Assembly: GCA_000372185.1 (NCBI GenBank)
Contig: AQUA01000002.1
Coordinates: 5,873 to 69,872 of the forward strand
Length of the DNA: 64,000 nt
Origin: an actinobacterium SCGC AAA278-O22
GTDB lineage: Bacteria; Actinomycetota; Actinomycetes; Nanopelagicales; Nanopelagicaceae
Reading direction: 5' to 3'
The notes beneath the pieces were generated by a model. The model did not search any database, had not been told where the DNA came from, and was given only the letters and a program-made list of their open reading frames with translations. Numbering within the stretch: the stretch's first letter is position 1; every line of letters begins with the position of its first letter. Below, in pieces: positions 1 to 64,000 of this stretch. Position numbers and translations under genes: made by a program.

Positions 1-505
1 CGAAAACTTTAATCTTCGCTTCCATATCGCCGAATTCGCGGCCATCTGCTTGCTGCAGAGAAACAATCTTCTGCTGCATGGTGCGGATAAGTTCTAGACC
101 TGTGCGGTCACCGACGTGGGCAAGACGTGGGTATTCATGTCCACCAAAGTTACGTTGTGAAATCTTTCCTTCTTTGGTGCGGTCAAAGAGCGCGCCCCAT
201 GTTTCAAGCTCCCAAATACGATCTGGTGCTTCCTTCGCATGAAGTTCTGCCATGCGATAGTGATTAAGAAACTTTCCACCGCGCATTGTGTCGCGGAAGT
301 GAACCATCCAGTTGTCATTGTCATTGACGTTACCCATTGAGGCAGCAGCGCCACCTTCTGCCATAACAGTGTGGGCCTTACCAAAGAGGGATTTGCAGAT
401 AATGGCAACGCTCAAGCCTGCTTCACGCGCTTCGACAGCTGCGCGCAATCCGGCCCCACCTGCACCAATAACGAGAACGTCGTACTTATATCTTTGGAGT
501 GTCAT
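1..505 (-). CDS. sdhA: Succinate dehydrogenase/fumarate reductase flavoprotein subunit, N-terminal part (runs off the window edge)
   Basis: Reverse-strand translation reads MTLQRYKYDVLVIGAGGAGLRAAVEAREAGLSVAIICKSLFGKAHTVMAEGGAAASMGNVNDNDNWMVHFRDTMRGGKFLNHYRMAELHAKEAPDRIWELETWGALFDRT..., with an FAD-binding GxGxxG and typical SdhA/FrdA motifs. An in-frame ATG at 517 is an alternative start. Confidence 0.9.
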   Translation of the reverse strand, partial: MTLQRYKYDVLVIGAGGAGLRAAVEAREAGLSVAIICKSLFGKAHTVMAEGGAAASMGNVNDNDNWMVHFRDTMRGGKFLNHYRMAELHAKEAPDRIWELETWGALFDRTKEGKISQRNFGGHEYPRLAHVGDRTGLELIRTMQQKIVSLQQADGREFGDMEAKIKVF

Positions 506-520
506 ATCCGTTGGCATCCT

Positions 521-1345
521 TTAGAAGAAGTAAAAGTTGGTAATGGCGCCAGAGGCAACCGCGCGGACATAAACATCAGCAAAGGCGACACCGAAGAGTG
601 AAACCCAAGCAAATTGCTGGTGATAGTGATTGAGGATTGAGACGCGAGTCCATAACTTGTAACGGAATGGATGCTTTGAGAAATGCTTCAAACGACCACC
701 GATTGTGTGGCGGCATGTGTGACATGAAGCTGAATAACCCCATAGCAGCGTTGCGTTGAGAAGGAGAACCAAAGTTCCAACGCTCATATGGCCCCATTGT
801 CCCTCAGGGTTTTTAAATGCAAGAACTGCATCAATAGTAAGCAGAACGTTAAATACAAGACCTGCATAGAAGAACCAACGATGCGCATTCTGCATGATGA
901 GAGGTGCGCGAGTTTCACCTGTGTACTTCTCGTGAGGTTCTGCAACTGCACATGCAGGAGGCGACATCCAAAATGAACGGTAGTAAGCCTTGCGGTAGTA
1001 GTAACAGGTCATACGGAAACCAAGTGGGAAGATCAAAATAAAGAGCGCTGGTGAAATTACCAATCCGAAGATTGCAATTGTTCCGATTGGTGTTCCGAGG
1101 AGTGATGCTCCTTCAACGCATGCAGTTGATAGGCATGGTGAATAGAAAGGAGAGATCAGTGGTTCTGCGAAGTAATGTGCATTTTCAAATGCACGAAATG
1201 TTGCATAGATAACGAAGGAGATCAGTACTGCAAAGGTAATGAGTGGTTCTAGCCACCATTTATCGGTACGCAGCGTGCGCTCTTTGATCTTCGCGCGAGT
1301 TGGAGAAAAGACTCCGGACATGTGTGCTCCCCTGGATGAATACAA
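521..1345 (-). CDS. Succinate dehydrogenase cytochrome b/membrane subunit-like protein
   Basis: 274 aa, several hydrophobic segments with conserved His, directly upstream of sdhA on the same strand. Confidence 0.75.
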   Translation of the reverse strand: MYSSRGAHMSGVFSPTRAKIKERTLRTDKWWLEPLITFAVLISFVIYATFRAFENAHYFAEPLISPFYSPCLSTACVEGASLLGTPIGTIAIFGLVISPALFILIFPLGFRMTCYYYRKAYYRSFWMSPPACAVAEPHEKYTGETRAPLIMQNAHRWFFYAGLVFNVLLTIDAVLAFKNPEGQWGHMSVGTLVLLLNATLLWGYSASCHTCRHTIGGRLKHFSKHPFRYKLWTRVSILNHYHQQFAWVSLFGVAFADVYVRAVASGAITNFYFF

Positions 1346-1444
1346 CTAATGGGAGAAGTGTGCGCTTGCCAGCGCAAAGTCGCTAGGCAGTGCCCCTCGT
1401 AAAGCTTATGAAGTCAGCCACAACTGGCTGAGGGAAATGCGAAA

Positions 1445-1501
1445 CCCGTCTCAGTTGTACTTCGAAGGCGATTACCTTGCGAAGTAAGTAGCTGAGACGG
1501 G
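1445..1501. other. Long bipartite stem-loop between tRNA-Ser and the sdh genes
   Basis: CCCGTCTCAG (1445-1454) pairs with CTGAGACGGG (1492-1501). The inner stem TACTTCG+AAGG (1458-1468) pairs with CCTT+CGAAGTA (1475-1486). Confidence 0.7.
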
Positions 1502-1514
1502 CTTCGGCTAAGCG

Positions 1515-1597
1515 CGGAGGACGTGGGATTTGAACCCACGAAGGTTTCCCTTGCCGGTTTTCAAGACCGGTGCACTCGGCCGCTATGCGAGTCCTCC
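1515..1597 (-). tRNA. tRNA-Ser (TGA)
   Basis: Reverse complement GGAGGACTCGCATAGCGGCCGAGTGCACCGGTCTTGAAAACCGGC...GGGTTCAAATCCCACGTCCTCCG: acceptor stem GGAGGAC/GTCCTCC, anticodon loop CTTGAAA, long variable arm. Confidence 0.95.
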
Positions 1598-1646
1598 GTG
1601 GAAGAGATTACCCGAAATCGGCTGCTTGGAAAAATCGCCGAGTTAT

Positions 1647-2477
1647 TTACGCTGGGAGTTCAAGTAATTGCTCGATGATGATTGCAACACCATCTTCTTC
1701 ACAAGGACCAGCAATGCCCTTTGCATATTTCAGTCCATCAGGATGTCCATCTGACATTGCAAATGATCGACCACACCATTCGAGCATTGAGAAATCATTG
1801 GGGTTATCTCCGAATGAAACGCAATCAGCTGCATCGATGCCAAGACGACCTGCCATCTTGGCAAGTGTCATTCCTTTAGAAACACCGAGTGCAGAAATTT
1901 CTAGAAGTGAATCAGATGGATTTGAGTGTGTAACAGTCACTAAACCTTCAAGTTCAACAGTTGCGATAGCGAGCATCTCATCAGATGACAGCTCTTGTTG
2001 TGAACAACGTGCAAGCACTTTAAGAGCTGGGGAAGTTACAACTTCTTCGATTTTTTCAACGCCGATATTGTCGAGACCAACATCCCAACGTGGAATATAT
2101 GCCTTTTCGCGGTGGAAATAATTGTGTGATTCGACGGCAAATGAAATCTGTGGAATTGCTTTCCTGAGTCGCAGTACTGCTTCGAGTTGTTCATCCACTG
2201 GAATGAGCCACTCTTCAATCACCTTATCGTTGTGAAGGTCATACAACATTGCGCCATTGCCGCAGATTGCATTTCCAATACCAAATGCCTCTTTTATCTC
2301 GGGCATCCAGCGAGGAGGGCGACCTGTAACAAAGAAAATTTCAACGCCCATCGCATGTGCCTTTCTAAAGGCATCGATGGTGCGCTGCGTAATATCGCCG
2401 TAGTGCGCAACGATTGTTCCGTCGAGATCGGAAGCAATTAACTTAGGGCGACGCTGAAAATCTTGGTGAACGCTCAC
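1647..2477 (-). CDS. HAD superfamily hydrolase, Cof-like
   Basis: [22 protein letters not shown] and [14 protein letters not shown] motifs. Confidence 0.9.
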
Positions 2478-3745
2478 GCAAGCTCGAATTTCTTCATTCC
2501 AAGGAATGGTTGAAGAGCAGCAGGGACATTGACCGTGCCATCGGCATTCTGGTGGTTTTCAAGGATTGCAACAATCATGCGTGGAATCGCCACCAAAGTT
2601 CCGTTAAGAGTTGCAACAGCCTTTGTTCCATCGCTGTCTTTGTAGCGAATATTAAGGCGACGAGCCTGGAACTCAGTGCAGTTAGAGGTACTTGTTACTT
2701 CGCGATACGCACCTTGTGTTGGAATCCAGGCTTCAATATCAAATTTACGTGTTGCAGATGAACCAAGATCGCCAGATGCAACATCGATGACACGGAATGG
2801 AATCTCCATCGCGGTAAGGAAATCTTTCTCCCATTGCAAGAGGCGTTTATGTTCAGCTTTGGCATCTTCTGGCTTACAAAAGGTAAACATTTCTACTTTA
2901 TCGAATTGGTGAACACGGATGATTCCGCGAGTATCTTTGCCATAAGTTCCCGCTTCGCGACGGAAACATGATGAATATCCGGCATATCGCAGTGGTAATG
3001 AGTCGGCAGAAAGAATTTCATCCATGTGCATCGCAGCAAGTGGAACTTCAGAAGTTCCTACAAGATAGACATCATCTTTTTCAATGCGATACACATTTTC
3101 GGCAGCTTGGCCCAAGAAGCCGGTACCTTCCATCGCAGCAGGATTGACAAGTACAGGTGGAATTACGGGTGAAAAACCATTTTTGAGAGCGCTCTGAATT
3201 GCATAGTTAACGAGTGCAAATTCAAGAAGTGCGCCGACGCCAGTTAAATAATAGGAACGAGAACCCGCCACCTTTGCGCCGCGCTCGGTATCAATTGCTC
3301 CAAGCAACTTACCGAGTTCGACGTGATCTTTAGGTTCGAAGCCATCTTGTGCGAAATCGCGCGGTGTTCCAACGTGTTCGAGAGTGACGAAATCTTCTTC
3401 GCCACCGATAGGTGCTTCGGTATCAAGCAAGTTTGATAGTTGCAGCAACAAAGCCTTGGCCTGCTCTTCAATATCTGCTCGCTTGGCGTCAGCAGCTTTT
3501 ACCTTGTCGGCTAATTCTTTCGCGTTGGCAAGGAGCGCAGTTTTTTCGTCACCTTGTGCGGCTCCTACGCTCTTAGAGAGAAGATTCTGCTCTTGCCGTA
3601 GCGATTCAAATTCACTGACAGCAGCGCGCTTAATTTCATCGATGGCAATTATCTGATCAACGAGCTCAACGCTTTCGCCACGCCCCTTTTGAGATGCGCG
3701 CACGACATCAGGGTTCTCGCGTAAGAACTTGATATCAATCATCAA
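2474..3745 (-). CDS. serS: Seryl-tRNA synthetase
   Basis: [24 protein letters not shown]-terminal coiled coil, class II motifs ([55 protein letters not shown]). Confidence 0.97.
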
Positions 3746-4581
3746 CGCACCTCTCGTGGGTAAGAGCCTAAGAATCTAATGTCATCGCAGATTTCACGTA
3801 GTTCTTCAATCGACTTTCCGACTGGAGAATCGTTGACGTGGCCTTCGACATCAATAATGAAATGGTAGTGACCAAGTTCGCGACCTGTTGGACGTGACTG
3901 GATGAATGTCAGGTTGACGTCATGGTGTGCGAATACCTGGAGGATTTCAAGGAGCGCGCCCGCATGGTCGATATCGATAAAGACCGCCATCGAGGTGCGA
4001 TCGTTGCCAGTGGGTTCAGGAATCCAGCCCGGCTTCTGGGCGCAGATAAATCGAGTCACAGCACCAGAGTTATCGCCAATATTGTCTTCACGGATTTCTA
4101 GACCGAAATGTTCAGCTGCTGCACTTGATGCAATCGCAGCATCGAGTTCGCCTTTGCTGACAGCCTCTGCTGCAGCAGAAGTTGAGTTGGTAGGAACAAT
4201 TTCTGCGTGCGGATACTTCGCCGCAATATAAGCGCGGCACTGTGATTCGGCATGCGGATGTGTGCCGATGCGATTAATAGTTGTCGCACCTGGCTTAGTC
4301 ATAAATGCAAAGGTGACTGGCAATGTGACTTCGCCAGCAATGGTCAATGGGTCTCCGCTTGCCAATTCATCGAGTGTGCGAGCAACAACTCCTTCAACAG
4401 AGTTTTCGATGGGAACGAGTGCAAATTGAGCTTCGCCTTTTCGAACTGCATCAAGTGCTGCAGTGACATTGGCATAAGGAATCTTTACATCAGAGTCGCA
4501 GGTAATCTTCTTGAGAGCAGCTTCTGTAAATGTGCCGACAGGGCCTAAATAGGCAAATGTCTGGCTTTCGGTGGCGCTCAC
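3742..4581 (-). CDS. pheA: Prephenate dehydratase
   Basis: [33 protein letters not shown], and C-terminal ACT domain ([30 protein letters not shown]). Confidence 0.95.
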
Positions 4582-4584
4582 CGG

Positions 4585-5280
4585 TCAAGGATACCTGAGT
4601 ACCTCGCGTGCATGTGACGGCTTATTTGTGATGAGAATATCGACACCCAACTTCTGGCAGAGTTTGATATCGGCTGATTCATCAACAGTCCATACATTAA
4701 GCGACTTATTGAGTTTCTTGATTCGCTCGGCGCGGATGGGCTCTTCGCGTATTTCATTGATGCCGGGGCCAATAGAAGCAGCTGATGAAATTTTTGCCTG
4801 AAACCATGGCGTGTTTTTATGCACGAGAAACGTGGTTTGAATGCGTGGATCAAGTCGCTTCATCTTCTCAATTGCAAACCAACTAAATGACATCACTGCC
4901 ACAGCTATTTTTTCAATTCCTTTTGTTGATGCAATTGTTTCAACAACAATTTCTTCAATTCGATTACCTGAAATGACTGGATGCTTTGTTTCGATCAGTA
5001 CACCCTTCTTCGACTTCACTGCGAAAGCGAGAAATTGGTCAAGAGTAAGAATCTGGGGATACGCGCGCGATACCTCTTGATATGTCATCTCTGCAATCAA
5101 GCCTGGGTTTCCTGCTCGCTCGAGCATGGTCGCGTTGTGCCATAGAACAGGGACTTCATCTTTAGTCAGTCGGACATCGCATTCAAAACCATCGGCGCCT
5201 TGAGCCACTGCGCCTTCATATGCGGCAAGGGTGAGCTCTGGAAAGTCAGCGCTTGCACCACGGTGGGCATAGATCAGCAT
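4585..5280 (-). CDS. Glycerophosphodiester phosphodiesterase
   Basis: AHRGASADFPELTLAAYEGAVAQGADGFECDVRLTKDEVPVLWHN is the GDPD signature. Confidence 0.93.
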   Translation of the reverse strand: MLIYAHRGASADFPELTLAAYEGAVAQGADGFECDVRLTKDEVPVLWHNATMLERAGNPGLIAEMTYQEVSRAYPQILTLDQFLAFAVKSKKGVLIETKHPVISGNRIEEIVVETIASTKGIEKIAVAVMSFSWFAIEKMKRLDPRIQTTFLVHKNTPWFQAKISSAASIGPGINEIREEPIRAERIKKLNKSLNVWTVDESADIKLCQKLGVDILITNKPSHAREVLRYP

Positions 5281-5316
5281 GAGACTGAGAGTAGCAAAGA
5301 GATTAGGCTTAGCGGC

Positions 5317-6087
5317 ATGAGCTATTTCGCATCTTCTGCGCGATCTGCCGTCGGCCTTGTACGCAGTGGCAATGAAGATAGCGGACTCGCATCTTCACGA
5401 CTTATTGCAGTTGCAGATGGAATGGGCGGACATGCAGCCGGTGAAGTTGCATCAAAGATTGCAATATCAACTCTTGCTCAACTTGCTTCAATATTTACCA
5501 ATCCAGAAATTGATGCTGAGTCCGCCGACGATATTTATCTCAACTCTTTTCACGAAATTGATCAGACACTCAAAAGCGAGGTAGATGAGAACCCGCAGCT
5601 ATCTGGCATGGGAACCACTCTTACCTCTCTCTTCTTGCGAGATAACTCAGTTGCACTTTTGCATATTGGAGATTCTCGCGCCTATCGTCTCCGCGGTAAT
5701 TCATTTGAACAGCTCAGCGTCGACCACACGGTGATTCAGGAACTTCTCAATCAAGGAGCAATCTCTGAATCCGATATTGCAACACATCCTCAACGATCTG
5801 TGCTTACCCAAGTATTGATGGGTGAGGGAAATCTCGAACTTCCGCTACCTGTATTCGAAGGAAAAGTTAAGGATCGCTATCTAGTATGCAGCGACGGATT
5901 GAGCTCAGTGTTAAGTGAGAAAGAGATCAAATCACTTATCAAGGGCAGAGCTCGAGATGAGGCTGTGAACGCTCTTATCGATGCAACATATATCAATGGT
6001 GCGCCCGATAACGTCACTGTAGTAATTGCCGATATCGTCGAAGAAGTTCAACCGGATGCAATCGTGAAGATAGGAGCTGCCCAATGA
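5317..6087 (+). CDS. PP2C-family protein phosphatase
   Basis: GLVRSGNEDSG, AVADGMGGHAAGEVAS, LLHIGDSRAYRLRG, SDGLSS. The ATG at 5317 is a better start than the ORF-track start 5200. Confidence 0.92.
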   Translation: MSYFASSARSAVGLVRSGNEDSGLASSRLIAVADGMGGHAAGEVASKIAISTLAQLASIFTNPEIDAESADDIYLNSFHEIDQTLKSEVDENPQLSGMGTTLTSLFLRDNSVALLHIGDSRAYRLRGNSFEQLSVDHTVIQELLNQGAISESDIATHPQRSVLTQVLMGEGNLELPLPVFEGKVKDRYLVCSDGLSSVLSEKEIKSLIKGRARDEAVNALIDATYINGAPDNVTVVIADIVEEVQPDAIVKIGAAQ

Positions 6088-6836
6088 TGAACTCATTGCT
6101 TGGCGGGCGCTATCTCCTTGGCCAGATGATCGGCACCGGCGGAATGGCTGATGTCTATATCGCACAAGATCAACGTCTATCGCGCGAAGTTGCAATCAAG
6201 ATTTTGCGAAGCGATTTGGCAAAAGATCCAGCATTCGTTTCACGTTTTCGTAAAGAAGCAAAAGCTGCAGCTGGACTCAATCATCCCGCAATTGTTGCTG
6301 TGTATGACTCTGGTGAAGACCCTGCTCCTTACATTGTGATGGAGCTCGTCTCTGGCCACACTCTTCGCGAATTAATTCATCAAGGTGAACGACTCCCATT
6401 AAATCGAGCACTTGAAATTGCAGAGGGAATTCTTGCTGGCCTTGAGTATTCGCATGAACGACACATTGTTCACCGCGATATCAAACCTGCCAATGTGATG
6501 ATCACTGATTCAGGCGATGTAAAGGTGATGGACTTTGGAATTGCGCGCGCCATGGATGATCTTGGAGCAACGCTGAGGCGCTCGCCGTTACTCGCGCAGG
6601 TCAACCAGTGTTGCTCTATGCACCAGTTACACGAAAAGATGATTTCGCTGCAGCTGTTGCTTATCTCGTTCGTCGCCTTGACGAAAACACATCGGATGAA
6701 AATTATCTCAAGGCAGCTTTTGAAATCTCTAAAAATCCGGCCAAATTTAAAGAGCAAGAAGATCGCTTCCGGACATCAATCGCTGAGCGACACACAATCA
6801 CAACGCAGTCACTTCGACATATCAGTCATACATTAA
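6084..6836 (+). pseudogene. Ser/Thr protein kinase (PknB-like) N-lobe and catalytic loop only; C-lobe replaced by out-of-frame sequence after ~6570
   Basis: GTGGMADVYIAQD, VAIKIL, VHRDIKPANVM and VMDFGIARAMDDLGAT are present. No activation-segment APE-type motif or C-lobe follows, and the downstream residues (LRRSPLLAQVNQCC...) are a frame-shifted reading of putA. Confidence 0.85.
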
Positions 6837-8767
6837 GTGCCAGCCGGACCTTTGAGAATGAACGCAATGCCGATCCCACCGAACCAGGATTTATTAACGA
6901 TGTCACTAAAGCAATCAAGAAAGTTCGTGCCATCAAAGATCAAGAAATTCCGCTAGTTATCAATGGCAAAGAGATATTTACCAAAGAACAAGAGGCAGGT
7001 ACTGATCCTTCTGATAACGGCAAGGTTTGGTATCACTACTCAGTGGGCTCTGCGAAAGATGTAGATACCGCGATTACAACTGCAAAGAAGGCGCAAGAAA
7101 AATGGAGCGCGCTCACCATTGATGAGCGCACAGATATTCTCTTTACAGTTGCTGAAGTGATGGCACAGGCGACTACAGAAACCATTGCTGTGATGTCACG
7201 GGATGCTGGTAAGACAGTTGCCGAGGCAGATCCTGAAGTAGCAGAAGCAATCGACTTCGCTCGGTTTTATGCAACTACTGCACAGAATTTCGGTGAATCA
7301 ACTCCACTCGGAACTATTTTAGTAGTTCCACCGTGGAACTTCCCCTATGCAATTCCGATGGGTGGGGTGTGTGCAGCTCTTGCTGCAGGTAACACTGTCA
7401 TTCTTAAACCAGCGCCAGAAACTGTTGCAACTGCGTGGGAAATTGTCAGCCATTTATGGGCTGGTGGAGTTCCGCAAGATGTCTTGCAGTTCTTACCGAT
7501 GCGCGATGACGACAATGGTAAGTACCTAGTTACTCATTCAGGAATCGACGGTCTGATCCTCACGGGATCATTCGATACAGCATCACTCTTTACTTCGTGG
7601 CGACCTGAAATCAATTTGATGGCCGAGACAAGTGGAAAGAATGCTGTTCTCATCTCTGCATGTGCAGATATTGATGCCGCTGTAAAAGATTTGGTGCAGT
7701 CAGCATTTGGTCATGCGGGACAGAAATGTTCTGCTGCATCTATCGCAATCGTTGATACACATATCTATAACGACCCCGCTTTTATTCGCCAACTGAAAGA
7801 TGCTGTCGAATCACTTCATGTTGGACCAGGGTGGGATTTCTCAACAACAGTTGGTCCAATTATTCGCCCATCAGAGAACGCGCTTACTCGCGCACTCACT
7901 CAACTAGACGCTGGTGAAGAATGGTTAGTCGAACCGAAGCAACTTGATAACGCAGGGCTAATGTGGCGCCCAGGTGTAAAGCTTGGCGTCAAAGCAGGTT
8001 CATGGTCACATCGCAACGAATGGTTCGGTCCGGTTCTTGCAGTCATCGAAGCTCCTGACTTTGATACCGCTATCACGTGGCAGAACGACACAGATTTTGG
8101 ACTTACTGCGGGTATTCAATCTCTCGATGAGAAAGAGTGCGAAGAGTGGATCAATCGCATTGAAGCAGGAAATCTTTATGTGACCCGTGGAATAACTGGT
8201 GCGATTGTTAACCGCCAACCATTTGGCGGTTGGAAACGTTCTGCAGTGGGGCCTAATGCGAAAGCGGGTGGGCTTAACTATGTAAACACACTTCGCAATT
8301 GGCCTCGTGTAACCAATCTCGAAGCAGCAATCTATGGAGTAAATACTTGGTGGGCCAAAGTTGGTTCACAAGCAATTGACCGAAGTGGGTTAGTGGTTGA
8401 GAAGAATTTCCAGCGCTATCGCCATTATGTGGCGCCCATCGTGGTTGTTGTCGATGAATCAACTACACAAGCCGAGAAATCGTTGATTCACCATATCTCT
8501 GAAACAACAGGGGCAAAGGTCATCTTTACAACAGATCTCAGTGATGTGACAGAGAAGTACTCACGTGTTCGCTGGCTTGCATCAAGTAAGCCTCCCATCT
8601 TTGAAGAACTACAAAAAGGCATCTCTATCGATCATCGTCCGATTGCGCAGCGAGGAGATATCGAAACTCCACGCTGGCTCATCGAACAATCTGTTGCGAT
8701 TATCTATCACCGCTATGGCAATCCGAATGGCGGCCCAAAGCCAACCTGCACAGGCCTCACTGCCTAA
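6569..8767 (+). pseudogene. putA: PutA-like L-glutamate-gamma-semialdehyde (P5C) dehydrogenase part; N-terminal proline dehydrogenase domain missing
   Basis: ALDH motifs VVPPWNFPYAIPMGG, ETSGKNAVLIS, GHAGQKCSAAS and PFGGWKRSAVGPNAK, plus C-terminal RGDIETPRWLIEQSVAIIYHRYGNPNGGPKP. PutA-like reading (NAEALAVTRAGQPVLLYAPVTRKDDF) starts at ~6569 just after an in-frame TGA (6557). The first listed start is GTG 6608. Confidence 0.85.
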
Positions 8768-8790
8768 CCGGCAAGGGATAGGATTTAGAA

Positions 8791-10500
8791 ATGCGCAGCG
8801 CGGATTGGTATGGAGGAAACTCAAAGGATTCCTATATTCATCGCGCTTGGATGCGCCGTGGTAATCCCGATTCTGCTTTCAACGCAACTCGTCCTCAGAT
8901 AGCAATTATCAATACTGCTTCAGATTTAGCTCCATGCAATTTGCATCTTGATGAAGTTGCACAAAGTGTTAAGAACGGCATTTGGGAAGCAGGAGGAGTC
9001 CCGCATAACTTACCGATGGTCTCACTCGGTGAAACGAATGTTCGACCAACTGCAATGTTGTGGCGCAATATGGTTGCAATGGCAACTGAAGAAATGATTC
9101 GTGCCAATCCAGTTGATGGCGTTGTACTACTTGGTGGATGCGATAAAACTATTCCTGCACTGTTAATGGGCGCTGCATCGGTAAATCTTCCAGCAATAGT
9201 TGTGCCAGGAGGACCGATGCTCAATGGAACTTTTAAGGGTGAGCGACTTGGTTGCGGTACCGGTGTATGGAAATTTAGCGAAGCAGTCCGCGCGGGAACA
9301 ATGTCGCAAGAAGATTTTAATAATTCAGAGAAGTCGATGATTCGTAGTAAGGGTCACTGCAACACAATGGGAACTGCATCAACGATGGGCAGTCTTGCAG
9401 AGGCGCTTGGAATGGTTCTTCCTGGGACTGCAGGAACTCCTGCAGTTGATAGTCGATTGCTTCAAGCAGCTCACGAATCAGGAATACGTATCGTGGATAT
9501 GGTCTCTGAAGATCTCAAACCAACGGACATTATGACCATTGGTTCATTTACCAATGCCATCGTCGCACTCGGTGCGATTGGCGGCTCTACTAATGCAGTT
9601 GTGCACCTATTAGCTATTGCGGGGCGCCTTGGAATAAAGCTCACTCTCGATGATTTTGACCGGATTGGTTCACGAATTCCACTCTTAGTGAATCTTCAAC
9701 CTGCAGGTGAATATTTGATGGAAGATCTTTTCCGCGCTGGAGGGCTTGCTGCCGTGATGAAGGAAGTAGAAAAGCATTTAGATCGATCCGCCATTACTGT
9801 TACCGGAAAGCCCTATGTAGATTCTCTGAACGGTGCTGAAATTTATGACAACAAAGTAATTAAGAAATATGAATCGCCTTTGCAACCAGAAGCAGGAATT
9901 GCAGTCTTGCGCGGAAATATCGCACCTGATGGAGCAGTTATTAAGCCAGCAGCTGCTAGCCAAAATTTATTGGTGCACACTGGCAAGGCAGTAATTTTTG
10001 AGAGCATTGAAGATTTCCATGCTCGCATCGATGATCCATCACTTGATGTAGATGAAAATAGCGTTTTAGTACTTCGTGGATGTGGACCAAAGGGTTATCC
10101 CGGAATGCCAGAAGTTTCTAACATGGCGATTCCAAAGAAACTGTTGGAAAAGGGCGTATTGGATCTTGTTCGTATCTGCGATGGTCGCATGAGCGGTACT
10201 GCCTTTGGAACAGTTGTGCTTCACGTATCTCCTGAAGCCGCACTGGGTGGCCCTCTTGCTAAATTGCAGAATGGCGACATCATCGAACTCAATGTTCCTG
10301 CTCGCACACTTAATGTGAAAATTTCTGATGCAGAGTTGGCAGCGCGAGTTCCTTCACAAGCGATGACGGATGCGCTAGCTCGCCCTGCTCGCGGGTGGGA
10401 GCACCTCTATATAGAGCATGTAGAACAGGCACATTTAGGTGCAGATCTTGATTTCTTACGTGGGGCTAGTGGTTCACAGACCCCACGCGAATCGCATTAA
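8791..10500 (+). CDS. IlvD/Edd-family dehydratase, likely a sugar-acid (e.g. arabinonate-type) dehydratase
   Basis: LLGGCDKTIPALLMGA, SKGHCNTMGTASTMGSLAEALGM, GGSTNAVVHLLAIA and GRMSGTAFGTVVLHV motifs. Genomic context is sugar catabolism. Confidence 0.88.
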   Translation: MRSADWYGGNSKDSYIHRAWMRRGNPDSAFNATRPQIAIINTASDLAPCNLHLDEVAQSVKNGIWEAGGVPHNLPMVSLGETNVRPTAMLWRNMVAMATEEMIRANPVDGVVLLGGCDKTIPALLMGAASVNLPAIVVPGGPMLNGTFKGERLGCGTGVWKFSEAVRAGTMSQEDFNNSEKSMIRSKGHCNTMGTASTMGSLAEALGMVLPGTAGTPAVDSRLLQAAHESGIRIVDMVSEDLKPTDIMTIGSFTNAIVALGAIGGSTNAVVHLLAIAGRLGIKLTLDDFDRIGSRIPLLVNLQPAGEYLMEDLFRAGGLAAVMKEVEKHLDRSAITVTGKPYVDSLNGAEIYDNKVIKKYESPLQPEAGIAVLRGNIAPDGAVIKPAAASQNLLVHTGKAVIFESIEDFHARIDDPSLDVDENSVLVLRGCGPKGYPGMPEVSNMAIPKKLLEKGVLDLVRICDGRMSGTAFGTVVLHVSPEAALGGPLAKLQNGDIIELNVPARTLNVKISDAELAARVPSQAMTDALARPARGWEHLYIEHVEQAHLGADLDFLRGASGSQTPRESH

Positions 10501-10576
10501 TTAAGCGCTAGGACAACATAGATACTTCAACTTAATTGCTTTCTCTTTGCGATATTTACGTGAGTAAACTTCAAGT

Positions 10577-11584
10577 GTGCGCGCCTATGTAATAACTAGC
10601 CCCCAAGTTGGTTCAGTTGTCGAAGTCTCCGAACCAACTATTGGCGCAGAAGATTTTTTAATTCGCGTTGAGCGTGCTGGAATTTGCGGCACTGATGTCG
10701 AATTTTTTAATGGAGATATGTCTTATCTTGCTAGCGGAGAGGCACACTTTCCGCTTCGCATTGGTCACGAATGGTGCGGCCGAGTTGTTGCGGTAGGTAA
10801 TTCAATTGATTCTGCTTGGATTGGAAAATTTGTTACCGGCGACACCATGCTGGGATGTCAACGATGCGACCGCTGCAGAAGTGGCTTTCAGTATCTATGT
10901 GCAGAAAGAGATGAAGTAGGAATACGGCGCGGATTTGCCGGTGCTCTTGCAGAAATGTTGGTAATTCCAAGTTTTGCAGTGCATGAATTGCCCAATGGCA
11001 TGGATCCCGCACTTGGTGCGATGGTTGAACCCACAGGAAATGCTCTTCGTGCAGTGGATGCAACACATGTAGAAAAAGGTGAACGTCTTCTCATATTCGG
11101 GCCAGGAACTATTGGCTTGCTCTGTGCACTTATCGCACACAGCCGCGGAGTAGAAGTTCATTTAGTAGGCGTTGACGAAAAGTCATTGAATTTTGCTCGT
11201 CAGTTCGGATTTGCAGGAGTTCACTCAATCCACTCAGTGCCAACAGTGACAATTCATTCGATAATCGATGCAACATATGGTGATGGAGTCCCTGCGCTTG
11301 CACTGGAAATGATTGAACCTGGTCGATCCATTGTTTTAATTGGAATCGCAGGTGTGCCTAATCTGATTGATAGTCGAATTGTTGTTCTGAAGGATTTAAC
11401 ACTCACTGGAATATTGAGCGCTTCCCCCGGACTTTCTGGAGCAATTGAGATTTTGAGTAATGGAGTTATTGATCCGCGGCCACTGATAGCGGGTGTAGTT
11501 TCGCTTGAAGAGACAAGCGCAGTTCTCAGCGGCAATCGCTCGGGTGTAAAAGGAGATGGACCAAAAATCCATATAAAACCATGA
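10577..11584 (+). CDS. Zinc-dependent MDR-family alcohol/polyol dehydrogenase
   Basis: GTG start; RAGICGTDVEFFNGD, RIGHEWCGRVVAVG, CQRCDRCRSGFQYLC structural Zn motif, FGPGTIGLLCALIA. Confidence 0.85.
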   Translation: MRAYVITSPQVGSVVEVSEPTIGAEDFLIRVERAGICGTDVEFFNGDMSYLASGEAHFPLRIGHEWCGRVVAVGNSIDSAWIGKFVTGDTMLGCQRCDRCRSGFQYLCAERDEVGIRRGFAGALAEMLVIPSFAVHELPNGMDPALGAMVEPTGNALRAVDATHVEKGERLLIFGPGTIGLLCALIAHSRGVEVHLVGVDEKSLNFARQFGFAGVHSIHSVPTVTIHSIIDATYGDGVPALALEMIEPGRSIVLIGIAGVPNLIDSRIVVLKDLTLTGILSASPGLSGAIEILSNGVIDPRPLIAGVVSLEETSAVLSGNRSGVKGDGPKIHIKP

Positions 11585-12873
11585 AAAAGATAGCGATTAT
11601 TTTAAGCAGCTTAATTTTGACCAGCGCTCTTCCACCGGCACATGCTGCAGAAGCGCCAATCACAGTGATGTCCCGCAATCTCTATTTGGGTGCCGATGTG
11701 GGCGTGGCTCTTGCCAAGATTCCAAACATGCCAGCTGCTGCTCAATTTATGTGGAATCAAGTTCAAAAAACTGATTTTTCACAGCGAAAGAAAATTCTCG
11801 CCGATCAAATTCGCTCCGAATCTCCTGACGTCATCGGCATACAGGAAGCAACCATTTGGTACTGCAAAGCTCACTTCTGGAGCAAGAAAACTGAAGTTTT
11901 TAACTTTACCTCTGAACTTCTAGCCGAACTGGGTGGTGAGTACACCATCGCTGAAAAGAATGGTGTGCAAGCAAATAACCCGGGATATTCCATCGGACCA
12001 ATTCCATTCTTGACTACCGTGCACGATCCAAAAACTTTCCAAAAGCTTTTTGGGCAAAATTACGCTGATTGCGGATTCCAAATCGGAGATGCCCTGATTA
12101 TTAAGAAGTCTCTGAATCAGTACGTAAATGCAGTTGGAAATTCTGAGTACAAAGATGTGTACAAAGTTGTTCCTACATTGATGGAGATCTACCGCGGATA
12201 TTCGTGGGTAGATATCACCGTACAAGGAACAAATGTTCGTTTTGTGACAACTCACCTTGAGTCACTGTGGGATCCCAATAAAGTTCCTAAGGCTGCCGAT
12301 CAAGCACGACAGTTGGTTGAAGATTTAAAGGGCACACAATCGCCGATTGTTGTCATTGGTGATTTTAATTCTGATCCGCGAGATCCACGACCATCGGGTG
12401 CACCAAATCCAGGAGATCAACCAACTGCTTCACAGAAGTGCCCGCAAGGAGAAAGTATCTGTAATGCATATCGAATTATGAGAGCTGCAGGTTTTACAGA
12501 TTCTGGCCCAGATGCCAGTGATCCGAGTACCTACAGCTGGGGAATGAACGCACTTCTCACTGGCCCAGATACAAAGCGAGCACAAGCTGCTGCAACTATG
12601 GGAAATAAATTTGGATTCACTGATCGACTTGATTACATATTTGTGAAGAACGGCATCAAGGTGCTTACTTCAAAGATGATTGGTCAGACTCCACCATATG
12701 GCACTGATCATGCAGGAGTAGTTACGCAACTTAATGTGACTGCTTTAGGTTCGGTGATAAGCGCACCTCTGGATGCACATCACAGATTCCCGATTTCATT
12801 CTGGAAAGGCTTCGGGCTACTTCTTATAGCCCTGATTGCTTGGCGCATTGTGCGTAGATTCCGCCGTCGCTAG
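11581..12873 (+). CDS. Secreted endonuclease/exonuclease/phosphatase (EEP) family protein with C-terminal TM anchor
   Basis: N-terminal signal peptide (MKKIAIILSSLILTSALPPAHAAEA), VMSRNLYLGADV, VIGIQEA, VVIGDFNSDP, GTDHAGVV, C-terminal hydrophobic stretch plus RIVRRFRRR. Confidence 0.82.
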   Translation: MKKIAIILSSLILTSALPPAHAAEAPITVMSRNLYLGADVGVALAKIPNMPAAAQFMWNQVQKTDFSQRKKILADQIRSESPDVIGIQEATIWYCKAHFWSKKTEVFNFTSELLAELGGEYTIAEKNGVQANNPGYSIGPIPFLTTVHDPKTFQKLFGQNYADCGFQIGDALIIKKSLNQYVNAVGNSEYKDVYKVVPTLMEIYRGYSWVDITVQGTNVRFVTTHLESLWDPNKVPKAADQARQLVEDLKGTQSPIVVIGDFNSDPRDPRPSGAPNPGDQPTASQKCPQGESICNAYRIMRAAGFTDSGPDASDPSTYSWGMNALLTGPDTKRAQAAATMGNKFGFTDRLDYIFVKNGIKVLTSKMIGQTPPYGTDHAGVVTQLNVTALGSVISAPLDAHHRFPISFWKGFGLLLIALIAWRIVRRFRRR

Positions 12874-12934
12874 CTAGTTTGTCTTCAGCGTCCTTGACCA
12901 TCTAGTTAATGATGGGCAAATTCGATACACCAAT

Positions 12935-13831
12935 TCAACCTGGAAATAATTGAGTGGGTTTACCTGGAATCGATACCTGCGCAATATACGTTTTCCCCAA
13001 ATCTTCATTCCTACTAACTTGGTTAAATTTTGCAGTTGTAATAACCAGTAAATCTAGATTGGGACCAGCGAAGCTACAGCTTGTTACAAGAGGCTGACCT
13101 AAGTCGATCTCTTCTGTTATTTCAAATGCTGAGTTAAAACGCCTTACCTTACTTCCACCCCAGAAAGCGACCCAAAGCCCACCTTCGGAATCAATACACA
13201 TCCCATCTGGTGCTCCATAACTTTCATTCGGACTTGTCCACAATCGTCTTCTATTGGATAACTCTCCTTCGCAATAATCAAAACCATCTATGGAAAGAGT
13301 AATGGTGTCAATGAAATACATCGTCTTACCATCTGCACTCCAAGCAAGTCCATTACTAATTCCAATGCCCTCTATAACTTTAGTTAATTTGTCGCCACTT
13401 TTATCAAGTCGATAGAGAGCACATCCTGAAGGATGGGAGTCAACGTCGTAAGCAATCGTTCCTAACCAAAGATGTCCATCAGGCGCAACCTTCGCATCAT
13501 TCCATCTCAACGGAAAAAGATCTGGAGATCCATCTGCACTTTCACGCCCGGGCATTGTCGAAGACTCACCATTCTGATGAAGGCGTAGTGGCCCTGATGC
13601 AGTTCCGACTATAAAGTCTGAATTAATACAGGGGATTACAAAACTAACATCTTCTGGAAAAACAATTTCTCGAGTTGTCTCATTAACAATATTCTTTGAT
13701 AAAACTTGTTTACCTAAAATATCAACCCACCAAATCTCATTGTTCATTAAACCAATAGCAATCGGTCCTTCACCTACATTGCAGGCGCGTTGATCGAAAA
13801 TACGAAGACTTTCCTGAGCAGTTTTCATCAT
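12935..13831 (-). CDS. SMP-30/gluconolactonase family protein
   Basis: GEGPIAIGLMNNEIWWVDI, WNDAKVAPDGHLWLGT, ISNGLAWSADGKTMYFIDT and PDGMCIDSEGGLWVAFWGG. Start placed at the ATGATG near 13831. Confidence 0.88.
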   Translation of the reverse strand: MMKTAQESLRIFDQRACNVGEGPIAIGLMNNEIWWVDILGKQVLSKNIVNETTREIVFPEDVSFVIPCINSDFIVGTASGPLRLHQNGESSTMPGRESADGSPDLFPLRWNDAKVAPDGHLWLGTIAYDVDSHPSGCALYRLDKSGDKLTKVIEGIGISNGLAWSADGKTMYFIDTITLSIDGFDYCEGELSNRRRLWTSPNESYGAPDGMCIDSEGGLWVAFWGGSKVRRFNSAFEITEEIDLGQPLVTSCSFAGPNLDLLVITTAKFNQVSRNEDLGKTYIAQVSIPGKPTQLFPG

Positions 13832-14667
13832 GAGATAGCCACCAATACTAGTGAGATAGTCGCAATCATAATCCCAACCCAATTTATTAATCTTGGCCGT
13901 TGCTTCATCACTGGAATTGCAATAAGTGTCGCGAATATCGAGCTTGTAGCAATAATTATTCCTACCTTAGCTAAATCAAGATTAGTAATAGCAAGAACAT
14001 ACGTGTAGTTTGCAAGGAATTCCAATAACGCAGAGAAGACAGTTAGTAGTAACCAAGAGCTCCCTGAGCCTTTTTCTGATTCCTCGGATTTTTTCCGCAC
14101 AATTGAGTAGGCAACCAAAAATACCCCAGCTCTAGCTCCGGCAAGCCCCGTGATATTTTGTCCATCAGAAATTCGAGTCATACCGATTGAAAATCCAGAG
14201 AAACAAATTGCCGCGGCTATAGTGGTCATTGAGACCCACAGAAGGTTTGTAGCTTTTAAATTTTTGGGTTTTCCAGCTAGATAAACCCCAACAATTCCCA
14301 AGAAAAAAGCAATCATAAGAACTGATTGAATAGATTCGCCGGTTGCGGCGGCAAAGATAACAATTGCGCTTGTCTGAACAACTGATAGCAATGGGCTCAC
14401 GTAGGCAACTGGACCCTTTGCAAACGCCTTGTATGCGAGTGGAATACCAATCCCACCTGAAATACCCGAAATAACTCCAATAAAGAAATCTTGAAGTTGA
14501 AAAGTTGCGGTATCAAAGAAAGTAGAGATCAAAGCAATCAAGAGGATGATTGAACTTGTAAAGCGAAAAGTTATTCTCCAATCGCGAAGGAGAGTAGCTT
14601 TTCCCGCGAATACATTGGCTGTTGCAATCGCTACTACATTTGTAAAGCTCGCAACGTATCCGAGCAT
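13828..14667 (-). CDS. EamA/DMT-family transporter
   Basis: 279 aa, ~10 hydrophobic segments in two halves typical of DMT permeases. Confidence 0.78.
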   Translation of the reverse strand: MLGYVASFTNVVAIATANVFAGKATLLRDWRITFRFTSSIILLIALISTFFDTATFQLQDFFIGVISGISGGIGIPLAYKAFAKGPVAYVSPLLSVVQTSAIVIFAAATGESIQSVLMIAFFLGIVGVYLAGKPKNLKATNLLWVSMTTIAAAICFSGFSIGMTRISDGQNITGLAGARAGVFLVAYSIVRKKSEESEKGSGSSWLLLTVFSALLEFLANYTYVLAITNLDLAKVGIIIATSSIFATLIAIPVMKQRPRLINWVGIMIATISLVLVAIS

Positions 14668-14670
14668 TTG

Positions 14671-15861
14671 TTAGCTAATCTTTGTGGATTTCATCTGTGG
14701 AGATTGGATAAATTCTTTCTTTAGGGAAACACCAAGACCAACCTGTTGACTGAGTGAAATTTTATTTCCAGAAATGATTGGCAAATCTGTCACCACGTGT
14801 GGGTACCAAGTTCTCAAGCTGGCGCGGACAGTTTCCTGAATTAATGCATTTTCAGAGGCTAGCGAAAGGTGTAAGCCGGCAATGAGACCGATAGGTCCGG
14901 TGCAGTCGTGCGGTGCAATCTGTATACCCGTTTGCTTCGTTTTCTCTACCATTTTCAAGCCTTGAGTAAATCCTCCACACCATCCCAAATCGAGAGTCAA
15001 AACATCAATCAAACCTCGATCACATAGTTGATTGACACGAGTGAGGCTTGCAACAGTTTCGCCATGGGCAATTCTTGGCATTCCAGAACCTCGAAGTACA
15101 GAGAGTTCATCGACCAGATCTGGGTAAATTGGATCCTCAACCCAGAAGAGGTCAAATTCTTTGACCGCATCAAATATTTTTTTAGCTGCTGTTGGCGACC
15201 AAAGCGCATGGAGTTCAAGCATGATGTCCATTTTGTTGCCGACACGCTCGCGAATCTTTCTAAATGGCGTCAAACCTTCATTTAAATCATCATCAGAAAT
15301 ATCCTGACCATTATTTTTCTCAGCATAGACATCGAGAGGCCAAATTTTCATTCCAGTTACACCTTCTGAAAGAAGATTTTCCGCTAAGGCTCCTGCATCT
15401 GTAAGAAAGGCTTTCAAGTCCTCTAAGTCGTCAGAGTTTTGATCGATACCCCACGACTTACTTGATTGATTTGACTTGCGCATATAACCGCGCCCGGCAC
15501 AGGTGTTATAGAAACGAATGTCCTGATTGTGCTTCCCGCCAAGATATTCGTATAAAGGTTTATTTGCAGCCTTAGCTTTTATATCCCAGATAGCTATATC
15601 AATAGCTGATCGACCACGTGTCTCAATTCCAGAACCGTTGTAACCAACGTAAGTGTGCATTTTTTCCGCCAATGCTTCCTGGTTTAGAGGATTTTCACCT
15701 ACGATTGCTGGTCCCAGAAACTCTTGGATAAATGCGGCAACCGAGTTTCCAAAGTAATAACTTTCGCCCGTGCCCGTAATACCTTCATCGGTCATCACTT
15801 CAACCTGAATGAGATTTAGAAACTCATCATGATTGTAGGTACGGACTTCAGTTATCTTCAT
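14671..15861 (-). CDS. Mandelate racemase/enolase-superfamily sugar-acid dehydratase
   Basis: MKITEVRTYNHDEFLNLIQVEVMTDEGITGTGE, SAIDIAIWDIKAKAANKPLYEYLGG, MLELHALWSP, FWVEDPIYPD, RIAHGETVASL, IAPHDCTGPIGL. Confidence 0.88.
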   Translation of the reverse strand: MKITEVRTYNHDEFLNLIQVEVMTDEGITGTGESYYFGNSVAAFIQEFLGPAIVGENPLNQEALAEKMHTYVGYNGSGIETRGRSAIDIAIWDIKAKAANKPLYEYLGGKHNQDIRFYNTCAGRGYMRKSNQSSKSWGIDQNSDDLEDLKAFLTDAGALAENLLSEGVTGMKIWPLDVYAEKNNGQDISDDDLNEGLTPFRKIRERVGNKMDIMLELHALWSPTAAKKIFDAVKEFDLFWVEDPIYPDLVDELSVLRGSGMPRIAHGETVASLTRVNQLCDRGLIDVLTLDLGWCGGFTQGLKMVEKTKQTGIQIAPHDCTGPIGLIAGLHLSLASENALIQETVRASLRTWYPHVVTDLPIISGNKISLSQQVGLGVSLKKEFIQSPQMKSTKIS

Positions 15862-15865
15862 ATGT

Positions 15866-16657
15866 TCACCTCAAAATATCCATCGAATACTTTTTCAATG
15901 CTTGTTCAAGAACCTCATGGACTGTTCGAGACTCACCAAGAACCTCTTTAACAATTCGCGCTGCCACTTCTGAAAGCGGAATTGATAAATCTGAGGCATA
16001 CATGTCTTCTGCAAGGTGGAGATGTTGAGACATTGCCTTCATAGCCAATTCCGGATTTTTATTCTTCACTGCTTTGAATATTGTGTGATGAAGCGGTGCA
16101 CCTTTAGCAACTGTTTCGGGATCAGCCAAAGACCGCAGCATAATTTCAAAAGTCAATGTTGTAATCGATCCGAACATTACTTGGAGGACCGGATTCTGAG
16201 TTGCTTTAGCGAGGAGGGCATGAAAGGCAATATCTGCTTCGGCTCGCGCCAATAATTCGCTAGCACTTTCAAAGGCCAACAACGCAACTTCCAGTTGATC
16301 AATATCTTCATCTGTTGCTCGAAGAGCAGCAAGCCGAGCAGTTTCTTGCTCCAGATTTGCTCTAGCTTCAATCAAATTGTGGCCAGTAGCTGCAGATTGT
16401 CTAAGGGTGGTGTGTACATTTTTTGCTGTGTCCAACATATGTGGTTTTCGAACATACACTCCACGCCCAGGGACAGTTTCAATTAGTCCCTGTCTCTGCA
16501 AACCAGCTAAAACTTCACGTAGAAATAGGCGTGAAACACCATACTCCTCAGCCAACACGCGTGCGGAGGGCATTAAGGAGTCAACTGATTCATCTCCCAC
16601 GATGTATCTGCGCGTCAATTCCATTGCTAGTTTGTCTTGAGTGATAGGCGTATTCAT
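15866..16657 (-). CDS. GntR family (FadR subfamily) transcriptional regulator
   Basis: N-terminal wHTH (LMPSARVLAEEYGVSRLFLREVLAGLQRQGLIETVPGRGVYV) and helical FCD-like C-terminal domain. Confidence 0.88.
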   Translation of the reverse strand: MNTPITQDKLAMELTRRYIVGDESVDSLMPSARVLAEEYGVSRLFLREVLAGLQRQGLIETVPGRGVYVRKPHMLDTAKNVHTTLRQSAATGHNLIEARANLEQETARLAALRATDEDIDQLEVALLAFESASELLARAEADIAFHALLAKATQNPVLQVMFGSITTLTFEIMLRSLADPETVAKGAPLHHTIFKAVKNKNPELAMKAMSQHLHLAEDMYASDLSIPLSEVAARIVKEVLGESRTVHEVLEQALKKYSMDILR

Positions 16658-17436
16658 TTTTGGTTAACCTCTTCCGGATCCAAGGGATACAAACTCGCAC
16701 CGCCATCAATAAGTAAATTTGAGCCAGTCATATAACTAGACTTTTCTGAGAGCAAAAATTCAATGCCGTAAGCAACACTTATTGGGTCTTGTAAATAACC
16801 AAGTGGAACTGCCCGTTGAGCTCTCTTGCGATAATCAGGTTCTTCCTTCCATTGCTTTGCTGCCATTCCTACATTGACTATTCCCGGAGAAATTATGTTT
16901 GCGCGAATATTCCTCGATGCATATTCGCGCGCTATTCCTCGCGCTATTGCAACAATGGCAGCCTTCGACGCTGCGTAAGGCGTCACGGATGGCCACGGAA
17001 CATGATCAATCCATGAACTGGTGAAAATTAAATTTCCAGCACTATTTGATTCAAGCCAAGACTTTATAAATGATTGGGCAATTAACGTTTGGCCAATTAC
17101 ATTGACATCAAATACTTCACGAATCGAGTCTTCACTTTGTTCATCAATCGTGCCAGCGTGAACAATGCCAGCGAGATTAACTAACGCCGTTGGCATCCCC
17201 TCAACCTGCAATGACCCAAGGAGATTATTGATCGAAGAAGAGTCTGTAATGTCTATCTGGTGGTAGGAGTCCACTGAAATCCCATTTTTTTGAAGAATCA
17301 TGCGAGCTTCTTCTTCGCCCAGGAGGTCGATCGCAGCTAACTGGGCGCCCACAGATTGCAAATGAGTGAGTGTGGGAATTCCGATTCCACCCAAGGCTCC
17401 CGTCACCGCCACTTTGAGATTCGATAAATTATTCAT
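16654..17436 (-). CDS. SDR-family oxidoreductase
   Basis: VTGALGGIG, LVNLAGIVHAG, YAASKAAIVAIARGIAREYASRNIRANIISPGIV. Confidence 0.88.
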   Translation of the reverse strand: MNNLSNLKVAVTGALGGIGIPTLTHLQSVGAQLAAIDLLGEEEARMILQKNGISVDSYHQIDITDSSSINNLLGSLQVEGMPTALVNLAGIVHAGTIDEQSEDSIREVFDVNVIGQTLIAQSFIKSWLESNSAGNLIFTSSWIDHVPWPSVTPYAASKAAIVAIARGIAREYASRNIRANIISPGIVNVGMAAKQWKEEPDYRKRAQRAVPLGYLQDPISVAYGIEFLLSEKSSYMTGSNLLIDGGASLYPLDPEEVNQK

Positions 17437-17508
17437 AACTTCTTCGAGTCTGATGGTGTTGAACTCTTGACAAGGTCTGTGGACATGGGGAAACTATGCA
17501 CCAATCTT

Positions 17509-17523
17509 ACTTGTATGACAAGT
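17509..17523. promoter_or_regulatory. Candidate FadR-subfamily GntR operator
   Basis: ACTTGT-ATG-ACAAGT. The core TTGTATGACAA fits the TNGTNNNACNA form for FadR-subfamily sites and lies between the divergent SDR/FadR operon and the ABC operon. Confidence 0.55.
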
Positions 17524-17553
17524 CTGACAACCAAACAACGATTGGAGCAACAA

Positions 17554-18552
17554 ATGAAGGTTTTAGGCAAGGCAGGAGCAATATCAACTGCCATGGCACT
17601 TTTAGGATCGCTACTTATCGCGGTTTCAACAGCCGCACCTAGTTCTGCTGCAAATTGGTGCTCCGGCGTGAGCATCAGTTACTTCAAGGGCGGAACATCA
17701 GATCCATTCTCTGACATCCTACAAAAGGGTGCTCTACAAGCAGCTGCTGATACAGGTGCTGACGTAACAATCATTTCATCTGCATGGGATTTCCCAACAA
17801 TGGTTCAGAAGTTTGCTGAAGAGGTTGCTAAGAAGCCAGATGCAATTTCCTTCATGGGCCACCCAGGGGATGCAGCAATTCTTCCTGTTATGAAGAAAGC
17901 TAAAGAAGCTGGAATTTTGGTCGATATGGCTAACGTTCCTGCACAGAAGTCAATTGATTTGATCAATGGTGGCTTTACTGGTGCAAATCTTAAGCTCATG
18001 GGTAACCTCTTGGCTGCTCGCGCTGTGAAAGACTTTGGACTTAAGAAGGGTGATGGCGCAATTGTTGTCGGAACCTTCGGAGTTCCTGGACGTTCAGATC
18101 GTGAAGATGGCACGGTGGCAACACTTGAAAAGGCCGGAGTAAAGGTAACTAAGTTGAACTTGACTCCACTTGGCGATACAAACGGAAACCCAAGTTTGGT
18201 CACAAATACATTGACTGCCTCAATCAAGAAGACTGCGAACTTGAAGTTGATTGTCTCTGCTGGACCAGTACTTGGAAATACAGAGAACTACTTTAAGGCA
18301 GCAGGCCTCAAGGCTGGTTCTGTGAAGGTCGCAGGCTTTGACTTGGGAGAGACAGTTCTAAATGGATTTGCTAACGGCTACATCCAGCTCAGTGCAGACC
18401 AAGAACCATTCAAGCAGGGCTACATGCCTATCCTTTCTCTTTGCCTACAGAAGAAGTTTGGACTATCACCTTCAAGCGTTGATACTTCTGCAGGTTTTGT
18501 AACTGTTGATAATTACAAGACAGTCGCAGCTCTTCCAAAGGGAATCAGATAG
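17554..18552 (+). CDS. Sugar ABC transporter substrate-binding protein (periplasmic-binding-protein-like)
   Basis: Hydrophobic N-terminus with Ala-rich cleavage region (AVSTAAPSSAANW), PBP-like fold motifs (DPFSDILQKGALQAAADTGADVTIIS). ATG 17554 follows GGAG and is preferred over the TTG at 17467. Confidence 0.85.
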   Translation: MKVLGKAGAISTAMALLGSLLIAVSTAAPSSAANWCSGVSISYFKGGTSDPFSDILQKGALQAAADTGADVTIISSAWDFPTMVQKFAEEVAKKPDAISFMGHPGDAAILPVMKKAKEAGILVDMANVPAQKSIDLINGGFTGANLKLMGNLLAARAVKDFGLKKGDGAIVVGTFGVPGRSDREDGTVATLEKAGVKVTKLNLTPLGDTNGNPSLVTNTLTASIKKTANLKLIVSAGPVLGNTENYFKAAGLKAGSVKVAGFDLGETVLNGFANGYIQLSADQEPFKQGYMPILSLCLQKKFGLSPSSVDTSAGFVTVDNYKTVAALPKGIR

Positions 18553-18564
18553 CGGGATAAAAGG

Positions 18565-18600
18565 AGTCGACCAGGTGCAGTTCACTGCGCCTGGTCGACT
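18565..18600 (+). terminator. Strong intrinsic hairpin between the SBP and ATPase genes
   Basis: AGTCGACCAGGtGCAG-ttca-CTGCgCCTGGTCGACT followed by TTTTATTTC. Confidence 0.85.
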
Positions 18601-18675
18601 TTTATTTCAATAGTTATTGATAAGAATTATTCAAAAACTTATACTTAAATCATTTCTGAGAGGTAAATCTAGATA

Positions 18676-19443
18676 ATGAATCAGAGCGCAGATACGCCGA
18701 TAGTTTCTCTTCACAATGTGAGCAAGTCCTTTGGACGCGTGTTTGCACTCGAGGGGATCAATCTAGATTTCTATCCAGGGCAGATTGTCTCCCTCGTAGG
18801 AGATAACGGAGCTGGCAAATCAACTCTTACCAAAATCATCTCCGGCACCGAAGACCCCGATAGTGGTGGCGAAATAATTATTGACAACGAAAAAGTTGGA
18901 AAGTGGAGTGCTGCAAGAGCTCGAAATAGAGGAATCGAAACGGTTCACCAAAACCGTGCGCTTTCGGAGCAGCAATCAATTTACGCAAATGTTTTTTTAG
19001 GTCGAGAAAAAACTAATCGCTTTGGATTTGTCTCAAGAAAAGCTGAGATTGCTGAGACCGAAGCTTTGATGCGAAAAATCGGATATACATCCAAGGTATG
19101 GAACCCGACTTCCACGGTGAATAAGCTTTCAGGAGGCGAGCGACAGGGAGTTGCAATTTCACGTGCAATTCTTTTTGAGAGCCGATTAGTAATGCTCGAT
19201 GAACCAACTACGGCGATGGCACTATCTGAGGCAGCTGAAGTAATTGAGTTTATCCGTGATTTAAAAAAAGCTGGTAAATCCGTTATTTTTATCAGCCATA
19301 ACCCTTGGGATGCTCACATGGTTGCTGATCGATTTGTAATTCTAGAGCGAGGAAAAGTTGTTTACGACGCCCCTAAAGGGGATATGTCTGCAGATGATTT
19401 CATCGCTTTACTCCACAAATTTGCAAAGAAAGATCAATTATGA
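18676..19443 (+). CDS. Sugar ABC transporter ATP-binding protein
   Basis: LVGDNGAGKSTLTKIISG Walker A, LSGGERQGVAISRAI signature, LVMLDEPTTAM Walker B. Confidence 0.93.
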   Translation: MNQSADTPIVSLHNVSKSFGRVFALEGINLDFYPGQIVSLVGDNGAGKSTLTKIISGTEDPDSGGEIIIDNEKVGKWSAARARNRGIETVHQNRALSEQQSIYANVFLGREKTNRFGFVSRKAEIAETEALMRKIGYTSKVWNPTSTVNKLSGGERQGVAISRAILFESRLVMLDEPTTAMALSEAAEVIEFIRDLKKAGKSVIFISHNPWDAHMVADRFVILERGKVVYDAPKGDMSADDFIALLHKFAKKDQL

Positions 19444-20432
19444 GCACCGAAGTAGCAAAAACCAAGAAGATCAAAGAGTTAATTCCAGAGGTATACCGTC
19501 CGGTTTTTGGAGCGGCGATATTTTTTGTATTGATGATGGTCGCGTTTATTGTTTCTGCACCAGAAGTCTTTCTAACGGTCGGAATTTACACCGCGATTTT
19601 TCTGTCTCTTCCTCTTTTTACAATTGTTGGACTGAGTCTTGTCTATATAACAGCTGCAGGAGAGATTGATCTGTCTTTTCCATCGATTATTGCTATAAGT
19701 GCCCTGGCTTTTACTTGGACGCTACAACAGACGGGAATGAATTTTGGCCTCGCTATTCCTGCTTCGCTCCTGACTGGTTGTGCTTGCGGTTGGGTCAATG
19801 GCTTACTTGTGACTCGCTTAGGACTCTCCTCGCTGATCACAACATTAGGTATGAACTTCGCACTAGTTGGGCTGACCAACATTCTCAATAACGGTGTTGT
19901 GCGAGGTCTGACCGACATCAATGACTCCAAAATCAGGGCAATTCTGGTTGGATCTTGGGGACCGATGCCAGCTCAGATGTTCTGGAGTACAGGAATCGCG
20001 ATCATCCTCGGTTTGATCTTTCACAGACACCGTTTTGGAATTCATGTGAAGGTAGCGGGAGACAATCCTGAAGCTGGACGCGCCATGGGAGTCAATATTG
20101 AACGAACGAAAACTTTGGTATTCATACTCATTGGACTTTGCTCATCACTAACTGGGATTTTTGCAGTGCTGTTGAACAGTACTTTTTTCCCAACGATGGG
20201 TGACGGTTACCTACTCCCAACTTTGGCCGCAGTTTTCGTCGGAGGCACACCTGTAACCGGTGGTAAGGGCACAATCGGAGGTCTAGTGATTGGCGCCGCA
20301 ACTGTTGTCTTTATTCAAACTGGAGTTGTTGCTGCGGGACTAGACGGCTACTGGACATCCTTCGGATTCGGATTAGTAATTGTCTTTTCGTTGATTGGGC
20401 ATCGTAGGTTCTCTGGAAAATTGACTCGCTAG
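19440..20432 (+). CDS. Sugar ABC transporter permease (RbsC/BPD type 2 family)
   Basis: Multiple TM segments; GEIDLSFPSIIAIS; GVNIERTKTLVFILIGLCSSLTGIFAV; GGTPVTGGKGTIGGLVIG. Confidence 0.9.
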   Translation: MSTEVAKTKKIKELIPEVYRPVFGAAIFFVLMMVAFIVSAPEVFLTVGIYTAIFLSLPLFTIVGLSLVYITAAGEIDLSFPSIIAISALAFTWTLQQTGMNFGLAIPASLLTGCACGWVNGLLVTRLGLSSLITTLGMNFALVGLTNILNNGVVRGLTDINDSKIRAILVGSWGPMPAQMFWSTGIAIILGLIFHRHRFGIHVKVAGDNPEAGRAMGVNIERTKTLVFILIGLCSSLTGIFAVLLNSTFFPTMGDGYLLPTLAAVFVGGTPVTGGKGTIGGLVIGAATVVFIQTGVVAAGLDGYWTSFGFGLVIVFSLIGHRRFSGKLTR

Positions 20433-20434
20433 AA

Positions 20435-22672
20435 ATGAGCAAACTTACTCTCTCTCATCCGGAATCTGATCATAAATTAATTTTGGATGAAGAAACCGGA
20501 CTGATTAGGGAGATAGTTTTTTCTAGTAACACAATTTCTCGTGCGGCAACTGTGAAAACTTCAATCAAACTCCAAATTGATGGATCTGAACGCAGAGCTC
20601 CTACAGGAGGCCTTGAATATTTCGATACAACTGAAATTATCGAATCTAATGCGACTTCAGCGCCTGAGCAGGCAGTCACAAACGACGGTATTGAATGGCG
20701 AGTGCGCGCGAACATAGGGGGCGTATTGGCTGAATATCGATATGGACTAAACCGAAAAGGTCCTGGTTGTACTGCATCTATAATTTTTTTTGGCAATCAA
20801 AATGTATTAGTTCGCAATTATTCACTATCAATGTCGGTGCAGCTTCCGAAAGATTCATGGAAAATTCAAATTCCAGGAAATGGACTTCGTAATTTTGTAC
20901 CTATTCAAAGCGTTACATCAGGTGTTGGCGTAAGCCCCATAGGAGGTTTGCGAGGATCTTCAGGTCTCATCCTCGCGGCTTCCGAGTCTCATGGTTGTGT
21001 TGCCATCTGGCCCGATAATTTCATCGAAATCCCTTTAGTGGAATTTAAGGGCAACGGTGCTGACAATTTTACTGTAGCAATCGATTCCAATTTTGGATCA
21101 GATTTAAACGTAATCAAATCGGTTGAACTGCCGATTTTCTCAGCTGATCTGTCCGTAAGGAACTGGGATGAATTTCCTGAAATTTTTGATGGGTGGCTTA
21201 GAGCTAAATCAATTACATCACCAAACAATCCGCCCGCTTGGATAAATAGTTCGATGATTTATGAAGCGCAGATTGGTTTCTCAGTCTTCAATGAGAAATT
21301 TAAGTACAGTCCATATCCCGAGGCAAGTGATCTAATCGCAGATCTTGATCGAGTTAAGTCGATGGGTTTTAACTGTATTCAATTGATGCCGCGACAACCA
21401 TACCCCAGTTACAACATTCATGATTATTGGGATATTGATACGTCATATGGACCAAAAGAAATGATGATTGATTTAGTAAAGCAATGTCATTCAAGAGGTA
21501 TTAAAATTATCCTGGACATTTTGTTACATGGGGTTCTTGATAAAGAAATCATAAAAAGGGCTGCAGACGGCGTTCGAAATGGTCCGTATGCACATTTGGT
21601 TACTGCAGACACCGCAGATAGTTTTGCTGCGGATGTGAACGACTGGGATAACTATTTAATTGCGTGGTCGAGACACATCCTGGATTTCGAGAAATATTGG
21701 TACGAAGGTAGCCCAGCAATTTCTAGTCTGGTTGCAGAGCATCCAGATTGGTTCTATAGAGATTCAGCTAATAATGTTCAAGGCGTCTACACGAAGGCTT
21801 TTGATGCAAGTAACCGTGATTGGCAGAACTACTTCATCGATGCATGTCGATTCTTGATGACCGAATTGGATATTGATGGATTTAGATTCGATGCTCCTTC
21901 ATATAACGATTTCCCAAACTGGTCAGTTTGGTCACGTGGTCGCGCTGGAGCTTCAGCACTGGGTTGTCTTGGTCTTTTTGAACGACTTCGGCCCGTAATG
22001 AAGTCAATAAAGAGCGATTCCTTGCTCTACACAGAGCCTTCGGGGCACGCATTCAGACAGTCCATGGATCTCAATTACAACTATGACGAACAGTGGCTAG
22101 TAACTGCAATTTGTGATTCTAACGCTCGTAGTCCGTGGGGAATTTCGAACGCCAAAGATTTAGCTGGCTGGTTTGAATCGCGAAATCTGATGCTTCCACG
22201 TGGGTCCATAACGGCTCATCACATCGATTCGCATGACACTTTCTGGTGGCCATCATGGGGCAAGAAATGGCGCAGAGAACAATTCACAATGCCTCAAGTT
22301 AAATTGCTGACTTTAGTATTTGCTACCTTACCTGGACCTTTCATGATGTTCAGTGGTGGTGAAATAGGAATTGAATCACTTTTGCCGAAGATTTCGTCTA
22401 CCAAACAACTATTCTTAAATGGTGAAGATGGAATCTCCTGGTGGACACAGGACTGGATCCCGGACGATGTATTCGTACAGTCAAGAACTATTGCAGGGAA
22501 GAATATAATTGTGGCTGCAAACTTCAGTAACAAGATTCAAAATATTAATGATTTACGAATGGGCAAAATAGCTTCTGTGCTTGTCGAGGCAGGTGAGCAT
22601 TGCCAGTATTCGGAGGGCAAACTCACTTTACCTGCACTTTCTGGAGTGATCCTCTCGGTGGAGAGAAATTAA
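20435..22672 (+). CDS. GH13-like (alpha-amylase superfamily) protein with N-terminal beta-rich domain, no obvious signal peptide
   Basis: DRVKSMGFNCIQLMP, SRGIKIILDILLHG, DIDGFRFDAPS (nucleophile Asp), LLYTEPSGH (acid/base Glu), HHIDSHDTFW (HD). Confidence 0.78.
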   Translation: MSKLTLSHPESDHKLILDEETGLIREIVFSSNTISRAATVKTSIKLQIDGSERRAPTGGLEYFDTTEIIESNATSAPEQAVTNDGIEWRVRANIGGVLAEYRYGLNRKGPGCTASIIFFGNQNVLVRNYSLSMSVQLPKDSWKIQIPGNGLRNFVPIQSVTSGVGVSPIGGLRGSSGLILAASESHGCVAIWPDNFIEIPLVEFKGNGADNFTVAIDSNFGSDLNVIKSVELPIFSADLSVRNWDEFPEIFDGWLRAKSITSPNNPPAWINSSMIYEAQIGFSVFNEKFKYSPYPEASDLIADLDRVKSMGFNCIQLMPRQPYPSYNIHDYWDIDTSYGPKEMMIDLVKQCHSRGIKIILDILLHGVLDKEIIKRAADGVRNGPYAHLVTADTADSFAADVNDWDNYLIAWSRHILDFEKYWYEGSPAISSLVAEHPDWFYRDSANNVQGVYTKAFDASNRDWQNYFIDACRFLMTELDIDGFRFDAPSYNDFPNWSVWSRGRAGASALGCLGLFERLRPVMKSIKSDSLLYTEPSGHAFRQSMDLNYNYDEQWLVTAICDSNARSPWGISNAKDLAGWFESRNLMLPRGSITAHHIDSHDTFWWPSWGKKWRREQFTMPQVKLLTLVFATLPGPFMMFSGGEIGIESLLPKISSTKQLFLNGEDGISWWTQDWIPDDVFVQSRTIAGKNIIVAANFSNKIQNINDLRMGKIASVLVEAGEHCQYSEGKLTLPALSGVILSVERN

Positions 22673-22674
22673 TT

Positions 22675-23388
22675 ATGAATACCGTAGTCGTTACAGGATC
22701 TGCTGGAGGAATGGGCGGAGCGGTTGCCGAACTATTCCAATCTAAAGGATTCACTGTGATTGGATTAGATTTAAAGCCTTCAAAGAGCGTGGATTTTTCA
22801 TTTGTTGGTCATGTGTATGATGAAAAAGTCTGGGAAGAAATATCGGAATGTATTAAGACAAATAAACTGGAACTATCTTCACTCGTTAATATCGCCGGCA
22901 GGAACTATTTTGATGAAATTGAAGAGGCTCGCTTGGATCAATGGCGAGATATGTTTGATGTCAATGTTTTAGGCATGGTTATGGGTATTAAACACATGAC
23001 TCAGTTCCTAAAAAAGACGCCTAATGCCACAATCGTGAATATGAGCTCGATATCAGCCCACATTGGCTCTATTGGATATGCCGCTTATGTAGCCACGAAA
23101 GGTGCAGTTGATTCATTAACAAAATCACTTGCTCTAGAGCTCGCTCCCCACATAAGAGTAAATGCAGTCGCACCAGGATGGATTGAAACTCCATTTACTG
23201 TTGAAGGATTGAATTTGGCTGATGATCCTGTGGCGTATAGAAAGAATGTGGAAGCCATGCATGCAATGAACCGTGTGGGGACAGTGGCTGAAATTGCTTC
23301 AGTTATCTATTTCTTGACGTCAGATGCATCATCTTTTGTTACGGGTTCAATACTTACCGCCGATGGCGGCTATCTTATAAAGAATTAA
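22675..23388 (+). CDS. SDR-family oxidoreductase
   Basis: VTGSAGGMGGAVAELF, LVNIAGRNYFD, YVATKGAVDSLTKSLALELAPHIRVNAVAPGW. ATG 22675 is the preferred start. Confidence 0.88.
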   Translation: MNTVVVTGSAGGMGGAVAELFQSKGFTVIGLDLKPSKSVDFSFVGHVYDEKVWEEISECIKTNKLELSSLVNIAGRNYFDEIEEARLDQWRDMFDVNVLGMVMGIKHMTQFLKKTPNATIVNMSSISAHIGSIGYAAYVATKGAVDSLTKSLALELAPHIRVNAVAPGWIETPFTVEGLNLADDPVAYRKNVEAMHAMNRVGTVAEIASVIYFLTSDASSFVTGSILTADGGYLIKN

Positions 23389-23389
23389 A

Positions 23390-24031
23390 ATGACTAACTA
23401 TTTAGATTTTGGACTAATTCCAGTTTTAGTCATAGATAAACCATCGTGTGCTAAAGGTGTTGGAGAAGCACTTTTAGCTGCGGGACTTCCAGTTGTGGAA
23501 ATAACTTTGCGGACTGAATCTAGCTGGGAGTCTTATCAGCACCTTAGGAAAATACCTGGGCTGTGTGTTGGAGTTGGCTCAATTACTTCAGTAGCAGAAA
23601 TGAAGAAAACCATAGAATTAGGCGCAGACTTTGCTGTATCTCCGGGACTCTTACCCGAAATTGCGGAATTCGCCATAAATGCGAAACTCCCTTATCACCC
23701 TGGAGTAGCCACACCTTCTGAAATAACACGCGGCTTATCCCTTGGGCTGAAAGTGCTGAAGTTTTTCCCTGCAGAGTCACTCGGCGGAATAAAAACTTTG
23801 AATTCTATGTCTGCGCCATTTAAGGATCTTCGCTTGATTCCAACAGGTGGAATAGATCTTAAATTACTCCCTGACTACTTACAATCAAAAAAAGTGGCTG
23901 CAGTAGGTGGTAGTTGGATGGTCCCTCAAGGACTGGTAGATCAAGGAGAGTACGAGAAAATTAATCAATTAACTCTTCAGGCGGTAGCGACAGTGCGCCA
24001 GATTAAGGAAGCACAAGATGCTAAAAATTAA
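23390..24031 (+). CDS. KDPG/KHG-type 2-keto-3-deoxy-(6-phospho)gluconate aldolase
   Basis: GLPVVEITLRTESSW, VGVGSITSVAEM, GADFAVSPGLLPE, PYHPGVATPSEI, LKFFPAESLGG, LIPTGGID. Confidence 0.92.
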   Translation: MTNYLDFGLIPVLVIDKPSCAKGVGEALLAAGLPVVEITLRTESSWESYQHLRKIPGLCVGVGSITSVAEMKKTIELGADFAVSPGLLPEIAEFAINAKLPYHPGVATPSEITRGLSLGLKVLKFFPAESLGGIKTLNSMSAPFKDLRLIPTGGIDLKLLPDYLQSKKVAAVGGSWMVPQGLVDQGEYEKINQLTLQAVATVRQIKEAQDAKN

Positions 24032-25115
24032 AGAATCGGCAAAAACCAAAATTGATGAACTTTCATTAGGTGAAGTCATGCTCCGCCTTGATCCTGGGCC
24101 AGGACGTGTTCGTAGTACGCGCTCTTTTGACGTCTGGGAGGGCGGTGGAGAGTACAACGTGGCACGCGGATTGAGAAAATGTTTTGGGTTGCGCACTGCC
24201 GTGGTTACAAAACTTGCCGATAATGAAGTCGGAAAACTTGTTGAAGATTTGATTTTACAAGGTGGAGTGTCGACAGAATTCCTAAGTTGGTCTCCCTTTG
24301 ATGGAGTAGGGCGAGAAGTCCGTAATGGTCTCAACTTTACTGAGCGTGGCTTTGGGGCTCGAGGAGCTCTTGGAGTTTCTGACCGTGGTCATACTGCGAT
24401 CTCGCAAATCCAACCTGGAGAAGTTAATTGGGAATACATATTTGGCGAATGCGGTGTGCGTTGGTTTCACACTGGAGGTATTTTCGCCTCTCTTTCGGAG
24501 AGCACCGCAGATGTCGCTGCAGAGGCAATGGCAGCGGCAAAAAAACACGGGACGATAGTCTCTTACGATTTGAATTACCGTCCAAGTTTGTGGAAATCGA
24601 TTGGCGGTGAATCGAAAGCTCAAGAAGTGAATCGTAAATTGATGTCTCAGGTTGATTTTGTTTTTGGTAACGAAGAAGATTTTGATGCAGCGCTAAGTAT
24701 AAGAGTAAAGAGCGATGCAAAAAATTACCAAAAACTAGATACAGATATCTATCTAGAAATGATGCAAAATGTCAATAAGGAATTTCCAAATATTGTTGCG
24801 GTAGCTACAAGTCTTCGAACGGTCAAAAGCGCCAGCGTAAATGATTGGAATGCTCTCTTATGGTTACAAGGCCAAGGAACCTTTATTGGAAATGAAATGC
24901 AGAATTTAGAAATTTTTGATCGTGTAGGCGGTGGCGATAGCTTTGCCTCAGGATTAATCTATGGATTCCTCTCAGGCCGAACTCCACAAGAGTCGCTTCA
25001 ATTAGGAATTGCACATGGCGCACTTGCGATGACAACTCCAGGCGATACATCTATGGTGTCACTTGCTGAAGTACAAAAATTGGCTGCAGGTGGCAATGCA
25101 CGTGTTGAGCGTTGA
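24018..25115 (+). CDS. PfkB-family sugar kinase, likely 2-keto-3-deoxygluconate kinase
   Basis: GEVMLRLDPGPGRVRSTRSFDVWEGGGEYNVARGL, DLNYRPSLW, FDRVGGGDSFASGLIYG. Confidence 0.88.
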   Translation: MLKIKESAKTKIDELSLGEVMLRLDPGPGRVRSTRSFDVWEGGGEYNVARGLRKCFGLRTAVVTKLADNEVGKLVEDLILQGGVSTEFLSWSPFDGVGREVRNGLNFTERGFGARGALGVSDRGHTAISQIQPGEVNWEYIFGECGVRWFHTGGIFASLSESTADVAAEAMAAAKKHGTIVSYDLNYRPSLWKSIGGESKAQEVNRKLMSQVDFVFGNEEDFDAALSIRVKSDAKNYQKLDTDIYLEMMQNVNKEFPNIVAVATSLRTVKSASVNDWNALLWLQGQGTFIGNEMQNLEIFDRVGGGDSFASGLIYGFLSGRTPQESLQLGIAHGALAMTTPGDTSMVSLAEVQKLAAGGNARVER

Positions 25116-25217
25116 AAGATTCCAGCCTTACTAGTCAGCGTAAATTCACCTCTGGAATCCGTGTAATTGAGAGTTAGGCGGTAGGACTTTAAAGCCTGTA
25201 AACTCCTTCCAGTACTT

Positions 25218-25309
25218 GGAGACGTCGCATAGCCCGGTCGAGTGCGCCTCACTGCTAACGAGGTAAGGTGTAAAAGCCTTCGAGAGTTCAAATCTCTCCG
25301 TCTCCGCCA
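25218..25309 (+). tRNA. tRNA-Ser (GCT), CCA encoded
   Basis: GGAGACG...CGTCTCCG-CCA acceptor, anticodon stem-loop CCTCA-CTGCTAA-CGAGG, long variable arm, T arm GAGAGTTCAAATCTCTC. Confidence 0.95.
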
Positions 25310-25319
25310 GTTTTACTAA

Positions 25320-26342
25320 TTATTGCTTGGCATTAACTAAAAGCCACTTTGCTGTTTCGACATCGGTCGCAAGGGTATTAATCCAACCGCCTCTGAGCGC
25401 GGCCCGTATTGCCTGATATTTGCTAGAGCCTCCTGCAACGCCGATTCGAGTATCTGCCTGCTTGAGTTGTTTCAAAGTAATACCGATAACGCGGTCGTCG
25501 AGCTTGGTCGTCACGGGTTTACCATCTTTATCGATGAAACGTAGATTTACCTGACCAACGGCTCCTGCTTTCTTGGCGAGATCAAATTCCTTCGAGGTAA
25601 AGAAATTATCTCCACCAGTAAGAGGGGGTACGATCTCGCATGTACCAATACCGACCAGCGCCAGCTCAACTCGCTCGAGCAGACGAAAGGCGTCCTGTAC
25701 GTGAAAATCATTTTTTAGAAGAACATCGCGGATCTCTTTGCTCGGTACCACACCTGGAACTCGCAGAAACATTGGTTCCGCGCCAACAATTTCAGCAAAC
25801 TGTTGGGTTGTGAGGGCTGCTTCATGTTGGGCAGCCGGATCGCCTACGTCACCCAGCATCTCGACAACATATTTAGCATCTGAGTTTTTCGTGTTCTTCA
25901 AAGCCTCAACCGTTGCGCGGAGAGAACGGGACCAGGAAGTAAAGCCGACAACATTGGCGTGGATTCCCACCGTAGCGAGTCTGATTGCAAGCAGCTGGCC
26001 GAGATCATGCACGAGCTCGCTCTCGCTCTTTACCTCGGGCACGTCAAAGACGTGAACCTCTTTCATGTCATAGGCTTCCTCAAGCCCACTCTCTAGCTCG
26101 GTAAAAAGACCTTCGGGTAGATTGATTTGTGTACGCACAATTCCTGTGGACTTTGCTTGCTCGAGCAGGCGTGAGACCCCAGATTGTGAGAGTTTAAAAC
26201 GCCTGGCTATTTCTCCTTGGCTCAAATTCCGCACGTGATACATCCAAGCAACCTTGGCAACGAGGCGATCTAGGTCTAAATCCGCACTTGTGAGCGAACG
26301 GGCTATTGCGTCAGAATTATTCGCCTTGCTAGCCTTTGCCAT
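25320..26342 (-). CDS. SorC/DeoR-type sugar-binding transcriptional regulator
   Basis: HTH (LSQGEIARRFKLSQSGVSRLLEQAKSTGIV) plus a SorC-like sugar-binding domain (GIGTCEIVPPLTGGDNFF, RIGVAGGSSKYQAIRAALRGGWINTLATD). Confidence 0.9.
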   Translation of the reverse strand: MAKASKANNSDAIARSLTSADLDLDRLVAKVAWMYHVRNLSQGEIARRFKLSQSGVSRLLEQAKSTGIVRTQINLPEGLFTELESGLEEAYDMKEVHVFDVPEVKSESELVHDLGQLLAIRLATVGIHANVVGFTSWSRSLRATVEALKNTKNSDAKYVVEMLGDVGDPAAQHEAALTTQQFAEIVGAEPMFLRVPGVVPSKEIRDVLLKNDFHVQDAFRLLERVELALVGIGTCEIVPPLTGGDNFFTSKEFDLAKKAGAVGQVNLRFIDKDGKPVTTKLDDRVIGITLKQLKQADTRIGVAGGSSKYQAIRAALRGGWINTLATDVETAKWLLVNAKQ

Positions 26343-26439
26343 TGTTCGAAGACCCCCCTAAAGGCTGGTTTATAACAATTTAGTTACAAACCACAAAACT
26401 CGTTGACATGAACCATATCAGGATTTAACGTACCTCTGC

Positions 26440-26474
26440 ATGAATAGTTATTAAATGAATGAATAACTATTCAT
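26440..26474. promoter_or_regulatory. Perfect 13-bp inverted repeat, candidate operator of the adjacent SorC regulator
   Basis: ATGAATAGTTATT (26440-26452), 9-nt spacer, AATAACTATTCAT (26462-26474), in the divergent intergenic region downstream of a TTGACA (26403). Confidence 0.75.
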
Positions 26475-26513
26475 ACACCGAACCCCCTCAACAGGGGCAG
26501 AAATGGAGTGAAA

Positions 26514-27479
26514 ATGCGTGGAAAGAAAGTAGCTCTTGCAGCAGCAGCTATCGCTGCCCTGGTTGCAGGAACATCATTTGCTGGCCCAGCAGCTCAGGCT
26601 GCAGGAAAGCAGAAGGTAATCGGAGTCGCAGTTGCGGATCAGAAGTCACTCTTCTACATCGCAGCGGTCGATGGAATGAAGAAGGCTGCCAAGGCGAACA
26701 ACGTTAAGTTAATCGTTCTATCAGCTGATAACGATGCAAATAAGCAGGTTGGGCAGGTCAACAGCCTCCTAACTCAGAACATCGATGCGCTCGTCTTTAT
26801 CGCACAGGATGCCACCGCAGCTGCGGCTGGCGTGAAGGCTGCAAATAAGGCGAAGGTCCCAGTAATTGCAGTTGATGAGAAGCCAGAGTCTGGTAACGGA
26901 GTTTTGGCAACTTACATCGCAACTAACTCAGTAACAGCAGCTGATCAACTATGTACATGGTTGTTTAAGCAAATTGGCAATAAGGGCGAAATTGGAATTC
27001 TCCATGGTGTCCTTGGCGCAACAGCTGAAGTTCAGCGCACACAAGGGTGCCAAAACGCTCTTAAGCGCACACCAGGAATTAAGGTTGCAGCAGAAGCTAC
27101 AGCTAACTGGGATGAAACACAGGCTTATAAGGCTGCTCAGAACATGTTGCAAGCAAACCCAAATATCGTGGCAATCTTCGGTGAGTCAGATGCGATGGGT
27201 CTAGGTGCTGCAAAGGCAGCGAAAGATGCAAACCGCAAGATCATTTCAGTTGGAATTGATGGTTTCCCAACTATGGTCGCTGCAATCAAGGATGGTTTAA
27301 CCCAAGCTACCCAAGCTCAAGTTCCTTACCTTATGGGTCAGCAATCAATCACTGATGCGCTGAAGGTACTTGCAGGAAAGAAGTTACCTGCAGTTCAGTA
27401 CAAGCCAACTGTTTTGGTTACAACAGAGAATTCAAATTCGGTTAATCCGGTTGATTTCTACGGACCAAACGTTAAGTAA
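26514..27479 (+). CDS. Sugar/polyol ABC transporter substrate-binding protein (RbsB-like)
   Basis: Signal-like N-terminus, KVIGVAVADQKSLFYIAAVDGMKKAAKANNVKLIVLSADND, VPVIAVDEKPESG. ATG 26514 is preceded by GGAG. Confidence 0.92.
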   Translation: MRGKKVALAAAAIAALVAGTSFAGPAAQAAGKQKVIGVAVADQKSLFYIAAVDGMKKAAKANNVKLIVLSADNDANKQVGQVNSLLTQNIDALVFIAQDATAAAAGVKAANKAKVPVIAVDEKPESGNGVLATYIATNSVTAADQLCTWLFKQIGNKGEIGILHGVLGATAEVQRTQGCQNALKRTPGIKVAAEATANWDETQAYKAAQNMLQANPNIVAIFGESDAMGLGAAKAAKDANRKIISVGIDGFPTMVAAIKDGLTQATQAQVPYLMGQQSITDALKVLAGKKLPAVQYKPTVLVTTENSNSVNPVDFYGPNVK

Positions 27480-27516
27480 ATAACTTCGCACTAAAGCAGA
27501 AGCAACGGAAAAGTAA

Positions 27517-27553
27517 AGGACCCGTTAGCAATACGACGGGGCTAACGGGTCCT
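27517..27553 (+). terminator. Intrinsic hairpin between the SBP and ATPase genes
   Basis: AGGACCCGTTAGC-aatacgacggg-GCTAACGGGTCCT, 13-bp perfect stem. Confidence 0.8.
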
Positions 27554-27581
27554 CTACTTAATTGAAAGGAGTGAAGCGATA

Positions 27582-29078
27582 ATGAACCCAATTAAGTCAT
27601 TAACAGTGGCAAATATAGATAAGTCATATGCGGGTGTACAAGTGCTGCACTCTGTGAGTTTCAGCGTCCCTGCTGGAGAAGTGGTCGGTCTTGTAGGCGA
27701 AAATGGTGCGGGAAAGTCGACTATTTCCTCAATTATCGCGGGAGTTGTTCAGCAGGACTCAGGTCAGATGACTATCGATGGGGCACCTTATACCCCAGGC
27801 TCACCGGCTGAAGCTATCGCCAGTGGTGTCGCTCTTATCCACCAAGAGATTCGTATGATTCCAGATCTCTCAATCGCTGAAAATATTTTTCTTGGCCGAC
27901 TTCCGATGAAGAACGGTCGAGTTGATTCAACAAAATTAATTGAAGATGCAAATGTGGTACTTCAAAAACTAGGAGTCAATGTAGATCCTCGCAGAAAAAT
28001 CCGAGGACTTTCAATTGCCGCACAACAAAGTATTGAAATCGCAAAAGCTATCTCTCGCAATCCAAGGTATGTAATCTTTGATGAACCTTCTGCTTCTCTA
28101 ACACCACATGAAACCAATCGGGTTCTACAGCAGATAAAAGTGCTTTGTGACCATGGCGCGGGAGTTATCTACATATCCCACCGCTTAGAAGAAGTAACAA
28201 AAGTTGCATCACAAGTTATCTGTCTACGTGATGGCCATGTAGCAAAGACTTGGAATACCGGCAATATCCCTCAGGATGATCTAGTAAAAGCTATGGTCGG
28301 ACGTGATTTTCGCTTTGAACACCATGCACCAATTGAGGCTGAAGAAAATGAGATTGTTCTTGAAGTTAAAAATTTATCCCGAAGCGGCGTGTTCGAAGGG
28401 ATTAACTTCGCTGTGGCAAGTGGTGAAGTTCTTGGGATTGCTGGTTTGGTAGGCGCAGGTCGTACGGAACTGGTGCGCGCGATAGCAGGCGTAGATCGAA
28501 GTACAGAAGGAGAAATTTGCGTTAATGGCAAACTGGTCAAGATAAATTCTCCTGCAAGCGCAATTCGCGAGGGAATTGTTATGGTGCCTGAAGATCGGAA
28601 AGGCCAAGGATTAAATCTTGGTCATACTGGTGCTCAGAATATTGTTTCGCCTTGGGAACGAATCTTGCGAAGATCTAGTTTTGTCACAAAAGGATGGGTA
28701 AAAGATCTAGCTGAAAAGACCGCTGAAGCCTTTGATGTCCGAGGTGGAATACATCAGCCGGTTGTGCGACTCTCAGGTGGGAATCAGCAGAAAGTCCTAC
28801 TTGCCAAGTGGCTGGTTATGGAACCGAAAGTTCTCATTCTCGATGAACCAACCCGCGGTGTTGATGTCGGTGCCAAAATGGCTATTTATCAAATCATTCG
28901 CGATGTTGCAGCTCGAGGAGTTGCAGTGGTGGTCGTTTCTTCTGAACTTGAAGAGATTCTCGGTATATCAAATCGAGTACTAGTTATGTCTGGCGGGAAG
29001 CAGCGAAAAATTTTGAGTCGCTCTGAAGCAGATGCAGAGAGCGTAATGAGCCTAGCTATGCCGATTGGAGCGAAATGA
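27582..29078 (+). CDS. Sugar ABC transporter ATP-binding protein, duplicated domains (RbsA-like)
   Basis: GLVGENGAGKSTISSIIAG, DEPSASLT, LSGGNQQKVLLAKWLVMEPKVLILDEPTRGVDVGAK. Confidence 0.95.
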   Translation: MNPIKSLTVANIDKSYAGVQVLHSVSFSVPAGEVVGLVGENGAGKSTISSIIAGVVQQDSGQMTIDGAPYTPGSPAEAIASGVALIHQEIRMIPDLSIAENIFLGRLPMKNGRVDSTKLIEDANVVLQKLGVNVDPRRKIRGLSIAAQQSIEIAKAISRNPRYVIFDEPSASLTPHETNRVLQQIKVLCDHGAGVIYISHRLEEVTKVASQVICLRDGHVAKTWNTGNIPQDDLVKAMVGRDFRFEHHAPIEAEENEIVLEVKNLSRSGVFEGINFAVASGEVLGIAGLVGAGRTELVRAIAGVDRSTEGEICVNGKLVKINSPASAIREGIVMVPEDRKGQGLNLGHTGAQNIVSPWERILRRSSFVTKGWVKDLAEKTAEAFDVRGGIHQPVVRLSGGNQQKVLLAKWLVMEPKVLILDEPTRGVDVGAKMAIYQIIRDVAARGVAVVVVSSELEEILGISNRVLVMSGGKQRKILSRSEADAESVMSLAMPIGAK

Positions 29079-30133
29079 GAATGTCAAAAATTAAAGATAG
29101 CCAAAAAGTGGGGGAACATATGAACGACTCAAAATCATATGAGGTGGAGCATGAATCTAGTCAAGCAAGATTGGCTTTAACGTGGATAGGGAGAGTAGCC
29201 AACGGCCCAATAATTGGCTTGATCTTTATGTGCGTTGTATTGACTTTCACTTCGCCATATTTCTTAACAACTCGCAATATCAACAATATTTTGGTGCAAA
29301 GTTCAGATATTGGAATTCTCGCTGCCGGACAAGCTCTTGTTATTCTCATTGGTGGAATTGACCTATCAGTAGCGGCAATCATGGTTGTTACCATGATGTT
29401 TTCAGCGTGGCTCTTCAAATTTCAGAGCGTTCCATTTGTTCCAGCTCTTATTGCCGGCTTGATTCTAGGAGCACTTATCGGATTAATTAATGGTTTATTG
29501 GTTGCATACGGCAGAGTTCAGGCTTTTGTAGCCACACTTGCAACTATGTCCGCATGTCTAGGCATGGCCTTAGTGATCACAAATGGAAATACAATTAATA
29601 CTTTCCCTGAATGGTTTGCAGTTCTTACAGAAAGTGCTGCGCCCTTGGTTCCTATGCAATCGATACTCCTTGTATTTGTATTTATGGCACTGGGTTTTTG
29701 GCTTAAATTTCGCCCAAGTGGACGAGCACTCTTTGCAATAGGAGGAAACGAAGAAGTCGCACGACTTTCAGGATTACCTGTAAAACCACTCAAGACATTT
29801 GTATATGTAATTTCCGGTTTTTTAGCTGCTCTTTCAGGATGGATCAACATTTCGCTGCTTGATTCAGCGCAACCTACTGCGGGCTCGAGCTATCTACTTA
29901 CTGTGATTGCTGTCGTTGTTATTGGAGGTGCCTCTCTTGCCGGAGGAGTTGGATCTATGGGTCAGACATTTATTGGTCTACTCATTATCGGTGTACTCAA
30001 TGCAGGCCTCGCACTCTTACACGTAAATCCAAATTTACAACAAGTTGTGATTGGTGCCGTAATTCTCGGTGCAGTGCTGACAGATCGAAACCAATTTAAT
30101 TTCAGCCTCCGTATTAAAAAGAAGATCAAATAA
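29075..30133 (+). CDS. Sugar ABC transporter permease (RbsC-like)
   Basis: ILAAGQALVILIGGIDLSVAAIM, GNEEVARLSGLPVKPLKTFVYVISG, VVVIGGASLAGGVGSMGQTFIG. Confidence 0.92.
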   Translation: MRMSKIKDSQKVGEHMNDSKSYEVEHESSQARLALTWIGRVANGPIIGLIFMCVVLTFTSPYFLTTRNINNILVQSSDIGILAAGQALVILIGGIDLSVAAIMVVTMMFSAWLFKFQSVPFVPALIAGLILGALIGLINGLLVAYGRVQAFVATLATMSACLGMALVITNGNTINTFPEWFAVLTESAAPLVPMQSILLVFVFMALGFWLKFRPSGRALFAIGGNEEVARLSGLPVKPLKTFVYVISGFLAALSGWINISLLDSAQPTAGSSYLLTVIAVVVIGGASLAGGVGSMGQTFIGLLIIGVLNAGLALLHVNPNLQQVVIGAVILGAVLTDRNQFNFSLRIKKKIK

Positions 30134-31125
30134 TGAGTAGTCAATTAAGTAAAGAGTTTTTACTCGAGGCACAACGTCGCATGGTACGCATTCGCCTCTT
30201 TGATGAACGTGCCTCAAAAATGGTCAAACGCGGACAGATTCCAGGAACAGTACATACGAGTATTGGTCAAGAGGCGCAAGTAGTCGGCGCATGTATGGCC
30301 CTAGGTGATCAGGACTACATGACTGGAAATCACCGCTCACATGGCCATCCGATTGGTAAAGGTTCTCCACTATCACCATTGATGGCTGAACTTGTAGGCA
30401 AAGCAACTGGAGTTTGTAAAGGTCGTGGTGGCTCTCTACACCTAGCAGACTTTAGCGTTGGTTCACTCGGTGAATCCGGAATTGTTGGATCTTCAATTCC
30501 CATCGCAACTGGTGCAGCCCTTTCTTCCAAAATTCTCAACAATGGCAAGGTTGCACTTGCATTTTTTGGTGATGGAGCTGCAAACCAAGGCAATTTATAC
30601 GAGTCCATGAATTTGGCAGGGATTTGGAAGCTTCCCGTGATTTTTCTTTGTGAAAATAATCTTTACGCTCTCTCAACCCCAGCGCATACAGTGACAAGCG
30701 GTGTGATTGCATCACGTGCTGCTGGCTTTGATATTCCAGGCATAAGAGTTGAGAATGGTCAAAATTTCATTGAAGTATTTGACGCAGTTAAAACCGCAGT
30801 TGAGCGTGCTCGCAGCGGCGAGGGACCTTCACTGATCGAAGTTGTTACTTATCGTTTTAACGAACATTCAGAAGGGCTTCGCCTTGGAGTCGACTACCGC
30901 GACCAAAATGAGAAGGCTGAATGGCTGGCTAAAGATCCAATAGTTCTATTCCGTGATTATTTGATTCAAGAATCAATTGCTACTGCGGAGGAACTTGATG
31001 CCATCTTCGCCTCAGTTGAGGCAGAGGTGGAAGAAGCTTTTGAATTCAGTCAATCAAGCCCATTCCCAGATGCGAGCGATCCTTACTTAAATCTTTATAC
31101 CGAACCATTTGAGGTGTATGCATGA
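30133..31125 (+). CDS. Thiamine-dependent dehydrogenase E1 alpha subunit (acetoin/2-oxoacid type)
   Basis: GTVHTSIGQEAQVVGACMALGDQDYMTGNHRSHGHPIGKG, GRGGSLHLAD, FFGDGAANQGNLYESMNLAGIWKLPVIFLCENN. Confidence 0.92.
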   Translation: MSSQLSKEFLLEAQRRMVRIRLFDERASKMVKRGQIPGTVHTSIGQEAQVVGACMALGDQDYMTGNHRSHGHPIGKGSPLSPLMAELVGKATGVCKGRGGSLHLADFSVGSLGESGIVGSSIPIATGAALSSKILNNGKVALAFFGDGAANQGNLYESMNLAGIWKLPVIFLCENNLYALSTPAHTVTSGVIASRAAGFDIPGIRVENGQNFIEVFDAVKTAVERARSGEGPSLIEVVTYRFNEHSEGLRLGVDYRDQNEKAEWLAKDPIVLFRDYLIQESIATAEELDAIFASVEAEVEEAFEFSQSSPFPDASDPYLNLYTEPFEVYA

Positions 31126-32135
31126 AGTCTGTTATGAGCTATCTCGGCGCAATTGGTGCCGCACAACGTGAAGCAATGGATGCTGATGAACGTGTCATCA
31201 TCATCGGTGAAGATGTTGAAGCGAATGTCTATGGAACAACTGGTGCCGGTAAGGCAAGGGCAGCCGAAGGTGATTTTTTACAGCGCTATGGCAAGAATCG
31301 AATTCGCAATACTCCAATTTCAGAAGAAATTATTGTGGGAGCAGCTGCTGGCGCAGCGATGACAGGTCTGCGACCTCTGGTAGACCTCTCTTACTCATCC
31401 TTTACTTACCTTGCGATGGATCAATTTGTAAATCAAATTGCCAAGAATCGCTTTATGTTTGGTGGACAAGCATCAATTCCAGTCGTATTCCGCTCTGCGA
31501 TGTTTTATGGTCTCAATACAGGAGCTCACCACTCCGATCGCCCTTATCCAATGTATATGAATGTCCCAGGTCTAAAAATCATCACACCTGCTTCTCCTAG
31601 TGATGCAAAAGGGCTTTTGCGTTCTGCCATAGATTGCGATGATCCTGTTTTGATTTTTGAAGCATGTCCTTTATGGCCCATGAAAGAAGAAGTGGAAGAA
31701 GATGAATATTGGATTCCACTTGGCGTGGGCCGCACACTTCGCGAAGGGACCGATATAACAATCGTTGCCATTTCTGGCGCTGTTCCTGAAGCGGTAGCTG
31801 CAGCTGAAGAACTTGCTAAGGAAGGAATCTCTGCCGAAGTTTTTGATCCGCGAACCTTGGTTCCTATGGATATTGAAGGAATCATTAAGTCTGTAACTAA
31901 AACTGGACGCCTTGTTGTTGCAGATCCAGCACATCAAACATGTAGCGCGGCATCGGAAATCTCGGCACTTGTCGCAGAGCATGCCTGGGATTCGCTGACA
32001 GCTCCAATTAAGCGAGTAACCACACCAGATACACAGATTCCATTCAGTCCTGCACTTGAAAAGCACCTTTATCCAAATCGTCTTTCAATTGCAGCGGCAG
32101 CGCGTTCTGTCCTAAAAGTTTCACAACCGGTCTAG
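31122..32135 (+). CDS. Thiamine-dependent dehydrogenase E1 beta subunit
   Basis: NTPISEEIIVGAAAGAAMTGLRPLVDLSYSSFTYLAMDQFVNQIAKNRFMFGGQASIPVVFR, LRDIE-type transketolase C-terminal region (VFDPRTLVPMDIEGIIKSVTKTGRLVVADPAHQTC). Confidence 0.92.
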   Translation: MKSVMSYLGAIGAAQREAMDADERVIIIGEDVEANVYGTTGAGKARAAEGDFLQRYGKNRIRNTPISEEIIVGAAAGAAMTGLRPLVDLSYSSFTYLAMDQFVNQIAKNRFMFGGQASIPVVFRSAMFYGLNTGAHHSDRPYPMYMNVPGLKIITPASPSDAKGLLRSAIDCDDPVLIFEACPLWPMKEEVEEDEYWIPLGVGRTLREGTDITIVAISGAVPEAVAAAEELAKEGISAEVFDPRTLVPMDIEGIIKSVTKTGRLVVADPAHQTCSAASEISALVAEHAWDSLTAPIKRVTTPDTQIPFSPALEKHLYPNRLSIAAAARSVLKVSQPV

Positions 32136-32150
32136 AGAAAGAGAAGAAAG

Positions 32151-32390
32151 ATGAGAGTAGAAGTATTGCTTCCCCAGTGGGGAATGGGGATGAGCGAAGG
32201 TGTTATCTCGCTTTGGCTAAAGAAAGTGGGAGATTCTGTGAAAGAAGATGAACCCATTGCACAAGTCGAGGCAGAAAAAGTTGAAGAAGAGCTCACCGCT
32301 CCAGCAACTGGAACTCTGACTGAAATTTTGGTACCTGCAGGAGATACCGCAGAAGTGCGAACAGTTGTTGCGATTATCGAAACAGCATAA
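32151..32390 (+). CDS. Stand-alone lipoyl/biotinyl domain protein (79 aa)
   Basis: LLPQWGMGMSEGVISLWLKKVGDSVKEDEPIAQVEAEKVEEELTAPATGTLTEILVPAGDTAEVRTVVAIIE, a complete lipoyl domain with the EAEK lysine motif and nothing else. Confidence 0.92.
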   Translation: MRVEVLLPQWGMGMSEGVISLWLKKVGDSVKEDEPIAQVEAEKVEEELTAPATGTLTEILVPAGDTAEVRTVVAIIETA

Positions 32391-34042
32391 TGATGGAAAA
32401 TTTTGACGTAATCATTATTGGCGGAGGCGTCAATGGTGTTGGGATTGCCCAAGAAGCAGCGCTTCAGGGCTATCGAACTTTGTTGCTTGAGCAAGATGAT
32501 CTATGCAGTGGCGTATCCGCATGGTCAGGTCGTTTAGCACACGGAGGATTACGTTATTTAGAACATTTCGATTTTGCTCTGGTTCGGGAATCTCTGCTTG
32601 AGAGAGAACGACTTGTAAAGAATGCCCCACATTTAGCGAAGCATGTGCCCTGGATTATGCCAGTTTATAAGCACAATAAACGAGGTGGGCTACTAGTGAG
32701 AATGGGAATGATTCTCTTTGACATTCTTTCATTTGATAAGTCAGCACCGCGTCACAAATTCTTAAGCAGAAAGAAAGTCCTCAAAATGTTTTCTGCGATT
32801 GAAACTGATGGACTCAAGGGTGGATTTCATTATTGGGATGGGCAGATTGAACTAGCTGAGCGCCTTTGTATCGAATTGGCACTTGATGCACAGGCACATG
32901 GGGCACAGATTCGAACACATTCGCGCGTACAAGCTCCAGTTTTTACCGGAGCGAAAGTAACCGGTGTGACTTATACAGATTTGATTACAGGTGAAACACA
33001 TTCTGCTCACGCGCCAGTTGTCTATAATGTGGCAGGTCCATGGATTGATCGAGTACTCACTCAGGACGCAAAGTTCCCAACTCAACCTCGCTTAAACGGT
33101 GGAACCAAAGGCTCACACCTCATTGTGAATCCATTTCCTGGGGCACCAAAGGAAGTTATTTATTATGAAACCCGCACCGATGGTCGACTCATTCTTGTTA
33201 TTCCGTGGCTGGGTAAATACATGCTTGGCACTACTGATATTCGTTGGGAGCATGATCCCGAAGATGCACGTTGCGACATTGGAGAATTGGAATATCTCCT
33301 TCGAGAGGTAAACGCATTAATCCCAGAAGCGAACCTGACTATTGGGGATGTTCTTTACACATATAGTGGAGTGCGCCCGCTTCCATACGAGCCAGAGAAA
33401 GATGAATCCGCAGTTACGCGAACGCACATTCTTTTTGATCACAAGAACAATGGAGCAGAGGGTCTCGTGACTGTGGTGGGTGGGAAACTCACAACTTTTA
33501 GACAGTTGGCTGAAGACGCAGTTTCTGATCTCAATAAGAGACTTAATCGTAAGAAAACAAAATCTCTGACGCGAAACCGTAAATTACCAGGAGCCCACTT
33601 CCATGATATTGAATCTCTCACTTCAGAACTCATCAATCAAGGCGCACCAACAAATGTAGCTAATCGCCTAGTTCGAATATATGGTTCTCGTTCACTTGAA
33701 ATATGGAACATCATTGAATTGGATCCATCTGCTATAGAGGCAGTTGATAACTCAATTGGCTTGACTCGTGCCGAAATTGAATATGTTCTTGTTGAAGAAT
33801 TTCCTAAAACGCTCGCTGATCTCATGGCGCGACGATTGATACTGGCATTTGAAGATGGTCATGGTCTGAACGTTGTTGAAAAGATAGCTGAGATAGCGGC
33901 GGGAAAGTTGGGATGGTCCTCGGTTGAAATCTCACGCCAAATTGAAGGTTATAAAACTTGGCTTGATCACTTAGCAATACCTGATGTAAATGGACCACGT
34001 TCTACACACTTTGGTGCAAAGCAAATGAGTGAATCACGATGA
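32390..34042 (+). CDS. GlpD/EryB-like FAD-dependent glycerol-3-phosphate or polyol-phosphate dehydrogenase
   Basis: DVIIIGGGVNGVGIAQEAALQGYRTLLLEQDDLCSGVSAWSGRLAHGGLRYLEHFDFALVRESLLERE, GTKGSHLIV, LGTTDIRWEHDPEDARC, TVVGGKLTTFRQLAEDAV. Confidence 0.93.
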   Translation: MMENFDVIIIGGGVNGVGIAQEAALQGYRTLLLEQDDLCSGVSAWSGRLAHGGLRYLEHFDFALVRESLLERERLVKNAPHLAKHVPWIMPVYKHNKRGGLLVRMGMILFDILSFDKSAPRHKFLSRKKVLKMFSAIETDGLKGGFHYWDGQIELAERLCIELALDAQAHGAQIRTHSRVQAPVFTGAKVTGVTYTDLITGETHSAHAPVVYNVAGPWIDRVLTQDAKFPTQPRLNGGTKGSHLIVNPFPGAPKEVIYYETRTDGRLILVIPWLGKYMLGTTDIRWEHDPEDARCDIGELEYLLREVNALIPEANLTIGDVLYTYSGVRPLPYEPEKDESAVTRTHILFDHKNNGAEGLVTVVGGKLTTFRQLAEDAVSDLNKRLNRKKTKSLTRNRKLPGAHFHDIESLTSELINQGAPTNVANRLVRIYGSRSLEIWNIIELDPSAIEAVDNSIGLTRAEIEYVLVEEFPKTLADLMARRLILAFEDGHGLNVVEKIAEIAAGKLGWSSVEISRQIEGYKTWLDHLAIPDVNGPRSTHFGAKQMSESR

Positions 34043-35529
34043 GTTTCAAGCGCCATATTCTCGTTATTGATGCTGGTTCATCTAGCGTCCGCACGCTTAT
34101 TGTCAATGATTCCGGTGTAATCGTTGGCGAGGGTCGAAGTCAAGTCATATGGAAACATCGCAACCCAGGTTGGGCGGAGTTGGATCCTTTGGAGCTGTGG
34201 AATGCCACCCGAAAAACTATCTTGGATGCAGTTATTGATGCAGGAATTTCTGTCACACAGATATCTGCGGCAGGGATTACAAGTCACCGCGAAACATTTA
34301 TGATTTGGGATAAGACAACGGGTCAACCTGTGCATGATGCACTTGTATGGATATCGAATCAAACAGATGAAATTATTGATCGCTGGAGTAAGCAAGGTTT
34401 AGCAGCTGAATTCAAGGCGCGCACAGGTCTCCACAACGACTCATTTTTCTCAGCTGGCAAAGTTGCATGGCTTCTCGAAAATGTGGATGGATTAAGGGCG
34501 AAGATTGCTAGCGGTCAGTGCATAGCCGGAACAGTCGATACTTGGTTGACATGGAATCTCAACGGCAGAACAGTGCATGCAACAGATTCCTCGTGCGCGT
34601 CACGTACAGCACTTTTCAACATTCATACTTTGAAATGGGATAGCGAATTACTTGGCAAGCTTGATATCCCTGAAGTGATATTTCCAGAAGTCCTAAATTC
34701 AGATGGCGATTTTGGAAAAGTAGATCGAAGCATTTTGGACGCAGATATTCCAATTCGGGCAGTGTTGGCGGATCAGCAGGCGGGGATGTTTGGGCAGGCT
34801 TGTTTTGCTAAAAATTCCTTGAAGAATACTTTTGGAACAGCTGGTGTACTTACAGTCAATGTGGGGGATACACCTCGAGATGTAGAAGGCTTAACTGGCT
34901 CTGTTGCCTGGCTAGTGCAAGGAGATCTCAAGTATGAAGTGGAAGGGGTTGTCTTCCATAGTGGTCAAACAATCCAGTGGCTACGTGACAACTTAGGAAT
35001 TTACGCACCAGCTAATCGCATTGATGAAATTATAAAATCGGTAAGCAGCAATGGCGGTGTATATCTCGTCCCAGCCCTTGGGGGGCTTGCAGCACCATAT
35101 TGGGATCGTAAAGCGCGCGCTTCAATTCAAGGTCTCTCTTTAGATACATCAGCAGCACATTTAGTACGTGCTGCGGTAGAGGCGATGGCTTTCCAGACAC
35201 TCGACATCATTGAGAAGCTACAAGAATTTCCAGTCAACTCTTTCAAGGTCGATGGTGGTGCGGCCAGTTCAAATTTCCTATGTCAATTCCTATCGGACAT
35301 TACAGGGATGCAAGTTCAGCGTCCTTTTGAGCTGGAGCGAACAGCTCTCGGCGCCGCGTATGTCGCAGGGTTAAGCATTGGGATTTGGAACAGTTTGGAA
35401 GAGATATCCAACAACTGGACTGCCGAAAGAATTTTTGAGCCCGTCGCCAAAGATTCTGATCGGGAAAAATTGAAGTCAGAATGGAAAGAAGCAGTAAATC
35501 GGACTCTCATCGGAGGAATTAAGAAGTGA
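34039..35529 (+). CDS. FGGY-family carbohydrate/polyol kinase
   Basis: VIDAGSSSVRTLIVNDSG, DALVWISNQTDE, FGTAGVLTVNVGD, KVDGGAASSNFLCQFLSDITGMQVQRPFELERTALGAAYVAGLSIG. Confidence 0.92.
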   Translation: MSFKRHILVIDAGSSSVRTLIVNDSGVIVGEGRSQVIWKHRNPGWAELDPLELWNATRKTILDAVIDAGISVTQISAAGITSHRETFMIWDKTTGQPVHDALVWISNQTDEIIDRWSKQGLAAEFKARTGLHNDSFFSAGKVAWLLENVDGLRAKIASGQCIAGTVDTWLTWNLNGRTVHATDSSCASRTALFNIHTLKWDSELLGKLDIPEVIFPEVLNSDGDFGKVDRSILDADIPIRAVLADQQAGMFGQACFAKNSLKNTFGTAGVLTVNVGDTPRDVEGLTGSVAWLVQGDLKYEVEGVVFHSGQTIQWLRDNLGIYAPANRIDEIIKSVSSNGGVYLVPALGGLAAPYWDRKARASIQGLSLDTSAAHLVRAAVEAMAFQTLDIIEKLQEFPVNSFKVDGGAASSNFLCQFLSDITGMQVQRPFELERTALGAAYVAGLSIGIWNSLEEISNNWTAERIFEPVAKDSDREKLKSEWKEAVNRTLIGGIKK

Positions 35530-36440
35530 TTTTGACCAAAAATACAGGCAACGGGACCGCTGCAATATCAACTCGAGAAGTAATGCAACGTGCACAAAGC
35601 GGAGGTTGGGCAGTTGGTGGGTACAACATGCACAATCCTGAAACCACCCAGGCGCTCCTAAAGGCTGCAGAAAAAACTCAATCCCCAATATTTATGCAGA
35701 TTGGACGAGCAATCATTCCGCATATGGGATTAAAAGCTGCCTTCGAAATGACAAAGCGAATTACAGACGAATCTGATGCGCCATTCATCATTCATCTCGA
35801 TCATGGCTCCGAGGAAGAAGTCATCGAAGCAATCAATCTTGGATTTAAATCCATCATGTTTGATGGTGCTCATTATCCATTTGAGGAGAACATTAAAGTC
35901 ACACGTGAAATAGTTAAGCGGTGCCACGATAACGATGTCTATGTTGAAGCAGAGTTAGGTCGCATTCCAGATGTCGGGCAAAAAGTTAATTGGAAAGACT
36001 TCTACACGGATGTACACGAAGCAGAGCGTTATGCAAACGAGACGGGAATCGATTCACTAGCAATATCTTGCGGAATAGTACATGGCGTAATACCAGATAT
36101 CGCACCGGAGCCTCTTGCTATAGAAGTCGTCAGAAATATTCGAAAAGTGGTCTCAATTCCCCTTGTTATGCATGGCGCATCTGGAGTTCCTGATCACGAA
36201 ATTTCGGAAGTAATCGCTGCGGGAGTCAGCAAGATTAATGCTGATACAGATCTACGATTTGCATTTCGCAAAGGAATCGAAGAAGTTTGGGCTAAGGGAG
36301 ATGCACAGCTCGAGGTAGCAATGTCTCTGGGTCGCGAATATATGGTGAGTGCAACTGCTCAGAAGATGGAGTTATTTGGCTCTGCAGGCAAAGCAACCGT
36401 ATTTGAGAAATTTTCTATCGATAGCAGCCGCAAATGGTGA
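35526..36440 (+). CDS. Class II fructose-bisphosphate-type (ketose-phosphate) aldolase
   Basis: GGWAVGGYNMHNPETTQALLKAAEKTQSPIFMQIG, PFIIHLDHGSEEEVIEAINLGFKSIMFDGAHYPFEENI, VEAELGRI, LVMHGASGVPDHEISEVIAAGVSKINADTDLR. Confidence 0.93.
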   Translation: MILTKNTGNGTAAISTREVMQRAQSGGWAVGGYNMHNPETTQALLKAAEKTQSPIFMQIGRAIIPHMGLKAAFEMTKRITDESDAPFIIHLDHGSEEEVIEAINLGFKSIMFDGAHYPFEENIKVTREIVKRCHDNDVYVEAELGRIPDVGQKVNWKDFYTDVHEAERYANETGIDSLAISCGIVHGVIPDIAPEPLAIEVVRNIRKVVSIPLVMHGASGVPDHEISEVIAAGVSKINADTDLRFAFRKGIEEVWAKGDAQLEVAMSLGREYMVSATAQKMELFGSAGKATVFEKFSIDSSRKW

Positions 36441-37114
36441 ATGAAGCTAGTTCAGTACTAACTTCTGGAACGGCGCTGCCGCTTAAGGGAATTAGAAAAG
36501 TTGCGGCAAGGCGCATGATTCAAGCCTGGCAAGCTCCAGTCTTCCACCTCTCTACTGATGTGAGAATGGAATCTGCGTTAGCACGAGCCAAAGCACAGGC
36601 AGGAACGACAGTCACAGATGTATTAATTTCCGCTGTTTCAGATTCGTTGAAGTCGAACCCGGCTCTTAATGCACACTACGCGGATGAGATTGTTACAACA
36701 TTTTCTGAAATAAATATCGGTATTGCAGTTGCAACGACTGCCGGATTATTAGTCCCGGTTGTACATGGTGTTGAAACAGATGATTTATCAGCTATTGCGA
36801 AAAAGCGCAAAGATGCTGTAACAAAGGCACGCGACGGCAAACTATCCATGCCTGACATTGAGGGTGCGACTTTTACGGTTTCAAATTTAGGGATGTTGGG
36901 AATTAACAATTTCGATGCAATAGTAAATCCACCTCAAGTGGCTATTCTCGCTATCGGTTCAACTCGCGAACTTCCGGTTGTATCAGACTCCAAGATTGTT
37001 ATAAGAAAAATCGCTAATTTAACACTTACATGTGATCACAGAGCTATTGATGGTGCAACTGGAGCTAATTTCCTCGCAAATTTACGCTCCATTATCGAAA
37101 GTGAAAAAGAATGA
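36434..37114 (+). CDS. 2-oxoacid dehydrogenase E2 acyltransferase catalytic domain only (no lipoyl domain)
   Basis: LPLKGIRKVAARRMIQAWQAPVFHLSTDVRM, FTVSNLGMLGINNFDAIVNPPQVAILAIG, LTLTCDHRAIDGATGANFL (HxxxDG). Confidence 0.9.
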   Translation: MVNEASSVLTSGTALPLKGIRKVAARRMIQAWQAPVFHLSTDVRMESALARAKAQAGTTVTDVLISAVSDSLKSNPALNAHYADEIVTTFSEINIGIAVATTAGLLVPVVHGVETDDLSAIAKKRKDAVTKARDGKLSMPDIEGATFTVSNLGMLGINNFDAIVNPPQVAILAIGSTRELPVVSDSKIVIRKIANLTLTCDHRAIDGATGANFLANLRSIIESEKE

Positions 37115-37872
37115 ATATCTCAAAAATTCTCTCACCTTATGGTCAAATGAAACTTATCGATGGTCCTAATTTTCTAGAGCCTGAAATCGATATTTCAATT
37201 GCTCCTCGTCTCCTTAAGTACTCCATAGAAAAATCATCGGGCACGCTCGCACGTATCTATCGTCCACAGCGAACTGTTGCGTTGACAAGTCGCGATCGAT
37301 CAACACCTGGATATGAAAATGCGATGACTCAAGCTGAAAAATTGGGTTTCCAAGCCGTGATGAGATCACCTGGCGGGCGTGCAGTTGCATATCACGAAGA
37401 ATCGGTAGTTATTGATCTACTTTCTCATGATCCAGACCCTCATCGCTATATGGATGAGCGATTTAAGGCTATAGGAAAAGTATTTGTAGAAACTTTTGAA
37501 AGACTTGGAATTGATTCTCGTATTGGCGAAGTTCCTCGTGAATTTTGTCCGGGAAAGCATTCTGTCGTTAGTGGAAATGTGAAATTAGTCGGTACGGCAC
37601 AACGAGTAATGCCCGGTGGGTGGCTTGTTGGAGCGTCAATTATTGTCAGAAACGCTGCCCCAGTGCGTGAAGTGTTGAGCAATGTATATCGTGCACTCGA
37701 GTTGGACATGAATCCTGACACTGTCGCAGCACTTAACGAGTTTGATTCCTCAATCTCAGTTGACGACGTCTTAATTGCGCTCAACTCAACGCTCAGAGAT
37801 CACTTTGAAGTGCTGGAAGTAGATCTTTCGATTAATGAACTTACAGAAAATCGAGAATCGGTTTTAGTCTAA
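37111..37872 (+). CDS. Lipoate-protein ligase A-like (biotin/lipoate ligase fold)
   Basis: RSPGGRAVAYHEESVVIDLLSHDP, CPGKHSVVSGNVKLVGTAQRVMPGGWLVGASIIV. Confidence 0.85.
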   Translation: MNISKILSPYGQMKLIDGPNFLEPEIDISIAPRLLKYSIEKSSGTLARIYRPQRTVALTSRDRSTPGYENAMTQAEKLGFQAVMRSPGGRAVAYHEESVVIDLLSHDPDPHRYMDERFKAIGKVFVETFERLGIDSRIGEVPREFCPGKHSVVSGNVKLVGTAQRVMPGGWLVGASIIVRNAAPVREVLSNVYRALELDMNPDTVAALNEFDSSISVDDVLIALNSTLRDHFEVLEVDLSINELTENRESVLV

Positions 37873-39287
37873 TGGGTGCCCTAGAACGCGCTCAGGAGTT
37901 AATCAAACAGGCCGATCCCCAGCGAACACTTCCACTCTGCGAGATTAAGCAGATTGAAATTGGAAGTGACACCCTCTTTAAAATTTGTGAAGTAGTTGAA
38001 AAATTTCTTCCATTTAATTCCACAGTAGCTGTAATAGTTGACAAAACTTTAATTCTACGGCAGCAACTTGACGTTAAAAGAACAGTTCGAGAACTGCTTG
38101 CAACAAATTTCTCGGTGAGAAGTGTCGAACTAAACGACGGACATACTGAATTACATGCCTCGGAAGAAATTATTGCTAAATCTGTTTCACTCAGTAGTGG
38201 TGTAGATGGCATTGTGACCATTGGCGGTGGAACCATCACAGATATAGGGAAGATGACATCTGTGGCATTAGGGCAAATCCCACATATTGCTGTTCAAACA
38301 GCTGCATCAGTTGATGGCTTCACAGATAATGTATCTGTAATCCTGATTAAAGGTGTGAAAAGAACAGTTCCTTCTCGTTGGCCCGAAGCACTTGTGGCAG
38401 ATACAACCTTGATTGCGGAGGCGCCTACAATCATGAATCGTGCTGGTTACGGTGAAATTAACTCAATGTTCACAGCACCAGCAGATTGGCGCCTTGCAGC
38501 GCTATTAGGATTTGAAAAGAAGTTTCATTGGGGGCCGATTGAACTTCTCAAAGGAGTTGGCGAAGGCATTGAAGAATGGGCACCCGGACTTCGTAATTCA
38601 GAGATAGGTTCTACTGAGAAGTTGGTCAATGCACTAGCAGTACGTGGAATCGTTACTGGAGTTGCTGACACCACTGCCTGCCTTTCAGGGATTGAGCATT
38701 TGATCTCCCACATGCTTGATATGCATCAATCGGCAACCCACGGTCCTATTGGCCAACATGGAGCACAGGTCGGTGTCGGCTCGGTAATTGCAGCGTCTGT
38801 GTGGGATTTGATTTTTATCAAGCTCTCAGGAGATCGGATCTCAATTAATCATTTTCCAGATCAAGCTTTTTTTAAGAGTCGAGTTTTCTCTGCTTTTCAT
38901 AATTTAGATAACTCAGATGAACTTGGCAAAGAATGCTGGAAAGATTACGAAAAGAAAGTTCTTTTCTGGAATGAAAACTTTGAAGTCATTCAAAACTTCT
39001 TACAAAATTGGAATGCTCATTCAATTGAATTGAAGAAACTGATTAAATCTCCTGAAGAAATCGTTCAAGGCCTTCTGTCTTCTGGGTCCCCTATAACTTT
39101 TGGAGATCTTGAACCAGAAATAGGTGACCCAATTGCTCGTTGGGCTGTCGCGAATTGTCATCTCATGCGGAATCGATTTGTTGGTATCGATTTATTGGAA
39201 TTTCTAGGTTTCTGGACTGAATCTGAAGTTAATTGGGTCTTCAATCGTGCAGCCCAAGCAATTAAAAAAGTAGGCGCACCAGCATGA
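37872..39287 (+). CDS. AraM/EgsA-like sn-glycerol-1-phosphate dehydrogenase-family (iron/zinc-containing ADH superfamily)
   Basis: IVTIGGGTITDIGKMTSVALGQIPHIAVQTAASVDGFTDNVSVI, VADTTLIAEAPTIMNRAGYGEINSMFTAPADWRLA, GIEHLISHMLDMH, QHGAQVGVGSV. Confidence 0.87.
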   Translation: MGALERAQELIKQADPQRTLPLCEIKQIEIGSDTLFKICEVVEKFLPFNSTVAVIVDKTLILRQQLDVKRTVRELLATNFSVRSVELNDGHTELHASEEIIAKSVSLSSGVDGIVTIGGGTITDIGKMTSVALGQIPHIAVQTAASVDGFTDNVSVILIKGVKRTVPSRWPEALVADTTLIAEAPTIMNRAGYGEINSMFTAPADWRLAALLGFEKKFHWGPIELLKGVGEGIEEWAPGLRNSEIGSTEKLVNALAVRGIVTGVADTTACLSGIEHLISHMLDMHQSATHGPIGQHGAQVGVGSVIAASVWDLIFIKLSGDRISINHFPDQAFFKSRVFSAFHNLDNSDELGKECWKDYEKKVLFWNENFEVIQNFLQNWNAHSIELKKLIKSPEEIVQGLLSSGSPITFGDLEPEIGDPIARWAVANCHLMRNRFVGIDLLEFLGFWTESEVNWVFNRAAQAIKKVGAPA

Positions 39288-40798
39288 CTAGAGATTTGGT
39301 GATTGGTGTTGATGCATCCACGACCGCTGCCAAGGCTGTCATCTGGAATTCAGAAGGACTTCCACTTTCACAGGCAAAGTCAACTTATCCATTGAGCACA
39401 CCACAACCCGGCTGGGGTGAGCAAAATGCCGAGGATTGGTGGGATGCGACCGCAAATTCAGTACGTCGTGCAGTGCAAACAGTGGACACATCTCGCATTG
39501 CGGCTATTTCAATCACACATCAACGCGAAACGTTTGTCTGTGTGGACAAGGAAAATAATCCACTGAGACCCGCAATGTTGTGGCTAGATTCCAGAGCTGT
39601 CTCCGAAGTTGAGGAGTTTGGCTCTGATCGTGTTCACGCAATTACCGGCAAGCCAGTGAACTTAACCCCTGCGTGGTACAAACTACTCTGGTTGCAAAAA
39701 AATGAACCTGAAACTCTTGAACGAACCTTTCGTGTTACTGATGTCCAGGGCTTTATTGTTAATCGACTTACTGGCGAATGGGTTACTTCCTATGGATCAG
39801 CAGATCCACTCGGTGTCATTGATATGAAAACTTTCGACTACAGCGATGAACTTTTGGATCTTGCTCAGCTCTCTAGAAAACAATTTCCTCGTCTTGCTGC
39901 ACCTGGTGAAATTATCGGAACCGTCTCAGCTCATGTAGCTGAAGAGCTTGGGTTACCAAAAGACTTACCTGTGGTGGCTGGAGTCGGGGATGGCCAGAGT
40001 GCCCAGCTTGGAACAGGTGGAATTTTTCCTGGCACTTATTATCTCAATCTTGGGAGTGGGGTTGTATCGGGAACGATTTCAGATAAGTATGCATTTGATA
40101 AAGCATTCCGTGTATTGGCAGCCGGGATTCCGCATAAATACACATTTGAAACTTTTATTGGTGGCGGAACATTTAATTTGCAGTGGTTTATTGAGAAATT
40201 TGCAGGTGTAGATACTAAAGCACTGGGCCTTGAACTTTCTCCGGAACAAGTCTTAGAGACTGCTGCTGCACAGTTGAAACCCGGAGCAGAAGGATTGATG
40301 GCGCTTCCCTACTGGACAGGTGCATTGACCCCCTTCTGGGATCATCATGCACGAGGCGCTTTGATTGGTTTTACTGGACGACATGGAAAATCACATGTGT
40401 ATCGCGCGATGCTGGAAGGAATTGCATTTGAACAGCGATTCTTGACGGAAGGAGCAGAAAAGGCAACAAGCACAAAAGCGTCGGAAATTATCGCCCTTGG
40501 TGGAGGTTCTCGCAGCAAGGTCTGGTGCCAGATAATTGCTGATGTAATGCAACGTCCAGTGAAAGTTGTTCGTGAATCCGAATCAACATGCCTAGGAACC
40601 GGAATCCTTGCATCAGCTGCAGTTGGAATTCATAAAGATATCGAATACGCGGCAAGAGCCATGAGTGGAGTTTCATCGGTATTTGAGCCAGATTCCAAAA
40701 ATATTAGCGTGTATCAAGAACTTTATGACGCATATCGGATGATTTATCCGGCGTTGCGCAACATATTCCCTGTTGTGAGCAAAGCGCTGGCAGAATGA
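39284..40798 (+). CDS. FGGY-family carbohydrate kinase (xylulokinase-like)
   Basis: GVDASTTAAKAVIWNSEG, AISITHQRETFVCVDKENNPLRPAMLWLDSRA, VAGVGDGQSAQLGTGG, IIALGGGSRSKVWCQIIADVMQRPVKV. Confidence 0.92.
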   Translation: MTRDLVIGVDASTTAAKAVIWNSEGLPLSQAKSTYPLSTPQPGWGEQNAEDWWDATANSVRRAVQTVDTSRIAAISITHQRETFVCVDKENNPLRPAMLWLDSRAVSEVEEFGSDRVHAITGKPVNLTPAWYKLLWLQKNEPETLERTFRVTDVQGFIVNRLTGEWVTSYGSADPLGVIDMKTFDYSDELLDLAQLSRKQFPRLAAPGEIIGTVSAHVAEELGLPKDLPVVAGVGDGQSAQLGTGGIFPGTYYLNLGSGVVSGTISDKYAFDKAFRVLAAGIPHKYTFETFIGGGTFNLQWFIEKFAGVDTKALGLELSPEQVLETAAAQLKPGAEGLMALPYWTGALTPFWDHHARGALIGFTGRHGKSHVYRAMLEGIAFEQRFLTEGAEKATSTKASEIIALGGGSRSKVWCQIIADVMQRPVKVVRESESTCLGTGILASAAVGIHKDIEYAARAMSGVSSVFEPDSKNISVYQELYDAYRMIYPALRNIFPVVSKALAE

Positions 40799-41592
40799 TG
40801 AATACCGTAAGAGATTACGAAGGCTACATTTTTGATCTAGACGGCACTATTTATTTAGAAGAAAATTTGTTGCCTGGAGCAAAAGAGCTGATTGCGAATC
40901 TAAGAGCGAAAAATCGAAAAGTTATTTTCTTAAGTAATAATCCAACCAAAGACCCCCAAATGTATGCCGATAAGCTAACTCGCCTAGGAATCCCAACGAG
41001 TCCATCAGATGTCATCAATACTGTGGTGGCAATGGTTTTGTGGCTAAAAGAAAATGCCGTGGGAAAGAAAATATATGCGATTGCAGAAGCCCCTCTCATT
41101 AATGCAATAAAAGCGGCTGGATTTGAATATACAGAAAATCCTGAAGAGATAGATATTGTAATTGCGTCGTATGACAGAGATTTTCACTGGAAAAAATTTC
41201 AAATCGCCTTTGATGCATTGTGGTTTTATAAGCGAGCTCGTTTAGTTGCAACCAACCCAGATCAATTTTGTCCATTGCCGGGAGGAAGGGGCGAAGTTGA
41301 TGCAGGTCCTGTCATTGCTGCACTTGAGTCATGCACCGGAGTCAAATGTGAAGCAAATGTAGGTAAACCTAATAAATTAATGGCTGAATTAGTTTTTAAA
41401 TTAACAAATTTAAAAGCAGATCAATGCATCATCATTGGAGACAGGCTCTATACAGATATTGCAATGGGACATGCATCTGGAATGGATTCTGCACTCGTGT
41501 TTACTGGTGAAACTACTCGTGAGATGTTGGCAGAAGCCAAAGACAATTTTCACCCTACCTACGCGCTGCAAAACGTAGGTGAAATTCTTTAA
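40795..41592 (+). CDS. HAD-IIA family phosphatase (NagD/4-nitrophenylphosphatase-like)
   Basis: YIFDLDGTIYLEENLLPGAKELIANLRAKNRKVIFLSNNPTK, GKPNKLMAELVF, CIIIGDRLYTDIAMGHASGMDSALVFTGET. Confidence 0.93.
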   Translation: MMNTVRDYEGYIFDLDGTIYLEENLLPGAKELIANLRAKNRKVIFLSNNPTKDPQMYADKLTRLGIPTSPSDVINTVVAMVLWLKENAVGKKIYAIAEAPLINAIKAAGFEYTENPEEIDIVIASYDRDFHWKKFQIAFDALWFYKRARLVATNPDQFCPLPGGRGEVDAGPVIAALESCTGVKCEANVGKPNKLMAELVFKLTNLKADQCIIIGDRLYTDIAMGHASGMDSALVFTGETTREMLAEAKDNFHPTYALQNVGEIL

Positions 41593-41614
41593 AGTAAAGA
41601 GGTAAACTTATGCA

Positions 41615-42889
41615 GTGCCTAAATACAAAGTTGCAATCGTCGGTGCTGGTCCTGCCGGCTACTTTGCAGCACTTGCGTTACAGAATTTACAGAGTGAAGA
41701 ACTCCAATTTTCAATCGACATGATTGAACGCCTCCCAACTCCATGGGGTTTAGTTCGAAGTGGTGTTGCACCTGATCACCCAAAGATCAAGACTGTTTCT
41801 AAAGTATTTGAAAAAGTTGCTAACGAACCAAACTTTAGATTATTCGCCAACGTTGAACTGGGAAGTGATTTAACTATTGAGCAACTCAAAGAGAAGTACG
41901 ACGCCGTTGTCATTGCCACCGGATCTGCATTGGGCAAGAAACTAGGAATTCCTGGAGAAGAGCTTGCGGGCTCTATGTCTGCCGCTACTTTTGTGCCTTG
42001 GTATAACGCACATCCTGATTTCAAAGATGAAAGTATTGATTTAAGTTGCGAGACGGCCGTTGTTATTGGTGCTGGCAATGTGGCGATGGATGTGGCCCGC
42101 ATGTTGGCCCTTGAGCCAAGTGAACTAGACCCCACAGATACTGCAGACTACGCAATCGATGCCTTTAAGAAGAGTGAGGTGCGAACAGTAATAATTAGCG
42201 CACGTCGTGGTCCTGAGCATGCAGCGTTTACTTCTCCTGAACTTCGCGAGCTTCCAAAGCTTGAACATACAAATGTCATTATCGATAAGGCCGATATCCA
42301 AGCAGCGATATTTCGCTCTGGGGATGCCCCCGAAAAAGATGTGAAGAGCAATCTTGACGCGATGCTCTTAATCGCTGAGCACGAAGCAACGAATCACGAA
42401 CGCACGATGAAGTTTCAATTTCTTGCAACCCCAAAAGAGATTAGAGGCAACGGGCGCGTAGAAGAGGTTGTTTTTCAAAAAACAGGAAGTGATGAAACCT
42501 TCAGCGTTAAGTGTGGGTTAGTGATTACTGCTATCGGCTATGAAGCATCATCACTAGAAGGTATTCCGTTTGAAAAGGGCAAAGTTGTTAATGCAGATGG
42601 TCGTGTGAGTGAGTATATCTATGTCGTTGGCTGGGCCAAACGCGGGCCTTCAGGAGTGATTGGTACAAATAAATCAGATGCTGCAGATGTGATGAAGTTA
42701 CTCGTTGAAGATCTTGGAACACCAAAGAATTTAGGCGATATCACTGATGTAATTACACATAACAAAGTTGTAACTCAGATGCACTGGCAAGCGATCAATG
42801 AAGCTGAAGTCGCAGCCGGAGAACCGCTTGGTAAGCCGCGTCGTAAGGCTGTGGCTCGCGAAGAACTCTTGAAATTAGGTAGGCTGTAG
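41615..42889 (+). CDS. FprA-like ferredoxin/adrenodoxin-NADP+ reductase
   Basis: GTG start; VAIVGAGPAGYFAALALQNL, PTPWGLVRSGVAPDHPKIKTV, VVIGAGNVAMDVARMLA, VGWAKRGPSGVIGTNKSDA. Confidence 0.93.
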   Translation: MPKYKVAIVGAGPAGYFAALALQNLQSEELQFSIDMIERLPTPWGLVRSGVAPDHPKIKTVSKVFEKVANEPNFRLFANVELGSDLTIEQLKEKYDAVVIATGSALGKKLGIPGEELAGSMSAATFVPWYNAHPDFKDESIDLSCETAVVIGAGNVAMDVARMLALEPSELDPTDTADYAIDAFKKSEVRTVIISARRGPEHAAFTSPELRELPKLEHTNVIIDKADIQAAIFRSGDAPEKDVKSNLDAMLLIAEHEATNHERTMKFQFLATPKEIRGNGRVEEVVFQKTGSDETFSVKCGLVITAIGYEASSLEGIPFEKGKVVNADGRVSEYIYVVGWAKRGPSGVIGTNKSDAADVMKLLVEDLGTPKNLGDITDVITHNKVVTQMHWQAINEAEVAAGEPLGKPRRKAVAREELLKLGRL

Positions 42890-44329
<1,440 letters not shown>

Positions 44330-44413
44330 GCACTGAACCACGCTGATTCTGGCCAGTTTTTCTCCATCGTTAAAACCCTGTAGTATTCGCATTCGCAATA
44401 CACAATTCAATAA

Positions 44414-44486
44414 GCGTGCGTAGCTCAACGGATAGAGCATCTGACTACGGATCAGAAGGTTAGGGGTTCGAATCCCTTCGCGCGCA
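44414..44486 (+). tRNA. tRNA-Arg (ACG); its 3' half forms attL of the island
   Basis: GCGTGCGTAGCTCAACGGATAGAGCATCTGACTACGGATCAGAAGGTTAGGGGTTCGAATCCCTTCGCGCGCA: full cloverleaf, loop CTACGGA. Confidence 0.97.
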
Positions 44487-44488
44487 CA
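44445..44488 (+). repeat. attL direct repeat (3' half of tRNA-Arg)
   Basis: CTACGGATCAGAAGGTTAGGGGTTCGAATCCCTTCGCGCGCACA, identical to 50121-50164. Confidence 0.95.
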
Positions 44489-44499
44489 TAGTGCGTACA

Positions 44500-44554
44500 C
44501 GGGATATCCATCCCGAAAGTGCCAAATGGCATAACTGACTGATGCTTTATCAGT
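44500..44554 (+). other. Three consecutive small stem-loops between tRNA-Arg and integrase
   Basis: CGGGATatccATCCCG (44500-44515), TGCCAaaTGGCA (44520-44531), ACTGATgctttATCAGT (44538-44554). Confidence 0.7.
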
Positions 44555-44579
44555 AGGTCCTCCAACGGGGGGAAACGTA

Positions 44580-45335
44580 ATGCTTGTAAATGACTGGGTA
44601 AAAATCCTTTGGAGCGTCTTAAACGTTCGCCCTAAGACTCTTCAAAACTATAAACATCAATACGGTAAGTATTTAGAACCCGTAATGGGCTCTGTGGAAC
44701 TCAATGAAGTAGCGCCTGTAGAAATTCAAAGGTGTTTGCTTTCTCTACCTCCGCAGACCTCCAGGCACTGTTTGATGCTGGTTAAAACTATTTATCGCGA
44801 GGCAGCCCTATACGGGCACACATCTGCAAACCCAACTCTTGGTTTGAAAACTCCAGCAATCCAATTGTCGGAAAAGAAGTTTCTTACTTGGGAAGAAGTG
44901 GATTCCCGTTCTTGGGGGCGCTACGACGAGCAAATAAGATTTCTGGCACTTCACGGGCTACGTTGGAGTGAGGCTGCTGTAATCACAGAACACGACATCA
45001 GGGACGGCTTTGTCTTTATTTCGAAGTCGGTCTACGGTCCTTGTAAATCAAGGAGTAGTGTCAGAAAAGTTCCTTACCTAGGGCACTTTCAGCCATTGCC
45101 TGCCACCTATAAGCCAATGCAAAAATGTGCGAACTTACACGGGGTAACAGTGCACAGTTTTAGGCGGACATACGCCTATCTCCTGAAGACTCAGGGTGTA
45201 CACGTGACGACTGCTCAGAAGTTACTTGGTCACTCTGATCCGATGATGACACTAAAGGTCTACACATCAGTCCTAGACGATGAAATAGATTTAGCAGGGG
45301 AGCGACTATCTGCCCACATAAATCCCATAAAATAA
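44580..45335 (+). CDS. Tyrosine recombinase/phage-type integrase
   Basis: N-terminal core-binding-like region, LALHGLRWSEAAVI (box I Arg), VHSFRRTYAYLLKTQGVHVTTAQKLLGHSDPMMTLKVYTSV (HxxR...G-H...Y). Confidence 0.9.
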   Translation: MLVNDWVKILWSVLNVRPKTLQNYKHQYGKYLEPVMGSVELNEVAPVEIQRCLLSLPPQTSRHCLMLVKTIYREAALYGHTSANPTLGLKTPAIQLSEKKFLTWEEVDSRSWGRYDEQIRFLALHGLRWSEAAVITEHDIRDGFVFISKSVYGPCKSRSSVRKVPYLGHFQPLPATYKPMQKCANLHGVTVHSFRRTYAYLLKTQGVHVTTAQKLLGHSDPMMTLKVYTSVLDDEIDLAGERLSAHINPIK

Positions 45336-45457
45336 TTGAGACACGCCGAATGCATTAAACGGGACCCGTTTTGCAGGGTTCAGAAAGTGTGTTTATGGTT
45401 TCCTATGCATACCCAAAAAGTATGGACCGTTTAGATAAGCGGTTAAACCTGCGTTAG

Positions 45458-45637
45458 ATGCAGTTGAGTAAGGCTGTCTATCGGGGCAGCATCCCAGACG
45501 GAAATTTGTATCGGCAAAGCGGTATCTGGGCGATAGTTTCAAGCAAATTTCTGTTGACCATCACCGACAATCTAACGATTGTGTCTTTGAGTAATTGTGA
45601 AACGGCGGCATATGACAAGTCTCAAAGCCCCCTTTAA
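45458..45637 (+). CDS. Possible 59-aa small protein of the island (below the ORF-track length cutoff)
   Basis: ATG-initiated frame MQLSKAVYRGSIPDGNLYRQSGIWAIVSSKFLLTITDNLTIVSLSNCETAAYDKSQSPL*. Its stop lies inside the hairpin at 45628-45645. No convincing RBS was seen. Confidence 0.35.
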   Translation: MQLSKAVYRGSIPDGNLYRQSGIWAIVSSKFLLTITDNLTIVSLSNCETAAYDKSQSPL

Positions 45638-45645
45638 ATAGGGGG
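45628..45645. terminator. Possible terminator hairpin in the island
   Basis: CCCCCT-ttaaat-AGGGGG followed by TCTTATCGTTT. Confidence 0.5.
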
Positions 45646-45861
45646 TCTTATCGTTTGCTCACTCTGGCTCTGACAGAGTGGGCTGATGATAAGAACTAAC
45701 TGAAAATATATTCAATAAATAACGTTCTAATAACAAAAAGAATAAACGCTGCGAAGCCCCAAGCGCAGCAGCGAACTTCAATCTTCATTAGATAGATGGG
45801 GTGAGAACTTATCTATTCCCCAGTCAATGGACTAGCCATTCAAAACTCACCCACCGTGCAA

Positions 45862-47325
45862 TTAGTCATCGGATCTATTCAACTTACTCAACTCTTCTAC
45901 CTTTGCCCAGATAGTTGGAAGGTCTATTTCTGTGGCGTCAATAGTTTCCGTGTACCCACCTTGTGGCATCTCGGAGTCTGACAAGAAAATCCCCAGGTTT
46001 TTTTCTTTCCTCAACCAATACAAAACTTTTTGTTCGACTTGGAAGGCATCATCTGCCGATTCAAAATCCTTACGTGAGTGCAGACTCCACCCAAACTTTT
46101 GATGCTCAGTTACCCGGTCTCTATTCCTTGAGCGCTTTGAGCCACCAATGCCAACTTTGTGCGATTGCAGATGTTGGTGTGTCATTAGATATATAAACCC
46201 TGGCCCTGTGTAATCGATTCCAATTAGTGCGCAGAACCTGCAACCACCCTGACCCTTCTTTATCGCACTGTATGTGGGGTAGACGATTCGTCCACACTTT
46301 AGACATTCACATTTCCATCTATCTAAAGCTTTCGAGTAAGGGTCTAATGGTTTGAGGTCAGCGTTATGCATAGTCTTTATGGCTTCCTCGATATCTACAA
46401 CTTTCCCTGCACAATATCCACAAGGACCATAGCCCTGCTGCATAGCGTTATAACTCTGGTACACAATCTTCCCACAAACGAGACATTCACATTTCCATTT
46501 TGAGTGACCACTTTTGAAAGAGACTAACGGTCTCAAATTCACACTTTCCATAAGCGCTATTGCTTTATCAGGTTCAATAACTAATCCCGCACAATATTTG
46601 CATCCACCGTTACCAATTCTAATACTGGCATAAGTTGGTGTAACAGTCTTTCCACAGGTTAGACACTCGCATTTCCATCTTGAATTCGATTTAATATATT
46701 GTTCTAAGGGTTTTAACCCCTTGCTAAGCATTATTGCCTCTGCCTCCTTGGCATCGACAAATTTCTTGGCACAATATTTGCAACCACCATTACCTTGTTG
46801 AATATCATTATATTTTGGAAATACTTCTCGCCCGCAAAGGAGGCATTTGGACTTCCACTTAGCTTTGCTACTTGTGTATTCAACGAGAGGAAGCAGGTTG
46901 GCTTCCTCCATTTTGATTAGTGCATTGTCGAGGTCGACAAATACCCCCGAACAGTAACCACATCCACCTTGGCCTTGTTTAATTGCAGAGAGTCGTGGTT
47001 TCACCACTCTGTCGCATAACAGACAGCGAGACTTCCAAGGAGTTTTCGAATCTTTATAAGGTTCCAAAGGTTGCAAGTTGGCATTCAACATAGTCTGAAC
47101 ACTTGAAGATTCAGAGAGTCTCTTCTTATCTGCGCTTATTTTGCGCCCGCAAGAGAAGCATCCACCTTGCCCTTGTTTCAAACTGTGATAGCTCGGGAAA
47201 ACTGTATTGCCACAAGCAAGATGAATACATTTCCATTTCGCGTGTGATTTACTGAATGCTTCCAACGGCTTGTACCCAGCATTCAGCATAAAGGATTCGG
47301 CTTCCTTTGCATTTATTCTCGCCAC
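45862..47325 (-). CDS. Protein with six tandem zinc-ribbon-like modules and a possible GIY-YIG-like C-terminal domain
   Basis: Six ~60-aa repeats of pattern (N/G)LxPLxxYxxxxxKWKCxCLxCGxxVxPxYxxIxxGxGGCxYCA, mostly CX2CX17CX2C. The C-terminus GFIYLMTHQHLQSHKVGIGGSKRSRNRDRVTEH...VEQKVLYWL resembles GIY-YIG/T5orf172-type domains. Confidence 0.75.
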   Translation of the reverse strand: MARINAKEAESFMLNAGYKPLEAFSKSHAKWKCIHLACGNTVFPSYHSLKQGQGGCFSCGRKISADKKRLSESSSVQTMLNANLQPLEPYKDSKTPWKSRCLLCDRVVKPRLSAIKQGQGGCGYCSGVFVDLDNALIKMEEANLLPLVEYTSSKAKWKSKCLLCGREVFPKYNDIQQGNGGCKYCAKKFVDAKEAEAIMLSKGLKPLEQYIKSNSRWKCECLTCGKTVTPTYASIRIGNGGCKYCAGLVIEPDKAIALMESVNLRPLVSFKSGHSKWKCECLVCGKIVYQSYNAMQQGYGPCGYCAGKVVDIEEAIKTMHNADLKPLDPYSKALDRWKCECLKCGRIVYPTYSAIKKGQGGCRFCALIGIDYTGPGFIYLMTHQHLQSHKVGIGGSKRSRNRDRVTEHQKFGWSLHSRKDFESADDAFQVEQKVLYWLRKEKNLGIFLSDSEMPQGGYTETIDATEIDLPTIWAKVEELSKLNRSDD

Positions 47326-47427
47326 ATTCCTATTGTGCCTTCAACCACCGACAATTAACAGGACGCATTCCACACACCGTGCACGGCTACCCTTGCTAAA
47401 TCTTTTGCAAAAGAGCAGACTCTTAAC

Positions 47428-47689
47428 TGTGAAAAACAAGGACTTTTCGACTTGGTTTATTGAGCGGGCTATGGGCGCAGGTTTATTTGCTCTAGGTGGA
47501 TCGGTCCTAGGGTTTTTTCTGGGCATTGAACTCTTAGGACTAATTCTGGGAGCAATTGTTGGTTGGCTGTGGACGGATTACAAAGTTAATCGTGGCGAAC
47601 TTCCACTTGGTGGCGAATCGCTCGAGCAACGTGATCGCCGCATTAATGAAGAAGAACGATGGCGTTACCCTGATGAAGAGAATAAATAA
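47428..47689 (+). CDS. Small membrane protein with glycine-rich TM hairpin
   Basis: Reading from a GTG near 47428: (M)KNKDFSTWFIERAMGAGLFALGGSVLGFFLGIELLGLILGAIVGWLWTDYKVNRGELPLGGESLEQRDRRINEEERWRYPDEENK. The ORF-track start at 47270 overlaps the divergent gene. Confidence 0.55.
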
Positions 47690-47716
47690 TTCTCTAAAAT
47701 TAATTCTCTAATATAC

Positions 47717-47956
47717 TTAAAGCCTGCGTTGTGGGTAAATGATTGACAGTATCCATCCTATAAGAGTAAAAATAACTCCAACGATAAAGAGAATTGCAGG
47801 TATTCCTCCAAATGCGCCTGGGGGTGTTTGCATAAAAAAGCGTTGAACCATTCCAAGTATTCCTAACGCGCTGAAAATGTAACCGATACGCCCTGCACGA
47901 TTGCGACGCTGGTAGCCATAAATGAGGCTGGAAATAAACCACTTTATTCCAATCAC
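47717..47956 (-). CDS. Small membrane protein
   Basis: 79 aa with two hydrophobic segments (IGYIFSALGILGMVQRFFM; IPAILFIVGVIFTLIGWILSIIY). Confidence 0.5.
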   Translation of the reverse strand: MIGIKWFISSLIYGYQRRNRAGRIGYIFSALGILGMVQRFFMQTPPGAFGGIPAILFIVGVIFTLIGWILSIIYPQRRL

Positions 47957-47999
47957 TTTACTCCCTTCCTTTTCGATTCTTTCTTACTGGATGTCCCAT

Positions 48000-48929
48000 T
48001 TATTTCTTATACTCCTTCAATTTAAACTGAACCTCATAGAGAAATACATCAACTGCCTGGATCATATTCTGTGCGTAATAGAGTTTTTCATCGTACTTAC
48101 CAGCGACGATAATTCCCCTGACACTCTTCTCATTTAGATTTTCGGTTACCCAACCCATATATCTAAGAATTTGACCCACCGTGTCATCGCTCGTTTGATT
48201 ACGCTTTAATTCAATCACGACATATGACCCTGTTGACTTATCTTTTGCGAGGATATCAATTATCCCAATATCCGTTTTGTATTGCTGGCTCTTAAGAACC
48301 CCATCTTCATAGATCAAGTCGAGAGTCTTGCCGAATTCTGATTCATTCCAATTTTCAATAATGAATTCCTCAAGTTGTTTCTCCATATAAAAGAGACCTG
48401 AACTAACTACAGAACTTTCATCCTTAACTTCAAGATCAAGGGTGTTTCGATATGTATTTAAAATTTCTGATAGGTGTGTAGCAATTTCGCCTGCCTGATC
48501 CTTGCCGTTCGAATCTAAGAATTTGACAGATGAACCTGTAATCTCTGGCACGTAGGTTTTGAAGACATACGAGTCTCCGTAACGTGCCGCACCCTCAACA
48601 ACTTCGGAAATCAACTCATTATTTTCTTGGATTTCTCTACTCCAATTTAGGGGATATTGAGAGGTTTCGCTTATTCCGTATGAGAGGACTAAAATATTTT
48701 GCTCTTTGTAATATAGGTAAACAGGGAAATAACCATTGCTTGCCGAGATGCCTGGGGCTGTAAAACTGATCCAAGGTACTCTGGCTGCCATCCCCATACC
48801 GAATGAAACCTTCATTTTTAGGTTGTCGAATTCTCTTGGGTACTCCACAGTTTTCAAATTATTCTCAGCAGATTGAATGATGAATTTGTTGAGGAACTCT
48901 AAAGGATTCATAAACTTAGTATCCATCAA
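48000..48929 (-). CDS. MrcB_N (DUF3578)-like domain fused to NucS/DUF91-like PD-(D/E)XK nuclease domain; candidate modification-dependent restriction/defence nuclease
   Basis: N-term FGMGMAARVPWISFTAPGISASNGYFPVYLYYKEQNILVLSYGISET resembles MrcB_N. C-term MEKQLEEFIIENW...TDIGIIDILAKDKSTGSYVVIELKRNQTSDDTVGQILRYMGWVTENL resembles the NucS/DUF91 nuclease core (D...ELK...GQ). Confidence 0.75.
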   Translation of the reverse strand: MMDTKFMNPLEFLNKFIIQSAENNLKTVEYPREFDNLKMKVSFGMGMAARVPWISFTAPGISASNGYFPVYLYYKEQNILVLSYGISETSQYPLNWSREIQENNELISEVVEGAARYGDSYVFKTYVPEITGSSVKFLDSNGKDQAGEIATHLSEILNTYRNTLDLEVKDESSVVSSGLFYMEKQLEEFIIENWNESEFGKTLDLIYEDGVLKSQQYKTDIGIIDILAKDKSTGSYVVIELKRNQTSDDTVGQILRYMGWVTENLNEKSVRGIIVAGKYDEKLYYAQNMIQAVDVFLYEVQFKLKEYKK

Positions 48930-48975
48930 GAAAACAGGTTTGGATAGTGATTCGGTTCTGTTTAGAGTTTAAGTT

Positions 48976-49557
48976 TTACTTGACTAGCGCCCAGAGCATC
49001 AGTACTCCTACCCCTGAAACAAATGCGGCGTTTATCGAAGGTCCCGATACGTTGTATCCCTGTCTAAAAAAATTTACTATAGATGCAGAAATTAGATATG
49101 AATACTCTTCGAGTTTGTCATAGTCATCCGTTCCTGCTTCGATATTGAATTCCTCAGCAACAATATAGACCAGCAGATCCTTACCCTTGTATGAGGTGTA
49201 TCTGTCCAACTCTTCTGGGGAGGGAGGAATGTTTGAGCCCAGGCTTTGGAGAGTTACTCCCGACTTCAGGTGTTCAAAAATTCTTTGTCCAACTTTGGCT
49301 GCCGCATCGTCGATCTGCTGCAAACCTACTTGGTGCAAGGTGTCAAAAAATGGAGAGATCTCTTGGCGATTGCTTGGAAAGTCCGAGTTAAAGTCTTCAT
49401 CAATCTCATCTAAAAGTCGGTTCTTCAACTGAAGTAACTCAAGTTCTTCAAAGTACGCCCGATTGATATGAACTACTTCTTTTCCGAGCACATAACGAAA
49501 ACTATTCCTAAAATTGAGAATTGCTGTCTCAGTCTCTGGATTTAGGTGCAAAGCCAT
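48976..49557 (-). CDS. Uncharacterised protein with C-terminal hydrophobic segment, co-directional with and 46 bp upstream of the MrcB_N-NucS gene
   Basis: 193 aa, mostly helical/acidic, ending in GPSINAAFVSGVGVLMLWALVK. No family recognised. Confidence 0.6.
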   Translation of the reverse strand: MALHLNPETETAILNFRNSFRYVLGKEVVHINRAYFEELELLQLKNRLLDEIDEDFNSDFPSNRQEISPFFDTLHQVGLQQIDDAAAKVGQRIFEHLKSGVTLQSLGSNIPPSPEELDRYTSYKGKDLLVYIVAEEFNIEAGTDDYDKLEEYSYLISASIVNFFRQGYNVSGPSINAAFVSGVGVLMLWALVK

Positions 49558-49723
49558 AGGCTAACCTTGGCAGTAATCAATTTTTGTGGCAATAGGAATT
49601 TCTCCACTGATCAGTCAAATAACAGAGAATTTCGTAGGGACTATATATATAAAAAACACGCTCGGATTTAATAACCTGGGGTCAAAGATTGCCCACCATA
49701 TGGCAGGGAGATAGTCTCGATTT

Positions 49724-49963
49724 ATGAAAAACTATAAAAATTATCTGATCGCAGTACTCTCAGGACTACTGATTCTCTCACTTTCAACACAACAGGCGCA
49801 GAGCGCTGCAAAAACTTACGACGCAGTTAAGTTAGCCGAGTATCAATCTTGCTTAAATGCCCAAAACAACTATGACATTGCCCTTATGCAAAGCCAAGGG
49901 GGTAATGGTTCTATGAACATTCTTGAAAACTTGAAGAACTGTCTTGCCTATAAGCCGTACTAA
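49724..49963 (+). CDS. Small secreted protein (79 aa)
   Basis: MKNYKNYLIAVLSGLLILSLSTQQAQSAAKT signal-peptide-like N-terminus with two later Cys. Confidence 0.5.
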   Translation: MKNYKNYLIAVLSGLLILSLSTQQAQSAAKTYDAVKLAEYQSCLNAQNNYDIALMQSQGGNGSMNILENLKNCLAYKPY

Positions 49964-50029
49964 GCCTGACAGGGCATAGGAGTACACAATTCTGAGGGAA
50001 TATGTCATACTAAAAGTTCAATCTGGACG

Positions 50030-50120
50030 ACGGATAGAGCGTGTGACCTTATGAGTATGCGTAAGCAGGCTCATAATGGGTTGAAATGTTTGACTGCAGA
50101 ATGCATCAACACATTTCATC
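50030..50120 (+). other. Right-end island segment: tRNA-Arg D-arm-like fragment plus two inverted repeats abutting attR
   Basis: ACGGATAGAGCGTGTGAC (50030-50047) matches tRNA-Arg 44428-44445 at 16/18. IRs: TTATGAG/CTCATAA (50049-50055/50070-50076) and GGTTGAAATGT/ACATTTCATCC (50079-50089/50111-50121, 10/11 paired). Confidence 0.65.
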
Positions 50121-50164
50121 CTACGGATCAGAAGGTTAGGGGTTCGAATCCCTTCGCGCGCACA
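50121..50164 (+). repeat. attR direct repeat (displaced tRNA-Arg 3' half)
   Basis: Identical to 44445-44488. Confidence 0.95.
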
Positions 50165-50168
50165 AGTT

Positions 50169-50198
50169 AAGCCTCGAGTGCCTTTCACACTCGGGGCT
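50169..50198 (+). terminator. Intrinsic terminator, probably the original tRNA-Arg terminator now beyond attR
   Basis: AAGCCTCGAGTG...CACTCGGGGCTT followed by TTCTTTTTT. Confidence 0.8.
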
Positions 50199-50234
50199 TT
50201 TCTTTTTTGAAGTATCTATCGGTATCGTTACCCA

Positions 50235-50525
50235 GTGAGCAAAATCTTCCTCTTTGTGGCAATTGATGTACGCCCAGGTAAATATGATGATTTTGTCTCA
50301 GCACTTTCCAAGCACATCTCAGTGATTCGTACAGAATCTGGTTGCGAATTTATCGATATCTATCGCGATACCCAGAAAGAGAACGTCGTGAACGTCTGGG
50401 AAATCTGGTCAGATCGACCTTCATGGGATGCGCATATGGTCAATGAAAACAGCAAAGCCTGGCAGGCTGTTGCGAAAGATTTAGTCTTCGGCGAAACCAT
50501 CACAGTTATGGATCAACTCCCATGA
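50235..50525 (+). CDS. Antibiotic biosynthesis monooxygenase (ABM)-like dimeric ferredoxin-like fold protein
   Basis: VAIDVRPGKYDDFVSALSKHISVIRTESGCEFIDIYRDTQKENVVNVWEIWSDRPSWDAHM. Confidence 0.85.
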   Translation: MSKIFLFVAIDVRPGKYDDFVSALSKHISVIRTESGCEFIDIYRDTQKENVVNVWEIWSDRPSWDAHMVNENSKAWQAVAKDLVFGETITVMDQLP

Positions 50526-51268
50526 GCGACTTCACCCTTTCCATCGATTGCGGTGGCTCATTTATCAAGAGCTGCGTTTTAGATGAATCTGGAACTATGC
50601 ACGCAGCTCCTACTCGGGTTGAAACCCCATATCCACTTACAACAGAACGTTTCTTGCAGACAATCAAAGAGATTGCAGATTCGCTACCACAGGCAAAGCG
50701 CGTCACTGTGGGTGTTCCCGGAATGATTCGTAATGGCGTTGTCGTTGCAACACCGCACTACATCAATGATGCGGGCCCTCATACTCGTATGAACCCTGAG
50801 TTGAAGACTGAATGGTGGGGCTTTGATGCACAAGCGGCGATAGAAGCTAAGTTAGGGATTCCAGCAAAGGTATTAAACGATGCTGAAGTGCACGGAGCTG
50901 GAGTAGTTACAGGTTCTGGTCTTGAGATTGTTCTGACCTTGGGAACTGGACTCGGTTTTGCAATCTTTCACGGTGGAAAGCTTTCGCCGCACTTTGAACT
51001 TTCTCATGCAACCGTGCGCCGTAATACAACGTATGACACATGGATTGGCGAACGCGAACGCCGCCGTATGGGAAATACTTTCTGGTCACGTCGCGTGCGC
51101 TTGATGGTCTCTGAACTTCGCCCAGTATTTTTGTGGGATCGCCTCTATATCGGTGGTGGAAATTCACACAGCATTCAACAGCGCGATCTGACCTTAATGG
51201 GCGATGACGTTGTTATCGTTCCGAACTCTGCCGGAGTTGCTGGCGGAGTTCGCGCGTGGCAACTTTAA
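50522..51268 (+). CDS. ROK-family protein, polyphosphate-glucokinase-like
   Basis: LSIDCGGSFIKSCVLDESG, VTVGVPGMIRNGVV, VLNDAEVHGAGV, LTLGTGLGFAIFHGG. Confidence 0.8.
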   Translation: MSDFTLSIDCGGSFIKSCVLDESGTMHAAPTRVETPYPLTTERFLQTIKEIADSLPQAKRVTVGVPGMIRNGVVVATPHYINDAGPHTRMNPELKTEWWGFDAQAAIEAKLGIPAKVLNDAEVHGAGVVTGSGLEIVLTLGTGLGFAIFHGGKLSPHFELSHATVRRNTTYDTWIGERERRRMGNTFWSRRVRLMVSELRPVFLWDRLYIGGGNSHSIQQRDLTLMGDDVVIVPNSAGVAGGVRAWQL

Positions 51269-51867
51269 TCTGTTATATAGATGACACCATCTGATTCATG
51301 CACTGGCAAACGATCTAGAGGATAGGAAGCAGGTCCTCGCAACACATCACCGTTCTTTGAATCAAAGAGGGCGTTGTGGCATGGACAAAGCAGACCTTCA
51401 GATTCGATAGCCACTATGCATCCTTTGTGTGGGCAGGTGGCATCTAGGGCCAGCAGCCCATCTGATTTTCTAATGACAATATAAGTAGTGCTATTTCCAT
51501 GGCGATTCTTCGCTACAAAAGATTTTGTTGAGTTATTTGGAACTTCGGAAGACTTCGCAATTGGAATCTCAATCTTTTTAACAACAACAGGAGTTGGTGC
51601 AGTCTGCGTTGGGCTAGCAGTTGGAGTCGGAGTTGAACTCGAGGTAGCGGCTGCGGCAGGAATAATTTTTCCAGAATCCCAGGCAAGTACAGTCTTGCCT
51701 TTCGACTTGGTTTTGATGCAGGTGTAGAGCTTGCCCTTGTAAGTCGTGGTCTCTCCCAATACTCGGCACTTTATCGGTGGGGTGGTTGCAGCAAGTGCTG
51801 GAAATGCAATAGAGGCCAAGGAGGTAAGGAATCCAAAGCCGACGATTCTGCGCGAAATCGGGTTCAC
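51265..51867 (-). CDS. Secreted Rieske [2Fe-2S] domain protein
   Basis: GTG start (VNPISRRIVGFGFLTSLASIAFPALAA), S/T/P-rich linker, CPHKGC...CPCHNALFD Rieske ligand motifs. Confidence 0.82.
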   Translation of the reverse strand: MNPISRRIVGFGFLTSLASIAFPALAATTPPIKCRVLGETTTYKGKLYTCIKTKSKGKTVLAWDSGKIIPAAAATSSSTPTPTASPTQTAPTPVVVKKIEIPIAKSSEVPNNSTKSFVAKNRHGNSTTYIVIRKSDGLLALDATCPHKGCIVAIESEGLLCPCHNALFDSKNGDVLRGPASYPLDRLPVHESDGVIYITD

Positions 51868-52045
51868 GCCGCGCACGCTATGACAGAAAAGTGAACAAGA
51901 GGTGTATTTGCGCGAAAAATGCAGATGCAAGTCTTTACTTCAATTTCACCCTGCATTTTCTCACTTGCATCTCTGGAGAGACACAATTCTTTCACATCTT
52001 CGATCGGGGGCAACTCTGATTCGAACCCAAGGGAAATAGGTAGAA

Positions 52046-53659
52046 ATGAAACTTCGCTACAAAGTAGCTGCAGTTCTTTCAGTAGCAACATTGGTTACTG
52101 GAACAGCTGTTGCAAACTCAGTGCTAACAAAGCCTGAATACATTCTTCCTGCAACAGATGCAGCATCAATTACACCTCTTGCATATGCGGGCGATGTCGT
52201 CAACGGACTCACAATTCGCGGTATTCCAGATGGAATGGGCGCAATGCGCAATGCAGATGGAACAATCACATTGCTCTCAAACCATGAAGTTCCTTCATAT
52301 GCTCCGATTGGAACTCTCGCTAAGGCTGCGGATAAGGGCAAGCCAGTTCTTGGAACATCAATTACAAAGTTCACTCTTAATGCAGCAGGAACTCGAATCA
52401 TTGGAGCTTCAGACTTCATCAAGTCTTGGAGTTTCTACAACTACAACACAAAGACTTACCAGTCATCACCATCAGGTGCTGCTCCAACCACACAGACATT
52501 GGGCATGGATAACTTCATCAGCCGCTTCTGTTCAGCAACTCTCGTACAGCCAGGAAAGCTTTCATTTAAGGATGGCGGCACAACATACGGGTATGAAGGT
52601 GCCGTTTACCTAGCTGGCGAAGAAGATGGCGATAGCGGTTACGCACGTGGTTTCGCATTCGACATGGATGGAAATGCAATAAATCTTCCACGTATGGGTC
52701 TTGCATCATGGGAGAACTTGATGCCAAACCTCAAGCCAGGTAAGAACACAGTTGTTATGGGCGACGAAGACGGATCAGCCGTTGATTCACAGCTCTTTAT
52801 GTACGTTGGTACAAAGACAACTTCAGGAACATTCGCAGATAAGGCAGGTCTCACAAACGGAGATCTTCATGTCCTCAGCGTTCCAAACATTGCTAACGAC
52901 AACGCATTCCGCGCTGCATACGGCAAGAACAAGCCAGTTGATGTGACTTTCGCAAAGACAACTTGGGAAGGCGATATGAAGACTCAGGCAGCAGATCACG
53001 CTGCACAGGGAACAGAGTTTGCGCGCATTGAAGATGGAAACTGGGATCCGACAGATCCAAACGTCTTCTACTTCGTAACAACTGAATCAAATAAGGATGC
53101 AGGAGCTACTAAGGAAAATCCATCAGAGCCAGGCGTATCACGCGATGGTGGCGGATTCTGGAGACTGACATTTGTTGATGGCCAGAAGCCAGAACTCGGC
53201 GCGAAGCTAGAACTCCTTCTTGATGGAACAGAAGCTCCATACTTGAGCAAGCCAGATAACATGACAATCACTTCAGATGGCATCGTCTTGCTCCAGGAAG
53301 ATCCAGGCAACAACGCACACGTTTCACGCATCGTTGCCTTCCGTCCAAAGGATGGAAAGCTTGCAGTCGTTGCACAGTTCAACTCTGATTACTTCGCAAA
53401 GACTGGTTCAAAGTTTATGACAGTCGATGAAGAAACTTCAGGAATCATCGATGTCACATCTTTGATTAGCAAGCCTGGCGACACTACAAAGCACTTCTAC
53501 TTCAATGCTCAGGTTCACACAACTGGCGGCTACACCGCGCGCCCAGACCTGACAACAAAGACAACTGGCGGAATCTTGAAGTTCAACCAGAAGACTCTTG
53601 AAGGTGGCGCTTACTACAGCCTCACAATCTCTGATTGGAAGACTGTTTTCGGTTCTTAA
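52046..53659 (+). CDS. phoX: Secreted PhoX/DUF839-family phosphatase
   Basis: Signal peptide; GDVVNGLTIRGIPDGMGAMRNADGTITLLSNHEV; FARIEDGNWDPTDPNVFYFVTTE; LEDPGNNAHVSRIVAFRPKDG-like segments. Confidence 0.82.
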   Translation: MKLRYKVAAVLSVATLVTGTAVANSVLTKPEYILPATDAASITPLAYAGDVVNGLTIRGIPDGMGAMRNADGTITLLSNHEVPSYAPIGTLAKAADKGKPVLGTSITKFTLNAAGTRIIGASDFIKSWSFYNYNTKTYQSSPSGAAPTTQTLGMDNFISRFCSATLVQPGKLSFKDGGTTYGYEGAVYLAGEEDGDSGYARGFAFDMDGNAINLPRMGLASWENLMPNLKPGKNTVVMGDEDGSAVDSQLFMYVGTKTTSGTFADKAGLTNGDLHVLSVPNIANDNAFRAAYGKNKPVDVTFAKTTWEGDMKTQAADHAAQGTEFARIEDGNWDPTDPNVFYFVTTESNKDAGATKENPSEPGVSRDGGGFWRLTFVDGQKPELGAKLELLLDGTEAPYLSKPDNMTITSDGIVLLQEDPGNNAHVSRIVAFRPKDGKLAVVAQFNSDYFAKTGSKFMTVDEETSGIIDVTSLISKPGDTTKHFYFNAQVHTTGGYTARPDLTTKTTGGILKFNQKTLEGGAYYSLTISDWKTVFGS

Positions 53660-53685
53660 TTCCGGGACAAACAACTAAATAATAG

Positions 53686-53725
53686 AAAGGCCCCGCACTA
53701 CTTCGAGGGTGAGTGCGGGGCCTTT
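53686..53725. terminator. Bidirectional intrinsic terminator between convergent genes
   Basis: AAAGGCCCCGCACT...AGTGCGGGGCCTTT, 14-bp perfect stem. Confidence 0.9.
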
Positions 53726-53737
53726 CTTATTTAATAA

Positions 53738-55144
53738 TTAAGCGCGGATGGCTTTAGCGAACTCGCGGAAATCCTCAACCAAAATATCAATCTCAGTCTG
53801 GCCATGTGCCAATGAGATCAACCATTGCTCATCAAGTCCTGGTGGAGTGATGATGCCGCGGTTAAGAGCAAATAACCAGTGTGCTTCAGCAACACCAAAG
53901 TCAGTTGCTTTGTAATCACGGTAGTTGCGAACTGGTGTTGTTGACCAGGTAACGCAACCCTTAATACCAAAACCAACCGTGTGTGCTGGAAGTTGGTACT
54001 CATCAATGATTTCACCGATGCGAGTCAGCGCCTGCAAGTTAAAGTCTTCAGCAACAGCTAGAGCTTCATCAGAACAGATGCGATCGATTGCGCGAACACC
54101 AGCCATGGCAAGGGGATTACCGTTAAAGGTACCGAAGTGAGCCATCTTGCCGTTGGTAACGAAGTCCATGTACTTCTTCTTGCCACCAAAGGCCGCAAGT
54201 GGAACTCCGCCACCGATGGATTTAGCGAGAGTAATAAGGTCTGGTTTTACGCCAAGTCGCGCAGAAGCGCCATGTGCACCCGCAGTCAATCCGGTCTTTA
54301 CCTCGTCAAAAATAAGGACGACTTCATATTGATCGCAGAGTTCACGGACACGCTCGAGGTAACCAGCATCAGGAAGAACGATTGCAATGTTTTCAAGAAC
54401 TGGTTCAACGATAAAGCAGGCAATTTTCTGTGCATGGGAAGCAAACATTTTTTCGAGCGCTTCGATGTTATTGAATGGTACGACGTGTACGTCTCCGGGA
54501 ACCAAGTTTGATTCAATGTAAGGAGTTGGCTCTTCTTCATCTCCAGCCATTGAAAGTGGTGGCTTAGCAGAGACAACGAATGGGTCGTAGCTACCGTGGT
54601 ATCCGCCTTCGACCTTGAGGATTCCCATCTTTCCGGTTGCAGAACGAGCAACGCGAACTGCATACATCGTCGATTCAGTTCCAGAGTTGGTGAAGCGAAC
54701 TTGATCGATTCCGAATCGCTTACAGATTCGCTCTGCAGCATCGGTAGATGTTGGTGATGGAGTAACAAAGAGCATTCCCTGGTTGAGGGCAGATTGAACT
54801 TCCTCCACGACGACAGGGTTGAGATGGCCGGCGAGCATGGCACCAAATCCCATGGAGAGATCGAGGAGCTGACGGCCATCGACATCGGTCATATAGGCGC
54901 CGCGGGCAGAGAAAATCGAGATCGGGTAGGGATCCCAATGTTGGAAACTGGAGGTGACGCCGAGCGGCAGTGAGTTCACTGCGCGCTTGCTTTCAGCGGC
55001 AGAGCCTTTGGTGTTCTTGGTGAAGAGCTCCCACTCGGCGGCCAGGATAGAAGCCACCTTTTCAGGCGAGATAGGAGTTGATGTTGTTGGTACGTAACGA
55101 TGTGTTGCTGTGTGGTGCGATTGAATCGCTGTTGGTGTAGTCAT
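53738..55144 (-). CDS. Class III aminotransferase, glutamate-1-semialdehyde aminomutase-like
   Basis: SARGAYMTDVDGRQLLDLSMGFGAMLAGHLNPVVVEEV, RFTNSGTESTMYAVRVARSATGKMGILKVEGGYHGSYD, LIFDEVKTGLTAG, LAKSIGGGVPLAAFGGKK. The exact start is uncertain (55162 or ~55144). Confidence 0.88.
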   Translation of the reverse strand: MTTPTAIQSHHTATHRYVPTTSTPISPEKVASILAAEWELFTKNTKGSAAESKRAVNSLPLGVTSSFQHWDPYPISIFSARGAYMTDVDGRQLLDLSMGFGAMLAGHLNPVVVEEVQSALNQGMLFVTPSPTSTDAAERICKRFGIDQVRFTNSGTESTMYAVRVARSATGKMGILKVEGGYHGSYDPFVVSAKPPLSMAGDEEEPTPYIESNLVPGDVHVVPFNNIEALEKMFASHAQKIACFIVEPVLENIAIVLPDAGYLERVRELCDQYEVVLIFDEVKTGLTAGAHGASARLGVKPDLITLAKSIGGGVPLAAFGGKKKYMDFVTNGKMAHFGTFNGNPLAMAGVRAIDRICSDEALAVAEDFNLQALTRIGEIIDEYQLPAHTVGFGIKGCVTWSTTPVRNYRDYKATDFGVAEAHWLFALNRGIITPPGLDEQWLISLAHGQTEIDILVEDFREFAKAIRA

Positions 55145-55314
55145 TGTAAAGCTGTACGGCAAATGTTTCTGATTTAGAAACTGTTTGAGAAGTACTCTCC
55201 TTTGAGTGCTGCGAATGAACGCAAGCCAAGTATCTCCGAAGGCAAAAAAGTTTGCAACTAATAGTGATTTTCCCGCGTGGCTTACGCATAAAGGATTGCT
55301 AATCTTTGACCCTT

Positions 55315-56712
55315 ATGGAAAAACCAACGATTATTCTTGCGACCAGTAATGGCGTAGGAATGGGACACCTTGCACGTGCAAGTGCAATTGCGTTGGCTCT
55401 TAAAGAATATGCAAACCCCATTATTGTTTCAATGGCAGGCGGCATTGCAGAAATTCCAGAGTACATGGGAATTCGTTGCGAATATATTCCAGGTCGTGAT
55501 CGCATGTGGATGTCTCGTGAAAAATGGGATGAATACTTACGCGATCGACTAATGGCCTTGGTTGATGAAACTGGCGCTCGCGTTATGTCATTCGATGGAG
55601 TTGTTCCATATCCTGGTGTGATTGCAGCAAAGTTCTCACATCCCAAACTTGCACTTGTGTGGGTGCGACGTGGTTTATGGCAGAAAAAACCACAGCGATT
55701 AGTTTTAGGTTTGCAATCACAGATGATGGATTACATTGTCGAACCCGGTGATTTTGCTCGAGCATATGATTTTGGACCAACAGCTGAACGCACAGATGCT
55801 CGCTTAACTGCACCCGTTTCGCTCTTCCAGAAAGATACTGCGTTTTCTCGCGACGAAGCACGAACAGTGTTGGGCCTTGATCCCAACCGCCCAGCAGTCT
55901 TGGTTCAGCTCGGAACAGGCGATAGCGATGTCAATGAGAAGATGACCGCAGCGCTTTCGGGGCTGCTCGGATGGAAAGATTTGCAGGTCATATTGACGAA
56001 GCAACCGCTTGATAAAGATGGCAGGTCACTTGCGCCTGAAGGTCTTGATATTCGAGTCGTTCGCCACTTCCCACTTGCTCGTGTTCTGCATGCATTCGAT
56101 GCCGCAGTCTGTGCAACGGGATATAACGGAGTGCACGAACTTTTACCTGCTCAAGTTCCGACAGTTTTTGTCTCTAATATCCGCGGAACTGATGATCAAG
56201 AGGCGAGAGCACAGTGGTGCCATGACATGGGCTTTGCACTGCGTGCCAATCAAGCAGATTTACGAGATATCACCGCAACTGTGAAGAAGTTACAAGATGC
56301 GCAAACGCGTGCGCGATTAAGTAAGAAATGCGCAGAATTACCTGATCCAACTGGTGGCGCTGAGATTGCAAAGATTCTCTATGAATTAGCGGTGCGAGAA
56401 GAACCCATTCGCCCCTCATGGTTACGGTATAAACAACTTCGGGCGCAAGATCACATCAATCGAGGAATGCGCCATGTGATTTATATGGGTCTTCGCCGAC
56501 TCTCTCTTGTTTATCGGATAATCAATCCACATAAAAATGTACAAGAAACTCAAGTAGAACCACCTGTCTGGGGATCACAAAACACAGCGCACGAATTGCA
56601 TCCACTCATTAGAGGACCGCGACGTTTTGAACATCTCATTGCTGGTGCATCAGAGAGCTATATTAAACGTCGCCATGAAATTGCTGATGTCGCATATGGT
56701 AAGAAAATTTAA
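55315..56712 (+). CDS. Glycosyltransferase (GT28/MurG-like fold)
   Basis: ILATSNGVGMGHLARASAIALALKEYANPIIVSMAG; C-terminal HAFDAAVCATGYNGVHELLPAQVPTVFVSN nucleotide-sugar-binding-like motif. Confidence 0.75.
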   Translation: MEKPTIILATSNGVGMGHLARASAIALALKEYANPIIVSMAGGIAEIPEYMGIRCEYIPGRDRMWMSREKWDEYLRDRLMALVDETGARVMSFDGVVPYPGVIAAKFSHPKLALVWVRRGLWQKKPQRLVLGLQSQMMDYIVEPGDFARAYDFGPTAERTDARLTAPVSLFQKDTAFSRDEARTVLGLDPNRPAVLVQLGTGDSDVNEKMTAALSGLLGWKDLQVILTKQPLDKDGRSLAPEGLDIRVVRHFPLARVLHAFDAAVCATGYNGVHELLPAQVPTVFVSNIRGTDDQEARAQWCHDMGFALRANQADLRDITATVKKLQDAQTRARLSKKCAELPDPTGGAEIAKILYELAVREEPIRPSWLRYKQLRAQDHINRGMRHVIYMGLRRLSLVYRIINPHKNVQETQVEPPVWGSQNTAHELHPLIRGPRRFEHLIAGASESYIKRRHEIADVAYGKKI

Positions 56713-56732
56713 GTCATTGATAAGAAGAAAGA

Positions 56733-57383
56733 TTAGCTTTCGAGTAAGTGCTCTAGCTTTCGCTTCAAGATAACAATTACAACTACGACAAGTGCTAAGA
56801 AGAAGAAAGCCCAGTAACGAAGATATTTCTCGAGAGTTGCTAGCGAATTAGCAAATTCATATCCCAGTAAAACCACAATGGTTGAAAATACGATTCCACC
56901 TGCTGCATTCCACTTAATGAATTGGCGATAAGGCACCTTATTCATGCCAGCAAGTGCTGGAACGAGTGCACGTAGGAGCGCTTGGGCTCGACCAAAGAAG
57001 ATGGCGCCTCCGTGATAGCGATCAAAAATCGCCTGTGCCAACCTCCAACGCTTCTCACCAACAAATCTTCCAAATGCATTCTCTTTAATACGAGGACCTA
57101 GATGTTTTCCCACTTCGTAACCAACAGAGTCGCCAGCAATCGCACCTGCGATAGCGGCGCAGAGAAATACCCAAAGATTCCACACACCTGCATGGGCGAG
57201 GACTCCTCCTATGAGGAGAGATGTCTCACCCGGCAGAATAAAACCAACAAATGCTGCAGCTTCTGCAAAAGCTAAGAGAATAAGTAGCCCAAAGAGTGGA
57301 AGTTGCAAATTATGTGCAACGAGAGTGTCGGCAGTGTGATGTATCCACTCTGAAATCGACATGCGAGAACTGTATCTGAGCAA
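56733..57383 (-). CDS. DedA family membrane protein
   Basis: FAEAAAFVGFILPGETSLLIGG, GDSVGYEVGKHLG, FFGRAQALLRALVPALAGMNKVPYRQFIKWNAAGGIVFST. Confidence 0.9.
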   Translation of the reverse strand: MLRYSSRMSISEWIHHTADTLVAHNLQLPLFGLLILLAFAEAAAFVGFILPGETSLLIGGVLAHAGVWNLWVFLCAAIAGAIAGDSVGYEVGKHLGPRIKENAFGRFVGEKRWRLAQAIFDRYHGGAIFFGRAQALLRALVPALAGMNKVPYRQFIKWNAAGGIVFSTIVVLLGYEFANSLATLEKYLRYWAFFFLALVVVVIVILKRKLEHLLES

Positions 57384-57396
57384 TAGGGTTCATAAC

Positions 57397-57969
57397 ATGA
57401 AAGCAGAGACATCAGTTCCCGTTCACGAAATTATCGCTTCACGCCGCAGCCCACGTTCATTTAATGAAAGTGCGTCTATCAACAACGAAGACCTCACAGC
57501 AATTCTTGAGGCCGCTCGTTGGGCGGCATCAGCATTTAACGGTCAACCCTGGCGCTTCTTTGTAGGAAAGCGTGGAGATGAAGTCTTTGGTCAAATTCTG
57601 TCTTCTCTCGGAGATTTTAATAAATCCTGGGCGAAGAACTCTTCTGCTCTGATTTTGGTTGCTGGAAAAACAACTAGACAAGACGGTTCTATCCATGCTG
57701 ACTATCAATACGACTGCGGACTTGCAGTTGCGCAGTTAGTTATTGAAACTCATCACCGCGGTCTCATTGCTCACCAAATGACTGGATTTGATAAGGCGGT
57801 TGCGCAAGATGCGCTCTCCATCGCACCCGAACTCATCCCTGTTGTTGTCGTTGCTATTGGAACGCAAGATGTCCCAGAGAAGCTTGCAGGTCCCCTACTC
57901 GAACGTGAAATGGCAAAGCGTGAGCGACTTCCATTGAGCGAAATCGTTGTTAAAGGTTTGCCCGCTTAG
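57397..57969 (+). CDS. Nitroreductase family protein
   Basis: IIASRRSPRSFNESASINNEDLTAILEAARWAASAFNGQPWRFFVGKRG. Confidence 0.9.
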   Translation: MKAETSVPVHEIIASRRSPRSFNESASINNEDLTAILEAARWAASAFNGQPWRFFVGKRGDEVFGQILSSLGDFNKSWAKNSSALILVAGKTTRQDGSIHADYQYDCGLAVAQLVIETHHRGLIAHQMTGFDKAVAQDALSIAPELIPVVVVAIGTQDVPEKLAGPLLEREMAKRERLPLSEIVVKGLPA

Positions 57970-58760
57970 AAGCGAGATCTAATCTCCCACAAGTCTTTGA
58001 AGACTGGATTAAATAGAGTACTTGCCAGATATTCAACGCCGCTAGAACCGCCAGTTCCCATCTTGTGGCCAATAGTGCGTTCGACCATCTTCACATGGCG
58101 ATAACGCCACTCCTGAATACCTTCATCGATATCAACGAGACGTTCAGCAACCATCGCACTTTCCGGATCGCTTTGGTGGACCTTCAGTAATACATCTTGC
58201 ACTGCAGGATTAGATTCATACGCAATTGATTTATCTCTGCCAACCACGTCAACGGGTAACGAATACCCACGTTTCATTAGATATTCCAGGAAAGAATCCC
58301 AAATCGAATTGGTAGATGTAATCGCCTTAATCTCTGCCTGCATTTCTGGAGGCAAATGGCTAGCCATGCGGCTATCGCGGCGCCCCAGGATTGCTTCAAC
58401 CTTTCTAAATTGCGCTGATTGGAAACCGCTTGAAGAAGAGAGATATCCGCGGAAAGCATTAAATTGCAGGGGAGTCATCGTCTCGAGAATATCGACTTGA
58501 GCAACACAGACCTTCATAATCGTGCGAATGCGACCAAGAATTGAGAGAGCGTAATGAGTATCGCCGGCTTCGAGTGCACGTTGGGCTTGTTGGAATTCGT
58601 GAATAAGTTGTTTAAACCAGAGTTCGTACGTTTGATGGATGATGATAAATAGCATCTCATCATGTTCAGGTCCCTCAGAGAGCGGCTTCTGTAACTGTAA
58701 AAGTTGGTCGACAGCTAAGTAAGAAGAGTAGGTAAGTGCTGAATCGTAATTTTCGCTCAT
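57966..58760 (-). CDS. kynA: Tryptophan 2,3-dioxygenase
   Basis: YSSYLAVDQLLQLQKPLSEGPEHDEMLFIIIHQTYELWFKQLIHEFQQ, RGYLSSSSGFQSAQFRKVEAILG, GIQEWRYRHVKMVERTIGHKMGTGGSSGVEYL. Confidence 0.96.
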   Translation of the reverse strand: MSENYDSALTYSSYLAVDQLLQLQKPLSEGPEHDEMLFIIIHQTYELWFKQLIHEFQQAQRALEAGDTHYALSILGRIRTIMKVCVAQVDILETMTPLQFNAFRGYLSSSSGFQSAQFRKVEAILGRRDSRMASHLPPEMQAEIKAITSTNSIWDSFLEYLMKRGYSLPVDVVGRDKSIAYESNPAVQDVLLKVHQSDPESAMVAERLVDIDEGIQEWRYRHVKMVERTIGHKMGTGGSSGVEYLASTLFNPVFKDLWEIRSRF

Positions 58761-60031
58761 GTGACTCGTGAATCCGATCCTTGTATTTCTTCGTATTGAC
58801 GGTTCTCTGTCAGATCGCGGATACGTTGAAAACCATCCCAGACTTCGACATATGAAGTAGGAAGAGGCGCAATCGCTAAACGAATCGCATTTGGGGTCCG
58901 GTAATCAGGTATTACATTGGCAAATTTACGGAGTGCAACACAAATCTTTGCTGCCTCAGGATGGCCGATTGAGATATGCCCTCCACGTTCCTTTGGATTG
59001 CGAGATGTAAGGAGCGTATATCCAAGTGGAGCAAGCCATTCATCAAAGAGATCAATCATCATCTGTGTTCCGATAGCTGCTTTTGAAGCAATCACATCAA
59101 TGCCAGCCTCAGCGATCATTTCAAAGGCAATCTGTACTCCGCGAATTCCAATAATCGATGGGCTAGCAATTTGAAAGCCGCGAATTCCTTCAGCTTTTTC
59201 AAAGTGAGGACCCATTCCAAATTGATCTTCATTGCCAAACCACCCTTGGATTGGTACCTGGAGTTCTTTCTGTACGCGCTTATTGACATAGAGCCAGGCA
59301 GGAGAGCCTGGACCTGAATTTCCATATTTATAAGTGCAGCCAACGGCAAGATCCACGCCGCACTGATCAAAATTCAATTCGATGGCGCCAGCTGCGTGAC
59401 TGGCATCCCACACCACAAATGCACCATATGAACGAGCTAAATCTGTAATGGATTGGATATCGGTGCGAGCACCTGAGCGGTATTGGATAACTTCGAAGGT
59501 TACAAGTGCAACATCTTCAGACATGTACTTCTCAAGTAACTGTGCCGTAATTAATTCATTCTCAGCTATTGCAGGGTCTTCATTATCAATAATGACTAAG
59601 TTGAGTCCTAATTGTTTAGCAATTCCGATCAGGATGTAGCGATCAGTGGGAAAGTTTGCTGCATCGGTAATGATTGTTTTTCGCCCGGGGCGTGCGTTAA
59701 TTGCTGCCAAGCAGAGCTGATAAAAGTTGACCGACGTTGTGTCGCAGACAAGAACTTGTCCAGGACCAGCACCAAGAGCTGCACGACCTAAGAGATCACC
59801 GGCAACTTGCGCTTCATCGATCCAATGGCTCCAACCTGTGACAACCTCATTACCCCATTCGTGCGAAAGAAAATCGCTGACAGCTTTGACAGTTGCGTGA
59901 GGCAGTCGGCCCAGTGAATTTCCATCGAGATAGCAAAGGTTTGGGTCGGTAATAACAAATTTGCTGCGGTAGCCAGCGAGTGGGTCATTCTTATCGAGCT
60001 CTAGGGCATATGCGCGGTCAGTGACCTTCAT
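58757..60031 (-). CDS. kynU: Kynureninase
   Basis: CYLDGNSLGRLPHATV, VVWDASHAAGAIELNFDQCGVDLAVGCTYKYGNSGPGSPAWLYVNK, GWFGNEDQFGMGPHFEKAEGIRGFQIASPSIIG. Confidence 0.96.
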   Translation of the reverse strand: MKVTDRAYALELDKNDPLAGYRSKFVITDPNLCYLDGNSLGRLPHATVKAVSDFLSHEWGNEVVTGWSHWIDEAQVAGDLLGRAALGAGPGQVLVCDTTSVNFYQLCLAAINARPGRKTIITDAANFPTDRYILIGIAKQLGLNLVIIDNEDPAIAENELITAQLLEKYMSEDVALVTFEVIQYRSGARTDIQSITDLARSYGAFVVWDASHAAGAIELNFDQCGVDLAVGCTYKYGNSGPGSPAWLYVNKRVQKELQVPIQGWFGNEDQFGMGPHFEKAEGIRGFQIASPSIIGIRGVQIAFEMIAEAGIDVIASKAAIGTQMMIDLFDEWLAPLGYTLLTSRNPKERGGHISIGHPEAAKICVALRKFANVIPDYRTPNAIRLAIAPLPTSYVEVWDGFQRIRDLTENRQYEEIQGSDSRVT

Positions 60032-60055
60032 AGTTCAAAGGTACGCTCTCCTACC

Positions 60056-61828
60056 GTGGCGCGCAATGTTGTGAATATCGAAGAGGTCTCTAAAGCCTTT
60101 GATATTCGCCCACTTCTCGAGCGAGTATCACTCGGAGTTTCTGAAGGTGATCGCATCGGAATTGTTGGCCGCAATGGTGCTGGTAAATCTACGCTCATGA
60201 AGATAATTGCTGGCGTTGAAGAACCTGATTCGGGTCGTGTGACAAAGAGCAATTCATCAAAGATAGGCATTCTTTCGCAAATAGATAGCGCTGCCCCTCA
60301 TTCAACAGTGGGTGATGTAGTTATCGGTAAACGAGAGAAACATGAGTGGGCAAGTGATTCTCGTATTCGAGAAATTTTTACTGGGTTATTTGGAAGTTTT
60401 GATGATCATATCTTCGACCGCACATTTATCTCTCTTTCAGGAGGAGAAAAACGTCGAGTCGGACTAGCCAAACTTTTAATTGATGACCTTGATTTGATAC
60501 TGCTTGATGAACCCACCAACCACCTTGATGTCGAAGGAGTTGCGTGGCTTGCTGCACATCTGAAGAATCGCAGAGATTTAGCAGTACTCGTTGTAACGCA
60601 CGATCGTTGGTTTTTGGATGAAGTGACAGATCGCACCTGGGAAGTTGTCTTGGGTAAAGTTGAAGAATATGACGGCGGATATTCAGCTTATGTATTGGCC
60701 AAAGCTGAACGCGCACGCCAAGCAAGCGCGATGGATGCTCGCCGCAATAATTTAATTCGCAAGGAACTAGCGTGGTTACGTCGCGGAGCACCAGCCCGAA
60801 CAAGTAAACCCAAGTTTCGCGTGGATGCGGCAAATGAATTAATTTCTGCCGAACCTGCGCCTCGTGATTCAACTGAACTATTGAAGTTCGCACTCAACCG
60901 CCTTGGAAATACTGTCTTCGAACTGCACCATGCCTTAATCAAGGCCGGAGATAAAGAATTGATTGATAACCTCACCTGGAATATTGGACCAGGAGATCGC
61001 ATCGGCATTGTCGGTATAAATGGCGCTGGAAAGACATCGCTGATGCGCACCTTGGCAGGTCAGATACAACCTGCAGCCGGAAAATTAGTTACAGGAATCA
61101 CCGTCAAGATAGCTTTTCTCACGCAGCATCTTGATGAACTCGACCCCACGTGGCGCTTGTTGGAAGCGGTAGAAAAAGTTGCAACGCATGTTGAAATTGG
61201 CAAGGGCAAGACTCTTTCAGCATCTCAACTCTGCGAACGTCTGGGATTTGATCGAGATGCGCAATGGACTCCAGTAGCAGATCTTTCAGGTGGAGAACGT
61301 CGCCGCTTACAGTTAACACGGCTACTGATGGATTCTCCGAATGTATTGCTGCTCGATGAACCAACAAACGATTTTGATATTGAAACTCTTACCGAATTAG
61401 AGGATTTACTTGATAGCTACGGTGGCACTCTCATTGTTATTTCCCACGATAGATATTTCCTAGAACGAGTGTGCGATCGCTTCTGGGGACTATTGGGCGA
61501 TAAACAGCTACGAGATTTACCTAGAGGCGTAGATCAATACCTTGAACAGCGCGTTGCATCCATTGCATCTTCTGCATCTTCGGGCGGAAAGTTTTCTTCG
61601 CCATCAAGTGCTGCCGAACAGAGACAACTCAAGAAAGATCTTGCTCGCGTTGAACGCCAGGTGGAAAAAGCTCGAGAACGTCTAGCAGAACTGCTCAAAG
61701 AGCAAGAAATTGAGAGTTTCAACCCAGAAAGATTGATTGCAATTGCTGCCGAAATCGAGAAAGTTGAAAAAGAACTACAAATTCGTGAAGAAGAGTGGCT
61801 AGAGGTAACTCTGGCGCTGGAAAGTTAA
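60056..61828 (+). CDS. ABC-F family ATPase
   Basis: GTG start; two ABC domains (GIVGRNGAGKSTLMKIIAG; GIVGINGAGKTSLMRTLAG), LSGGEKRRVGLAKLL, LSGGERRRLQLTRLL, linker and C-terminal coiled coil. Confidence 0.94.
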   Translation: MARNVVNIEEVSKAFDIRPLLERVSLGVSEGDRIGIVGRNGAGKSTLMKIIAGVEEPDSGRVTKSNSSKIGILSQIDSAAPHSTVGDVVIGKREKHEWASDSRIREIFTGLFGSFDDHIFDRTFISLSGGEKRRVGLAKLLIDDLDLILLDEPTNHLDVEGVAWLAAHLKNRRDLAVLVVTHDRWFLDEVTDRTWEVVLGKVEEYDGGYSAYVLAKAERARQASAMDARRNNLIRKELAWLRRGAPARTSKPKFRVDAANELISAEPAPRDSTELLKFALNRLGNTVFELHHALIKAGDKELIDNLTWNIGPGDRIGIVGINGAGKTSLMRTLAGQIQPAAGKLVTGITVKIAFLTQHLDELDPTWRLLEAVEKVATHVEIGKGKTLSASQLCERLGFDRDAQWTPVADLSGGERRRLQLTRLLMDSPNVLLLDEPTNDFDIETLTELEDLLDSYGGTLIVISHDRYFLERVCDRFWGLLGDKQLRDLPRGVDQYLEQRVASIASSASSGGKFSSPSSAAEQRQLKKDLARVERQVEKARERLAELLKEQEIESFNPERLIAIAAEIEKVEKELQIREEEWLEVTLALES

Positions 61829-61834
61829 TAGGAT

Positions 61835-62800
61835 TTGCAGATGTCTAAGAAGACTCAGCGGCTAGATTTTCTTGCAGCAATTTCAGGAGTAATGATTGCG
61901 CTGCAAGCTCGCGCAAATGGCGAACTTTCTCATCTGATTGGCAATGGGGTAGAGGCAGCTTTAGTCTCTTTTGGATCTGGACTCATCATCATTTCAGTCA
62001 TCGCGCTCTTCACTCCTTCAATTAAGGAAGGCGCACGCAATCTACGGGGCGCAGTTGATCGTAAAGAGTTACCTCGGTGGACACTCTTTGCTGGCGCCCT
62101 TGGTGGCAGTTTCGTAGCAGTCCAGACTCACATCGTGCCGCTCATTGGCGTTGCTATTTACTCTGTTGCATCTATCGCTGGCCAAACTGCAGCTTCACTG
62201 GTTGTAGATCGCATTGGTCTGACGGGTGGCGGAAAGAAGCACATTACTCCGCGCCGTATCGCTGCAGCTTTCTTCACGGTCTTTGCAGTCTTTATCTCTG
62301 TCTTTGATCGCATTGATGCTAAAAATCTCTCACTCTTTGCAGTGCTTATGGGATGTGTTGCAGGTGCCATCGTCGGTGTGCAGCGTGCAATGAACGGACA
62401 AATTAATGAGCACTCTCATCAGAGTTTTACAACGTCATTTCTGAACTTCATTATGGGTACATCTTTTCTCGTTATTTTCTTAACAATCTTGGTTCTTATT
62501 CATTCTGAAGATCTCGTCCCACTTCCAGCTGGACCCTGGTGGATCTACACAGGTGGAGTAATAGGAGTTATCTATATCGCATTTACATCCACAATCGTTC
62601 AACACCTGGGAGTGCTTACCTTCACACTTTTTAGCGTTGGTGGACAACTAGTGGGTTCGCTCTTAATCGATCTGTATTCACCTACTGATGGTGTACACAT
62701 TTCAGTTTATTTAGTAACTGGAATTGCCATGACTTACTTTGGAGTTATCGTGGGCGGCGTGAATAATTCACAATCCCGGAAACGATTGACGCACAAATAA
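61835..62800 (+). CDS. DMT-superfamily transporter (YdcZ/DUF606-like, two halves)
   Basis: LDFLAAISGVMIALQARANGELSHLIGNGVEAALVSFGSGL and repeated second half GCVAGAIVGVQRAMNGQINEHSHQSFTTSFLNFIMGTS. Confidence 0.85.
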   Translation: MQMSKKTQRLDFLAAISGVMIALQARANGELSHLIGNGVEAALVSFGSGLIIISVIALFTPSIKEGARNLRGAVDRKELPRWTLFAGALGGSFVAVQTHIVPLIGVAIYSVASIAGQTAASLVVDRIGLTGGGKKHITPRRIAAAFFTVFAVFISVFDRIDAKNLSLFAVLMGCVAGAIVGVQRAMNGQINEHSHQSFTTSFLNFIMGTSFLVIFLTILVLIHSEDLVPLPAGPWWIYTGGVIGVIYIAFTSTIVQHLGVLTFTLFSVGGQLVGSLLIDLYSPTDGVHISVYLVTGIAMTYFGVIVGGVNNSQSRKRLTHK

Positions 62801-63347
62801 AGAAAGTTGCAATTGCATAAGACGATGTTTTAACCCAAGGTAAGGTCGCTGCGTAGTAACCAGCCAAGGTAATGCCTGCACCCCACAGAACAGCACCGAG
62901 GGCGTTGGCAGATAAGAATTTGTAGTAATTCATCTTTGAAGCACCAGCGATAGGTGGAACAAAGGTGCGAATCCAAGGGAAGAACCGCGCTGCAACAACT
63001 GCCCACCAACCAGTGTGTTCGTAGAAACGTTCAGAGCGAGCAATCATGCGGCGCATGCGCGGTGAATCGCGCTTATCTAAATATGGACGACCAACAACTC
63101 GACCGATGACAAACCCAACTTGATCGCCGAAGAATGCGGCGGCAAGAATGACAGTTACCAAAATAACGATATTCACATCGGTCATCGCAGCAGCGACCAA
63201 ACCAGCGCTAAATAGGACTGAATCACCAGGCAGGAAGAAGCCAAAGAGCAACCCTGTTTCAATGAAGACGATTGCGCCCACTAATACGTAGAAGATAAAT
63301 GGGTTGAGCGCAGCAAATTGAGCATCAAAGGACGCAAGAACTTCCAT
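62745..63347 (-). CDS. DedA family membrane protein
   Basis: VFIETGLLFGFFLPGDSVLFSAGLVAAA, FGDQVGFVIGRVVGRPYLDKRDS, ARFFPWIRTFVPPIAGASKMNYYKFL. ATG 63347 preferred. Confidence 0.9.
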   Translation of the reverse strand: MEVLASFDAQFAALNPFIFYVLVGAIVFIETGLLFGFFLPGDSVLFSAGLVAAAMTDVNIVILVTVILAAAFFGDQVGFVIGRVVGRPYLDKRDSPRMRRMIARSERFYEHTGWWAVVAARFFPWIRTFVPPIAGASKMNYYKFLSANALGAVLWGAGITLAGYYAATLPWVKTSSYAIATFFICASIVSGIVNYSRRPR

Positions 63348-64000
63348 TACACCGACTTCTTTACTGCCGCTGCCACCATCGCTACAACATTGGGATCGAA
63401 GACACTCGGCACGATAAAAGATGTATTGAGCTGTGAGGGGCTTACGCAATCAGCGATTGCTTCGGCAGCTGCAACGAGCAACTTATCGGTGATCTTGTGT
63501 GCATTAGCATCGAGCAATCCGCGGAAGATTCCTGGGAATGCAAGAACATTGTTGATCTGGTTGGGATGATCGCTGCGACCCGTTGCAACAACTGCTGCAT
63601 ATTTGCGAGCAATAGCGGGATCAATTTCAGGATCTGGGTTGGCAAGTGCAAAGACGATTGAACCAGCAGCCATGGAAGCGACATCAGCTTCATTCAAAAC
63701 ATTCGGCGCGCTTACGCCGATAAAGATATCTGCCCCTGCCATCGCTTCATGGATAGTTCCCTTGAAGTTAGCGGTATTTGAGTTCTCAATAAACCAATCG
63801 CGCATCGCATCTTCAGATGTGGAATCCTTTGAAATAACGCCATCTTTATCAAATGCGATGATATTTGTGGCACCGCTGAGAACAAGTAGTCGTGCAATGG
63901 CAGTGCCCGCAGCACCTGCACCGCTCATGATGATCTTTACCTTCGAGATATCTTTCTTTACCAACTTCAGTGCATTGCGCAGAGCAGCGCTGACAACGAT
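63347..64000 (-). CDS. NAD(P)-dependent malic enzyme, C-terminal part (runs off the window edge)
   Basis: KIIMSGAGAAGTAIARLLVLSGATNIIAFDKDGVI, FIGVSAPNVL, ALANPDPEIDP, VATGRSDHPNQINNVLAFPGIFRGLLDANA. Confidence 0.93.
   Translation of the reverse strand: MVVSAALRNALKLVKKDISKVKIIMSGAGAAGTAIARLLVLSGATNIIAFDKDGVISKDSTSEDAMRDWFIENSNTANFKGTIHEAMAGADIFIGVSAPNVLNEADVASMAAGSIVFALANPDPEIDPAIARKYAAVVATGRSDHPNQINNVLAFPGIFRGLLDANAHKITDKLLVAAAEAIADCVSPSQLNTSFIVPSVFDPNVVAMVAAAVKKSV

What the first reader, a model, noticed from the sequence alone, without database searches (positions are those of the whole stretch)
48000..49557. Candidate two-gene defence unit: MrcB_N/NucS-like fusion nuclease plus C-terminally hydrophobic partner, carried on an integrative island
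Sequence: two co-directional genes 46 bp apart. The downstream protein (309 aa) pairs an MrcB_N/DUF3578-like N-terminus (GMGMAARVPWISF...GYFPVYLYYKEQNILVLSYG) with a NucS/DUF91-like PD-(D/E)XK core (IIDILAKDKSTGSYVVIELKRNQ...VGQILRYMGW). Its 193-aa partner matches nothing I recognise and ends in a single hydrophobic segment. Established: MrcB_N occurs in McrB-type modification-dependent restriction proteins, and the NucS C-terminal domain is a PD-(D/E)XK nuclease. Inference: a GTPase-less, single-chain modified-DNA nuclease with a possible membrane-linked partner, which would be an unusual type IV-like or abortive system.
Basis: partly seen in the sequence, partly recalled or inferred. Interest (0 to 1): 0.82.

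Follow-up and report, generated by a model that had tools for sequence, protein, structure and literature searches.

The report
Solitary McrB-reader/NucS-nuclease fusion enzyme
A bacterial gene on a small mobile island joins a sensor for chemically modified DNA to a DNA-cutting domain in one protein; close relatives of it turn up on their own, without the neighbouring gene, in plankton and groundwater microbes from several phyla, so it is probably a stand-alone enzyme against modified foreign DNA rather than half of a two-gene system.

Summary
Window 48000-48929 (-) encodes 309 aa: an E. coli McrB-type modified-cytosine reader fused to a NucS-type PD-(D/E)XK nuclease. Sequence, AlphaFold2/Foldseek, catalytic residues and reader pocket agree. 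There is no GTPase. The gene sits on a 5.7-kb element flanked by perfect 44-bp repeats of the tRNA-Arg 3' end; the site is unoccupied by it in all nine genus relatives examined.

The two-gene interpretation fails. The 193-aa neighbour has no detectable homologue in any library or genome set searched. Eight full-length relatives of the fusion (51-60% identity, 300 aa) occur in Prochlorococcus, SAR324, Chloroflexi, Neomarinimicrobiota, an alphaproteobacterium and a Woesearchaeota MAG, never with the neighbour. No gene other than the fusion recurs across these loci. In four of them the fusion is bracketed by direct repeats 1.0-4.3 kb apart, two beside tRNA genes, so the gene probably travels as cargo.

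Best explanation: a solitary, single-chain, modification-dependent (type IV-like) endonuclease, inferred from anatomy, not shown biochemically. It is a new domain pairing in a known kind: reader-plus-nuclease fusions, and the NucS_C module (PADLOC PDC-S02) that is attached to several other N-terminal domains.

The parts
48000..48929 (-). Fusion nuclease, 309 aa: MrcB_N (McrB-type reader) + NucS_C (PD-(D/E)XK nuclease); TTG start, ATG possible at 48926
48540..48905 (-). MrcB_N / McrB DNA-binding-domain-like part, about residues 9-130; reader-pocket equivalents W53, F68 (Y in seven of eight homologues, N in one), L72, Y117
   Evidence: 3ssc E 5e-19; Foldseek 3ssc E 4.4e-10, TM 0.79 by target length; column conservation
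48015..48392 (-). NucS_C PD-(D/E)XK nuclease, about residues 180-305; D225, E240, K242, Q253, Y257
   Evidence: PF01939 E 3e-13; aligned to P. abyssi NucS D160, E174, K176, Q187, Y191; invariant in 30 aligned sequences
48204..48212 (-). E-L-K catalytic motif, residues 240-242
48976..49557 (-). Orphan 193-aa neighbour with one C-terminal hydrophobic segment (about residues 173-192); not a conserved partner
44414..44487 (+). tRNA-Arg (ACG), the integration target
44445..44488 (+). Left 44-bp attachment repeat (3' end of tRNA-Arg plus one base)
50121..50164 (+). Right 44-bp attachment repeat, identical to the left; its right flank lies directly beside the intact tRNA-Arg in relatives
44580..45335 (+). 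Tyrosine recombinase / integrase of the element, 251 aa
   Evidence: PF00589 E 2e-9, phrog_1 E 3e-30
45862..47325 (-). Second nuclease-like cargo gene, 487 aa: tandem zinc-binding repeats (180-bp period) + C-terminal GIY-YIG/T5orf172-like region
   Evidence: phrog_681 endonuclease E 2.5e-42; T5orf172 sub-threshold E 0.006
47270..47689 (+). Small membrane-protein ORF (start uncertain) on the element
47717..47956 (-). Small membrane-protein ORF (79 aa) on the element, downstream of the fusion
49724..49963 (+). 79-aa ORF with a hydrophobic N-terminus (probably exported) on the element

Best explanation
The 309-aa protein is a solitary, single-chain, modification-dependent DNA endonuclease (type IV-like). 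The N-terminal McrB-type domain would flip out and read a modified cytosine in foreign DNA, and the fused NucS-type PD-(D/E)XK domain would cut nearby in the presence of a divalent metal, without NTP or translocation. Two molecules would probably have to meet for a double-strand cut. The gene is cargo of integrative elements and spreads horizontally among planktonic and groundwater microbes. Shown here: domain identities, intact catalytic and pocket residues, patchy distribution across phyla, placement on a mobile element, independence from the neighbour gene. Inferred: cleavage, modification specificity, dimeric cutting, anti-phage or anti-element role.
For: MrcB_N and NucS_C assigned by sequence and by fold (AlphaFold2 mean pLDDT 82; Foldseek: EcoMcrB DNA-binding domain bound to modified DNA E 4e-10, NucS/EndoMS E 7e-7). 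Catalytic D225/E240/K242/Q253/Y257 align with NucS D160/E174/K176/Q187/Y191 and are invariant in 30 aligned sequences. Pocket equivalents of McrB W49, Y64, L68, Y117 (numbers recalled from the McrB-N structures, checked here only by alignment) are W, F/Y, L, Y. Eight full-length homologues at 51-60% identity in distant taxa; the fusion is the only gene recurring among their loci. Patchy: 1 of 150 relatives, 2 of 41 Prochlorococcus-genus genomes. Direct repeats bracket the fusion in the window and four other loci. The same NucS_C family lies inside type I restriction-modification loci, beside a methyltransferase and beside an abortive-infection gene. All nine fusions match PADLOC candidate family PDC-S02 through the nuclease half. 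A one-chain MrcB_N-HNH fusion occurs in a prophage near its integrase and in an actinobacterial genome.
Against: No biochemical or phage data. The family was not found next to other defence genes in its own loci. McrB Y41 is M or Q here, so base specificity may differ. One fusion-bearing genome (G538) carries two C5-cytosine methyltransferases, a possible self-conflict if the target were 5mC in every context. Scarcity of C5 methyltransferases in fusion-bearing genomes (1 of 10) is not clearly below the genus baseline (18 of 91; 10 of 28 good genomes).
Confidence: 0.7

Rival explanations
1. Two-gene unit: the fusion nuclease acts with the 193-aa protein, which anchors it to the membrane or acts as an effector or immunity factor.
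For: Same strand, 46 bp apart, on the same element; C-terminal hydrophobic segment in the partner; no terminator-like site found between the two genes.
Against: Partner has no detectable homologue near any fusion homologue, in the genomes that carry them, or in any set searched; the fusion stands alone elsewhere.
Confidence: 0.08
2. DNA repair rather than defence: a NucS-like enzyme that removes mismatched, damaged or modified bases from the cell's own DNA.
For: The nuclease half is of the NucS/EndoMS type.
Against: The NucS N-terminal domain is replaced by an McrB reader; patchy horizontal distribution does not suit housekeeping repair; the other PDC-S02-type proteins lie in restriction loci.
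Confidence: 0.1
3. Weapon of the element: the nuclease protects the integrative element (and only incidentally the host) against competing elements or phages with modified DNA.
For: The gene lies on a small integrase-bearing element here and is bracketed by direct repeats in four other loci; an MrcB_N-HNH fusion sits near a prophage integrase.
Against: Cannot be separated from host defence by sequence; it differs in beneficiary, not in biochemistry.
Confidence: 0.12

Closest known systems
E. coli McrBC (EcoKMcrB N-terminal domain, DUF3578/PF12102)
   Same: Homologous reader domain with the modified-base pocket residues largely kept; cutting by a PD-(D/E)XK domain
   Different: No AAA+ GTPase, no McrC subunit, no translocation; the nuclease is NucS-type and in the same chain
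PADLOC candidate family PDC-S02 (NucS_C / DUF91-domain proteins)
   Same: C-terminal nuclease half is the same family (E 7e-43)
   Different: The models do not align to the N-terminal half; the other members examined carry other N-terminal regions (EVE, DUF7669, or regions Pfam does not name)
NucS / EndoMS mismatch endonuclease
   Same: PD-(D/E)XK core and catalytic residues
   Different: NucS N-terminal DNA-binding/dimerisation domain absent, replaced by an McrB reader; accessory, not core
Single-chain reader-nuclease fusion MDREs (SRA-HNH TagI, PMC6212794; wH fusions, PMC11037411; SBD/SRA-HNH, PMC7461809)
   Same: NTP-independent fusion of a modified-base reader with a nuclease, usually a solitary gene
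   Different: Different reader (MrcB_N) and different nuclease (NucS_C)
MrcB_N-HNH fusions (L035, and prophage L150)
   Same: GTPase-less MrcB_N plus nuclease in one chain, mobile context
   Different: HNH nuclease and a more distant MrcB_N subgroup
Tycheposons / tRNA-anchored plankton islands (PMC10872708 describes them in Methylophilaceae)
   Same: tRNA-end integration, tyrosine recombinase, cargo genes, plankton
   Different: Only 5.7 kb here; relation to named tycheposons not tested by recombinase phylogeny

Membership tests
McrBC type IV restriction | McrB N-terminal modified-base reader | tested here: met
McrBC type IV restriction | AAA+ GTPase in McrB | tested here: not met
   309 aa fully accounted for by reader, linker and nuclease; no P-loop family hit
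McrBC type IV restriction | Separate McrC subunit encoded next door | tested here: not met
NucS/EndoMS | PD-(D/E)XK C-terminal domain with NucS catalytic residues | tested here: met
NucS/EndoMS | NucS N-terminal domain | tested here: not met
   PF01939 and NucS sequences match only from about residue 203; N-terminal half is McrB-like
PADLOC PDC-S02 | Match to the family's models | tested here: inconclusive
   Strong (E 7e-43) but only over the nuclease half
Modification-dependent (type IV) restriction enzyme in the functional sense | Reader plus nuclease domain with intact catalytic residues | tested here: met
Modification-dependent (type IV) restriction enzyme in the functional sense | No cognate methyltransferase next door | tested here: met
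   None seen among the genes listed around the nine loci; Pfam run only on selected neighbours
Modification-dependent (type IV) restriction enzyme in the functional sense | Cuts modified, not unmodified, DNA | not testable with these tools
   needs purified protein
Integrative element at a tRNA gene | Flanking repeats of the tRNA 3' end, integrase, unoccupied site in relatives | tested here: met

The most novel reading that the evidence does not exclude
A family of single-gene, often integrase-less defence cassettes: one MrcB_N-NucS gene, bracketed by direct repeats and sometimes beside a tRNA gene, moving between planktonic phyla (and perhaps archaea) as a complete restriction system on its own, with a reader/nuclease pairing not described in the literature searched.
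Probability: 0.4. Interest if true: 0.65.

Novelty: new variant of a known kind. Interest (0 to 1): 0.5.

Why it matters
If it works as inferred, it is a very small NTP-independent enzyme that reads modified cytosine with the McrB domain, without the McrB motor. It also cautions against reading adjacent genes on a mobile element as a functional pair.

Tried and rejected
Single-protein scans of viral contigs with the fusion or its neighbour found no relatives, nor did the fusion against the phage records; plasmids hold only the NucS half with other N-termini, plus one E. coli record with a short MrcB_N match. Two N-terminal pattern designs in viral contigs gave nothing. One of these (alignment A3) used search-only artificial chimeras of EcoMcrB N-terminal sequence with real C-terminal homologues; they served only as a query and no result rests on them. 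AlphaFold2 of the 193-aa neighbour without homologues was useless (pLDDT 48), so its weak RexB hit (E 0.12) is not interpreted. The idea that fusion-bearing genomes avoid C5 methyltransferases was tested and is inconclusive. EcoBLMcrX was considered as a precedent, but the paper held names none of these domains. No paper in the library held both 'MrcB_N' and 'NucS'; subscription papers, REBASE and InterPro architectures could not be checked. The McrB-N structure paper (PMC3424535) is not held, so the McrB residue numbers are from memory plus alignment.

Full report
What is there. Two ORFs on the minus strand, 48976-49557 (193 aa) and 48000-48929 (309 aa), are 46 bp apart. Both have the codon usage of real genes. 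The 309-aa protein matches MrcB_N (PF12102, E 5e-8) over residues 16-92 and NucS_C (PF01939, E 3e-13) over 203-279. A single-sequence search of the PDB finds EcoMcrB's DNA-binding domain (3ssc, E 5e-19) and, weakly, NucS (2vld, E 1e-4); with a profile of 30 relatives both become firmer. AlphaFold2 gives mean pLDDT 82 with a flexible linker at 166-179. Foldseek returns the McrB domain bound to modified DNA (E 4e-10) and then NucS/EndoMS (E 7e-7).

Active sites. D225, E240, K242, Q253 and Y257 line up with P. abyssi NucS D160, E174, K176, Q187 and Y191 and are invariant in the 30 aligned sequences. The pattern fits a working modified-cytosine pocket with possibly shifted preference.

Relatives. 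Eight full-length relatives at 51-60% identity come from three Prochlorococcus genomes, SAR324, a Chloroflexi MAG, an alphaproteobacterial MAG, a Woesearchaeota MAG and a Neomarinimicrobiota MAG; a ninth is cut by a contig end. Several are MAGs, so single host assignments, above all the archaeal one, may be wrong. The gene is accessory: a full-length copy was found in none of the other relatives of the window's genome that were searched (only the window's own genome among 150) and in 2 of 41 genomes of the Prochlorococcus genus. Among all ORFs of at least 60 aa in those loci, only the fusion itself recurs.

The neighbour. The 193-aa protein has no hit in Pfam, PADLOC, NCBIfam or PHROGs beyond chance, none in plasmids or viral contigs (close relatives only), none in 150 relatives, 397 genomes of the phylum, or the nine fusion-bearing genomes, and none beside the fusions. 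It may still be co-transcribed here, but it is not part of a conserved unit.

Mobility. The window's element runs between perfect 44-bp repeats of the tRNA-Arg 3' end, 44445-44488 and 50121-50164, with a tyrosine recombinase inside. In all nine genus relatives examined the right flank lies contiguous with the repeat sequence, that is, the site is not occupied by this element; in eight of them ARAGORN reports the intact tRNA-Arg. A strong terminator-like hairpin at 50169-50199, in sequence that follows the tRNA directly in relatives, has been moved to the far end. Elsewhere the fusion is bracketed by direct repeats in L042 (41 bp, E 4e-9, one copy overlapping the tRNA-SeC 3' end; 1.4 kb apart), L044 (99 bp, 81%, E 1e-21, overlapping the 3' end of ychF; 2.3 kb), L046 (37 bp E 1e-8, and a 161-bp pair at 70% E 1.5e-14; 1.8 and 4.3 kb) and, weakly, L043 (30 bp, 83%, E 6e-4, next to tRNA-Val; 1.0 kb), with no hit in reversed-sequence controls. 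L041, L045, L047 and L048 show none. In L042 and L043 the fusion is the only sizeable ORF between the repeats.

The nuclease family. NucS_C proteins of this type carry other N-terminal regions: EVE (L069), DUF7669, and several that Pfam does not name. They occur inside type I RM loci, after a methyltransferase on a small plasmid and beside an abortive-infection gene. Conversely MrcB_N also occurs fused to HNH (L035, the HNH part read by eye; prophage L150). The window protein combines two modules that are both shuffled among defence-type proteins.

Mechanism. Reader-plus-nuclease single chains such as SRA-HNH TagI (PMC6212794) and winged-helix fusions (PMC11037411) are NTP-independent modification-dependent endonucleases, and most winged-helix fusions stand without a neighbouring methyltransferase. 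By analogy the fusion would bind a modified cytosine and cut nearby, probably as a dimer. Cleavage, specificity and defence are inferred. Self-conflict was probed through C5 methyltransferases: 1 of 10 fusion-bearing genomes has them against 18 of 91 in the genus, which is inconclusive.

Verdict. Observation confirmed; two-gene interpretation not supported; type IV-like enzyme likely, as a solitary mobile gene. New variant of a known kind.

Noticed in passing
45862-47325 (-): Second nuclease-like cargo gene on the same element: tandem zinc-binding repeats with a 180-bp period and a C-terminal GIY-YIG/T5orf172-like region (phrog_681 endonuclease, E 2.5e-42).
   Followed up: partly
L042:5636-7086: In SAR324 the fusion lies alone between direct repeats 1.4 kb apart, one overlapping the 3' end of tRNA-SeC; no integrase inside.
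   Followed up: yes
L044:456-2902: In a Prochlorococcus contig, 99-bp direct repeats (81%), one overlapping the 3' end of ychF, bracket the fusion and one hypothetical gene.
   Followed up: partly
L046:2580-7066: Related intergenic sequences recur at about 2580, 5169 and 6907 around the fusion, the last reaching into the start of a full-length EVE-domain gene; could be a tandem cassette array.
   Followed up: no
50169-50199: Strong terminator-like hairpin just after the right repeat; in relatives this sequence follows tRNA-Arg directly, so integration separated the tRNA from it.
   Followed up: partly
between 50207 and 50221: Four genus relatives carry about 3 kb (a lipoprotein-like gene and a 754-aa membrane protein) at this point that the window lacks; G020 also lacks it.
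   Followed up: partly
L150:1695-2717: Prophage MrcB_N-HNH fusion (340 aa) near the integrase: another GTPase-less McrB-reader nuclease.
   Followed up: partly
G027:C53:49-336: Weak, stop-interrupted match (2 TGA) to residues 47-145 of the fusion in a same-genus genome; possibly a decayed reader domain or chance.
   Followed up: no
G538:C2:141052-149259: Two C5-cytosine methyltransferase genes within about 8 kb in the fusion-bearing Chloroflexi genome: a possible self-conflict or paired systems.
   Followed up: no
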